Shown here in pieces: positions 1 through 64,000 of a stretch of 64,000 bases of DNA. The notes under the pieces are model-generated. The model was not told the DNA's origin. It ran no database searches and worked only from the letters and a program-made list of their open reading frames with translations. Positions within the stretch are counted from its first letter, which is position 1. The number at the start of each line of letters is the position of its first letter. Made by a program: the position numbers and the translations under genes. This DNA comes from Nautilus pompilius (taxonomy: Eukaryota; Mollusca; Cephalopoda; Nautilida; Nautilidae): assembly GCA_018389105.1 (NCBI GenBank), contig JACATO010000052.1, positions 1,426,001-1,490,000 on the forward strand, read 5' to 3'.

Positions 1-3000
1 TTGGTTGCTCAATACTTTTGTCATCCATGTGCCACTGTAAAACTTTAACCTTTTCTCTTATAATAAACTTTTTTTTTCTAACGCACTTTGTGGATTTGTG
101 TTCAGCCTTTTCCTTTTGTGAACTGCAGATGACAAGACAGACCATTATTTGCTTTTAGTCACATCTAATAAATTCAGACAATTATATAAGGAAATCATTG
201 AGAGGTTTTTAAAGTCTCTCATATATGGGTGATTTTAAATAAATATAAATTACAATTAAAATCTTGTTTCAAACTATCAAAGAATTACAACCAGCAGCAG
301 CAATGTTCGGATCAAACCCACAAATATTCAGGTTTTTTTTTTTTTTTTTAGTGAGACTGCTGCTAATTTTTAAATCAAGGAAAACATGAGTCACAACTGT
401 GCTCATTTAATGAAGATGCTATGTGGAGGTCTTTTTGACAAATCTTATCCCTTCTCTTGTTGATCCTTGTCTGACTTTGAGGTCTCACAGCAAGGTGTGT
501 GGTGAGGTATCCAGCCTCGATGAACAAGGGAGTTAAGAGGCTACGCTCGAGCAGCTTTCGAGCAGTGGTCTAGAGGAAAGCCAGCGAAAATTACCTCTGC
601 CACATGTAGCTGGAAAACTCTGGAGTACATGGAGAAGACCCACACAAATGGCTGGCCAGGGAGATATGCCAAACCAAGCCAGTCCAACTGGGATTTGAAT
701 TCCCAGCCCTTAGCCATGGACCTTAATTAGAAGCATTTGTTTTGCTATTTAGCCACTAGAAGCATAACCTAGGTAGAAACCTTTTGAAAAAAGAAATTAC
801 ATCCAGAATATTTTGCACAGTACACTCCTTGTATTTCACACGGTATAGCTGAAGAGCATTAGATTTCTGCAAAAATATTTCATGGAAATGTTATTCAAAG
901 CACAAGTTCCACAACTGCTACACTGCTAAGTCACCCAAAATCTATTAAAGACCAAGAAATTATAGCCAAACTTATTTGAAGGACCAAGAAAACCAGTTGA
1001 CTTTAAAAAAAACTATACGAGGATCAATATTTCTAGCCTCAGGAATATTTCCCACAATTATATACCGTGGAGGGATGGATAACTGGCAAGAAGCAATTCA
1101 AAAAAAAAAAACAACAAAATATAGAATTACTAATAATTTATACTTTCATCAAACTTAATTGAACATTCTGATTTATCATCTTTATTATAAAAAAGTTAAT
1201 TATCTATATTTCTTAAAATGAGGTTAAGAACGTTTCTTTTTCATTATCATACATTTTTCTCCTAGCACTAACCCTGATTGTGTGAAGTCACACGTACTGA
1301 GACATCATTGCGGTCTAATTTTTAATACAAAAATTCTCAGTTCACATCAAACTGCCAAGTATAATTCAACCCCTCAAGATTTCAGTAAAACCATTTAAAT
1401 TGGATGGAATTGGTGAAATAAAAAGTTTTTGAATAATTTATTTAATTAGATCATAATATCACTGACGTTAATAATTTTACTGCTATTACAAGTTTTCTAA
1501 AGCATTTTTTATCTCAAGCCAAATGTATAATTTATAGAAAACATGTAATATTGTTTTCTTGTTTCTTTAATAAGATTATATCTTATTAAGCAAGAAAAAA
1601 GAAAATTTTTTAACATATTAGGAATTAGAAGTGAATTTAAAGCCAAAAAAATCATTTTTTTAAAGGTGTGCTTATTTTGCAACACAAAATTTTGTCCACA
1701 TTAAAAGAATTCTGATCAGATTTGTTTGGCTTTATTAATATTATTTTAACAAACAATTCTGTTTATATTGTATGAGTGGGGTTCCTGACAATTTATTTGC
1801 TTTTGTTTTAAATACACAAACACAATTACTTTCTTTTTTGATACTGATGACAATAAAAATGATACTGTTGATGGTACAGAAAGCCATTTTGTAGATTTAT
1901 TGCTCCTGTGATGTACTAATCAGCTGCTGAGTGTGACAATCAAGCAGGCACTAAATCAAAATTATCTTCAAATGTTTACTAACATAGGATAAACATTTAA
2001 TTTATGACAGCGCAAGATGGCTATCAGCTGTCAATGTTGCAATGCTTATTGCTGCTATTTGGTGATAATCACTAATTTAGACTATTTCATTATCTAAATG
2101 GTACTTTAAAGCTCAACAGCTAGTCTTCTTTTTTCTTCTGCAGTTGGCATTACACGCAAGAGAAGACACACCTGATGATGGTAGCAATGGGTAATGGCAA
2201 GGTTACTGCTAACAAGTACTCACCACTTAAAGTCCTTCCTACAAAAGTTCTATTTAATTATAAGAAGAAACTAAAGTCCCAGAGCCAATCTATGCCAACA
2301 GAGTGGTACAAATGAATGGGATATCCAACATATAAAGCTGGTCTCATCAACAAAGACTGAAGTCTGGATCTCAGCCACAGTAGGCTCTTCTACCCCCACA
2401 ACACACACAGCTATTGTCTTGACAAACTAAAATAGCCAATTATAAAAGATCTGCAAAAATATCCTGCATCCACATCAAATATAACATAATGAATAATTAA
2501 CCCAGGCTAAATGATTTCAATGGTATAATCCCTTTAAAAAAGAAAGAAATCTATTTATTATATGGAGTTCATTAAGGATTTCTCAATATTTGAAGACTGA
2601 TGCTCTTTCCTTTCTCTATTTCATTCATTACTGCAGACTCGTATGGCAGTTTCAAAATCAATAATGCTATAAACAAACATGGTTGAAAAAGTCATGAAAG
2701 AAAATACCTTTGAATATAACAAGACCAGCAATATCTTCTCATTCATGCCCAATATGCCCTAACTTAAAATCTTGAAGATGACCTAACTTTCAATTTTTGT
2801 TTATTTAACATATAATAAACATTTCATCATCAACAAACAGGTGACATGAATTTTCTAAATGCAGATCACCATTTGAAAATTGGTCTGCCTCATGTATATG
2901 ATACACTAAAATGAAAATGGACCAGCCTACGTCACACATTAGTTAAACTATTAAATTGCACATGAATTGTTGTACCTGACGGTAAATCAAGAAACTGGAA

Positions 3001-6000
3001 TAACTATTACTGCTTGCTACAAGCTAACATTAAACAAATCTCACCTTTTCTCTAAGTAAAAAATGGGGTGGATCTATGACAATATATTTTGCACTTAAAC
3101 TATATCACAATCAGAATTTCGAAATGTTTAAAATATTAATGTTAAGCATTTCTTCAAAAACTATGAGAGAAAAAACTTACCACTAATCAGTCTTTCTACA
3201 CGAAAATAACACCTGCTTTGTTTCAACTAGTGACAAAGCTAAGCTAACTTCAGCTAGGCACTCAAGTGAACCAGATATGACCACGCCTGCACATATACAA
3301 TATAAACACTAAACAGCAATACATTTGCCCATAAAATTTTTTAAAGTATTATAAAATGTAACTAAATATCAAATAAGAGCATTGCATTCCACATCAGATA
3401 TGTAACGTTTACATTTGTGTTACATAATACCAAAATTAGAAGTTTTCGTTTCTTCATCATTTTCTAAAATTATATTGGGTTTCATATCAATAAGTTTCAC
3501 CATCTTTAAATATTGATGAACCTACCCATCTAAAAATGGCATTCCACAGATTTCTATTCTGTCAACACTAGATATCTACACATTGTTGTTATGAAGTCAA
3601 CAGTTTACATAACCTAAACAGAAATCTGTATCAAAATTAAACATACTGATACAATTATAAGCCAAATTTTCACACACATACAATCTACCATTATTCCTCC
3701 AATTAGCATTTGCCCCTATACCGTATACTGAAATATCTAACCTTTAACAAAAAAACCACACATTCCAGTGATATTCATTCTGCATGTCTCCATGTGGAAA
3801 CATGCATGTGTTGGAGCAAAAGTACTTAAAAATCCAGGAAGTCTGTGCCATTTCTTCAGATACCTATGGCAGCCTTCCAGATACATTTTCAATATCAATG
3901 AATGATTATAGTTAGCAAAGCCTTAGTTTTCATACCTTTTTATTATCAGCACTTTCATGGTTAGCTATCTTAAGATATCAAACAAGCCTCGTTACTACAA
4001 AGTCTCCTTTTAAGACCAGGCCGAGGGCCCACGATTTGATGTATATCCCCAGCAAAATTTCTTCTCATTTTTCTTCATTTGGATGTTTTCCCTGGACATC
4101 CTGATTTCTTACCACATCTCTGAGTGCTTGTGCTGACCATGGTTTCTAGTGTTATTTCCCCAAATCAGACTATTGTTGCAGAATAGGGTACATGACAAAT
4201 AACAACATAGTTACTTGTCTTTTCATTACACATAACCCTATCTGCCTATCTAAATAACTGGTCAACCCAGACAAGTGGCCTGTCACTGACATTCATTAAA
4301 AAAATATCGGCATATCGGCTTGGCTGAAATCTTGTTAGAGATTCAAATTAGATTTGTTGATTAAGAAAAATTGTTTCGTTTTGAAAATTACCTCCAAAAG
4401 ACAACATCACATCACATCAAAGCATATTTACATCACAGACTGGTCAAACATCAATGCCATAACCAAAGAGAAGTAGCAGTGTTCGAGTCTTAACCTGTAG
4501 AATACTTCTGCCAGGTCAATATTATAACAATATGCTAGTAAATTTTCTTGATTTAAGACTTAAATTAGAGAGCTAGAAAAATTTAAGGGTCTCACAGTTG
4601 TTCACCAAGCATTCAAGGCTCAAAACAGATTTAGTTAGTAGCAACAAATCAGTCCATGTTCAATATCCATCATTTGGGGTTCAACAATGATCATAATCAG
4701 ATCTGTCTTCAAGTTACCCATGACAGAAACAGGGTAACATCATCTACCAACCTGACAACCAGAGTAACCTGCAGCTACATAAAACAAAGCTTCTAAAACC
4801 TATCTACAGTTTATATCTAATTATTATTTTCTAAATCCATTGCTATATTTTAGTAAAGTTATTTTCAATTTTTTTTTTCCTGATGCTTAACTAATGTCAG
4901 CAAAGAGCATTGTTACAGCAACAGCTACAATACAAGTAGATAGTGTTTTCCAACAGTCATTCATTGTGTTTAACAAAGTTGCATAGCAACCTAAAATTTT
5001 CTAAAGCCAATTAAATATTAAAATATTTATCAGTCAAGATTTATCCAAAAAGCAAATGCCAACTGCACAAAAGACAATTCTGAATTATGCACATATACAG
5101 ATAGAGAAATATCATATAAATGCATCATTTTCTTTTGCATTTATGATTCCTGTTCTTCATTCATATTCACTCAATTTAAAGCCTTAACCATCCAATCGGT
5201 ATTAGGTCACTCATTTTTTCCTTTCCCTTTTCCCATATATCTTATTATTAATATTTTTAAAAATTCAAATTCTGAAAACTTAAAAAAAATTTTTTGACAG
5301 TATATGAAAATAGAAAAAAAATTGTTTTATTTTGTTTTGGTTACAACTTTTCTTAACAGTAGTCTCCAGAGAAACCCAAATGTTTGCTGATGGAAATACA
5401 GAACAGGAAACTTTTCTGCAATATTTATCTCATCATCTTCTCATTAGTCAAGGTTTTATACACTTCATCTGCAAAAGTAACAACAGCATACTCCAGCACA
5501 ACCCTGTTAACTTGCTCATATTTGATCTTTTTCTCATTAGACAGCACTACAGATGAGCATCATCTAATTGTGTCCAACAACAGTCACTTGGTACAGAAGG
5601 GGAGATTTCTGCTTTCCTTTTCAACATCTACCTTCAAAGTTATTATTTAATTATAGTTGTTAAATATTTAATTATCAATGAACTAAAATCTAAATCAAGA
5701 ATCAAATGCCTCAGTCTATAAAAATAAAACTAAGAATTAACAGAAAAAAGCCATTTTTAATTATTTAAGCATTATTAAAGAGACAATCTGACTTCACTAT
5801 TAAAATTATACAGAATGAAACAAACATTTTAGTTAAAATATCTTATATTATTTTGGAAAATTTATTGCTATTTAAAAAATCTAATGCATTTATTACTCCC
5901 TTGTTGAAATACAATATCTCAATTTTTATTTACTAACATTAACTCACTGATAAGCCATTTACCCTGAATAGATTTATTTACAATTTTGCATGATTAGCAC

Positions 6001-8845
6001 CACAGTTCAATAGTTTTGATATTTTTAGTATTCCAAAGAAAAAGATTTTGCTAGTTCTTTTCTTTCATTGTAGACTATATGAAAGCTATGATAAAACAAT
6101 GCACAATACTTAATTTAGGTCTACAATTCTGATTAACTCTATAAAAACCATCTAGTTTACTCATCAGGGAGCTTGGAAACACCATCCCATTAATTTTCTA
6201 AGCTTAATTTGGTGTATTTTTGTATTTTGGTGCATTCTGATGCATTTGAGAGAAATATTTCCCAAGTAACATTAATATACTGTGGTGTATACAGAATTTA
6301 ACTTTCTCCATTTATAAATTACGGTAAAGCGTCTTGTTCACCTATACAAAAACCAGGAAGTTCTGCAATTCATTATTCAACCAACACTTTGCAAACTAGT
6401 AAAAAAACTTGTAAATACATCCAACCCAAGGAGTTATAATCATTGCAATTACTTACAACCAAATAATCCATACTATATATTCCTAACTACAATCACTAAA
6501 CACGAATTAATAAGAGATTAATAAATGACACGGACTCTAAGAAATCCCAACCAAGAGACTGAGTAAAGGTATCAGTATCTTATAGTATATAAATAATTTT
6601 TGGTTGAATATTTTTAGTTATTTCCAAAAAGGTCAGTCAGTACCAACTAGCTAACAGAATACCATTTAAAGAAGAAAATATCTTCCTGGTATTTACAGTC
6701 CAATAAGTTGTTTGTTTTTTTTTTTTTAAAACAAAATATTAGAAAAAAATTGTTTAAAATTCAGCATTTACCAATATCAGAGATGAACGATCTCCTCCAG
6801 CCATGTGAACGATAACTCATTGATTGTTCTGTCCAACTCTCTAGCTTGAATGTCAACAGGTCTACTAAGAACTTTAGCCACTTTATGAGCAAATAGCTAT
6901 TTGTGTGTTTTTTGTTTACAAATTTGGCTTTAGAATGAGGGATAGATAAACCAAACGCTGCAAAGATGGCACATTTCTACTGACAGCTAGTTGAGACTGT
7001 AAGCAATAAACGTCAGGAATACGTCTTTATTTACTTCCGTTTAAGATTGGGGGGGGGCACAAAAAGGAAAGCTGTAAGCAAGGGAGCTAGCCATCACCTA
7101 GTGGAATCTAAACCACCCCCAGATTTACAGTGATCTCAGAAATGGTCCCAGTGGACCTAAAAAAGGAAGGGAAAACTGTTTAAGGAACAAATTCTTGAGC
7201 CTGTAGTTGTCACACTGTAACCAACCAAACTGTAGTGTACTGAGATCTATGGTATCTACATCAAAAACACTTAAAGCCATTCAAAGAAAGCCAAGTGATC
7301 AAGATATACTTTGAAAATATAAAATATTATTAAACAAAGAAACAAGAATAAACTTTATTTTACACATTTACATGCTTTATAACAAAAAAACATATTCTGC
7401 CAAACTATAGTTTTTATTAGACAACAAGCAAACTTGATTGTTTTGTTTCTTTTGATCATTTTGAGTTGTAAAAATATCTACTTTGATCCTTCACTTGTTT
7501 CAAAATATGTAAACTAAGTAAACTTTATATTGGGTTGGAAGGGCATCAGTCACCATATGCCACCTTTTCTATAACAAAGTGTACATCCAGAAATCATATT
7601 CACATACATTTGCACAGTAGTTGCTGAGAGGAACCCTTATTAATGCTAATGCATGATTTCATCATCATGTGAACACCATAACTTCCTAACAATCTACTGT
7701 ATTCCTAATCACACTTTATTAGAACTTTTTTCAGATGTTGAATATTTCACAAAAACACAATCTTTAAAATAAGAACCAATAGTAATGTGTAAGCGTTGAA
7801 CTTGGATAGAATAATACAAAAATAAGAGAAAGTATTCTACAGGACACTTGCAATGTTCAACTATTCTGACATTTTCAAGGTGATGTAATCAATATATTAT
7901 TGTGTTAGAAAGTTTCAAGATATGAAAATTAACCTTAGAAGTGCACACTACACAAGTCAAAACAGCAGCTATGTGTTCCCTAACAAGTCCAGAGGCTGTG
8001 CTTGGTATTTAGGTAATGATGCAGTCACTAGCACTGACTTTTCTCAAGTTTTTTTTTGCATCCTTTTAACTTTAATTAAAAGCTTTCTTAGAAGGAACAC
8101 TATCTGCTGGTATTCAGCCTGTCTCTGTACAGGTGCAAAGCACAGTTCTTAAACCAGGGTGCTTAAGAGCACTTCAACAATGAGTGTTCAGCTTTCTCCT
8201 CTTCTGCTCATAACTTTTCATACAAAACACACTAGCTAATGGTTTGTCGTCTCACCATTTACCAATCAATAACACATAGTTTTAAAGTTACGTCTGATAC
8301 ATTCATAAAATGCAATGCTAAACAAAAACTTCTGCTAAGCACATCCAAACCTTGCAATTCCATTCACCAGACATACAGTAAGGAGAGAAACATTAAACAA
8401 TTTCTTTCAGTATTACTTTCTTTGTTTCTTTCCCACAATTCCTAAATAACTGAAAAGTGAAAATTGTACATTTTAAACAAGGGTTAAAATGGAGAAAAAT
8501 ATTACCAAATGAGATAGACCATGAACAACATTTAAAACAACACATTACAGTATATATATTATCCAGTGATTTCCTTAATCTTTCTTTTGAGAAGCAGATA
8601 GTTTGGAATTTTTGATGCCTATATTTGAAAATAAGTTATAATGCAGATAGTACTGATTAACAGTATACCAATTTCTCATTGTTACATCTAACTCATTCAG
8701 AAATGGGGCTTTAAATATGTAGATATTTTGACCCCACCAGAGATGTACATTTGCACACGTGCACAATTTTTAATATAATTGCTGCTGTCACCTTTCTAAA
8801 TCATGATTTTTATTAACTATTAACAGAATGTAGACCATAACTCAC
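1..8845. other. AT-rich non-coding stretch (intron or intergenic)
   Basis: No convincing coding sequence on either strand. Open frames are short, AT-driven and lack consistent splice context. The stretch contains many poly-A/T runs and no long tandem repeat. The only distinct unit I can separate is a SINE-like segment near 480-740. Scattered splice-donor-like words on the minus strand fit its being an intron of a minus-strand gene starting in the CpG block at 19-20 kb, but this is inference. Confidence 0.5.
480..740 (-). repeat. SINE-like dispersed repeat (tentative)
   Basis: This roughly 260-bp segment is richer in GC than its surroundings. On the minus strand it has a tRNA B-box-like word (GGGAATTCAAATCCC, about 690-704). 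It also has a stretch (about 608-650) resembling the GTGGGTTTTCTCC-GGTACTCC-GGTTT motif that recurs in many metazoan SINE and LINE tails. I see no target-site duplication or A-tail that closes the element, so boundaries are approximate. Copy-number evidence from the rest of the genome would be decisive. Confidence 0.35.
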
Positions 8846-8887
8846 CTTGTATTTCACTGTTTGTTAAAATTCCTGGCACCTTCTTCC
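8846..8887 (-). CDS. Candidate 42-nt mini-exon, unknown gene
   Basis: On the minus strand a 42-nt segment is bounded by a reasonable acceptor (CTTTGTTTTAATAG) and a strong donor (CAAG|GTGAGTTATGG). Only one of three frames is open. It reads KKVPGILTNSEIQ with one split codon at each end, and its length is a multiple of three. A chance open frame this short is easy to obtain, so this is a weak candidate. I do not recognise the peptide. If real, it belongs to a minus-strand gene whose 5' end could be the CpG block at 19-20 kb. Confidence 0.25.
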
Positions 8888-11800
8888 CTATTAAAACAAA
8901 GAAGACCAAAGTAAATAAATAAAACCACAGATTAATGAAAGGTTCTTAAAATAAAACCTGGACAATTTTATTAGCTTGCAGCAAACACTGCAGCAGTTTC
9001 TCTGCCAACCCAGTTCAGCTCAATTTACTCTAATGGTTTAGCTGCTGATGCTCTCAATCCTCTCTCTCTCTCTCACTCTGCTTTTAATTAGAAGCCATCA
9101 CATATTTACCAGAGGCCAATCCCACCCCCTTCTCTAGCAATTTTTATCAGGGGCTGGTTCCCTGAACTCCTGCATTTTACCATGGCGAAAAATAATATAG
9201 AGAGACAAAAGAACCTTAAACTGGATCTCCTACCCATCACCCTTTTTTTTTCTATAAAGAAATGGAGTAAAATATCTTAACTAGCTATAGGGATTTAGTA
9301 GACAGTCAAACACAACTAAACACACTTTACAAATATTTAAGTAAATGCAATGAAATTTTAAAAAAAATATATTGTAAAGTAGTAAGGTAACTATACTAGT
9401 AAAGAGATAAATTGTGTAACCTTGTTGTTTGAGGACTACTTTATCACGTTAAAATATAAGTTCTATGCAAATAAAAAACTTTAAAATTCTGTAACAATTT
9501 ATTTAATTACTGCTGCAAAATTAAAATGATACATAAGTGCATTTAATAACAAGGAAATAACTATTTTAAAAAAAATGTCCATGTGATAGATCTGTATAAT
9601 TAACAGGTTCTCTATAGTGTAAACTTGTAACTATGGCATCTAGTATCACATTATACATTCTACAGGTAGGACAAAGTGTATAGACCTACCAGTAAAGACT
9701 TCTACAATTTGGCTTTGGAAAGTCACTTTTAGAGATTTCTGGCTTCTTGATATAGCAGCAATGCTTGCAAGATAAATCTCAGGCCCAACATTCTGGAATA
9801 CATTGAATCATTTGTTGCCATCAATACATTTCTTTGATTGAACTGATGAGACCGGCAAATCACATCAATTTTTTCTCAAGTAATAACTTAAAAAATGTCA
9901 ACTATCAAGTATGCATGCTATAAAATCTCTCAAGTTTCACTAATATTTAGACAATCTTTACATCAACATAGAAAGCTTCATTTAAAATGTAAAATTCCAC
10001 ATTAAAATTTACTTTTTACATGCACATATTTCACCGCCTACTGAAAATGCTGCTGTATGATAAGACAGAGCAAGGAAACAGTAAAAGAAATGGTCAGGTG
10101 TTAACAGACTGTATGAAGGCAAGCTTTAAGAAATAAAAAGTGCCATTTGTAAGCAAGGAAGAGGAGACCTTTTCAGAAAGCCCAAAATGAGAGAGAGTTG
10201 GTCAACAATGGGACAAATGCCTTATCTAATGGGAAAGATGTGAGAGTTGCAAAACTGAGCCCAAGATACCTTGTGAAGATGAAGACATTGACTCATAACA
10301 AGTCTTATATCAACAGTCTAGTGATGCAACGAAGAAAAAATATCATTGTTAAAAAACAATGTTTTTGCATTTATTGATATTACTATACAATGCAGTATTG
10401 TGAACAGTTGTAAGTTAATTCCCACCAAGAGCTCCAAACTCAAATAAGAGTTAAAGACATCTAACTAAGCCAATTCAAATATAAAGGAGATTCTGTCATC
10501 TCATCAAGGATCGAATACTGAATCTAGCAACTACAAAAACTAGTGCAATACAAGGTTGTTTACCAAGTATGGATTTGTGATATTGCATTCCATTATTTTT
10601 TGCTGCTTTTAATTTTTTTCTTAAAGGTATCAACAATTTGAATTCATTTACTGTCACCTTCACGTCCACACACACATAAGCAACAAAGAACATGTTGGTT
10701 GTGGAGGTAGCATACTGGGTGAAACTGTGAATAACCATGACATCTAAACAGGGATAGGCCCAGTCTTCCATAAGTGCTATGCCAACAGCTACCCCAAGAA
10801 ATGTTTATGGGATCAAAAGCCAGTCTCCAGATTTGTCCAACATCTCATATAACCACTAATACCTCATCTGTCTAAGTTGCTTGTCAGATGAGTTTTAAAA
10901 GAAAAAATTACACCTGATGTTTAGGGCCAGCCTTAAATAAAATGGGCATTATGAGACTTGTTCCCTACTGGTTTAGATTTTAACCAGTACAATTTATCCA
11001 AAAAACACACACACACACATATACATAAATAAAGTGCTACTTTGTTGCTGTTTAGACATAAAAGTTTGTATGTAAATACCTTATACAGAGAATGAACCAA
11101 ACAAAATTTTACAGAGGATTTATTCATAAAATAATAATATTGCCAAATCCAGATAAGAAAATAAGTGACACATAATTGGACTTTGGACTTTCTCCTCTTC
11201 TTTTTTTTTAAAAATTTGCATTTATTACATTGAGTCAGTACTGATCTCAGAAAACTTGGTACTAAATGGATTAAACAAATTACAGTTCATTTTAAACTAA
11301 AAATAGAAAAGAAAAAAAAAGAGAGAGAGATTGTTGGATCTCCTTTTAGATGTGATGTGATGCAGTCATTGTTAGCTTCAGTTTTTCTACTTCTGTTCTT
11401 TCTCTCTCAACAACTTTGACTCCAAAAACCCTTATCTAGCACTGAATATGGGAAGTAGATCAATAAAGCCCCTAACTGGCAGATGGTAGACTGGACATTA
11501 AACAGTGGATAATAGCTAGACACTATCTCAATAAACTTGCCAAACAAGCATCACTGCTCCAATACCTGTGCAAATTAAAATTGGGAGTTATGTAATGCAA
11601 CCAAGTTGATTCTGTACCATAATTGCTGCCCAAGTTTCTTTTTTCTTGATCCAAAACAACAAATGGCACCCATCAGTAAGTTGCTTTCATTTTAGAAGAA
11701 TTAAAAGAATTTCAAAGGAAATTTCCAACAAAGCAAATTAACAATTTAACCCACATAGCCTTACTGAAACAGTTTTTTGATATTTAAAAAAAAAAAAAAA

Positions 11801-14800
11801 ACATTTTGCACTAGTTTTTCTGAGACGATAAGACTAATGTAAGCAAGTGAATTATACATTTCTAACAAAATTCCTGCCATTCTTCAGTATGCGGAAAATC
11901 ATCAAACCTGAATTCACCTCTCAAAATGGCAGAAAAAATATGCTCTTCTCTCTCTCTCTCTCTCAATATAAATTATCAGGTTTTCATTCTTTCAAATGCA
12001 ATAATTTGAAATTAGCTGACAGCAGAAACAAGCCCATTCGCATTGATAGCAGGTTAGCATTATGGCTAATATCTTAAATAAAACGGGGACTTCTCTTACA
12101 CATCTTAACTTACTCCACTAACTTTCTGCCCTTTCCCTCATATCTCCAATCCAAAACAGATGGCCTGCCACCAATGTTAGGTGCAGACAACAAAGCACAA
12201 AACATCCTTAGTAAATTAAGTACAACAATAGCATATTAAAAAAAAAAAACTAGTTAGCAATTAGTACAGCATGCACAGCTTAAAAGAACAGATATTTTCC
12301 CATGTAATTTTTTTTCTTTTAAATTGAAATGTTCCATCAAACATGTGCAGTAAGCATAAAGCAAAGCCATTAAACTTTGGCCTTTTGGAAAAACAAACAA
12401 TAAATAATAATGAACAGTCAATGCTCAAACAACTCCGTTCCACACACACAGTAATCTGATCAGGCTTTTTTCTTTCAGATTTTTCCAGATCCCAACAAGA
12501 TCAGTAAAAGCCAAAAAGAATGCAAGACCTTTAATATATCCTTTAAAAATATCTTAGAAAGCTAACATGAAAGGACTCTAATGCAAGTGAATTAAAACTA
12601 ACAACAAAGGATTCTTTCTAATCAATGCAATTTTCCAAGTGTCTCCAGGTCAAGAGCCCATTCATTAATCAAGCAGCAAGACAGCACCGGCACTCCCTTA
12701 CTTTGTTTAGCTTCGGATTATGGAATTTTTTCAAATGCAATATAAAAGCTAATGACAGTATACTGATTTTGTTAATTGTACTTTTATAAATATTTAGGAT
12801 CAAGAACCCTCCCTTTCAACTTGCAAAAAATTAATATCATTAACAACTTTACAAAATATATTTGTTATTTACAGAGTTGACAGTTGTTTCTTTTTAAATG
12901 AATGTAATGTAACAGGAGAAAAGTTTAAAATAAAGTGTTCTGAAATCAAAATCAGTCCAGAAATTAAATTTATTCCTAAAACTCTGCAACATATATGTCA
13001 TCAGCATAAAAATATGGATAGGTAACTTGTTAGCAATCTTTTTTGTTTTACACGCCATATCTTTATTACAAGGGATTATCACTAGGGAAAATCCTACCAT
13101 AGCAGAAGAATGGCAGTCTTCCCCATAACTTAAATATCTTATGTTACACCACATTTAAAGCTGTCTTACCAGTATTTTCATTCATGAGACAAAGCGGTTT
13201 CAATCGGCAAGCATGTAGTAAGTAACACAATTAATTATGACGACAAGCATACCCATCACTATTATCTTTACTGTGGAGTGCTGCATTTGACAGATCTGGT
13301 CCACACTTTATCTATAGTTGCGATTTAGTTGTTTATAACCAGTCCAATGCATTTTTTTCTAAACACAATTTAAAATTATAGATCTACTCATTTTGATTTA
13401 TTAGATATTTGTAAATTTAATAGGCAATTTTTAAATAATCAACAATTCAAAGCATGCAGATAAATTTTAAAATTATCTATAGTTTTAACATTTCCAAAAA
13501 TGAGTCGATTATAAATTATGGATCGATATCAGCAATACAAAATGCTTTAGTAATAGAATTGAAATTACATGGAATAAATTACTGGTACCAGCTTTAAAAG
13601 CTAATAAATAAGTATTTCTATATTTATCAGATACAAACATGCATAAGAAGAGAACTTTTTCGACACAACACACTGAAAAAAAAAAAATAAATGAACAGAA
13701 GCAGTCTCATTCTCACTGTTGATAAATGCAGCAGAACCATCTTGTAACAACTACAGAACTTTTGCATGAATTTCTAAACAAGTTCTAGTCCACTAGTTCC
13801 AAAAAAAAAATTCCCACTTTATTAAAAATACTTATGTAAATTTATTACGGAAAGATTCTGGCCATTCACGGCCGTTACTGCAGCAGAATAAAGTACCAGC
13901 CTACTAATAAAACATTACTTCTCAATTTTGAAAATAGTCAACACAGTTCAATGTCATTTGGAGGTTTGAAATGATGCATACATAGTTATACTGTATAATG
14001 TAGGCCTCCGTCTGTCACATCCGACAGTTTCAATCCTTTTCCTTAACAGTTTGATCCTAAAAACAATCCAAAACCAGAAATCCACATAATTCGAAAGTGT
14101 GCAGAACAGGCTGTTTCATGTATTACGTAAGAGCAAAATAATCTGTCCATATTTTATTTTAGCAACTTCTCTCAGGAAGAAAATAACGAGTTTAATCCAT
14201 CATTGCATATCGCTTCTTTTTTTTTTTAAAAAAATCCTCTTTCTGTCAAAACAAATTTATCTTTGTTTAAACTGCTTTGTTTTACAAACATGGATGAATT
14301 TATTTGTTATTTCTCACTAGTTACAGTGTCTGACATCTCTTCAGGAACAGATATATCAAATGCCAGTTACTGGATTTCCATTCTGTTGTTCATATCCAAA
14401 GTCGGAATTTTTTCAAGCATGTTCAAGATCATAATCTTCAATGGATATATGCAACTGTGGATGAACGTGGTCCAATTTTATGCCAAACTAAATACTATGA
14501 ATATTTCATTCATTCACTAAGAAAAATAAAGTTTGGGTGAGTACACTGATGATGCATAACCAGTCCATCTGCACTACATATCTAAAATAATTTAAGCAAA
14601 GTTAGCCTGGAACTATGTAAGGTTGTTTTTTTTGACAAAGGACACTTTTGGTACCCTTATTCTCATTTTTATTTTGCACATTTTTCCAATAAGTTAAAAC
14701 CACTGATATGAGTTATGATTCTATTAACATGTCTCTAAATACATTCTATGAATGCAAATCCATTCAATATACTCCAAAAACCTTTACTTCACACTATGTG

Positions 14801-17400
14801 CAATAAATGGTTACCTCATTTGTGAAGTGGCTTCATCTGCAGCTTATGCATCATTCTTATGCTTCAGAGTTCAGCGGGACAGAAGAGCAAAACGCCTACT
14901 TTGAACTGCTTATAAATGTTTTTCAGGGAAAGTAGCCCCCATATTAACGCCAGTAAAGCTAGCCAACTGACTCAGACCAGTATAAAACCAAAACAATAAA
15001 TTGGTAAAAAGGCACATAAGTCACAAAACAAAAATATGGAAGGAGAGGATTTCTACAGGGTGACAGAGTAGAGCTTAGACCCAACAACAACTGAATTTGG
15101 CTGCAGATTATAATAAAACAAGCATCCAGTGTTGCTAAAACAAAAGCTCACATGACAGCAACTACAGGTATTTCCACCTGAAAAGTGGAATTCCAAACAA
15201 AAATTAACTAATATTTACTCACTACAGATTTCTAACAAATTTACTAAGATTTTGAGCAATTAATTGCTAGTTATCGTATTAATTAATTGAATTTTGGACA
15301 TTCACAGTCAATAAGTTTTCATAATAACCAGGCATTTTGCACAGGTGAATACTTTTTTTTGTTGATGCTATCTATAATTACTAATACTAAAGTTCATAAT
15401 TACTAATTAGTTTTAGATTCCAGCAAGATTAGATATCAAACGATTCTTTTCTTAGTGATTATAGCATTAATGAGCGGAATAAATTGCTGGAAAGTATAGT
15501 CGATAGTGTAGCATTAATAAATTTAAGAACCATGATGATAAGCTTTTCCCCCTCCCTATCCCTTGTATAAGCCATTATGAATGGCTTCCTGCCCCCTTGT
15601 AACTAAAACTAATCAACAACAGTTTTTTTTTAAGTCTAAGGTCATTATTTGTTAAAAGTGATTTTATTTTATTTGTATTTTCTTTTTAAAAAATCAATCA
15701 TAGTTAAAACAAATTACCTCCTGAATATATACATATACGCAGACAGACAGACACTAAGCATCTGGATTTTAGCAAAGTTATAACAGATTTTATTTTTGAT
15801 TTTATCTTTATTCTTAGTTAAAAAAATATCTGGAAATGAATATTTTGGTACTTCTTGAGAGGCAATGCATGTGCTGGAATAAAAGTTAATAAGTACTCAC
15901 TTGGAAGCAGATATAAATATGGGTTGGCAACTTCTTTTCTAAAACTTACCTAGCACATCACCAATAAGATTTTAAGTTAAAAAGTGAGATTCTAAAAATT
16001 TCTTTTTGTCATTTCTCTGCAGATAAATCATTTTTCCTACAGCTAGGTTTTCAAAGACATTGTCTTCAATTGCTAATTTCAAACTGTACCTGGTTAGGTT
16101 CACTTAACCCTATGGCCAACATAGCAGCTGCATTTGTTGTCTTTGCAGAAAAGATAAAAAAAATTTTAAAATCTGATTTCACTTTGCCTACCTGTGTCAT
16201 AATAGATAGATTTGGAAACACAACGTACCAATCATTTCTGATACACAAAAGTACATGATCCTAGGGCTGATGAAAGACCCACACAGAATTACAAAACAAA
16301 TTTTCATGCCTACAAAAGCATTTTAAATACTGCATTTCCTAAAGTTCAATTTCTTATAAACTTCTAATATTTATTTTTATATATGTGGTAATTCTTGATA
16401 TCATCTGATATTAAACTGATTACAAATTTTAATGCAATACCATAGACAGGTGTTGTTGTAGATATATCAATCAATAATGATTTAAAATTTTTAATACACA
16501 CACACACACACACACACAATATATGCTTTCCCTTTCCTCGAACACACACTGAATATAGTGGTAATCAAGTGTTTGATTTAGCAGCATAAGTAGCCATCTC
16601 TTTATTGACTCAATAAAGATAATATACATATTCATCTTGACACAATCGGAAAACACCTTTAGATTTTATTCCTTCAGAGTATGTTTAAAAAAAAAATACT
16701 GTCTGGTAATTTCAAGAGTAAATGCATACTAGAGAATTTATTGTGAAAAAAAAGAGGAGGGGGGGTTAAATCAGAGACTCTAGAAATAGCGAAATTGTAA
16801 TGCAAGCAGCATAAATTTTAACCAACCCCTTATAAGCACTGATTTTACATTTTTAAAAAAAATTTGTATTGAAAACAAATCTACTTCAAATGGAAAATCT
16901 AATATATCATCATCGTTATCCATCCATGACTAGTTAGCCTCGTTCTTAAAAATCTAGGTCATTACTGAAGGGGGAGAGAGAGAGACAACAGACCGCTTTT
17001 AATAGAAATTTTGCATCCTAATAAATTCTCTACATCGATATATTTGGAAATATTAGCATAATGTCCGAGTGAATGCATTAAAGTGCTCAACAATTTTTAA
17101 ATCATAAAAGAAATAAGATTTTTTTAAAAATGTTGGCTTCTACATTTGTCTACTATGTGAAGCAGCCAAGACAATTTAGATACAATTTGCATATCTCGTA
17201 TACACTAGCTGGCAAAATTAAAAGAAAAATTAATGACCCCCCCAAAAAAGAGATAATTATAGTATCTAAAAAATCAGTTAAAATTAATCAACTATCAGAC
17301 AGAAGAAGCACGAAGTCCGTGATCACGTGTGTTTGATCTAGAATTCTTATCAAAAGGTACCATCTCATCAATTAATTAGCCTGTAAATTGCAATTAATCT
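8888..17400. other. AT-rich non-coding stretch
   Basis: No supported gene. Small tandem repeats are present, for example (CA)n at 11,004-11,019 and 16,495-16,518, with GA-rich spots near 11,320 and 16,975. A 46-nt open segment at 16,192-16,237 (minus) with splice-like edges was considered and not called. Composition rises toward GC after about 17,400, where the CpG block begins. Confidence 0.5.
16495..16518. repeat. (CA)n microsatellite
   Basis: Uninterrupted CA dinucleotide run of about 12 units. Short minus-strand open frames across it translate to alternating Cys/Val and are artefacts. Confidence 0.95.
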
Positions 17401-19020
17401 GCACTTTACATTCTTCTCTCCCATGAATGCATCTGTACCCTTAATTTTGGTAACAGACAGCGGGTAAAACCTGAACAGAAGAACAGGCTTTGATAGCCAC
17501 GTCGAGATTAACTCTCGCTGGCAGATAAGAGGAGAAAAGGGTCGGGGGAGCGAGAGGAGAAATTCTGTAATACGAGATCTTCGGAATAACCAGCAGCAGC
17601 AGCAGCAGCCGCCAAGTTACTTCGACAGCGACGATCAGACAGCGTCAGGGGTTTTTTCCCCTACTGTTACTGCATGGAATCAATTAGGGGGGAAGGAAAA
17701 AATATATATATATATTCTCTGTGTATCAATGCAAATCTTAAATATGGGACTACTACGTCTAACAAATATTCCGCGTGATTCCCTAACGTGCAGCAGCAGC
17801 AGCAGCGGCACCACGTTCTTCCGAATCTATAATCATCAGATGGAAAGAAAGAAACCTGGAGAACGTTCCTTGTTATTGACAACCAAATTTACTTTTGCCT
17901 CCAGCTAGAATATTGGAGATGAGCGGCGTGCTAACGCATCGTTATTGGTTGCTATAAAACCTGACCGAACGAACTCATAATCAGATGCAAGTTCCGACTT
18001 GGATACAGAGAGCAGAATCTATTAACATGGTGCGTGCGGAGCCAGAGATAATTGGCTATTCTATACAGGGGGGGGGGAGACGTATTCCGCCATTGAAATT
18101 TTATCTGTTTCAGAACATACACACAGATCAGATGCGATTCTCCACTGGTTGTTATGGCGATATTCTTTAACAAAGATTGTTGTGCTACATACACGTAAAG
18201 GTGGGGGGGGGGAGATGTAAAGCCACTGTACAAACATCACTAGTTTCATGCTGACAAAAGGTGCCATTTGCATTATTAGATCACTTGTTTATTAATTTGT
18301 TGTTGTTGTTGTTTAACTAAGCACTATAAAAACAAAATAAAAAGGTGTCCCCACTGGTTACGTTGAGGAGGAGAATGGATTTCTGCAAGTCTGGGATATT
18401 ATTGTGAAGTTGAACGAAAAATTTAGAAGGGGGGGGATCGGCCGCAGTATTAATAGATAAGCGTTCAGCCTGGACCTGCTTCTTTTTTCCTTTCTTTTCC
18501 ACCCTCCCCCCCCAACATTTTAACCATCTCACGTATTGGTAAGATGAGCTTCAAATATACCGTGTGAACCAAATATGGAAAGCGTCCTTCATGCAAACTT
18601 GCAGCTTGTTTATGCTGGAATTAGAGAGAGAAGAGAGAGTAGGGGCCCCCCCCTCTCTCTCTCTCTCTCCCTTCCGCGGAATCGAACAGGCACCGACCCA
18701 AAATTAGAAACGGCACGAACAGAGGGACGAGAAAAAAAAAATCCGCGCTCCAGATGAGGGAAGAATATCAACCACCACCACCACCACCATATCTTCCCTC
18801 CCTGACAGACAGAAGAGACGAGGAGGAGGAGGGCGCCTTCGCTAATCAATCTGCGGCCCAGAACGCCATCGAGCTGCGCGTGCAGGGACCACTCGCCTTC
18901 GGATCCTGGCTGGCCTGGCTGGCTGGCTGGCTCGGCTCGGCTCGCTCGCCGGCCTGCCTGCCTGCCAGCCGTGAAAAGAATTCTGAATGCAACCTTCGCC
19001 TGACACGAGAGAGAGAGAGA

Positions 19021-19053
19021 GAGGGGGGGGGGGAGGCGGGGGAGGGGGGGGGG
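19021..19053 (+). repeat. Poly-G cluster, potential G-quadruplex
   Basis: Four or more separate G runs of five to eleven bases occur within about 33 bp of the plus strand, separated by A or AGGC. This meets the usual G-quadruplex pattern. A second, weaker G-rich tract follows at about 20,105-20,125. Both sit in the CpG block next to candidate first exons. Confidence 0.7.
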
Positions 19054-19203
19054 AGAGACGCCGCCGCCGCCGTCCGTCCGTCCGTCTTCCCCAAGTCGGG
19101 TTCCACCTCAAATCCCTCTGTCGGGATGGGAAGATCGCCCGGCGGGCGGGCGGGCTGAAATGGAAGGAGGAAAAAACAAGCGTACGAGTATACGAAGCCT
19201 TAC

Positions 19204-19375
19204 CTCGAATCACGTTTTATAAAACCCTTTTTTTTTACAAAAAAAATCCCTGTCGCTTCCACCGAACTGAAAATTCCCGATCGATTTCAACTGGAGCTCG
19301 CTGGGTCACACAACGCCATCTGTGTTTACGCTGTTAACTTTGAACGCATCGGGCGGAATGCTGTCGGCTCGGCTA
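19204..19375 (-). other. Candidate non-coding first exon of a minus-strand gene
   Basis: On the minus strand the segment ends at 19,204 with a strong donor (CGAG|GTAAGG). It contains a YY1-like word, ACAGATGGCGTTG (19,311-19,323), of the kind found at many TATA-less animal transcription starts. An ATG inside it gives only about 10 codons, so it would be 5' UTR. The upstream edge is a guess. A second, alternative minus-strand donor with perfect consensus (CCGCAG|GTGAGT) lies at 19,947. Together these suggest alternative first exons reading leftward. No transcript evidence is available here. Confidence 0.35.
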
Positions 19376-19796
19376 TTGTGAATATTCCTCCGCCGCGAGT
19401 TTAAAAAAAAAAAAAAAAAATTTTTTTTTCATAATAAAAATTAAACGAGAAAAAAATAAAACGATAAAATAAAACTAAACATATTTATATATGTGTGCAT
19501 TGGTAATTTCCCGGCTGATATTTGCTGAGCAGCGAGTTTTGCCCGTTCTCGTTTTCTTCTTCTCCTTCCTCCTCCGTCTACGACTGAGGTCACTAGGCCA
19601 AGGGACATAAATCGTAATATTAAGACGATAAAAAAAAACAAAAAAAAAAAAATTTTACTGTACAGGAAACTTCTTACTTGAAGGGTTAATAATCGGACAG
19701 TTTTAAATACCAAGTGAAATTAGGTGGAGATGAAGGAAATAAACTGGAAACTGCAGCCTCGGCGAGCGTCTGGCGACCAGCAAATAACTGCCGTGT

Positions 19797-19876
19797 TGTT
19801 ATTATTATTATTATTATCATTGTTGTTATTGTTATCATTATTACTATTTGTTGTTGTTGTTATTATTATTATTATT
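19797..19876. repeat. TTA/TTG trinucleotide repeat
   Basis: About 80 bp of imperfect TTA, TTG and TCA triplets on the plus strand. The Leu- or Asn-rich frames over it are artefacts of the repeat. Confidence 0.9.
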
Positions 19877-20418
19877 AGTTGGAAGGGAGAAAAGAGAAGA
19901 AACGTTCTTCCATCGTGTTGTTTACTGGACTGTGTCGTCAACTCACCTGCGGGGGTTTTCCGACACTGCGAGCTCGAGTAAACAACCGTATTTATTGTTT
20001 TATTTAAAAAAAAACAAAAAACAACAACAACAAACAACAAAAAACTGAATATTTTGTTTGTTTGTTTTTAGCATGGAACTCGTCGTCCGCCGAGAGCTGA
20101 ACGAGGGGGGGGAGGGGGGAAGAGGAGGAGGAGAGGGAGAAGCTACCTCGGCCAGCTGCAGGTGCTATGTCCGCTCGTCCCGGCCGGGGTGAGGACGAAA
20201 TTAACCGGCTGTCTTTGTCTCCGTCGTCGCCATTTATCGTTAACCTATTCGTGAAAAGCTTTTATTTTACCTTTCTATTGTTATTAACCCGCACCTACCA
20301 AAGAGAAGAGAAGTCGGCAACCGGCGGGTTGTGTTTGTTTGTCTGTTTTTCGGACTCAGCTGCAAAAGTTTTACACGGTAAAAAGAAGACAAAAACATGA
20401 AAGATGTTAGTATACATA

Positions 20419-20436
20419 TGTGTGTGTGTGTGTGTG
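20419..20436. repeat. (TG)n microsatellite
   Basis: Pure TG dinucleotide run within the CpG block. Confidence 0.95.
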
Positions 20437-22586
20437 AGGGTGAGGGTGTGTACAAAGAACCAGCAGAGGTTGAGTAGCTTCCATAACTAAGGCAGAGTCC
20501 GTCATTTTGTTCCATTGTCTTACGAGGAGGCGAGTTTACCTTGATAGGAATGGCGCGTGTCAGACGAAGGAGCAGGAGCAGGTGAGAAATCGTCTTGTTG
20601 AGAGGGAGGAAGGGAAAACCCGCCGGAGGTTGTTCGAGATGGTGGGAAGATACAGTGGTTCCAAGAGCGCTGGTGTGGCGGACTGGAATACGACGCTATG
20701 CCGCTTCATTGAGTGAGTGAGCACTGCTGCACACCTCGTACATTATACAGGTGCGCGATAACAGTAAAAAATCTCCACCTTTATCTCGTAGGCGCCCATT
20801 TGTGTTTCTGCTGCTGGTTCTCTCTCTCTCTCTCTGTGTGTGTAGCATCCATGTTTGACTGGTTTAAATTTTGAGAAAACGTATGACGGACTCATCAAAG
20901 ATGGTTAATCATCATCAAAAGACCGTTGCTGCTGCTGTTGTTCGTATCGAGGGCATCATAAATAGCGGGGAATCTCGGAATGTCGACAACAATAGTTACA
21001 TCTGTCGTCGGGCATTTAGGTTTTAATCGGAAATTCGAGAAATCTTATCGCGTATTTAAATATCAGTGCCTCTCCGCCCACTCAGGTAAGGGCAGGTGTG
21101 CTCAGGTAGAGACAGGCGGGGTAGAATTACGAGTTTATACAGATTAGAAACGTTCTTCCTCTCCATCTACTGCGAATAAATGAAAACTGTGAAAATCCGG
21201 CTTAAATTCGGCAACGCCCGCTGACCCCCCCCCACCTCTCCAACCGGATGAAGGATCTCTCTGACAACTACAACCAATTGATCACCGACAGGAAATGTTT
21301 CATTTACCATTTATAAATCAAATCGAACAACTTATTATTACCGGAGCGGCCAGCCACCTCGAAAGATTCTGCTTATTAAAACTGGTTCACGATTCCCTTC
21401 GGACAAGCGTTGTTGTTGTTGCTCTCTCTCATTCTTTACTCTCGCCGAGACTTCTCCCCTTTCTGTGTCAGTCGACTTCGTGGAACCGTTAAGTAAACAA
21501 ACTGTTTGTTCATGTACATATATCCTGCGCCATTCTCGTGAGCCACAACAGATAATTATATTATATAAAAATACTTTGCATGCCAATTTCTTTTCTTTTT
21601 TTTTTTAAAATTTTTTTTTGTGCTCAGCAAAAGAGATTAGATAGAATTGGTTCGACAGGAGTCTTGACTCGGGCGAGAATAACCCGTGCGTGGAAGGAAG
21701 GAAAGACAAGAGCACCAGCAACTCTAACACACCTGGAACGTGAAGAGAGATGACTGACAGGGCTAGAATGGATTCCGTTAACTGTTCCACCGGGCGGAAC
21801 CCGGCTATCAGCAAAAGAACACAAAGCTTCTAAAAGGTTTTCTTAGTAGATTCGTCATCATCATCATCATCATCGCTGAAACCAAATCACGAAATATCTT
21901 TTAATCGAAGAACTTCTAGAAGTGGCCAGTCTTTTTTTTTTTTCTTTCCGCGAAGTCACGTGGGAATATCCTTCTTCCTCTCTCCCCATCGACCGATATT
22001 AAAATAGATGGGACCACCCGCCATAGCCCCCTCCCCTAGAACTGAAATGCATAGTTATTACACATTTCAGATTTATCTCGTTGCAGCTAACACAATGAGA
22101 ACGAAGCGATATCGATTATTAGGCTTTAATATTACGAGTAAACGCAGTAAAGTCTGCGAGTGTGAGAGCAGCCCTTTAAAACATATATACCTGTTACAGC
22201 GACAGTAATACCTAACTAAACGTCCAGATTACTTGTAAATGAACACCCGAAGCATATGACGTCGTGTATAATTCACCTGTACGGGTAATTATGAATCAGT
22301 GATGCTAGACAGCAACCACCCCACCGGTATCCTCTTTTAAGAATACACTTAAAATTATTTTTCAGAGTTTACAGGTTGTTTGTTATGTAATTCGATCAAT
22401 GTCGCTAAAAAAATCAGTTCAACTCTTTTTTTTTTTGCTATAAATTCCGGAATGCAGATTCCTTCAAGTGGCAGGAGTTTGCCTAAGTTTGAAAACTTTG
22501 GTGCTGTTCACGCCACAGTTGTTGGGCTGCTCAAGTCAGCAATCAAGAGAAATTCGGTCTTTCGACTCTTCGGAAAACGTATGTGC

Positions 22587-22611
22587 GACGTCACAGTTGT
22601 GCAAGATGGCG
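22587..22611 (+). promoter_or_regulatory. CRE-like half-site next to a YY1-like site
   Basis: GACGTCA (22,587-22,593) is followed 8 bp later by CAAGATGGCG (22,602-22,611). The second word is close to the YY1/initiator motif CAAGATGGCGGC found at the start of many animal transcripts in this orientation. The ATG inside it opens only a short frame. I read this as a possible rightward transcription start within the CpG block. This is inference from motif and context. Confidence 0.4.
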
Positions 22612-22989
22612 TCTTGTAGCACGAGATGGCAGTTTCTTTTTATTTTAACCTCCGATTTACATAAGTAATTTTTTTTCCAATTAATAATAATAATAAGACA
22701 ATACTCTAGTATATTATTTAGAGCCCCCACGCTTCTGTTAAAGTTTATATGCAACATGGAAGGAGAAACATCAAAACACCGTCTGTTGAGTATAGCCAGG
22801 TGCATGGTGGGAGGTAATAGCATGTTGATCTGAGCTGCTGAGTACAGCCGAGAGCGAGGACCAACAGGAGCTGTGATGATGGTGATGATGATGATGATGA
22901 TGAAGAAAAAAACAAACAAATCGAGAAATACCCCAGAAACACACGTAGAAAATTTACCGGAGAGAAAACGGATAATAAAAATATATTTT

Positions 22990-23168
22990 GGGGCAGAAAC
23001 AAATTATGTATGAGAGATCTCCGACTCCCGGCGGGTGGTGTAGTACACGGCAGTTCCGCTCCCCGTCGGCGACTCAAACGTCTACTGTTTTCCAAACGCG
23101 GTGGCTTTAATGGCAAATATATATATATACTATCTTTGAGTCAGCGTATCGATCATCTCAAGAGCCAG
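22990..23168 (+). other. Candidate first exon of a plus-strand gene
   Basis: This CpG-rich segment ends at 23,168 in a good donor (GAGCCAG|GTAGGTGAAC). Other plus-strand donors of good quality lie at 21,085 (CACTCAG|GTAAGG), 25,206 (CGTACAG|GTATTG), 27,045 (CCCAG|GTACGT) and 32,990 (GCAGCAG|GTACAC). The block could therefore supply several alternative 5' exons to the plus-strand unit whose coding exons I place at 35-42 kb. No in-frame start links any of them to those exons, so the 5' end is unresolved. Confidence 0.3.
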
Positions 23169-23409
23169 GTAGGTGAACGCTTCTCACAACCTGCGTTCTT
23201 GTGTAGACCGTGTGATGGCTTCCTGCCTGCTTATTATACCAAATCTGCATTAAGATGAAGCGCAGCTAATTCCACTCTCCCAACCCTACCCGTTGAGGTC
23301 TATTTGGATCTTTCGTGGATCGATGGAAGAAACTGCCTCCCTCACTACACGCCGGATTACATCCGAGCTCTCGTTTTACTGAAGTTAGCGCTTTTGTCTG
23401 GTACAGGTA

Positions 23410-23421
23410 CGCGCATGCGCA
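23410..23421. promoter_or_regulatory. NRF1-like site
   Basis: CGCGCATGCGCA matches the palindromic NRF1 consensus (YGCGCAYGCGCR). It lies in CpG-rich DNA about 240 bp downstream of the 23,168 donor and directly after a CAG|GTAC word. NRF1 sites are typical of CpG-island promoters in animals. Occupancy here is inferred. Confidence 0.5.
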
Positions 23422-24727
23422 CGCGACGGTGATTGCCTGGTATTACAATTATACTAAGGAAGTACCATAAAACAAGAAGAATATCTGCTCGATTTAGAAG
23501 GGTACAAATTATAACGGTTACAGAATTTTTTTTTTTATGCTTTGTTTTGGAAAATCCCGCTTAAACGAAATATTGGCGGAAAGCTACCCTATTTTCATGG
23601 TTACCATGACAGTGTCACGTGAAAAATAATTACCTGTTAACATATGGGCTTGCTGGCCCATACATCAGACTGACGTGAAAGTCCCCTGCGAACTGTTTTG
23701 ATTTACAGGGCTTTGACAAATTACCAGCCTCTTTTCCATGCACAAATAAATCCATGTTTTGTGGCCTAAGGGTCACTAGCTAGTAACTCCTACAGAGAGG
23801 AGGACAGAGTGCGAAAGAGGTCAACCGACAAAGGTCATCCATTCCTCCCTTTGTGATTACGCAGGTCCGGATACAGCACGGCTGGCAAAATTATATTTAT
23901 ATAAAACTCGCTAAATTATTATTATTAAAACGATATAAACTTTATTATTCATTAGTAAAATGTAAAAAAAAAAAAATAGAGAGAGAGAATTAAAAAAAAA
24001 AAATGATTGTGTTCATTCAAACGAAGACGTTTTAAAAAAAATTACAATTTACTGCGGAACTGCTTTAATATATCGGATGATGAATCAGTTAAAGATGCTC
24101 GATTAAGTAAATATTAATACATAAAATAATCATTTACTAATCGGTAATATAAATTATGTATATTTCAAAAACAGTAAGACCTAACCCTTTTTCATTCATT
24201 GAACATAATGATATGGAGCAGTACTGCTTACTACGAATTTTCCATTTGTTTTAATTGTTTTAAAAGAGGTGGAAATTTTTTAAAGAAAAAAAGGTTAATT
24301 TTTTTTTTTTTTTTTTTTTTACATACATACGATGATATTTAGATCTCTGTCGTAACAATTCGATCATTCTCGCAAAAAGGAGTTTCTCCGGGGCTCGCGT
24401 GTCCGTGGCCGGCCGAGGTTACGCAGTCTCATTTTCAGAGAATGTATGATGCCGATAGCTCGCGGCAGCTAAGAGGGCGGGTCGGGTGCATCAGGTAGTT
24501 GCTCCTCTTTTTGGAGAGGAAGGCGCGCAGCTAAAGCACATCGGCACCCTCCCTCGCACTATCAGCACGCGCAGAAGGGGGCTGTTACTTGCCGAATTCG
24601 CCATGATCATCCCATCAGTCCCTTTCGGTATTTTGCAGCATCAACACCCACTGTGATGCTGCACTGCATAAACTTGATTGTACTGGACGAACTGCTTAAC
24701 GACGGCCATAGCAACCGACGGGAATAA

Positions 24728-25138
24728 AGACGACTGAACGTTCGTGAATCGGTTGATGACGATACTTTCAGCCCGTGTGTTTATAATCAGCTGTCAAACA
24801 CGAGGAATTTAGACAGTTTCTTTAAGGGAGCAAAGCAGACCTGGAATTTCATTGATGGACGGCAGAATTCCGCCGGTTACATGTCCGGAATACAGCCATC
24901 TTTCTTCTCCCTGGTGAAGAGATTCTCCACCATGTTCACCGGAACCTATTGGAAGATGGACCGAAACGCCATGTAGTTACTTTCTGGCAAACCGGATCCG
25001 GACATGAACCTCCGCTGGACATCTGCAACGTGGGAGCATCTTGATAAACAATTAAGGGGTCAGGTGACCAACTTCACAGCAACAACCGGGGGAATGTCTG
25101 GAAACGTTGCGGAAAATCCTGGCCTAGGTCACCACTGA
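24728..25138 (+). pseudogene. 137-codon frame with one internal TAG, unknown
   Basis: One plus-strand frame runs 82 codons, meets a TAG at 24,974-24,976, then runs another 53 codons to a TGA, all in the same frame. It includes the peptides FFKGAKQTWNFIDGRQ, FSLVKRFSTMFTGTYW and, after the TAG, WEHLDKQLRGQVTNF, which have ordinary amino-acid composition. There is no start codon near the beginning. It lies in balanced-GC sequence that ends at a good donor (25,206). It could be a decayed exon, a transposon remnant, or chance openness in GC-balanced DNA. I recognise no family. Confidence 0.2.
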
Positions 25139-25219
25139 TGATCTGACACATTTCCACATCCAGATGACTACAAATTCCACTGGATGTGAGAGATGCCCGT
25201 ACAGGTATTGTAATTAGAA

Positions 25220-25253
25220 GTGTGTGTGTGTGTGTGTTGTGTGGGTGTGTGTG
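25220..25253. repeat. (TG)n microsatellite
   Basis: TG-rich tandem run immediately downstream of the CAG|GTATTG donor at 25,206. Confidence 0.95.
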
Positions 25254-26287
25254 AAGCCCGTGCCAGCCAAATTATTACGGCAAGGATCTGTTGTGTACGC
25301 ATTTTAAAAAGAGGAGAGAGGGAAAAAAAAAGACAGAGAAAACTGAAATTTAAAAAAAAAAAAAAAAAATTCGTTCCAAAAATAAGAAGAATCGGAGGAC
25401 CAGAAAGGAGATAATCCGGCCGTAGCTTTCACCGAGACGAGATCTGAACCTATAACGAACGTTACATTTAAATTCCAAATCCACGTAAAAACACTGAAAA
25501 TAAACTGAAAGTAATCTTTCCTATTGTTGCAGCACTTGAAGTCATTAAAAAAAAATGGAAAGGGGGGGGGGCAATTAGAGTTTGTCAAGAGCAACAATAA
25601 CACTAAATTAATTAATTAATTAAATTGGCATGACGTGTTGTTCTAAGCATTAATTGTGGTGCGCCCTAAAAGATGATTGCTGTCAAAGTCTCTAAAAGAT
25701 CGATAGCATCCCCAAAGTGTAAACAAACCACATACGTGTAGCCAGTTTTGTTTTTCCCATCATCGAACTAGTAGCCAAAGGGAGATAAATATGATTAATT
25801 CCGGTTTCATTCTTAACTAAAAAATCAATACAAAACTATTTTTTGTGAATCGGCGCGGGTAGGGACCATATAAATCAAACTATTTCTAAATCTGTGTTAA
25901 TATTCCATGCACAGTAAATGAACAAAATCCAGCTGATCTGAGGAGGTCTGACAATAAAATAAGTTACGAGTTTTTATAAAACTATTTCCAGAGATGATGT
26001 TCTAGAGAAAACTTTAATAATCTGTGTGGGCCCCATTATTATTATTATTATTATTATTATTAGTTAAATTAACTGCCATCGACTGATCCTTATAGAATTC
26101 TGAATAATAAATTCTCCTTGGGATCAGTGGAAAGCCAGGGTGGGAAGAGGCGTCTCTCACCGCTGTCGAATGAATTCCTCCTACCTCTTTGTGTTAGTTT
26201 TGCACCGAAACTGGGCACACAGTTCGATAGTTCCATACGTGCGTATTTATCGTTTTCACTGTCGTTTCCTATTTAAAAAAAAAAAAA

Positions 26288-26307
26288 ATATATATATATA
26301 TATATAT
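26288..26307. repeat. (TA)n microsatellite
   Basis: AT dinucleotide run after a poly-A tract. Confidence 0.95.
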
Positions 26308-26605
26308 TGTCTCCCGCCCGACCTCTCTGCTACCATAACTTCCCTTGAGCGTCCTCTTAGAACGTCAAGACCAACGCTGTTCTTACAGTACTGGAGAGTG
26401 CTAAGAGAGAGGAGGACAGAACGATACACGTCACCAGTTAACCAGATCACATCTGTTATACGGAACCTGATTTTAGCCCTGGGCACGGGGTCTGATGTAA
26501 AACATGAAACAATCTTTCCGAAGGTATCACAAACAAACGAGAAGATCGTTTTATTATGAAATTGCGATATTTAAAAATGTTTTCCGCGCCCCAGATTACT
26601 TTAAT

Positions 26606-26903
26606 ATCTCTCTCTCTCTCTTTCTCTCCATCTCTCTCTCTATCTCTCTCTGCTGATGACATCTCACTCTCTCTACTGATGTCATCTCTCTCTCTACTGA
26701 CGTCATCTCTCTCTCTATTGATGTCATCTCTCTCTCTACTGATGTCATCTCTCTCTCTACTGACGTCATCTCTCTCTCTATTGATGTCATCTCTCTCTCT
26801 ACTGACGTCATATCTCTCTCTATTGATGTCATCTCTCTCTCTCTCTCTACTGACGTCATCTCTCTCTCTCTACTGACGTCATCTCTCTCTCTCTCGCTCT
26901 CCT
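26606..26903. repeat. CRE minisatellite array 1 (21-bp unit)
   Basis: Tandem array of CT-rich units of the form TCTCTCTCTACTGACGTCA. Five units carry the exact CRE palindrome TGACGTCA (26,698; 26,761; 26,803; 26,851; 26,874). Five carry TGATGTCA (26,678; 26,719; 26,740; 26,782; 26,824), the variant expected from deamination of the central CpG. From 26,678 to 26,824 the octamers recur every 20-21 bp, close to two helical turns. Overlapping open frames of about 106 codons on both strands (Ser/Leu-rich, Glu/Arg-rich) are artefacts of the repeat. Confidence 0.95.
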
Positions 26904-27780
26904 GTAATTCGATAAACAAATAACGAGATGTGGAGAAATAAGAGGATTTTCCAGTATCCGCCTGTTTATGTAAGTTTCCAGGAGCAAACCAGATCTCGAA
27001 TGTTCTAAAAACTGTAGACGTGACTAGGATGTGATGTTTACCCAGGTACGTCCGTGAGGCTTCATTAATGAGCAGGTTAACGATTTTTTTCTTTTAACAG
27101 CTGGAGACTGGTTTTCTTTTAATCACGCACACACAGGAATTCCATCTAAATTCAGAACAGACGACTGGTACAAGACACAGACCCAGCAGGGGCCGAGAAT
27201 AACTACTTATATCTAAATGGAGAGTGTGAAAGCCCTTAAAAGCATTCCCTCTGTCGAAATAGGGTTTATTTTCGGATAATTTCTTATTTTAAAAAAAGTG
27301 CCAAATTGCATGATTAATGTTTACTGAAATTGTCCTTAATAGGAGCAAATGTAGCAGATCTGGACTCCGGCTGGGACTCGCAGATTCTTACAAGAATCCG
27401 TACTCCACCCGAATTTTACACTTTCGTTTGCAATTGTTTCTGTTGTAGATATTTCAGGTACGAAATTATGTAATTACAGTATGACGCCTGTAAACGTGTG
27501 TTTGTGTACATTATTTTAATATTGTAATCCAAAACCAACAACAAACCGTTCATTAGCAAAAATTCAGGGTGTAGCTAATGGAAAACAGTAGTGAAAACTG
27601 GGTTATGAAATGAAAATAACACGTGATGTAATCGTATCTCATGGGTAAAAACGATATGGTTCATAGTACGGTTATATGCGGATATACCACACTGTGAATG
27701 GATGTCATGCAAGCAATGGGACAGTGTGTCACTGACACCCGCAGCATGGGCAATGCTATTATTCTAGTGTGGTGAATACT

Positions 27781-28700
27781 ATGGCTCCTGGGAAGGAAAT
27801 ATCACTCGACAACTGTATAGAAATCAAAATGTCAGCTAGCGAAGGCTACTCTGTGGTATATTGCAGCCCGACTACATGTTTCAGAAGGAGCAGTATGCAA
27901 GACTCTGAGGAGGATACGGAAAACGGGTACCCTTGAATATAGGCGCGGTCGAGGAAAGAAGGTTTAAATCCTCCAAAAGTGATGGTAAGTACCACAGGGT
28001 TCTAGAAATACGTGACAGAGGACGAGCCAGTAGAGATCTTGTACTGAAGATATGGGTGTTATCGAGTCTTCGAGATCAGTAATATACGCATTAGTGCGAA
28101 GTGGCTTCAATAGATGTGGAAGCTTCCGGGAAAATCTATGCTGAGAATAGGAACCGAACAACGAGGCTGAAAGGGGCAACAAAACTGAAACAATGGGATG
28201 TAAGATGGCCAACCTGGAAGAAGGTGCTCTTTACAGATGAATCCATATTTGGGCTGTTTGTCAATAATCAGTGGAGGCGGATCACGGAACGTTATAATAG
28301 TTAGCCTACAGCAATGACAGTGAAGCATATGGGGAAATCAATACAAGTGAGGGGCTGCATATCATGCGAGACTGTCAGGGATTTTTATAAAATTGAAAGT
28401 ATACTGACTGCCGGCACTCCCTCAGGAAGACATTTTATAGAGCGGTTTAATTCTCCAACACGACGACGGCCGTTGTGGTTGAGCAGTCTCTAGAACGCGA
28501 GGGACCACTCAGAGAGATGCCTTGTTTTCAAAGCGTCCTGATGTGAACACCACTGAGACTACATAGGGTCATCTGGCTGCTGAGAAGCTCAAACGGCGAC
28601 CAGACACCTTGGATGGATTATAGAAAGTGTTGGGTGACGTTTGGAACATTCAGTCAGAATGTATGGAAGCACGAAATCGACGTCAACTCTATATGAAGCA
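27781..28700 (+). pseudogene. Decayed Tc1/mariner transposase
   Basis: A fragmented Tc1-family transposase on the plus strand. The start (27,781) reads MAPGKEISLDNCIEI. It is followed in another frame by a helix-turn-helix and GRPR-like segment (RLHVSEGAVCKTLRRIRKT, then EYRRGRGKK). The second-domain signature WKKVLFTDESIFGLF, which holds the first catalytic Asp, lies around 28,219-28,263. Next comes a degenerate TVKHMGKSIQVRGCIS block near 28,319. The middle of the DDE domain and the C-terminus are broken by stops and frameshifts. No clear terminal inverted repeats were found, so the boundaries are those of recognisable coding remnants. It is inactive and lies between CRE arrays 1 and 2. Confidence 0.85.
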
Positions 28701-29393
28701 GAGGGGCTCACATACCAAATACTAACGCACTGTACAACGTATTACTTTTGTTTCTGTATATTTTCTGTAATTATGTATTATTATATAGTGTTTCAGTTGC
28801 AATTACTCATCATTTGTGCATATTCTGTGCTTTTATAATTATTGTATATACATTAAAGAATTAGCTAATAGCCATTAAATACAGATCTTGATGTACTTAG
28901 TTGTTTAAAACGTTCGATATATATTTTAAAAAATTTATTAAAGAAATCTGTTGCTGTAAAATAATTTGCATGTTTCTTTATGATAATCAAAGCTACAGTT
29001 TTGTTGCGGTGCTCACGGAAATCATCAGTTTTTAAAAAGTCCATGAAATCTTGCAAAAGGCCTTAAAATCGCTGGATAAGAAAATTCCTTCATTTTCTTT
29101 TTTTAAAAAAATTCCGCATGTCATGAGTTGAAATACAAATATGTGAAATTTGTCTGGTTGCGTGTGCAGCCCTGTAGGTCGGTCAGCCGATAAGCGAAAG
29201 AGATGGGAGTGAAAAAATGACGACAGCAAGAGGTCCGTCCATCAGCGAGCAGGGCGGAAGATATCCAGAGGAAACATTTCTCGAAAGCAGACGATATTCA
29301 CGTAGACTACAAGCGAAATTTGGTTCCGACTTAAAAGATCGCTCTCCCGTAATCGCTTTGAGGAGTCTATCGGCCTGCGAGAAGAATCAACGA

Positions 29394-29401
29394 TGACGTC
29401 A
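29394..29401. promoter_or_regulatory. Isolated perfect CRE palindrome
   Basis: A single TGACGTCA followed by TCTCG lies about 110 bp before array 2 in non-repetitive CpG-rich DNA. It shares the TGACGTCATCTC context of arrays 1 and 3. It could be a genuine CREB/ATF promoter site, the sequence from which the arrays expanded, or a leftover unit. Confidence 0.5.
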
Positions 29402-29492
29402 TCTCGATCGCGAAGTACAACGCGCTGCTGCTTCACAATCGTGGAAAAAAGATTTTTTTGAGGCGGAGTTTACTGCTATGTACTCTGTTATA

Positions 29493-30015
29493 TGAGAGAG
29501 AGGTGGCGTCAGTATAGAGGGAAAGAGAGATATGACATCAGTACAGAGGGAGGGAGAGAGATATGACGTCAGTACAGAGGGAGAGAGAGAAATGACATCA
29601 GTACAGAGGTGGGGAGAGATGGCGTCAGTACACAGAAAGATTACGTCAGTAAGAGGGAGAGAGATATGACGTCAGTACAGAGGGAGAGAGAGAAATGACA
29701 TCAGTACAGAGGGGGGAGAGAGAGATGGCGTCAGTACACAGAAAGATGACGTCAGTACAGAGGGAAAAGAGAGATATGACGTCAGTACAGAGGGAGGGAG
29801 AAATGACGTCAGTAAGAGGGAGAGAGATATGACGTCAGTACAGGGAGAAATGACGTCAGTACACAGAAAGACGACATCAGTACAGAGGGAGAGAGAAATG
29901 ACGTCAGTACAGAGGGAGAGATGACGTCAGTGCAGAGGGAGAGAGAGATATGACGTCAGTACACAGAGATTACGTCAGTACAGAGGGAAAAGAGAGATAT
30001 GAAATCAGTACAGAG
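29493..30015. repeat. CRE minisatellite array 2 (inverted orientation)
   Basis: About 20 units of the form GAGAGATATGACGTCAGTACAG, separated by GA-rich spacers. The unit is in reverse-complement orientation relative to arrays 1 and 3. Ten exact TGACGTCA palindromes start at 29,564; 29,668; 29,748; 29,778; 29,804; 29,830; 29,851; 29,899; 29,922 and 29,951. Variants are TGACATCA, TGGCGTCA and TTACGTCA. Spacing is mostly 19-31 bp. Blocks such as the one ending TGGCGTCAGTACACAGAAAGAT recur, suggesting a higher-order unit. There is no coding potential. Confidence 0.95.
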
Positions 30016-30229
30016 TCGGGGAGGAGAGAGACTAGAATTTCAAAATTACAGGCGGTAATATCATCAAAACGAATAGGTGCAAATAGATCAATGATAATTT
30101 TTTTTTAAAAGGCTGAGTTGCAACTAAATGAAAACGAACAAAATACAACTGTCGTTAGTTCTCCAAAAATGTCAGTTTATTTATGGTTTCTTTCTTAAAG
30201 TCTCTCGGCCGCGAAGCGAGAGTTCAGAA

Positions 30230-30760
30230 AAGACGATAATCTTCCACACCCATTAAGTGCCCCGGTCTTAAAAGCGGGATTACCGCAGATTCCGCTCGCG
30301 CCGCCATCATCCCTTTAAGAGCCCCGGTGTCGCCACTCCCACCACTCTGGAAGTCCGCGAATTAATCTTCTTTCACCGTGTCTCGAGTATCACGAACCCT
30401 ACATCCATGACCACTTTGCGAGCGCCGTCTGGTGGTCGGTCTCTACTTAACATCTGGTGGGATTTTGTTTGTTTCTTTCTTTCTCTTTGCAAACACAGCA
30501 ACGTAATTATAACAATTACGGAGCAGTTCTCGATCGTGGACTTGGAAATCTTTCACATCCAGGTTTTAAAAACACGAACAAGTATTTATATATATTTATT
30601 TAATCCTACGCGGTGCCACACCTGCCTAGCGCGCGAGGTCAGCAAGTGCGTGTGGTTCGCTCCCCTCGCATTACAACCTACAGGCGCCCTCCTCCCCAAC
30701 TTCCTTTTCCATCACATCGCCGCCATCCAACTGAGGAATGACCCAAATTGTGTCCTTTCT
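30230..30760. promoter_or_regulatory. CpG-rich segment with YY1-like and CTCF-like words
   Basis: Unique GC-rich DNA between arrays 2 and 3. On the minus strand it has GGATGATGGCGGCGCG (30,300-30,315), which contains the YY1 core ATGGCGGC. On the minus strand CCACCAGACGGCGCTC (about 30,419-30,434) matches the CTCF core CCASYAGRKGGC with one mismatch. An open frame of 121 codons at 30,407-30,772 has no recognisable domain and is probably chance. Regulatory roles are inferred from motif resemblance only. Confidence 0.3.
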
Positions 30761-31577
30761 TTCAAAGGATGAAAACTTGAGTGGTTATGACCCCTTTACC
30801 TAAAGGCAGTGAGGTTAAACTGCGCCCTGGTGATCTCCCCCCACCATCTCTCTCTCCTCAAAATAAATCCCAGACTTTGCTGTCTTCTAGAAAGAAAACT
30901 AAGATGAAAGAAAGAAGCGGATTGAATGCCATCGTTGATACAGGGAAGAGCCGACCAACACAGAATAATAACAAATAAACTTCCGGTGGTAGACAGACAC
31001 TCGCAATTAATTTTCTTTTTTGGGGAGGATTTAAAGTAAAAAATAAGATAAATTCTGGAGCCCAGTCGTCACATACATATTTATAATACATCTATTACTT
31101 GTAGTTTCAAATCTCAGTCACGAAATTAAAATTGAAATTTTATATAAATGAATATACATTTATTAAAACCTTGGTTTTAATTATTTATAACATCGCTGAT
31201 TAAAGTTTGTGATCATTAATAATGCTTGATGTTTTTCCTAAGTATATAAAACTGACAATCAAAAAAACCCCCCTTATTTAGCTTCTGTTGTTGTTTGTTT
31301 TTTTTTCCTTTCTTTTCTCAAATCTAAAAATATTTACATTACAATTGATTTTAAAATTTCACGAGATAGGTGGAGAACTAGGGAACTCAGAGTGGATTCT
31401 TGGAGCAGAGCTGTGCAGGGAGAATTCGAAGTGACGGCTAATACAGGAAAACACGTGACTATGCAGCGAGGGTTTTTTATAACAGCGAAAAATCTGAGAG
31501 GTAAATTATCCAGCGGGTTAGGGTTTGAACACTTAGTGACTGTGTCCAACACACACACACAGAGACGCAGAACGCGA

Positions 31578-31617
31578 ACACGTGTTCTCTCTCTCTCTGT
31601 CTCTACACTGACGACAT

Positions 31618-31659
<42 letters not shown>

Positions 31660-32270
31660 CTGACGTCATCTCTCTCCTATATTATAACTGACGTCATCTC
31701 TCTCTCTATATATATACTGACGTCATCTCTCCCCCTTACCCCCCCTACCCCCTCTATATCTCTATGCTGACCTCATCTCTGTACTGATGCCCTGTTTCTC
31801 TCTCTTTACTGATGTCATCTCTCTCTCTATATATATATATATATCTGACGTCATCTTTCCCTCTATATCTCTATGCTGACGTCATCCCCCTCTCTATATC
31901 TATATACTGACGTCATCTATCCCTTCTATATGTCTATGCTGACGTCATCTCCCTCTATATATATATGTCTATGCTGACGTCATCTCCCTCTCTCTATATA
32001 TATCTCTATGCTGACGTCATCTCTCTCTATATATATATGCTGACGTCATCTCCCTCTCTCTCTCTCTATATATATATTTCTATGCTGACGTCATCTCTCT
32101 ATATATATATATGCTGACGTCATCTCCCTCTCTCTATATATATCTCTCTATGCTGACGTCATCTCTCTATATATATATATGCTGACGTCATCTCCCTCTA
32201 TATATATATCTCTATGCTGACGTCATCTCTCTATATATATATGCTGACGTCATCCCCTCTCTCTACGGTT
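31578..32270. repeat. CRE minisatellite array 3 (about 30-bp unit)
   Basis: Tandem units of the form TATGCTGACGTCATCTCTC separated by (TA)n and CT-rich spacers. Sixteen exact TGACGTCA palindromes start at 31,661; 31,689; 31,718; 31,846; 31,877; 31,908; 31,940; 31,975; 32,012; 32,041; 32,086; 32,115; 32,154; 32,183; 32,218 and 32,245. Most spacings are 27-39 bp, clustering near 29-31 bp, about three helical turns. One unit has TGATGTCA (31,810) and one TGACCTCA. Orientation matches array 1 and is opposite to array 2. The Ser/Thr-rich frames over its left edge are artefacts. Confidence 0.95.
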
Positions 32271-32449
32271 CCATCGCATGAAATCGACGTGCACACGTGG
32301 TCTACGTTTTTAATCGATTTGAATATAATCGAACATTCGATATTTTTACACTTTCTAAAAGAAATATTTTAAAATATACTTAATATTTTGAAATTCTAGA
32401 TGTGTGATATTTCTGACTAATATCTATATCATCACTTAAAAGGGATGTT

Positions 32450-32990
32450 TGCCCGGATCCCCCCCCCCCTTGTTATTGTTATCTCCTGACCAGGGAGGGA
32501 GGGACACGAAGGTTCTCTCTCTCACTTCTCCTATTATCGCCCCTGACGTTCGTTCCCAAAGCGATATCTGGTGGGTTGCTGCTGCTGTTCCCTCCCTGTT
32601 ATCTCTGTATATGTATATTTTGAAGTAAGTGGGGATGATGGTGACTATAACAGGTGAGCGTGTGCCCCAGCCCATGTAGACCTACCGGCGGCTCCCCCCC
32701 CCTCGGGTCCCGCCATGCTGCCCGGGCCGCTGTGGCTAAATAACGAAGCTGCTGTAGATGTGTTCACCGACACAGGCGCCTCCTCCTCCTCCTCCTCCGA
32801 TCGATCTCCCAGCGATTGCGATCTAGTGGTCGAACGTGAAACACGGAACAGTTGGAGACCGGGTCGCGATGAGATCTGTAATCCGCGGGAAACTTAAAAC
32901 TCCTCACTGGCTCCCTCCCACAGATAGGCGCCCCCCACTCTTCACCTGTACGCCACTGGATACCTGGCTGTCTCCGGATAGCGGCAGCAG
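32450..32990 (+). promoter_or_regulatory. CpG-rich segment with possible first exon
   Basis: GC-rich unique DNA immediately downstream of array 3. A frame starting at 32,715 (GCCATGC context) encodes 60 residues, MLPGPLWLNNEAAVDVFTDT and onward with a (TCC)n-encoded Ser run, then stops at 32,897. A good donor, GCAGCAG|GTACAC, follows at 32,990. A second frame (32,836) crosses that donor in phase 2, which does not fit the phase-0 exon at 35,374. The segment may therefore be a leader exon, but coding status is doubtful. Confidence 0.3.
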
Positions 32991-33029
32991 GTACACAGCC
33001 ATAATAATTTGGACGCTATGATTACAGTA

Positions 33030-33700
33030 TGTTATTTTATTGAGGAAAATGGTGAATAAAGACAACTGGTACAGTGAAATTGGTTATGATAGAACCTGAC
33101 TGAGCCACTTCCTGGAGCACAGAGAGCCTTTACCCTGTCTGGCTTTGATTCTAACGTTTCTCCACAGTTTGTTTTACACCCCTGGTCCATAGCACCTCTC
33201 CCTCCACGAGTGCTCTCTTTAATTCCACTATATTGGCAGAACATAGTGGCTTACTCCTCGTTGACAGTCGAGGTGTTCTGCAGGTGGGTGGTGATCAGGT
33301 TTGTATTGGGGTTTTGGTCTACTCGATTACACTCACCAATACTCTTGAACAGATTGGGTTTCTCGTGTGCTGCACCCTGTGTGCAGCCAAGTCTGTGGAT
33401 ATGGCATTTGGAACATTCTTTTGGCTCATTTGTTTCTGTTGCATGGCGATGTGCAAGAGAAAATTGGCTGAGTGTACGGATGCTTGTGGCGTTACTGTTA
33501 AAAGATCTCTTGGGTTACTTTGCCTCTGGGAAGTTTGCAGTAATACTGGCTACAAACCCGTGGGAAACGTTGAGATCTTTAGCAGTCTGTTGTTGACTAG
33601 CCACACTGCACAGCGTATAGCACAACCTTGGGTAAAGGAGAAATATCACAGGATCTGTCTGTTTACAGCATGCTGATGGTGCAATCTGGTCATCACACCT
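33030..33700 (+). other. Unassigned segment with overlapping open frames
   Basis: Two overlapping plus-strand frames (33,210-33,596, 128 codons; 33,233-33,676, 147 codons) are open in non-repetitive DNA of moderate GC. The 147-codon product is rich in Cys, Leu and Val with hydrophobic stretches, but two frames being open together and the odd composition argue against a gene. The minus strand carries an equally long peptide-like frame, interrupted by stops, that includes KDLNVSHGFVASI and SIGECNRVDQNPNTN. That could be the true sense of an old transposon fossil. I cannot assign a family. Confidence 0.25.
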
Positions 33701-33767
33701 GAAATATTCACATTTTGGTCTGGTACATTAACTTGTGGGGTAGGTAGCTAGATTAACATGGCAGAGT

Positions 33768-34925
33768 GCCTCTTTCCATCTCTCTCTCTCTTTCCATCTC
33801 TCTCTCTCTCTCTCCTCTCCTCTCCTCTCTCTCTCTCTCTCTCTTCATCTCTCTCTCTCTCTTTCCATCTCTCTTCCATCTCTCTCCTCTCGCTCTCTCT
33901 CTCTCTCCATCTCTCTCTTCCATATCTCTCTCTTTCCATCTCTCTCTTTCCCTCCCTCTCTCTTTCCATATCTCTCTCTTTCCTCTCTCTCTCCATCTCT
34001 CTCTTTCCATCTCTCTCTTTCCATCTCTCTCTTTCCATCTCTCTCGCTCTCCATCTCTCTTTCCATCTCTCTCTCCCCATCTCTCTTTCATCATCTCTCT
34101 CTCTCCCCATCTCTCTTTCCATCTCTCTCTCTCTCAATCTCTCTTTCCATCTCTCTCTCCCCAACTCTCTTTCCATCTCTCTCTTCTCCCCATCTCTCTT
34201 TCCATCTCTCTCTCTCCCCATCTCTCTTTCCATCTCTCTCTCTCTCCATCTCTCTTTCCATCTCTATCTCCCCATTCTCTTTCCATCTCTCTCTCTTTCC
34301 ATCTCTCTCTCTCCATCTCTTTCCATATCTATCTCTTTCCATCTCTCTCTCCATCTCTCTCTTTCCATCTCTTTCCATCTCTCTCTCTCCATCTCTTTCC
34401 ATATCTATCTCTTTCCATCTCTCTCTCCATCTCCATCCTTTCCATATCTATCTCTTTCCATCTCTCTCATCCTCTCTCTCCATCTCTTTCCATATCTATC
34501 TCTTTTCATCTCTCTCTCCATCTATCTCTCTCTTTCCATCTCTTTCCATCTCTCTCTCTCTTTCCATCTCTCTCTCTTTCCATCTCTTTCCATATCTCTC
34601 TCTCTCCCTCTCTCTCTCTCTCCATCTCTCTCTTTCCATCTCTCTCTCCATCTCTCTCTCTCTCTTTCCATCTCTCTCCATCTCTCTTTCCATCTCTTTT
34701 CCATCTCTTTCCATCTCTCTCTCTCTTTCCATCTCTCTCTCCATCTCTCTTTCCATCCTCTTTCCATCTCTCTCTCTCTCTCCATCTCTCTCTCCATCTC
34801 TCTTTCCATCTCTTTCCATCTCTCTCTCTCTCTCTCATCCTCTCTCCATCCTTCCATCTCTCTCTCCATCTCTCTCTCTCTTTCCATCTCTCTCTCTCTC
34901 TTTCCATCTCCTCTCTCTCTCTCTG
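33768..34925. repeat. 1.15-kb polypyrimidine satellite
   Basis: The plus strand is almost wholly C and T with periodic A, built from variants of TCTCTCTTTCCATCTCTC. Two plus-strand frames stay open for about 400 codons and several minus-strand frames for over 100 codons, because the repeat contains no stop words. Their Ser/Leu/Ile/His-Phe or Glu/Arg/Met/Lys products are meaningless. Long homopurine-homopyrimidine tracts with mirror symmetry can adopt triplex (H-DNA) structure. Confidence 0.97.
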
Positions 34926-35373
34926 TGTGTGCACATTCTTTCATTCCTAAAGTAGAATACTAAAAAATCCATTGTAGATATTACTACACAAGTAAACATT
35001 TATAAAATGCATGAAGGAGAGTTTGTAGAATAGTAGGTAGCTATATGGGACACGGTAGAACAGAATGAAAAGGAATTAAGTGGTAAAAAAGAAGAGCAGA
35101 GGTGTAACGTTTGCTTGTTTGGCTCAGAAGTGTTTTGGAAATTTTGTATATATGCAATTGTTTTGTGGAAGGGAGATAACCTTATATTAAAAACTACTAA
35201 CATTGAAATTTTAAGAATGAATCTTTATGGCTTTCTGTAGTGGGGTAAGGGTTAAATAATTGACCATTGTTGCTTTTCTTCTAATCAGAGTTTGGTCAGT
35301 TAAGTTTTGTTAATTTATGCATAACTTTTGGAGGTTTTATTATAGGATGTCCTTTTTTTCATTTCTTTTTCAG

Positions 35374-35439
35374 AAGTCTCCTAGAAAGGACAGCCCGGAC
35401 TCGAGTATAGCCCGCCGTAGTCCGTGTTATTCATTGCAG
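35374..35439 (+). CDS. Candidate 66-nt coding exon, unknown gene
   Basis: The exon is bounded by a strong polypyrimidine acceptor (TTTTTTTCATTTCTTTTTCAG) and a good donor (TTGCAG|GTAGCT). It is 22 codons, phase 0 at both ends, and only this frame is open. The peptide starts KSPRKDSPDSSIARRSP, a Ser/Pro/basic stretch typical of disordered, phosphorylated regions. GC is higher than the flanking introns. Phase-0 candidates for the next exon lie at 36,993, 38,215 and 41,100. I do not recognise the protein. Confidence 0.5.
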
Positions 35440-36992
35440 GTAGCTTTGTCTTTAAAAAGTTGTTGCTGCTGTAACTCATTCCAGTGCATTGTTGAAATTT
35501 ACGAAATTCCCCACATTTTGTGTTTTTTTACTAATTTTCTTGCCGAATGTCATGCATGGTTATTTAAGAGGAGTGGGTAGTCTTCCGTTCCATCTGTCTG
35601 ATACATTTAAAAATAATGAAAGGTAATTTGCTGGTTGTTCCGTGCATTCCCTGCTGTGATATAGCCACTCGGCTTTTCCTGCCGAGAGTCTTCCGTCATA
35701 TTGAGGTTAGTTAGTTGTGCTTTAGTGCTGTCACAAATTACCCAGTACTTAAATCAAGCTAAAACCTGCATTCTGTTTGCTTATCTATGTTTTCTTTAAA
35801 CCCGCATTGCGAATTCCGTTATCAGCAGTGATCAAGATGTAGTGCTTGCTATGTTTATTTTTCTACTTTTGACTTTTATACGGTTTATAAGCCATACCCA
35901 TGGCCCACCTCCCTTTTTGTAACAGTCAGAGAACCCCAGGGACTTGTGAAGTATTGATTGGCCCACCCCTTCCAAACCTTCAGCAATGTTCAGAGTCACA
36001 GTAGCTTTAACAAACAAGCAGAAACATTAAAACTCTGTTTATTTAGGATGTATTGCTTTTAAAAACAAACAAGAAATCTAATTTATATGGGCTCCTACTT
36101 GTTGTTTGTTAGAGCCTGCATAAATAGAAATGGTAGAAGTGCACCTACCTAGTCTATCATTAATTTGTTTTGGTTGTTTAATATCGAACATATTTGTTAT
36201 GACTTCTGTGAATTGTATGTGGAATACTTACTGATAATCTGGGATCGGTTGTAGGCGAAAGAAACACTGGCTATGTAAGAGGAACCTAGAGGGCCAAGCA
36301 TCCACCTCGTGGAGTCAACAAATAAGCATTACAGAAATAAAGCTAAATGGTAATAAAAGTATCTGATTATAATCCTCAGTGATTCAGTCAGGGTCAGTAT
36401 TTTGGTGGAAAAATCTGGTGAATGTTGCCAAGCTATGGGACAGCATTTAAAAGCAAGATGGTGTCATAACAAGCTCTTTATTTTTACAGAATTGTTTTGA
36501 AAACCCTTCCTGTATTGTGTCTACTTTCACATATGTTACTCTTGGGCTCGTGTACTCCAATGCTTTGCTTATTAATTCATTAATGTCTGGCATAAAAATC
36601 TACAAAGTATGAGCCCACTCCCCATTTTTAACCAAATTAATTGAGTTGGCCCATGGGCTGGTGCTCTGGAGCATGTGTGTATATAAAACCACCATTATAC
36701 CATACTTTTCATAATATCATCATCATCATGATATTCTAGCAGCATCTGGTTTGGAAATCAATTTTCTTCTCTCTCTTTTTTTTTATTTTGAAGATAGGAT
36801 TGTAATTCTAAAAATGTGAGTTGTGATCTGCCATTTTTCTCCAAAGCAGCACCTCGCTTAAAAGAAAAAATTTTTTTTGTTATTTGACAGTTTATTTTCA
36901 AAACCCATAGAAAACTTTTCCCTGGCTGCTATTGTCCCCCTTTCCTTTCCTCCCTTATTGATCGGTCATTGAGTTTTTATGTTTTCAAATAG

Positions 36993-37091
36993 CCTCCTTT
37001 CGTTGGCAGTCCTGCAGCTGGTTCCAGATATGCTAAAAATAAATTCGTTATGGAGGATGTGCCTCATAAAAAAAACAAGGAAGAAAAATAG
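36993..37091 (+). CDS. Candidate alternative terminal exon
   Basis: After an acceptor-like TTTTATGTTTTCAAATAG, a frame in phase 0 runs 32 codons to TAG. It starts PPFVGSPAAGSRYAKNKF and ends in a Lys/Glu-rich tail. Joined to the exon at 35,374-35,439 it continues a Ser/Pro-rich reading frame without a break, so it could be an alternative 3' end. There is no strong poly(A) signal immediately downstream, and an internal donor could also be used. The family is unknown. Confidence 0.35.
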   Translation, partial: PPFVGSPAAGSRYAKNKFVMEDVPHKKNKEEK

Positions 37092-38214
37092 GGGCCAAAG
37101 TGTGCCAGCTTTCAAGATTCAGCAGCAGATAACTGAAATGTGTAGTCTGGGCAGAGAGTGATAAGACTTCAGAACCTAGCTGCTGCTACCGCGCTCTATT
37201 AAGTGAGGTATTTGGGCTTCCTTAAGTAGAAAGAAAAAGAAGTTGAAAACTGTTTAATTTAAACTATAAAATTCATTTCGGTTTATCAGAATTGATGAGG
37301 GTAGTTATGTAGAAAAGTTAGAAAAGTAAAGTTAAGTTTTGAATTGGATTTTCAGTGTACCTTTTAATTCGTATAGGTAGTTTTAGTCATAGATCTACAT
37401 AGCAAGGGAGACAATTTAGTGGATTTTTATAACTGAAAGAAAAATTAGTCGAGCATTAAGTAATATAAAACCAACACAGCAAAATCATTGGCATGTTAAA
37501 CATTAGTTTCTTGCATGGATTTTACTCTCAGGTGTACAGAATTATGCTATTGCACGTGTCTTGGTTGTTAGAGATAACTCATCAGTTTATTAGTGTTTCT
37601 TTGACACGGCGGTTAATGAATATGCAAATATTAGACCAGCCCTGACAGAAAATAGGTTTACAATGCAGTGCCAGGGTTGAGGAATGCAGAAGCTAAACAG
37701 TGCTCTGAGCAGTCATTGTTCTAATGCTACTTAGATTGGAGACTGCACGTGATGCAGTGAGTTGCCCCTGAGCATACATTATCAGTATTATTGGTTGAAT
37801 AATTAATTATCTGTGATTTTTCTTAAAAAAAAGTCTTTGATATGGCTTAATTTGATTGGTTTCGTTTGGCACTGGTAGTGAGTCTGAACATGTGTGATTT
37901 AGTGTCTCCAGAATGTTTGTGGTGGTTACTAATTACACCTGGATTGCAAAATTCTGCAGAGCGTATCCAACCGCTGGCATCCCCACGACATAATGTCTCT
38001 GCTACTCTCTCACAGTAGAGCACATGTTTCAATCGATGACAAGGCTGAAGCCACCTTTCTATCATATTTCTATTTCTACCTTGAATAGCTGATAAAACTA
38101 CCGGTTTTCTTAGTTTCTTCTCTGCAAAATGATCTTCATCAAGTGTTGGTAAAAATATTCTAAAATTTCTGCAAAATCTGATGTTCTGCATTCTTGTTGT
38201 TTTCTGGTTTTCAG

Positions 38215-38283
38215 GGGAAAAGGAACTTGCTCTTGTCGTCCACTGAATCCGATCACATGGGCTCCATAACGTATACTTTTTGA
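38215..38283 (+). CDS. Weak alternative exon candidate
   Basis: A good acceptor (TTGTTGTTTTCTGGTTTTCAG) precedes a phase-0 frame of 22 codons, starting GKRNLLLSSTESDH, that ends in TGA at 38,281-38,283. Phase agrees with the donor at 35,439. A 149-codon minus-strand frame (37,847-38,296) covers the same DNA, has no recognised domain and may be accidental. An ATG at 38,323 opens another short plus-strand frame. Coding status is unproven. Confidence 0.25.
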   Translation, partial: GKRNLLLSSTESDHMGSITYTF

Positions 38284-38803
38284 GCGACTGTGCCAAATCC
38301 CAAGCAAAGGACTGCTGGCAGCATGGGATCTAAAGACCTCAGAGACAACAGTTTCCTGCTGGAGAAAACCAGCTGCAACTCGCCCAACCGTAGGACAAAA
38401 GTTAGTGAAGTAATATCACTCTGTTTCTTTCAAGGAATTTTGAATTTATTTTAATTCGTTTTGTAGGTTATTCTTATCATTGGGTGATAGGTTCAGAAAA
38501 ATGTCCCTCAACACAAAAAAAACAATAAGCTGCTTTAGATAAATGTCCAAATAAACAAAAATTTTACTGTACAGGTTGGGCCCCTTTTTTTCTTTTTAAA
38601 AAAATATTAATCATGAAGATTTGAGATGTCTAAGGAAATATGAGCTTTAGGTCTGAATCACATTTGGGCAGGTAAAACCTGTAATTTATCTTATAGATCT
38701 GCAGTTAATAAATTCATTTCTGCAATGACAGCATCATCACCTGTGGTAATTTCTAATGTATAATATAGCATTTTGAGTTTGGTTATAGGCAGGCATTGCT
38801 ATT

Positions 38804-38811
38804 ATTTAGAG
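38804..38811 (+). other. hAT target-site duplication, left copy
   Basis: ATTTAGAG, directly abutting the left terminal inverted repeat. It is identical to the 8 bp following the right terminus at 40,940-40,947. Eight base pairs is the diagnostic hAT length. Confidence 0.95.
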
Positions 38812-39088
38812 CAGTGGTTCTCAAACTGGGGGTCGTGGACCCTCCACCCCATGGGGAGGTTGCAATTGTCCTAGAGGGGGTGGGTGGGTGGTCGTGAAAT
38901 TTTTTAAAAATATCACCTCAGGCATGATAATCGAGCTTGGACTTTTGAGCTTATGAATCAGTTTTCCACCTGCTTCCTTTCCTTTTCTTAGCAGAGGCAC
39001 AAGGGTTCTATAAGCCGCCAACAATATTGTATTATTTATGTTATAGAACACTATTTTGAAATGAACTTTTATTGTATAAACTCACATT

Positions 39089-39666
39089 CAGTGACGTTGG
39101 AAAGTGAAATAAAAAGAGCGAAAGAAATAAAGTAACACATTCATATTTCTGGGGGCTACTGAATTGAAGAAAACTCAAAGAAATGTATTTATATTTCACA
39201 TATTTCAAAGTCAGTCTGAAACAACAACAATAATTATTATTAAACAAACATGTGTTTGGAAAATTTGGTGAAGATATTTTATTATTAAACGACACGAGTT
39301 TCCGCCGCATATGTTTGGAAGCTGGAGGCAGTTGAAAATTCTAAAGACAAGGACGGTGTGTGCAATATGCAGGGAACTGAAGAGGACTTAATAAATTCAT
39401 ATCTGGTCGAATTCCGGTAGAGGTCCAAACCACATCCTGAAAACTTCTTCGCTAAATTTGTAGAGTTACATTGATCTGGCCTCTCAGCACTATCCAGCAA
39501 TCTGGTGAATAGAAAACAAGAGCATAACTTCCAGCTTCCAAACATATGCGGTTGTTGTTTAAGAATAAAATATCCTTACCAACTTTTTCTAGAAATATGA
39601 ATGTTATTTCCAGTTTATTTCTTTCATTTTTTTTTATTTAATAAATTTCACTTTCCAACGTCACTG
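39089..39666. repeat. Nested inverted-repeat (foldback-like) structure
   Basis: Perfect 22-bp inverted termini begin with CAGTGACGTTGGAAAG at 39,089 and end with the complementary sequence at 39,666. Further inward the arms continue to match imperfectly. ACATTCATATTTCT (about 39,136) pairs with its complement near 39,590-39,603. CCGCATATGTTTGGAAGCTGG (39,305-39,325) pairs with 39,529-39,549. The arms are thus over 200 bp long with a central loop of about 200 bp. No flanking target duplication is visible. It lies where the N-terminal BED zinc-finger region of the hAT transposase should be, so it either disrupted that region or is an internal rearrangement. Confidence 0.8.
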
Positions 39667-39859
39667 GCAGGGGGAATTTCCTGATTTCACTTTTGTCCCA
39701 GTCATCAGCCAAATGATTACCACGTATATGGTATTGGTCATATGACTAACTATTATCGGATATTGGTGATCGATTGACACTGAAACTTCGATAGTCGGGT
39801 TTGACTTCTCTCGGAAATATTCGTGTCTCTCTGCCGGTGTGGTGTGCAGTACTATATCC

Positions 39860-40690
39860 ATAGTCTTTAGGCTGTCTGTAGAAGAATGCCTGGAAACAAG
39901 TCAGGCAGACTTAGCTAACAAACCTCGAGATTTTTTCATTCGAAGAAGAGATGAAATGAAACAACAAAACGTGAGTCTAGTTAAATATGTAACTGTCCCT
40001 TCGAAATCACTTTTAGCCTTTTATCAAGTTGCACACAGAATTGCTCAGTGCAAAAGGCCCCACACAATTGGAAAAGATTTAATTCTTCCAGCAGCTATTG
40101 AAATGGTTACAACTATGTTGGGGGAGTCTGGTGCCAAACAGCTCTTAAGTATCCCTTTGTCGATGACACTGTTTCCTGCTAATTTGGAGATACAGCAGAG
40201 GATCTAAATGAGCAACTAATTGAAAAGATGAGAAAAAAACCATTTGCCATTCAGATAGATGAGGCCACAGATAGCGCTAAGGATGCTCATTTAATAACAT
40301 ACGTTAGATTCGTTGAAAAGGGCAAATAAATGAGGATTTATTATTCTGAAAAGAAATTACAAGGACGAATAAAGCTGAGGACCTTTTCGGTATTATTGAT
40401 GGCTATATTGATGCAAATCTCTTCTTAGAGTGGTCAAACTGTGTGGGGGATATGCACTGATGGAGCACGCTCTATGTCAGGCTGTCACAGAGGACTTCAG
40501 GCTTTAATACGCCGAAAATCTAGTGCTATTTGGACACACTGTATGATTCATAAGCAAGCTCCTGCTTTGAAAGATTTGAGCCCAGCATTGGAGAAGGTTC
40601 TACAAACAACTATAAATGTTGTGAACTATTTTAAAAAAAAAAGGGGGGGCTGTAAAGGCGAGGTTTCATGAAGAGATGGGTGCTGAGATT
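39860..40690 (+). pseudogene. hAT (Buster-like) transposase, frameshifted and truncated
   Basis: The remnant begins with the tail of a BED-type region (ADLANKPRDFFIRRRDEMKQQ). It then has YQVAHRIAQCKRPHTIGKDL and MLGESGAKQLLSIPLS, which are characteristic of the ZBED5/ZMYM/FAM200 hAT lineage. A frameshift near 40,160 moves the frame to AEDLNEQLIEKMRKKPFAIQ followed by IDEATDS, which holds the first catalytic Asp. More shifts lead to ICTDGARSMSGCHRGLQALI, the second acidic block, then IWTHCMIHKQ and ALEKVLQTTINVVNYFK. After 40,690 the C-terminal insertion and dimerisation domain is missing. It is inactive, lying on the same strand as the host gene candidate. Confidence 0.9.
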
Positions 40691-40939
40691 TCAGTTTGTT
40701 TTCTATGTTGTTATTACAACAACAAAGAAAAATATTGAATGCATGCAATTTGCCCATATGTTCATGAACTGTAATTGAATTAGTTAAAAACAATATTTTT
40801 TAATCACTACTCCTGTCTGTATATCCATCTCTTGCTGAACCCTAACCCCGACGAAATCAGTTTTATTCATGCAAAGGGGTCCCAAAAATTCATTTATCAT
40901 TTTAGGGGATTGTGATATTGCAGAGTTTGAGAACCTCTG

Positions 40940-40947
40940 ATTTAGAG
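40940..40947 (+). other. hAT target-site duplication, right copy
   Basis: ATTTAGAG, identical to 38,804-38,811. Confidence 0.95.
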
Positions 40948-41099
40948 ATGTGCGCGTGCGTGTTATATTAAGTATATGTATTATAATGATAGGTTACTGA
41001 TATTATTTAATGTAAACTGCTTATACTATGATAATGTAGTTTTTAATAATGGTGGATTACATATTATCTAGTTTTAGTCACTTTTTTTCCTTTTTTCAG

Positions 41100-41855
41100 A
41101 TTTGGAATCTGCCTGACATGGTCGAAGGGTTATTTCCCTTGAATAAGGATGTAGATCAGATTTGTGTTAGACTTCAGAAGGTGAACAATCTGTGGGGAAG
41201 ACCAGCAGTAGCCAGACTAATAGAACTGTTTCCGGTTGTTGGCGAATATTTGTGCATAAAACAGCTCAACAAAGCGAAAGATATTTACTCTAAAATGAAG
41301 AAAGTTTACAATAAATCACGCAAAATGAAGAGGAAACAAACAAAAGCCAGGGGCAGGGACGTCTTTCTGAACAAACCTTTTAATTTTTTTAAAGTTAAAG
41401 ATGCAGGGATGTTTTGTTATGGAGCCCGCACACTGGTGATGAAGAGGGGGCCCCTTAATGGCACTCTTCCGCTGGCAGTTTCGTTGGTTGACAGTAAACC
41501 AGTTCTTTTGAAGGAGTCCTTTACCGAGGCAAGGGAGCTACAGGTTTATAATGCTGACGTTAAGCCACTGGCAGCCCTCAGTTGTGCAGCAGTCAGTGAT
41601 AAACCTGAACCAGTGGAAATCGAGCTGCTAAGAAATGTTATGAATCTTGAGAGGAGACTGGAGAAGTTGGGTGATCTACTTTTGGAGAAAAATAAGATTA
41701 TTAAGAGACTTCAAGCCAGGCTTCACCGGTCAGATGTGAAGGAGAAAGCCTTATCGAGGAAGGTAGACAGGCTTAGAGAAAAACTCATTCGGAATATACA
41801 CAAAATGGAAAATCGTGCAGGAGCCAGCCGTAAATTATTGCAACAGCAGCAATAA
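41100..41855 (+). CDS. Terminal exon, unknown basic coiled-coil protein
   Basis: The acceptor CTTTTTTTCCTTTTTTCAG ends at 41,099. The open frame continues upstream to an ATG at 41,049, but the 17 extra codons translate the polypyrimidine tract, so I start at the acceptor, phase 0. The 251 codons begin IWNLPDMVEGLFPLNKDVDQ. Around residues 35-85 is a region with repeated Lys/Arg (AKDIYSKMKKVYNKSRKMKR, then KQTKARGRDVFLNKPFNFF). Residues 185-245 form a Leu/Glu/Lys/Arg-rich coiled coil (LRNVMNLERRLEKLGDLLLE and onward). It ends with QQQQ. Normal codon composition, one long frame and a poly(A) signal at 41,967 support a real gene. I do not recognise the family; a domesticated transposon protein is possible. 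Confidence 0.7.
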   Translation: MWNLPDMVEGLFPLNKDVDQICVRLQKVNNLWGRPAVARLIELFPVVGEYLCIKQLNKAKDIYSKMKKVYNKSRKMKRKQTKARGRDVFLNKPFNFFKVKDAGMFCYGARTLVMKRGPLNGTLPLAVSLVDSKPVLLKESFTEARELQVYNADVKPLAALSCAAVSDKPEPVEIELLRNVMNLERRLEKLGDLLLEKNKIIKRLQARLHRSDVKEKALSRKVDRLREKLIRNIHKMENRAGASRKLLQQQQ

Positions 41856-41966
41856 AAATTAGTATTGAAGAAGTTCCCAAAACATGTCTTTATTGCATAA
41901 TGATTTTCAGCTGATCTGCAGTATGTACACACTTACTGAAGACTTTTCTGTTCTGTGTAGTAAGAC

Positions 41967-41972
41967 AATAAA
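41967..41972 (+). terminator. Poly(A) signal of the plus-strand gene
   Basis: AATAAA lies 112 bp after the stop codon. It is followed within 30 bp by a GT/T-rich stretch (TTGCTTGTTTTATTTATTTTG), the usual downstream element. Another AATAAA overlaps the stop at 41,850-41,856. Confidence 0.6.
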
Positions 41973-41989
41973 GCATTAGAGTATATTGC

Positions 41990-44900
41990 TTGTTTTATTT
42001 ATTTTGAGGCCTGTCAAAATCTCTCATTAAGTGAATGGTGTACTTCCTCCCTTGTATTAATCTTGTGACATGCACAGGGCACATCATTCATCACTGAGCA
42101 GTACATCATCTATCAGATCTGAGGTCAAATCTTGTACCAGCTTGGTCAAATATTTGTCATTGCAAGAGATACTCAGTCCAGCTGAATTGAGCCCTCAAGT
42201 GCTGTGTATAACAGGCCTGAGTCTGCGACATTACATACATTCTCTAATTATGGTCTTTCTGGCACTACTGGTTGAAGTCATTCCCACAGTTTGTTGATCT
42301 GTGAATCAAGATCAGAACAAGTTAATTGAGCTGGCATTGTCACTGTGTCAAATAACCTTAGCATTATTATCAGAATCGCAGCAAATGTGACTCTGACCCA
42401 AGTAACAGTTTTTCATATGGCCAGCCTCTTGGTGAGCTCTATATGTACAAAACATTATTATATAGTGCACATGTGATAGCAGACAACATAATAAAGTGCA
42501 AGAACAAATGACCAATACCATTACTTTTCATTGGGAATAAAATTGAAAATGCTACATTTCTTTTTTGTGTTCATATTCTGTAATGAGTTTTTTTAACTGC
42601 TTTACTTGCTTACCTCTGGAAATAAACATTGTACAAGAATCTAAACTGTTAACAACCTGCAGATACCATATGACGGACAATCTGAATAAAATAATATCAA
42701 ATCCTCTTACTGACATCAGAACCACATGGCTGGATCCTAATGCCACCAGCAACAGACAAATGGCAGTGAAAAGTCAATTTTCCAATGGTCGGATTTTCTA
42801 ACCTCTCAGATACCTGGAGGAATCTTTGGGGCAGATGTAGCCTGCAGGAAAACCAAAGATCAGTCATTCCTTCACCAAGCTGGGTGGCATTGCAGCAGGA
42901 CTGCTACTGAATTCTTCGACCAGCTGTGGCTGGTTTTCCCCTCAGTTCCACCTGCCCGAGTGCACCGGTCCCACAAATCTTGTTAGCAGAGTATATTTTA
43001 TCCTCAAAGGAAAATCCACATTACTACTTCACAAGTCTGGCTTATGAAGGAATTAGTTTCAAGATTTATCTTATATGAGGGAAAAATCCGGTTGATTATG
43101 TACCAACAGAATTAAAAAAAAAAAATATGGATTCTTATTGTTGATGCACCATACTAGAGAGAGAGAGAGAACATAATTGCATGGCCTTTTTTCACCACCT
43201 GAAAACAGTTTTTCAGTTACAGTTGAGAGAAACGTTCATGGATTGTGCAGTTTAGTTTTGCAACATTAACCGAATTTCTTCAACTTTGTGATATAGATGG
43301 CGAGATTCCGTACTGAGTTGTGGTGATAATTTTTTTTTCGAAATATTTAATGTAGACCAAATGAGCAGTTTAAACTAGTTAATAACCTCCTACAGATTCT
43401 GCTGGGGACATGTAGTGAGTTAGGGCAGTCAGTGATGAAATGTGACGGGACGGTGCCACAGACTGGCAAGGAATCGTCTCATAAGTTGACTGATGAACTA
43501 GTTCAGACCTGCTAACCTATTGAAGGACAAATCAGTGCTAAATGTATTTTCTCATGAAATGCAAATCATCAGCAAGGAAGGTTACTGCGCTAGCCAGTCT
43601 GTGTGTTTGGTGCCACTTTAAATAATACAGTCAAACATATTCTGAATTACCATTGTCTATATCCATCATCCAGAATATTAATAAATTTAAGTCTTGTACC
43701 TGAAAAATGCAAATGTATGTCATGCAAGTTCTTACAGTTCTGCCAAGACTTGCAACAGAGAATTTAAGAAAATGTAACTAAAGCCATTACCCAGAGACTT
43801 GATTTCCACGTGAAAAGTCATTAAGTTTTCAAAATAACTGAATTGTGCACACACAATCTAGCCCTCTTTACTCACAATACTCATTAATGTTCTCCTGTAA
43901 CCTTCAGCAAAATATTTTTGAGGTTTCAAAATTTTATATACAATGACTGTCCCTCTTATTAACCAAAATTAAAACTGAATGGTAACAGAACTAATCTATG
44001 AAAAATTTTGGTCATCTGGTCGGATTCCTAAAAAATTCTACTCAAGTTTTCGCAATTTGTGATGTTTCCACGTCTCTCGTCAGATTTTATCATGAACGTA
44101 AAGTGTTTGGGAGAGAGATGTTACACTATTGAGATGCCATGTAATAGTAGGATGAATATAAGGTGCTACATCATGTTTAGCATTTCTAATGTCTCGTTTT
44201 CAATAATCCCAAACTCGATTTCTTTATTATTCACCGTTAACTCTTTCCTTAAATTCCAAAAAAAAAAAGTCTTCAAGGAAATGTACTTAACCTTGTAACA
44301 AAATTCTAGTTTTATTAACCGAAAATATGTTAATGTAAAGGAGTTTGCTGGTGTTAGCTGTTTCTATTGTGTCACAATTCACACAAGTTCTTGATAGCTC
44401 AGTTGGCTTTTTCTCCTTTAAACATCTATTAAAATAACAAAACCTGACACCCACATGAATTAATAAACACTTTATTAACTTTGATTTCTTTTGTACCACA
44501 CCACCACAATCATGCTTAGAATTTGAAAAGAATCTGTCACAGAAACAATGACAACCCTATGTCCAAATATACTAACACCGGGAGGGTGAGAGCAGTATCG
44601 GCTACTCTGGCCCTCGCTACAACTGCCCTGCTCCCCTGGTTCTCACATCAGTAAGTAAATCAAAAAGAAAACCCATGTCAAAGTACCACGGAACAGAAGA
44701 AATATCTTACATATCTTTGGTTTTACAGGTCTTTGCTGCTAATGGTTAAATCTAAATTTCAAACAACTTATGCATCAGCTAGGAATTAAAAAAATGATTA
44801 TTATTTGGAAATACACACTTTTCTGATTATTCTCAAGTTTATTACTACTTTAAAATACATGTCTGACTATTGTAGTTTGTCTCTTGTCTACTCAACTTTG

Positions 44901-47355
44901 CACACACACACACCATGCACTAATTATTTATTCCTTCATCTCTACTGATTTCACTGTTGAAGTAAAGCTGCCAGAGATAAATTGTTTTTTTTTTGGTATG
45001 AAAAAAGAACAAATAGCAAGAGATAAGTGAAGTTTAAGAAAACGAAAACGTTTTAAATGAGATTGAAAACGCAAATAATTAGAAACTGATTCTACAGTTA
45101 GGTATTCGTGTGGTAAATGCAACTTAATTATCAAAATATTCTAATATTTCTATGAGGAAAACGACAATCAACATTATTACTGAATTTAAAACTAGCGCAA
45201 CAATGTTGCACTGTTTTCAATAAAACTAACACAATTTAGGATACATAACACACATGATCCACCTATAACCACAGCAAATTCTCAATCATTTTTAAAAACT
45301 TGTTTAGTTACATTTAGGACATGTTGAACTTTTATTTAATTTATACTACTTAAAAACCACATACCATTTTATAGCAATAATAAGACGATTCAAACCCACC
45401 ACTACGCTGTGTATGCAAAAGGATGCTATAAAAATTTATTAAAAAATTCAAAATATAAAGTTGAAAAATGGTGAAATGTTTTGTCATTTGAATAATGGAA
45501 ACAATTTATTTATACTTTTTGCTATCTTAATTTTGTTTTCACCAAGAGACAGATGGTCATTTGTTAATGGAACAATGGATGTTGATGATGATTGTAAACT
45601 AATCTAATTTTATGAAAGATACTGATTCTAGCTGTGGTAAAACAGTTTAGTAGCAGTCTTAAAGATTATTTAAATTTTGAATTGAAGACATTTCCTATCT
45701 ACAGGTATAGTACTCTGACACTGGGTTTCCAATCAACTTCAACCCATCCAACAAGGGGAAATAGTCCATTATTTTATTTTAAAAAAAAGACAATAGTTGG
45801 ATTGAAGGAACTCTTCAAATAACATACAGTAACAGTTCTTTAATGAAAGTTCTGATAAAATGTGTAGGTTATCTCCCCTCAACTGCTTCAGTTAAGAGAG
45901 CAAAGAAAATCCAGGCTGGGAGAGCAGATAGGCAGTTAGTTAGTTCCTTTCCTGGTGAACATAACCACAAACAAGTTGGCAATAAGTAATACAATGGTCA
46001 TACAATCCTCTCAACACCCTACCAAACATACTGACTAAGTGACTTGTGTCTGGGTCAACAATTACAGACTGGAGGACACCTGGTGGGGTAGGTGACTGAC
46101 TCGGACAAAGACAACATGTGATACAACTCTAGAATTCATCTACTTTAAACCTAACAGTTGTAATACCAACAACCTATTGTGAAATAGTGTTATATATGTA
46201 TTTTTTAAAAATGTATGAATAAATATTGGCAGGGTACAGACTGTGGGTGCCATTTTAACTGATTGGCAATTTCTTTTTTGTTTCTTTTTGGACTGTTTTA
46301 TGAATACAGAAGTATAAAAGATTTTAAAAAAAAGGACATTTGATCAGGAATGCTGCCATTTTAAGCCTCATGGTTACTGAAATGTTCTGTGTCAATAAAA
46401 AATCTAAAAATGGATGTTTCACTTATTTTACATAGTTTGAAATTGTTTTCTACAAAGCACAAATGGGACATTCTCTTATTGGCGATGGTATTGTTTTTTT
46501 TTTTTAAATTATTTTTCACAAATAAAGTTTTCTTTGAGAACAAAACAAAAAAAAAACAACCTCTCAGAATGAGATTTTCCATTTAGACCCTAACATTACT
46601 GACTTTGGGCCAATTTAGGAGCGAGTTCCTTGTATCATTTCAAGGAACAATTCCAGATTGTAGGTGTACATTTGGAAAGTTTTAAAATCTGAAACAAAAA
46701 CAAAACACAAACCACCAGCTATGACTCTCATATTGTAAGTATCTGGTTCATCAATTGGGCATTTTCACCACCATTTATGATTTCTTTTCATCTCAGAAAA
46801 TATCACAAATCATAACAAGCCACGTCTAGTGGAGTAACTGAATCATTAGATATGTAGTATCCAAAACAATCCCTGGTGTTTAATCAATAGCTCAGTTACT
46901 GGTATCTGCAGTTCTCCTCTAATCTTTTGTCTGCGAGTATTTTAGACTTGGTGCTACCCATCAAATCTCTGTGGTCTACTTCAAGACTTGCAGTTAAATA
47001 TGAAAAGCAGCGCATTAACAGACAGTACTGCGATTTAGCAAATTAAATTATTCAGAATTGTCTTTTAATTTTTATATTTGACAAACATTTTGTTGATGAC
47101 TCATCAAAGTTCAAAACATGAAATAGGAGCAGCAACCAGATTAAAAGGTGGTTGTTGTTTTGTTAAAGAGAGAGAGAGAGAGAGACAGCAACAGTGATTT
47201 CGCTTCTTTTGCAAATGCATTAAAAATCCAGGAAGGTGTCAGAACAAATTTGCGCAAGGATGTCAGCAGGAAGCAGAAAAGTTAGCACCAAAGAGAGATG
47301 ACGACACAGAGTACATGGCTTGTTCCCAGTAGATCCCCGAGTACACAGGTGGGGG
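41990..47355. other. AT-rich intergenic stretch, no supported gene
   Basis: No convincing exon. Open frames of 60-80 codons (for example 42,070-42,297 and 42,565-42,801) have no recognisable domains. A moderately GC-rich patch at 42,790-42,990 translates in several broken pieces and may be an old repeat. Small (GA)n tracts occur at about 43,156-43,170 and 47,167-47,186, and (CA)n near 44,902. Confidence 0.5.
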
Positions 47356-47529
47356 TCATTGGTCCATTGTCAGAGTGAGAACACCACCAGCCCAGAGCTG
47401 GAGCGAAATCACGAGCGAGTCAGCTGAACGATGATTGAGGTCAATGTTCGGGCGGAGCGGAGGGGAATCCAGTTTTCTTGGGACGAGGTCCAGTCCGACT
47501 GATTCTGGAAATTGACCAGCTTGGCGTTT
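47356..47529 (-). CDS. Candidate alternative terminal exon, minus strand
   Basis: This GC-richer island stands out in AT-rich DNA. On the minus strand, after an acceptor-like CTTTACTTGTATTGAAAAG, a frame runs 57 codons to TGA (KRQAGQFPESVGLDLVPRKL at the start, LTLTMDQ at the end). It is phase 0 and so compatible with a hypothetical donor at the end of the DUSP8/16 exon (ATCCAG|GTATCA, about 57,570). A second minus frame is also open for over 40 codons, which weakens the coding case. It could be an alternative 3' exon, an exon of another minus-strand gene, or chance. Confidence 0.25.
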   Translation of the reverse strand, partial: KRQAGQFPESVGLDLVPRKLDSPPLRPNIDLNHRSADSLVISLQLWAGGVLTLTMDQ

Positions 47530-49145
47530 CTTTTCAATACAAGTAAAGAAAATTGTTTTGTCATTCAGACCATTCTTGCTTTTATAATTTAAAAAAAAAA
47601 TAAAAAGAGAATGACAATAACAACTTAGTATAGCCCTATATCAACAATAATAAAACTTTTGTATTAAAAATAAAATACACTGTACACAAATAACCTATAG
47701 ACACTGTACATTGTGGCTTTTTCCAATCTTTTATCTGTGGGGGAAAAAAAAACCTGTTAAACAAAACAGATGAGCTGTTCCTACTGTTGTGGCCACCGCT
47801 GACTGAAAGACTTCTGGCTAACACCAACCTAACTGCACTTCACTATATTTTACCTGTTGTTGTACCCCCTCCCTGCGGACAGTTATCACCAATATGATTG
47901 TTAGCATAGTTTAATCTATATATATAAATACACCACCACTCCCAACAACGTTAGTTTTAAGGAAGCAAACTACAGGTGTTTCATTCAACTGGTGAACAAT
48001 TTACAGATGAAGACTGCTCTCTAGAGTTTCCTCAACTCCTCTGCTTTCTAATTAGATATGTGATACGTTTTGGATTTTATACAAGTGAGCTGCGAAAACA
48101 GGCATGTCAACATAGATACATCTTTTAAGTAGTGACCTTGGTTTTATGGTTTAATGCCAAGATTTAAATTCTAATTCCACAAACTATCTCTATTTAGTGT
48201 AAATATATTATCATTTTGAACTGATTCCATTGAAATTCCCATATAACTACTATTTTATTTCTTAAAAAATAAAAAAAATTTACCTTAAATATCAAAATTC
48301 TTAAAGATTCCATAGAAATAATACAATCTCAGCAACTTATATGCATTTTGAGGAACATACTTCATGGATCACTAAATTAAAGACATACATACACATTCAA
48401 AAAACAACTATTTGCTTTTTCAATACTTTTTTTTTTGTTAGAAAAATGTATTATCCTAGCAAAAAAACCATTACAACTCTAAAACTCGTCATTAAGCCCT
48501 TTTTTATCACTTCAAGCTTTTTGCATAACTATGGACCCACCAAATTATTTCTATAAATGCTAAGTTTAGTTCATACCAAATAAAGTTGTAGTGTTCATCT
48601 GATACCATTTCTTAGTACTAATTTAATAATTGTTAGCTCTTACTATATTTGTGTGTATGTGTTAAAGGGCCTCCTTATTAATGATGATTGCTACTGCTTT
48701 GTTTGGCACCTAAAACCAAAATTCCATATGAAACAAAGCTCTCTGTTATTGCCTTTATAAAGTTGGTTACTAAAAATTGTGGAAGGAGTTGTGTGGGTGG
48801 TTGTTGAAAACCAGTTACAGAATAAAGTCAGCTGGCTCAGTCATCAACTTAAAGAAAAAAAAAACAATAACAGAGATAAGTTGCTAGTGCAAAAGTGTTG
48901 AGCAAAACCTTTCTTGACAGATAACCAATTTACTATTGACCACAATTCAGTCAGCATGTCAACTTTTACCTCCAAACAATGGTTAAGATGTTGGAATAAC
49001 TAGCAGAATAACAGCTAGAAAGCCATGGTTTAAATTTGGTAACCATAAAACAGCGATCTGGCTGGGCTAAATGACATCAGAACTACACCATGGAGCAATG
49101 TATTATGGTTATACAGTAGGTAGGTCTATAATTTTTGGTTGTAAG
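47530..49145. other. AT-rich non-coding stretch
   Basis: Nothing supported on either strand. Poly-A runs and short open frames only. Confidence 0.5.
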
Positions 49146-49149
49146 CAAT

Positions 49150-49665
49150 CATAGTATGTCAAAAGAATGGCTGAAGGACAGAGAGTTCCCTATAATTAAG
49201 CCTGGTGGTGGAATTGTGAAAATATGGGGTTGTTTTGTTGGTTATTCAGCTGTGGTTTGATAAAAATTGACAGGGATTCTCATGATATTCTGCAACCCCA
49301 TGTGTTTTCATCAGGACATCGTTTAATAAGTAATGGGCTTATACTGCAATAAGACAGCAATCCAAAGCATATTTCATAGCTCAATACCTGGCTAGGAAAG
49401 AATCAGAAAAGCTTCTTAAAATCATGGTTTTGCCTCCTGAATCTCCAGATTCAAATCCCAATGAACTTGTGTAGGATAAACTAAACTAAGGAATTAAGCT
49501 AAAAGGTCAAACTAATACTACTCAGCTATGGAACTCATTAAAAAAAAATTGGTCGGGAGGTTTACTTACAAGGTAACATTTTGAAAAGCTACACAACAGA
49601 ATATCAACATGTAAAGCAGTTATTCGTGCAAATAGTGGCTACTTTGATGAAAAAAGCTTGAATGT
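49150..49665 (+). pseudogene. Decayed Tc1/mariner transposase (C-terminal half)
   Basis: Recognisable Tc1 DDE-domain blocks on the plus strand are separated by stops and frame slips. They include IIKPGGGIVKIWGCFVGYS (equivalent of VKHGGGSVMVWGCF), then HDILQPHVFSSGHRLIS, then DSNPKHISQYLARKESEKLL, where QQDNDPKH has decayed to Q-stop-DSNPKH. Next come VLPPESPDSNPNELV (usual PPQSPDLNPIELLWD) and finally CKAVIRANSGYFDE, the usual C-terminal motif. The N-terminal DNA-binding half is not recognisable upstream, and no terminal inverted repeats were found. It differs in its C-terminal motif from the Tc1 copy at 60.4-64 kb, so it is a different subfamily. Confidence 0.85.
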
Positions 49666-50243
49666 CACAACTAATGGCTTGTGTTCTGACAAGATTCATG
49701 TGTTTTATTTTTTTTTGCTGGAATAATGCATTTGAATTAACAGTAAAACATCGATGATGTTTTTTTTGTGGTTGACATCCTTTTGAAAGCCAAGGTGTGT
49801 ATGTTAAATTTCATAAGTGAAGTTTTATTTTTTTTAACTTATATTTTATTAAAAAGTTTCCTAAGTATATTACTTGATGCTATTCACCACCCTGCCATAT
49901 TATGATGATTTTTCTGCTGCTTTATTACACCTTTTTCTGCTTTAGTTTTCATTAAAAACGTAAACCTCCTAGCTGAACGGTTAACAAACGTCATTTCTTT
50001 GGAATGAACAGAAAATTGGTAAATTTGATGAACTGCCATTCGTTACTGCAATAGTTTGTTGTTGAACACAGGAAGTATATGACAAAATCAGTTAAATATC
50101 TTTCAGGTCTAAAGGTTTATATTCACAGAAAATCTTTAGTATGATAAGCAGCACAATAATATCAACAATTCCTGGTACTATACAGCACAGTGAATGAATT
50201 AACTCCCGATATCTTAACAAATCAAATAGTTTACATTAAAAAT

Positions 50244-50263
50244 TCACACACACACACACACAC
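50244..50263. repeat. (CA)n microsatellite
   Basis: Uninterrupted CA run. Confidence 0.95.
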
Positions 50264-53200
50264 AATTTTTAAAATTTTTCAAAAAAGAAAGACTAAGTAT
50301 TTGTTTTATAAATTTAAAGAAACTGATTTATTTAAACAGAACTAATCACAATACAAGTTGAAATACAAAAACAGTTATTTCCATACATATGCAGGGCAAC
50401 CAGATAAAATTTAAAAAAAAAAACCAAACAAACAAAACACCATACATCTCATAGTGCTATGTACAAAATATGTAAGGTGTGTAGTGTATATTCTGTAGGT
50501 ATATAGTCTGAGGAGACTTACTGCAGACCAGGGTTGAAGATCTATAATTTTTCATTTAAGAAAGGGCTAGTTAGTGAACTGCATTTATGAAGAAAAGTCT
50601 AGTGCTCTGAATGACAATACCTTGTGAATATTAAAAAAAATACTATAGAAAGAGAGAATTAACAATGGGTGACTGTTCATGTAGACATTAACAGGCCAGA
50701 TAGGCTGCCATACCTGCACTTAGGTAAAATAGTTTCATCTTAAAGAAAAGAAAAAAAAATATAAAAAACCAGTATTACTAAAAAGGTGGTTCATGCTTTA
50801 GTTGAAGTAAACCTTATCACTTAAACTGGTTGAAGCATGACATTACTATAAACAGGTAAAAGGAAACCCATCTGGTAATCCGCTTACAAAATAAGCAATA
50901 TCTAGAGGTTTACTCATACAGCTAGAACTACAACCTAGTTGAAAGGGGAGATAACTTAAAAATATACCAGATTCAGTTGAAAATGTTTAACGTTAGATAT
51001 TTTAGGTAGAAAAAAATTAATGAAAACCAGGTTAATGAGAGAAAAAGTGTAGCCTCTATTGGCTATGATACCAAAAGCCTTGCCAAATTTGTCACTTAAG
51101 AATATGAAAATGTGATTTATGCTGAGAAAGCTATTGTGAAGATTTCTAAAAGTTGCTTCTCACCTACAGATGTCACACTACACTGTTATTTAGGATTCTA
51201 ATATGAAATGAGTTTGCTTGCAAAAATAAATTATTGTATGAGAATAGCGCTAGTTTGATTACAATTCCTCTATAAACTGGGCATATATTTGATTAAGTAT
51301 GACATACATTTACAAACCATGTTTGTTTATAGTTTTAATTAGTTTAAAAAAAAATGCTACAATTATTTTCTGCTTTTGATACCAATTGCCTTCCAATGAA
51401 ACCAAGCTCATTTCTTCATATCACATTTATTTATATTCAACAATTTTAAAATAGTTATATCACTTCCACCAGCATAATCATCCTAAGAAAAATATTCTGA
51501 TTAATTAATAACATTCTATCAATTAAAGATGCAGAAAAAAAAAAGAGAGCGGATTAAAATTTGTGCATGTGTCTACACATGTGTTGTGCTCAGGTAAAAC
51601 AGACAAATTCAAATTAAGCCTTCCCAAATACAACATACTGCTTTTAATTGTTGCCTCTTGCATTATCTCAATAGAATTAGTTTAGCACAGGGGCCGGAGA
51701 GCTTTGTAAAATTTAAATTTGTTTTATGAAAATTTAAATGTCTTTTTTGTGTGAAAACACCAGCTATAATAAAACTCCTTGACAGAAACAATAGACAAGG
51801 TGGTGTGATTTTAGTTCTTTAGAATAAGCCCAGCAATACTTGGTCCATCCACAGGGCTAATAGAATCTCCAACAATGGTACACAAACACCTCTCCCCAAT
51901 TTACTTACTTATTATTTAAACATTTAGTTAAATTCACTTGTGCAAAAAAAAAAAAAAAAATCCAAATGTTTAAAATACAGAATTAGTAGGTTAGTGCCAA
52001 ATTTTCTAATATTCAAACTTTTTTTTAAAACAAGAAATGTGTCAGCTTTGTTCAGTGACTATGGATGGTAAGAGGTCTTTGGTAATTCCTGTCTGTGTTG
52101 ATTAAAAGGCCATGAGAATACAAAAGGCACCTATCAATGGCTAAGCTTTCCAATCATAATTAGATTAAAATAAAAAACAAAATAAATTAGTCATAATAAT
52201 TACTTATTTTTCAATCAACATTTACAGAATGTATATATAATATATATACTGTATGTAATATATATATGTCCCCCTGCCTTTGAATCAAAACAAGTAAAAC
52301 AGGGCAAAGGAATGTAATATATTAGAACAATTTGACATTTCAAAGAACTGACAAACTATCAATATCAATATTCTTTCCATCATCATCAATATTGCTTATT
52401 AGCTCCAATAATAAAACATTTGCTTCAATATCTCTAATTAATAGATGAGAAAGAGAAGAGATTGGCAGCAGATTTTAGCAATTAATTACTGCAAAACAAT
52501 TTACTATTATAAAATTTCACAAATGTAAAAACTGTCTGAAGTAGGATTGATATAAACAATAGAGTGGTTGTTAGATTTGTTAACAGACAGAAACAACAAC
52601 AAAATCAAATAAAAATAACATCTGCACAAGTTTGAACTCATCTTCCAACCACAAAATTTACAAAATGAACCAGGTGATTTCAGGAAAAAAAACAAACAAA
52701 ACATTAATAATAAAGGGTCGGTTTCTATCTATGGTCGTGCAACACACTTGTAAAAAAACCAAACAAAAACAAACCCTTTCCATAGCCCAAATCAACTAAT
52801 ATAATGTGCACACAGGCAGCTAAAAAGGGCACTGAATCCAAGTACAGCACACAGACCAAGAAAGACTTTGACAAAGCTTTAATTTTCAAAAGTAAAACAT
52901 TCTGCTACTAATGAGTGCACAGTTGAAGAAAATATGGCACATATATAAAGTAGTTCTGTCATTATGTCATTATCCCATAGAGGAAGAGCTGACTGCAGCT
53001 AGAAGTGCAATGACAACCTGGGAGAAAAATACCACAGGTGGATTCTAACAAAGAGACTGTCACATCACCACTTATTTTCATATCTCAAAAAAAGAGCAAA
53101 AGATAGGGACAACAAACATTTCAGTTCATTTTGAAATGTGAGAGAGAATTCTTATGCTTTAAAAGAAATTTTGAAAATATTAAAACAAGCAATTTTTAAA

Positions 53201-56200
53201 TATATACACATAGTCATAATTAATATGCTATATAATAGCAACTTTTACATAATTTAACTGTTTTAGAGTTACAGAGTAATGACATTTTTAGAAAATCGCA
53301 AAGTTTTGAAACTAAACTGACTGTTAATCACACTGAGAAGATGAATTGTTTAAGCTGTGTGCTGTAAGGAATTCAAGGGCACAACCTTCAGCAACCCACT
53401 GCAAATGTGGACATGCATGCACAAAGTTATCTCCCTTACATTACAGTACTGACCATCTCGGACACCATGCCCAAACAATAAACAGAACAGCAAAACTGCA
53501 ACTGCCAGGTCCTGATCATCTCTGCCTGGGTGGTAGCTCAAAAGCTACTTAAATGTCTGAGATCAAGGTACCCCTCTCCAAACACATCCTGCCTGCACAC
53601 ACACAAACCTGAGGTTGGATGTCATGGTAACCAGCTTGACAAAGAGGCTGGAACAAGACCAGGACCTGGCATAGACAGGCTAAGGCACAGGGAATAATAA
53701 AGAACCTCAGTAAACTTACCAGGGTCATCGAGGGGGCTTGTAAATATAGGCAAAAACAACATTATTAAATATCACTACAACGAACAAATAAAAAAAAAAT
53801 TTTTTTATCACATATTTTCAAAATTTTTCCAACTTTAATATTTGAAAAAGACAAGGAAAATATAGATGTAAGGACATATGTACACTTTAATTTGTGTTTG
53901 GAGGTCATTGTGGATTTAAATAATTCATTTGTTTTAAAAGATTAGATTAAACTTGAAAGAACTGCACTGATAAAATCTGATTAGCAGTAAAATTTGAAAA
54001 CACGTCATAAGAGTTCATGGCTATTTACTTTAATGAAAAAATCTTAGCTGAAGTAGACTGTAAATTGGTGAGTTCTATCATCTCCATAGCAGGTTCAGTT
54101 AGTGTGTGTAGTGTAGATAATGTGCTTTCCTTCTTTCTTTTTAAACAACAATGTTATTTAGTAAACTCTCCAAGATTAACCACTGAAAAGACTCAATGTT
54201 TTTTACAGATGGGTTTTCTATCTATAATACACACATGTAAAGTTTATTACAAATAAAATGACCATGATACCTAAGAGAGACTGTATATGCTTAAACTGCC
54301 ATTAAAATTTATGAAACTGCTGCTTAGGATAGCAGTCCCTTTGCTAAGATTTACAAATAAGTAAATGACTGGTCTATTGTTTGTATATCTGTAGTAAACA
54401 AATTATTACATTTATCTATGGCCTTATATATAAATTTTAATTTTTTTAAAAGTTAACATCTAAAACAGAAATATAACAAACAAAAACAACTGTATAAATA
54501 CATTTAAAAAGCTTTAATTAACATACTGTGCAAGACCAAAATAGGAATTAGTGTATCAACTAAACAACATTTGATAATCTTAGACATCTATCTGATGAAA
54601 CTACTTCATTAATCTGATTACATCAGTCTAGCATCCAAGACTACAGTACACATAGCAGCAGTACTGCTTTAGCTGATGCTGCTTGCTCATTCATTAAAAA
54701 CAGTTTAATAAAACCATTTTTCACATTTACAAGAGGCCTTCTTACATCATGCTTATAAAAACAACTTTGTTTCAGACTTACCATTTGCATGAAACTACCT
54801 AACAAATGAGGAAGATCTCCACAAGTATGGTACTGATAAAAAAAAAGAAAGAAAAAGATCTAGTCAGAATTAAGATGACAGCATATTAGAAGTACATGCA
54901 ATGTATAGTATTTTCATCCTATCCAAACCCTACCACTTCCCACTGTGAATTTCTCTGACCAAGCTTTCATACACATAGCCAAGCTGTACTTCAATTTTAA
55001 ATAAAAAAAAATTTTTTTAATTGATGAAAATTGTTAACAAAAATATAGTTTTTGCAAAGTAGTCCTCAGCCACATCAGGCAGGACAAATGCCACACTTTC
55101 ACCGATAAAGGAACCTGTACTAGATGCCCAGAACACTTCCATATCATCACTAAATTTCCCCTAAATATTATTTCTTTAACATCAGTCAGAAGTTAGCTAT
55201 TTACTTTTATTCAGATGTGGTCATTGTGCATTTAGTGTTCAGGTAGGCATTTACCAAAAACGTCTTCTATTGCTTCTACAACAGAATAAGACAATCTCCT
55301 GTCACTTATAATTTATGCATATATGATTTCTAGAAAACAACAATACATAAAATTGAATCTATATGATATAAATGTTAATTTTTAAAATGTTAATACATTG
55401 ATGCAGTATAAAATATTATAATGACATCCTTGGTTGGAGATCCACATATGGGGCAGATGCTTTGACAAAAATTTTGGGAAAATAAAGATATTAGTTAATT
55501 ACCTAAGTCTATGAGACTGGAAACTAATTAACAGAGACTAAGTTTTAAACAGGAAATCACAGCAACTAGCTTTTTTACTGAGTTTTGTTCTATTTTGTTT
55601 TGCAATGCAGTGTCAATAAAATTTCCAGATGAAGACAGTATGTGGTACTACTACAAACTGTGTTTAAGGTATTAAGAGAGTAGAAACACTGTTAATGATC
55701 CTTTTCTGTGATTTTGGATACATTAAATACAAAGATTCTAATAACTGAAACTAATTTTCCATGGCATAATCTTTAAAATAATTTTAAAAATTGAAGAATT
55801 ACACTTATTATTATTCTGATGCAAACTATATACATTCCTATGACAAGTATAAGGTATGAATTAAAATGCTGCTCTCTTTTCATTAACACATGAACATCCC
55901 TGAAGTAGATATAGCAAGTATGTAGGTGTGCATCATCAAATAATAAGAAGTGCTCACACAAAAGCTATAAAACTGTTTTTCTTCAAAGATGCATACTTTG
56001 CTGCATCTATGACTATGATCAGAATTCTGGACTACAAGCAGGCAGGCAACTGGTAAAATAAAGTCACTTTTTATGTACTTGTAACTCTGACAATAACATT
56101 ATATCTGAATATCTGAGGTTTATCAGGTGATGTAAAAAAGTAGTGCAGACATTAGAAAAAGACCAGATTAGTGTAGTTGGTTTTTAAATCTGAAAACCTT

Positions 56201-56932
56201 TCCAATTAAATTTATCATAAACATTATTCAATAAAAATTATCTCTGCTTTAGCTGCAAGACTCATCACTACAAAAATTGCTTCAAATAAATCTTTAAAAG
56301 TTTCAATCTTATTTTTCAATCACCACTTTAGCACACTATAAAAGGAAGAGTTTATCTACAAATAACTCATGAATCATGCTTTTACATCAAAACTAATGTT
56401 TTGTATAAAACTTATTAATTAGTAGTGGACAAGTCTTACTCTTAATTAGATATGTTGAAACTTTACATAGACAGAATGACAGGAAAGGTGATATTGTGTC
56501 AAATAAATCAATTTTTTAAAGTGTTCTTTTCTATCAAGCTTGTGAAAATGCTCACCAGCTTTCCCCATCTTTCCAATTACAACTATTTCTAAGCATCCAG
56601 TTGTATCTGTTGCTGTATCCAAAATCCTCAAAATGGATAATTTTGCTGAATGGCTTATTCAGATCTAGTCTGCCATATCTATGCTCAATATGAATTACTG
56701 TATCATTAAAAATGTAAACATAGATTACCAACTGCCTTTGTGTCTACCACAAAGATGATCATACTTGATAGGAAGGCCAATTCACAATATTTCTCATCAT
56801 AACAAAATTGTAAACCCAGATAAATAACCTGCCTGCCTGCTTCGATACAACTGCAGTTGTGCCTCAGTCAGGTTTAAATTGTCTAGAAGATTACTTTCAC
56901 AGAGGGTAGTTTAAGATGTAACAATTAAAAAT

Positions 56933-56938
56933 TTTATT
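56933..56938 (-). terminator. Possible poly(A) signal of the DUSP8/16 gene
   Basis: AATAAA on the minus strand, the first canonical hexamer downstream of the stop codon at 57,564. AT-rich context makes such words common, so usage is uncertain. Confidence 0.3.
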
Positions 56939-57563
56939 ATTAATTAGCATTTTAAATGTAATCTCTCTTCAGGCATCTCTATTCAAAAAGAAGAAAAAAT
57001 GTTAAAGAGCTTTTCCAAATTGTATTATTAGGCATTCCCTTGTTAGAAAATTAAGATCAACTGCTGACATCAAACACATGGAAGGAAACACCAAACACAA
57101 AAAAACTCAACTGACCATTAAGATGTAAAAACATGGATTTTAGAAATGCAACCCAGCTTCTGTAGATCCATTAATACAAAAATAGTGAGCAAGCTGCTGC
57201 ACGAAAATTCTGACTGTAGCTAATAAGCATTTGGCACTAGAGTTGTTAAATTGTGTACCCATGTTTTTACAAATCACAAAAAAAAAAAAAAAACAAAAAA
57301 AACAGCCACCCAGATACAAAGCAAAAAAGGAAGAAATAAAAAAAAAGAGCAAAATTTTTAAAAAATACAAAAGCTAAATTTGATCCAGTGATTTAACTTT
57401 TAACATTCCACTGGAATTTTTAAAAATATGAATGTCAGAAATAAAACTAAAATAAGTGAACAGATAAACAAACAAGGAAAAAAAAAATGCATTCTCTGTG
57501 TTAAATTAACATGTTCAGCTCAGACATAACTTTCATGCGACACACATAAACAAAAATGGTCTT

Positions 57564-58812
57564 TCATGATACCTGGATGATTTCTAAGCTTCCGTGTAAT
57601 GAACTGTGGCTGCCACTTGATGATATGCTACTGCTTGACTGATAGGTGTCTGATGACCCTCGCATTCGACAGGACAAATTATCAAAGATTCCCGATGAAT
57701 AAATATCAGCGGCTGCTCCACATCGCTGTGGCAGTTTACCTAATGGCGAGCAAGCACAATCTAAATCTGATGGTTCTTCTTCACCCGAGGTCAAAATGTC
57801 ATCTAAACTGCGAGATTTGCGAGAATTTTCAAATACACGCGTCCTTAACATGGCATTCTCCATGGCTGCAGCAATTTGTTTGTATACATGTCTTTCAGAA
57901 TAACGACCATAGTGCCATCGTCCAGTTTCTGAATGTTTAGATTTTTTGCCATTATTCAACAAGTAAGCCTCTGATGTATCATCCTGAGAAGTGCTACTGC
58001 TGGATCCTGGCGACTCCTGGCAGTCTGAACCCAAATCGAATGTTGGGTAGGTCGAAAATGCAATACTGTTTGGTCGTACCATGGGTCGTTTTACGCGATT
58101 TTCCCTAGAGCGCATGGTAACCTGAGTGTTTCCAGTTGGTGATGTTACAACAGAACTTGAAGTGCTGCTGCCGCCGCTTGTTGATCCAGGTGAAAGAGGT
58201 TCAGCCTCATCGGAAGATTTTGGTCGTTTAACGGCTGTGGTCCGAGGCCTTGCAGGGCTGCCGCTCTCATCCTTTGCAAAACATGGAGTGAAGCTCAATT
58301 TGTCCAGTGAGGTAGTGGGAAACTTGTGAAGCTGCAGCTCCTTCTCTACAGTAACTGTCTCTGTAAATTCCATACTTTCAACTATGGACTGGTTGAAATT
58401 GAGTCTGGCTAGTGCTGTTGTGGGAGACTGCACAGTGTGGGCTGGTGTTGAACTTACAAAAGACGAGCTCAAAAAATTGAATGGCTGCACTGGTGTTGAC
58501 ATCAACTGTAATGAAGTGGTAATGGACTTGTCTGAAAGGTCACTAACCGTTTGCTTGTGAATTGCATGCAATTGAGGTGAAATAGTTGTTGGGCTAGAAG
58601 AGCTAGTCCGTAGTAACTTTGTTTTTGGTGACACGGTGTTGCTACAGAGATCCATAGCAATAGATCCTTTGCTTTCCTCTGCACTCCTCCCCAAGGCTTC
58701 CAGCTGGCGTTTTGCTGATTCTGATTCTGCTTTTAATTGTTTTTCATAATCTAATAACTGCCCCAAAAAATTGAAATTTGGAGATATTGTTGGACGTTTA
58801 TCTTTCACATAC
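57564..58812 (-). CDS. DUSP8/16: Last exon of a DUSP8/DUSP16-type MAPK phosphatase
   Basis: The acceptor TTTGTATCATTGCAG is followed by G|TAT. The exon starts in phase 2 and runs 415 codons to TGA. The first 26 residues, YVKDKRPTISPNFNFLGQLL plus DYEKQL, are the last helix of the dual-specificity phosphatase domain and match DUSP8/DUSP16 (MKP-7 group) closely. The rest is the long Ser/Thr/Pro-rich tail of that group. It includes RPNSIAFSTYPTFDLGS (about residue 246), a basic helix-like KQIAAAMENAMLRTRVFENS (about 311), a SRKSRSLDDIL motif, and a C-terminus GSLEIIQVS that resembles the vertebrate DUSP8/16 ends. Family members dephosphorylate Thr and Tyr of JNK/p38 kinases. The rhodanese-like domain and the catalytic Cys exon are not in the window. 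At least 5 kb of intron lies upstream, holding the nested transposons. An apparent upstream ATG at 58,826 is intronic. Confidence 0.93.
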
Positions 58813-60420
58813 CTGCAATGATACAAACAGTATTATCAGAATAAAAATTTAAAACTGTTCTATAATTAACCTTCTTTTTTTAAATACAGTTTTTATATAA
58901 ATAGTATAATATTTCTGTTTAAAAACAGACATTTTCTAACAGATATAAACAAACTGCTGAAGTGTTTTCTTGGTGGTGGTGGGGGGGGGGCCCAAGAACT
59001 GGTGTACATGTGAAAATTGTATTAATGAGAACAACAACCATCAATGTGCGATAAGCAGGACAGGGTTGCACATTAGAGGTATGGATTAAATAATACATTT
59101 AATTTTTCCTTTTATTTAATAAAAAAAATGAACCGCTAATTTCACAACTTATTATATGCTGTTTTTGATGTAGAAAGTAACAATCCATCATTAATCTTAT
59201 TTGGCAGTGCGTCTCTGACCAGCAAATCATTTTTTGGAAAGATGTAGTCTTGAAAAAATAAAGAAGAAAAAGTTCTCCTGTCAACCATGCCAATCTGTTA
59301 AAGAAATAAACAATTTAGCTTAATAACTAAGATCATTTTTTTTTTTTTTAAAAAAAAGTTATATTTATATTTTGGTCTGGCAAGAGAGTAATTCCGTTCT
59401 AGGGTGGTCACAGCATAAAACCAATGAGAGAGAGAGAGAGAGAGAGAGAGATAGATATATTCCTGGAAACGTGCATGGTTTAATGAACCATGGAACCAGA
59501 TTACCATTGTGAACAGATGCTCTGAAACAGCTCAAATACAGGAAATGCATTATAAGTACTCAGCTCATTGATGTGAATAATCAATTTGCTATTAAACCAC
59601 ACCATTTAAATCTCACCAAAAACAATTTTATTTATTCATAGCAAATTTATTGTACTTGTGGAATTTTTTATGCAGACATGGCTATGATTATAAGAACACA
59701 TAATGGATGTAAGTCATTAAAATTATGTTAGTTTTTTCTTAACTTTGCTATGAACTACGTGTACAAAAACCACAGCTAGGATAAGTAATTCTGCAATTGT
59801 GAAATATGAAATCTTTGCTTTGTTTTCTAGTTACAAGTATTTTAGATACTGAAAAATACTACATATTAACCTTTATCAAACATTTTACCATTTGTTAGGT
59901 GACAAAAATTAAAACCAAGAATAAAAAGTCTATCAATTTCTCAAATTTAACAAAGAGATGAGAATACCAAATTTGAATGGGATAAAATCTAGAAATGCCC
60001 AAAGATAATTTGGGGGTAAAGTGTATACCAAATATTATTTGTCCAACTCCAGATAAAACACAACAACATATGCTTGATTGTGTGTGTTTGGGAACTTAAC
60101 AACAATACACAAAAAAAAGAAAAATTAGTCAGTTAGATAAAACTGAAAAGCTTTACACTGATACAAATACCAAGATGGTAGATGAAAAATTAAGAGATAT
60201 TAGGACACTTTAAACTAACTTTTCTAAGGAATGAAAATGTGAATAAGAATTTGAAATACAGCAAAATGATTAGTAGTAAATATCTTGCGTGCATTTACTT
60301 TTCTTACATTAAAATAGATTTCATGATAACAAAAATTTTAGAATGAATCAAGCAGTCTCAAAATTTTGTCACCAAAAATAATTTCTAGAGATTACATAAG
60401 ATAAATAGATCAAGGGAGTA
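58813..60420 (-). other. Intron of the DUSP8/16 gene (3' part)
   Basis: AT-rich DNA with a poly-G tract (58,980-58,990) and (AG)n at 59,425-59,450. No catalytic-domain exon is visible on the minus strand, so the intron continues rightward through the transposon nest to beyond the window. Confidence 0.7.
59425..59450. repeat. (AG)n microsatellite
   Basis: Uninterrupted AG run. Confidence 0.95.
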
Positions 60421-60485
60421 TTAGTATTTGGTTGCATATCCATAAACACCAATTATAGCCTGAGACTGCTTATGCATTTACTGTA
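60421..60485 (-). pseudogene. Tc1 transposase, C-terminal end (split by insertion)
   Basis: On the minus strand this reads MHKQSQAIIGVYGYATKY and stops at 60,421. That is the standard Tc1 C-terminus (compare AVI-AKGG-TKY). The coding sequence to its left in the protein resumes at 63,769, on the other side of a 3.28-kb insertion. Joining the two parts across the duplicated TA restores the order of motifs with a one-base frame slip. Confidence 0.85.
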
Positions 60486-60853
60486 AAGTGCCATGTATTA
60501 TACGCATTGTATATAATACGCACCCCCAATTTTGATCTGTAACCCCCCAAAAAACGTATAATTCCCATTATAATACGCAGGTATATTTAGTTCATATTTC
60601 AGGCACCATCAGATTGGACCAACCTGAAGGAGAACAGGTGTTATACAACAGAAAAATGGTCATCTTCAACCTAAAATCAACTGAGAAATTACAATATCTT
60701 TCCTTTAGTGGGGCCATCTGGAATAAACTAAATGTGGAGCTATTTCATGGGACGTACATAATAGTTTCACAAAAATCTGAAAAACCCACTCACTCAGCTG
60801 CAGTAGTGATGTGGTAAACCAAGTCACTGGAATGCACAAATCAGGTTTTCATG

Positions 60854-60962
60854 AATACCTCACGTATTACACCATGGAATTCAAAGGTCTTTACGAAAAA
60901 ATTCCATTTCAATTACTATGCCACACTCGTTTATTATGCCATGGCGCAGTGACCGAGGTATT
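60854..60962. repeat. Short imperfect inverted repeat, MITE-like
   Basis: AATACCTC at 60,854-60,861 is inverted at 60,955-60,962 (GAGGTATT). The next 16 bp inward match imperfectly, both arms reaching CCATGG. AATACCTCGG-type ends are common in pogo/Tigger MITEs. It may be a small element or subterminal structure of the larger one. No duplication is clear. Confidence 0.4.
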
Positions 60963-61049
60963 ACAGTAACATGTATATAAACTCTGCACAAGGATAATCT
61001 TCATTCAGTCTGTTTCTACATACTGTTACACACAATCATGCTGTAATCA

Positions 61050-62176
61050 CGACGTATAAGCTACACTGCTGCAGATAAATTCCAAATGATCAGCTATGCA
61101 GATGAATACGGCAACAGAACTGCAGCCTGAAGGTTCAGAGTGAATGAGGTCAACATCAGGTCATGGCAATGTTTTCAGAAGATTGAAGCCATGCCATGTT
61201 CAAAACGTGCTGATCAGGGTAAGGGTGCAGTCTATCCAAAGCTTGAGGTGGTGGTACTTTCCTTCGTCACCGAAAGACATTTGCAGGGTCATGCACTTTC
61301 TGTCTACAAAACTCAAAAAAACTCGATCTATGCCTGACTTAAAGGCATCTCAGAAGTGGTGCACATGCTTCATGGCCTGGAACCAACTGAGTGTAAGTTC
61401 GTCATCAAACTGAGAAAACAACAAGACTATCCCTTGAGTCACATAAGGAATGCTGACCAGATGCCCATGATGTTCAACCATCCCTACAACAGCACAGTGC
61501 CCCTCCATTGGGTCGAAGACTACCACCATGAAGACGACTGGCCATGAGAAGATCCGCTTCACAGACATGCTGGGGTGTATGACTGAAAGAAGTAAACTCC
61601 TGCCATACATCATCTTCAAGAGGAAGATCATGCCAAAGGGTGGATGGATGAAGCCCTCACGCTAGACCTGGTGAACACTGTGAGGTAGACAGAGTATGCT
61701 GCACTGCAAGCTCCAGTTGCTGGATGCCTTCAGATGCCACTGCATGGAATCTGTGAAGACAGCCCTGAAGAAGACTCTCACAGACCTCGCCATCATCCCC
61801 AGGGATATGTTGTCCATGCTGCAGGTCGTGTGTGTGGTGGGTGAACACACCTTTACCCCCACTGGTCGCATGCGCCAACCTGACATGCCCACCACTGCCA
61901 CCTGGATCAGAGATGCCTAGGAAGAAGTCAACCCCACGACCATCAAAAAGGGCTTCCTCAGGTGCTGCCTGTTCAATGCCATGGACGGAACCAAAGATGA
62001 CATCCTGTGGTCTGAGCCGAGGGATGATGAGGCAGTAGGAAGCATCAGATGGCGATGACAACGATATCTACTATGACACAACTGCTACTACGACTGATGA
62101 ACAGTTCTTGCAGTGGAGGGAAGATGACAGCAGGGATGAGTTTGTACATCATATCAATTTCATCAAACTTCAATAA
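61050..62176 (+). pseudogene. pogo/POGK-like transposase, inactivated
   Basis: In shifting plus-strand frames the domain order is intact. A Psq-type helix-turn-helix (YTAADKFQMISYADEYGNRT, then RFRVNEVNIRSWQ) is followed by a CENP-B-like block (KASQKWCTCFMAWNQLS). The DDE domain comes next: YPLSHIRNADQ with the first Asp at about 61,455, TGHEKIRFTDMLGC, LPYIIFKRKIMPK then GWMDEALTLDLV, LLDAFRCH with the second Asp at 61,723, and SVKTALKKTLTDLAIIPRDM. The block with the third Asp (normally LQPLDV) is deleted: SMLQVVC jumps to GEHTFTPTGRMRQPDMPTTA. The tail then reads INPTTIKKGF-like and MDGTKDDILWSE, ending with DEFVHHINFIKLQ at 62,176, next to AATAAA. There are multiple frameshifts and internal stops. 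Confidence 0.9.
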
Positions 62177-62423
62177 AATTATGGAAAAAAAAATATTTGG
62201 ATTTTTGTTTTGTGGTTAAATTTTAGACAGAGTTTCAGTATGAACTCCTTGTTCTGTTTCTACCCATTTCATTGTCAATATCAATGATACTCAACCCAGA
62301 GACATTAAATACTTATATTCCTAAATACTCATATCCTCCAAAACACAACAAGACACGAAAAACTATCCTTTATTGATATTTCAGTCAAATTTTCACGTGG
62401 GATTTTCTAATGTATGCGTATTA

Positions 62424-63645
62424 CACTGGTCAACACAATTTTTGCTGACCTATATGAGACTTGTTTCCAACTAATTTGGGGGTGCCAAACTCAAATATCA
62501 CATCGGTTTTTGCCTATTATGTCAAGTTTTTGCTCTACAGCATACCCCCATTTTCGATCAATCACCATAAAAAAGTACCCGATTACAATGATTTTCACAA
62601 TCACCTCAATCCTATTTTTATCATTTTATTTAGAATACCATTCCAACAAACAATACCATGAATCAATTTTGAGATTAACAAATATATTGGTTAACTATGA
62701 CATATCAGGTCAAAATATTGAAATAGAAAAATATAAATTGATGCTAGAACTGAATGAATTTTAGTCAAAAATGGGCACAAACTAATCCAGAATATTCTTA
62801 TCATTTTGTTTAGAATACTGTATGAACAAAACAATGACAGACATGGGTTTATTTACATTAACTGATATCAATAAACGACACATTTTTCCTTCATGGATTA
62901 AATTTTCACTTGTAGCCTTTTCTGGAGTGCTTCATTTCCAGACAGTCTCTTTTAATACTCCAACAGTAGTCAGCCATCATGCGAGTATCCCACCTTCCTT
63001 GGTATCGCTCTTCCATAGCTTGTACATCTTGATGGAACCTTTCACCTTGCTCATCACTTACGTCACCTAGATTTTCAGGAAATTTATCAAGATGACTGTT
63101 GTGGAAATGAACCTTTATGCTCATGTTGCAACCCAGATGATGAAAATTCTTGAGGAATGTTTGAATGAGATCTTTGTAATTTTCAGCTTTTTTGTTTCCC
63201 AGGAAATTGATGTGGAGAAGAAAGGAAAGATGATTTTTACCCAATCTACTAGTGGTATGTTTTTGATATTTGGTTCTCCGACATTTAAGCATGTTCTCAC
63301 CGGCCAGTTCTTCTGAGTCCAATGCTTGTCCTTAGCTCTACTATCCCACAGGCACAAGAAACATGGATATTTTGTGTATCTCCTTGTTGACCAAGTAAAA
63401 AGTTAACCATTTTAAGATCCCGTAGAACAAAAACTTGAATTGATAAACAAAAACAGATTTTATTTTTGAAATCAGCACCCCAAAAACTAGTTAAAAACAA
63501 GTGTCAGATCTTTTTTTTTTAGGTTCAAAGAAATTTTATTTAAATTTCGATTAGTAACAAAAATTGATAATTTTTTTAAAATGAAAACTTATGATCTTAA
63601 AGGATCTTAGTCAGCAGAAAAAAAGTGAAAAAATGTTGGCCAGTG
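62424..63645 (-). mobile_element. CACTG-ended transposon nested in the pogo-like element
   Basis: The ends are CACTGGTCAACA at 62,424 and, reverse-complemented, CACTGGCCAACA at 63,645. TTA is duplicated on both sides (62,421-62,423 and 63,646-63,648). CACT-type termini with a 3-bp duplication are typical of the CACTA/EnSpm (CMC) group, so I assign it there by inference. Its coding remnant is on the minus strand, opposite to the enclosing pogo-like element. At 1,222 bp it is far shorter than an autonomous element. Confidence 0.75.
62906..63425 (-). pseudogene. Transposon protein remnant, C-terminal part
   Basis: Minus-strand frames read in order DLKMVNFLLGQQGDTQNI, CLWDSRAKDKHWTQKNWPVR (another frame), PLVDWVKIIFP, then FLGNKKAENYKDLIQTFLKN, CNMSIKVHFHNSHLDKFPEN, GDVSDEQGERFHQDVQAMEE and YQGRWDTRMMADYCWSIKRD. 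I recognise this motif order from a widespread, mostly unnamed protein family in invertebrate genomes that behaves as a transposon. Family placement is from memory and unverified. About 60 or more residues expected between the second and third blocks are missing, and at least one frameshift (near 63,340) breaks the frame. Confidence 0.75.
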
Positions 63646-63768
63646 TTATCGCTCACTCTCATCTGTCACTGGTGATGGCCCCAGTGGTTTGGGAAAAAAG
63701 TCTGCAATGTCTGATATTTTTTAAATAGTTAATTTCTTAAAAAATACTGTGTATAATACATGGCACTT

Positions 63769-64000
63769 TATGGTGATCCACAAGATAAATACACTGGTCT
63801 GTGTAAATATTTGCCCAAGTTGACAAAATAATTTGGAATAAGTGATCTGAATTTCTAGGTTTTTTCATCTTAATATCATTCCATAGATTCTCTATTGGAT
63901 TCAAATCAAGGCTTTGAAGTGGCAACTTTAGAACAGGAGTTTAATGATTGTTGAGATACTGTTTGATTATGGTGGCCAAATGTTTTGGATCATTATGCTA
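63769..64000 (-). pseudogene. Tc1 transposase, central part, runs off the window
   Basis: On the minus strand from the right edge: a degraded NDPKHLATIIKQYL (usual QQDNDPKHT), then LPLQSLDLNPIENLWNDIKM, then ILSTWANIYTDQCIYLVDHH, at which point the pogo-like insertion interrupts the gene. A stop lies between NDPKH and LPLQSL. The N-terminal domain and the outer terminal repeat lie beyond 64,000. Apparent residues after LVDHH (KVPCIIHSIF) are encoded by the inserted element's terminal repeat, not by Tc1. Confidence 0.9.

What the first reader, a model, noticed from the sequence alone, without database searches (positions are those of the whole stretch)
26606..32270. Three arrays carrying 31 perfect CREB/ATF palindromes around a CpG promoter block
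Exact TGACGTCA occurs 5, 10 and 16 times in arrays 1, 2 and 3. By chance about one copy would be expected per 65 kb. The octamer is the one feature conserved between arrays whose spacers differ (CT-rich; GA-rich with GTACAG; TA-rich). This suggests either expansion of a CRE-bearing promoter fragment or selection on the palindrome. Arrays this dense next to candidate promoters could act as a CREB/ATF sink or a cAMP/stress-responsive super-cluster. That role is inference; neutral satellite expansion is the default alternative.
Basis: partly seen in the sequence, partly recalled or inferred. Interest (0 to 1): 0.85.

Follow-up and report, generated by a model that had tools for sequence, protein, structure and literature searches.

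The report
Genome-wide minisatellite carrying CREB/ATF sites
Three short repeat arrays full of perfect CREB/ATF-type sites are real, but they are ordinary copies of a repeat family scattered through this animal's genome, so they are most likely neutral repeats rather than a special control switch for a nearby gene.

Summary
The counts are right: TGACGTCA occurs 5, 10 and 16 times in three arrays, plus one solo copy; shuffles give 0.33 per window. Array 2 is the same repeat on the opposite strand; the shared core is CTGACGTCAT in CT-rich spacers. The window's own genome (727.6 Mb; size fits Nautilus pompilius, an inference) holds 93,914 TGACGTCA, 12-fold over composition, and 14,833 copies of one 18-base unit, reversed control 0. 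The three arrays resemble each other no more than they resemble 17 arrays elsewhere. Octamer constraint is unproven: its CpG varies most; its other bases vary as much as the adjacent bases by one test, slightly less by another, borderline. CpG survival follows the surroundings: 169 of 210 units in CpG-rich flanks, 13 of 56 in CpG-poor. The "CpG promoter block" is part of a 15.4-kb CpG-undepleted domain without a recognised coding domain. Best reading: a dispersed, mainly neutral minisatellite whose core is a CRE, kept intact where DNA is presumably germline-unmethylated. A genome-wide CREB/ATF sink is untested, not excluded.

The parts
26643..26892 (+). Array 1: 11 units, mostly 21 bp, core CTGAYGTCAT; 5 perfect TGACGTCA and 5 exact TGATGTCA
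29494..30015 (-). Array 2: 20 units of 19-31 bp, same unit in inverted orientation (read on the minus strand: mostly CTGTA-CTGACGTCAT-[ACT]TCTC); 10 perfect TGACGTCA
   Evidence: BLAST match to array 3 on the opposite strand
31608..32265 (+). Array 3: 20 units of 17-52 bp with (TA)n and (CT)n spacers, partly a 68-bp two-unit repeat; 16 perfect TGACGTCA
29394..29401 (.). Solo TGACGTCA outside the arrays; membership of the family uncertain
   Evidence: read
17461..32886 (.). Domain of undepleted CpG (o/e 0.96) between CpG-depleted DNA (0.23 and 0.32); holds all three arrays; no Pfam family over its cut-off found in the parts scanned

Best explanation
The arrays are three ordinary members of a dispersed minisatellite family with very many copies in this genome. 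The unit here is 17-52 bp: the core CTGACGTCAT (elsewhere often TCTGTA-CTGACGTCAT-[A/C]TCTCTC) set in CT- or TA-type microsatellite spacers. Shown: genome-wide spread on both strands, locus-specific spacers, core divergence and its dependence on CpG surroundings. Inferred: short seeds of the core are copied between CT-rich tracts (by an unknown route; no shared flanking element was found), then each array grows and is homogenised locally by slippage or unequal exchange. The core looks conserved mainly because it is the only complex sequence in the unit while the spacers slip. The CRE stays perfect in much of this window because the arrays sit in a CpG-undepleted, presumably germline-unmethylated domain; in CpG-poor DNA the same core decays, often to TGACATCA or TGATGTCA. 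Any CREB/ATF binding would be a by-product unless shown otherwise.
For: Own genome: 14,833 exact CTGACGTCATCTCTCTCT, reversed control 0; 93,914 TGACGTCA, 12 times the composition expectation and 28 times with a CpG factor, while the reversed control octamer is 2.6 times; 91 of the first 100 listed sites, all on contig C1, have another within 100 bp. 17 fetched array loci (two, 15) show the same core with different spacers. With the flanks fixed and the core free (TCTGTA-N10-MTCTCTCTC) there are 15,502 matches, reversed control 273, and 5,409 with the exact ten-base core: about 35%. Within 20 arrays (349 units, picked by the core) mean deviation from the array's own consensus is 7.2% at non-CpG octamer sites, 11.7% at its CpG and 6.8% at the two adjacent bases. 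CpG retention in the core follows flank CpG o/e: Spearman 0.64 over 28 of 29 loci (one with fewer than 2 units dropped) and 0.68 over 25 of 28 loci picked without requiring a CpG (three with fewer than 3 units left out); units with CG are 169 of 210 in CpG-rich and 13 of 56 in CpG-poor flanks. Window arrays differ from each other (0.24, 0.28, 0.30) about as much as the mean pair among 20 arrays (0.26). Tandem CTGACGTCAT arrays also occur in 4 bacterial contigs (read), in organisms without CREB (recalled), so such arrays can arise without it.
Against: When units are picked by their flanks and the core is left free, the non-CpG octamer bases deviate from the family core less than the two adjacent bases: 4.6 vs 8.1% in 37 arrays, 4.7 vs 8.2% in 36, 5.3 vs 10.6% in 29; bootstrap intervals of the difference 0.000 to 0.075, -0.003 to 0.080, 0.001 to 0.111. 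The gap comes from the C before the octamer (13-16%); the T after it is kept about as well as the octamer (2-6%). Positions further out (-3 to -1, 10 to 13) deviate by 22 and 19%, which selection on the core would also give, though indels of microsatellite inflate it. The CA variant of the 18-mer is only 1,546 against 14,833 intact, so most copies of that form keep the CpG. Array loci are enriched in CpG-rich DNA (22 of 28 vs 20 of 70 background bins), which could mean function or chromatin preference rather than passive survival. Exceptions to the CpG rule: L049 (flank o/e 0.86, 3 of 17 units with CG), L037 (1.04, 6 of 13) and array 1 of the window (0.90, 5 of 10). No mechanism of dispersal was found.
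Confidence: 0.74

Rival explanations
1. Genome-wide CREB/ATF reservoir: unmethylated arrays bind bZIP factors and titrate them, buffering cAMP or stress responses, as alpha-satellite is reported to do for C/EBP-alpha.
For: 93,914 perfect CREs, mostly in arrays where looked at (91 of the first 100); arrays lie mostly in CpG-rich domains where the site would be unmethylated; borderline lower variation of non-CpG octamer bases in flank-picked units; a pKID (CREB activation domain) match exists in the genome (35.6 bits, positions 5-24 of 41, one stop in the frame as read); the precedent is described in passages of PMC12085094 and PMC9993476; the CpG is reported critical for strong CREB binding and TGATGTCA a functional weaker site (PMC1796609 abstract).
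Against: No binding, expression or chromatin data; about 65% of flank-anchored units lack the exact ten-base core, and 43 of the 95 family-like ones listed lack the exact octamer; the CpG is the worst-kept part of the octamer.
Confidence: 0.12
2. Local cAMP/stress-responsive super-cluster: this particular trio of arrays regulates a gene beside it.
For: Three arrays in under 6 kb inside a CpG-undepleted domain.
Against: The first 100 listed CREs, on the first 160 kb of contig C1, already form nine groups of two or more, one with at least 26, so a group of 16 is not special; Pfam scans of six frames of 16.0-26.0 and 26.9-33.75 kb found no family over its cut-off (one match below it); the nearest recognised gene piece, a DUSP8/16-like exon at 57,564-58,832 on the minus strand, is about 25 kb away and points its 3' end at the arrays.
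Confidence: 0.04
3. Expansion of a CRE-bearing promoter fragment: one local promoter piece was duplicated and inverted to give the three arrays.
For: All three carry the same core; one is inverted; a solo TGACGTCATCTC lies at 29,394.
Against: Array-to-array flank-profile distances inside the window are about the average of 20 arrays, and the nearest relative of each is on another contig; no cross-array match outside the repeats.
Confidence: 0.03
4. The arrays are internal or terminal parts of a transposable element (for example a fold-back element with tandem-repeat ends) that disperses them.
For: Array 2 is inverted relative to arrays 1 and 3, and an interspersed repeat at about 27,598-28,830, between arrays 1 and 2, recurs in three other fetched loci, one of them (L040) an array locus.
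Against: Masked flanks of 17 array loci do not match each other; the cross-matches are to that interspersed repeat and one 77-bp match of L005 to a background window.
Confidence: 0.07

Closest known systems
Dispersed minisatellite / euchromatic satellite families (for example TCAST1 of Tribolium; search listing and start of abstract only: PMC5844308, PMC4537270)
   Same: One tandem-repeat family spread as many short, locally homogenised arrays.
   Different: Unit built on CT/TA microsatellite spacers with a perfect CRE palindrome as core; no expression evidence here.
Satellite DNA acting as a transcription-factor decoy (C/EBP-alpha on alpha-satellite; passages of PMC12085094 and PMC9993476)
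   Same: Very many bZIP-type sites in tandem repeats, so a sink is conceivable.
   Different: Dispersed in short arrays rather than large satellite blocks; binding not shown.
Canonical mammalian CREs in CpG islands (PMC1796609, abstract and passages)
   Same: Same octamer; same dependence of the perfect CpG form on presumably unmethylated surroundings; same decay products TGATGTCA and TGACATCA.
   Different: Those were surveyed around transcription starts; these are tandem repeats with no promoter link seen here.

Membership tests
Dispersed minisatellite family | Head-to-tail units of about 10-60 bp | tested here: met
   51 units of 17-52 bp in three arrays; TRF
Dispersed minisatellite family | Same unit at many unrelated places on both strands | tested here: met
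   7,614 forward and 7,219 reverse exact 18-mers; 17 loci read
Dispersed minisatellite family | Local homogenisation (array-specific variants) | tested here: met
   Locus-specific spacers and core variants; flank profiles
Functional CREB/ATF element | Octamer better conserved than adjacent sequence | tested here: inconclusive
   Core-picked units: 7.2% (CpG 11.7%) vs 6.8% for adjacent bases. Flank-picked units: 4.6-5.3% (CpG 9.8-12.7%) vs 8.1-10.6%, bootstrap intervals touching zero
Functional CREB/ATF element | Occupancy by CREB/ATF and cAMP response | not testable with these tools
   No chromatin or expression data held
Functional CREB/ATF element | Near a transcription start | tested here: inconclusive
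   No coding domain over cut-off in the parts of the CpG-rich domain scanned; transcription starts not mapped
CpG-island promoter | Short CpG-rich segment standing out from its surroundings | tested here: not met
   30.2-30.9 kb is not distinct from the 15.4-kb domain around it
Transposon-borne repeat | Shared flanking element at independent copies | tested here: not met
   No flank shared between array loci (17 compared with each other and with the window), except the interspersed repeat common to L040 and the window

The most novel reading that the evidence does not exclude
A cephalopod-like genome has filled its unmethylated compartment with tens of thousands of perfect CREs in dispersed minisatellite arrays, and these act together as a genome-wide, methylation-gated CREB/ATF reservoir (and perhaps help keep their domains unmethylated through bZIP and GA-binding factors). 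Nothing measured here excludes this; the enrichment of arrays in CpG-rich domains and the slight excess conservation of the non-CpG octamer bases would be its footprint.
Probability: 0.1. Interest if true: 0.85.

Novelty: new member of a known kind. Interest (0 to 1): 0.42.

Why it matters
It turns a striking local cluster into a testable genome-level fact: one repeat family probably supplies most perfect CREs of a 728-Mb genome (an extrapolation from the sites looked at). That makes this species a natural test of whether repeats titrate a transcription factor, and a warning that motif counts in single CpG-rich windows mislead. It also shows a methylation-like footprint on one motif across arrays that share a core.

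Tried and rejected
Transposon-borne dispersal: masked flanks compared, nothing shared between array loci but one interspersed repeat. Terminal inverted repeats at the ends of the CpG-rich domain (a large mobile element): only short or CT-type matches, and no Pfam family over a cut-off in the parts scanned (one match of 14.3 bits against a cut-off of 28.1). Inverted repeats between arrays 1 and 2: only three weak pairs of 14-19 nt. Rfam and tRNA scans of the window: nothing. IMG/VR scan for tandem CTGACGTCAT: 0. GTDB scan: 4 bacterial contigs with unrelated tandem repeats, kept as a control. Literature: unit sequences in print, 0 papers; TGACGTCA with minisatellite and tandem repeat, 1 paper, on another subject; capped listings without a title about this family (20 of 430 listed; 12 of 115; 8 of 1,456). 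Not counted because the machine stayed busy: the TG-variant 18-mer, the CTGAAGTCAT form, the CTGGCGTCAT form and one free-core pattern.

A further test with flank-picked units does not bear that out cleanly, so the claim was weakened, the membership row set to inconclusive, and confidence moved from 0.78 to 0.74 (sink 0.10 to 0.12, promoter fragment 0.04 to 0.03, novel case 0.08 to 0.10).

Weak points: the array and background stretches come from 6 of 2,558 contigs (C1, C2, C5, C6, C7, C52); loci on one contig are not independent; the background windows were taken at fixed steps, not at random; arrays were chosen by a pattern that holds the perfect core; the species name is inferred from assembly size only; 'unmethylated' is inferred from CpG o/e, not measured; that most CREs lie in arrays rests on the first 100 listed sites, all on C1.
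Full report
What is there. Exact TGACGTCA occurs 32 times in the window, all within the reported interval: 5, 10 and 16 in three arrays and once alone at 29,394; dinucleotide shuffles give 0.33. Tandem Repeats Finder confirms the arrays. All 51 units share a core like CTGACGTCAT in CT-type (array 3: CT and TA) spacers, and 31 keep the perfect octamer. BLAST of the window against itself finds no cross-match between arrays outside the repeats, but does pair arrays 2 and 3 on opposite strands.

Where it is. The window lies at C52:1,426,001-1,490,000 of a 727,640,739-base assembly in 2,558 contigs. Its size is close to the 730.58 Mb (contig N50 1.1 Mb) reported for Nautilus pompilius (PMC8257504, passages seen); that name is an inference. 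The window contains the last coding exon of a DUSP8/16-like phosphatase at 57,564-58,832 on the minus strand (Pfam DSPc below its cut-off; best PDB matches DUSP16, E 4.8e-9, and DUSP8). A two-state segmentation puts all three arrays in one domain, 17,461-32,886, with CpG o/e 0.96 against 0.23 and 0.32 outside. The surroundings have the CpA/TpG excess expected of methylated DNA (1.27-1.28 vs 0.99). In 20 windows of 10 kb taken at fixed steps on five contigs, 4 have CpG o/e of 0.75 or more and 16 have 0.49 or less, so the genome looks like a CpG mosaic and the 'CpG promoter block' is only part of one CpG-undepleted domain. No Pfam family over its cut-off was found in six-frame scans of 16.0-26.0 and 26.9-33.75 kb (one match below cut-off).

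It is a genome-wide family. The 18-mer CTGACGTCATCTCTCTCT occurs 14,833 times, the same letters reversed 0 times. TGACGTCA occurs 93,914 times against 19,528 for the reversed octamer; from the composition of the 20 windows 7,650 are expected, or 3,366 with their CpG factor. Of the first 100 listed sites, 91 have another within 100 bp, and the largest groups hold 19 and at least 26, so 16 in array 3 is not exceptional. Seventeen loci read in detail have the same core, often TCTGTA-CTGACGTCAT-[A/C]TCTCTC, with locus-specific spacers. Their masked flanks do not match each other; L040 shares with the window an interspersed repeat (about 27,598-28,830) that also occurs in two background windows, and L005 has a 77-bp match to another background window. 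The three window arrays are no closer to each other (0.24, 0.28, 0.30) than the mean of all pairs among 20 arrays (0.26), and each has its nearest relative on another contig. That argues against expansion of a local promoter fragment.

Is the octamer selected? The evidence is mixed and does not show strong selection. In 20 arrays (349 units picked by the core) mean deviation from the array's consensus is 7.2% at the six non-CpG octamer positions, 11.7% at the CpG, and 6.8% at the two bases that flank the octamer inside the core. When units are picked by their flanks and compared with the family core, non-CpG octamer bases deviate by 4.6, 4.7 and 5.3% and the two adjacent bases by 8.1, 8.2 and 10.6% under three anchor rules (37, 36 and 29 arrays); bootstrap intervals for the difference are 0.000 to 0.075, -0.003 to 0.080 and 0.001 to 0.111. 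The excess lies in the C before the octamer; the T after it is kept about as well as the octamer. The listing, tallied, leans the same way (non-CpG octamer sites 0 to 11 changes of 95, adjacent bases 14 and 5). Bases further out deviate by about 20%, but they are microsatellite. Genome-wide, with flanks fixed and the ten core bases free there are 15,502 matches (reversed control 273), of which 5,409 have the exact core; of the 100 places listed, 95 have a family-like core and 52 of these the exact octamer.

Loss of the CpG follows the surroundings. At 28 loci found by the flank pattern, which does not require a CpG (two listed places that are not family members were left out), units keep CG in 169 of 210 cases where flanks are CpG-rich and 13 of 56 where they are CpG-poor; these sums and the Spearman coefficient of 0.68 use the 25 loci with at least three units. 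An overlapping set of 28 of 29 loci, partly chosen by the CpG form, gives 0.64. Clear exceptions are L049, L037 and array 1. This matches what was reported for human CREs, where perfect sites sit mostly in CpG islands and TGATGTCA mostly outside (PMC1796609, abstract and passages).

Results that go the other way. Array loci are enriched in CpG-rich DNA: 22 of 28 have flank o/e of 0.7 or more against 20 of 70 background bins of the same contigs (C6 apart, which has no background bin), Fisher p about 1e-5. The CA variant of the 18-mer is about ten times rarer than the intact form (1,546 vs 14,833). Both could reflect preference for, or a role in, open unmethylated chromatin, as well as faster loss in methylated DNA. 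The genome has a partial match to the CREB pKID domain, so a binding protein probably exists. A genome-wide sink is therefore possible and is the most novel reading, but nothing here shows binding.

A control from organisms without CREB (recalled): in the GTDB collection of 84,980 genomes, 4 contigs carry tandem CTGACGTCAT within short repeats of quite different spacers (read). Tandem CRE-like palindromes can thus arise without selection for CREB; the viral collection had none.

Conclusion. Dispersal, locus-specific spacers and CpG-context dependence are shown; copying between CT-rich tracts, slippage and germline hypomethylation are inferred; octamer selection is unresolved; CREB/ATF binding is untested. 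No report of this family was seen in the searches, which cover open-licence PubMed Central papers only and, except, show capped lists.

Noticed in passing
window 17461-32886: Sharply bounded 15.4-kb domain of undepleted CpG (o/e 0.96) in CpG-depleted DNA; 20 windows at fixed steps suggest the genome is a mosaic of such domains.
   Followed up: partly
window 33779-34924: A 1.1-kb array of TCTCTCTCTTTCCA-type units just outside the CpG-rich domain; shares CATCTCTCTC with the CRE units but has another core.
   Followed up: no
window 27598-28830: Interspersed repeat, Tc1/mariner-like by eye but without a Pfam match; recurs in L013, L030 and L040.
   Followed up: partly
window 57564-58832 (-): Last coding exon of a DUSP8/16-like MAP kinase phosphatase.
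   Followed up: partly
window about 63860-63985 (-): Weak DDE_3 (DDE superfamily endonuclease) fragment, 18.9 bits, below the cut-off of 28.6.
   Followed up: no
L053 and L022: Arrays in which most units carry CTGAAGTCAT-type cores (6 of 7 and 3 of 4), so the family has non-CRE core types that spread within arrays.
   Followed up: partly
L001-L004: Four bacterial contigs with short tandem repeats that contain CTGACGTCAT, with different spacers in each.
   Followed up: partly
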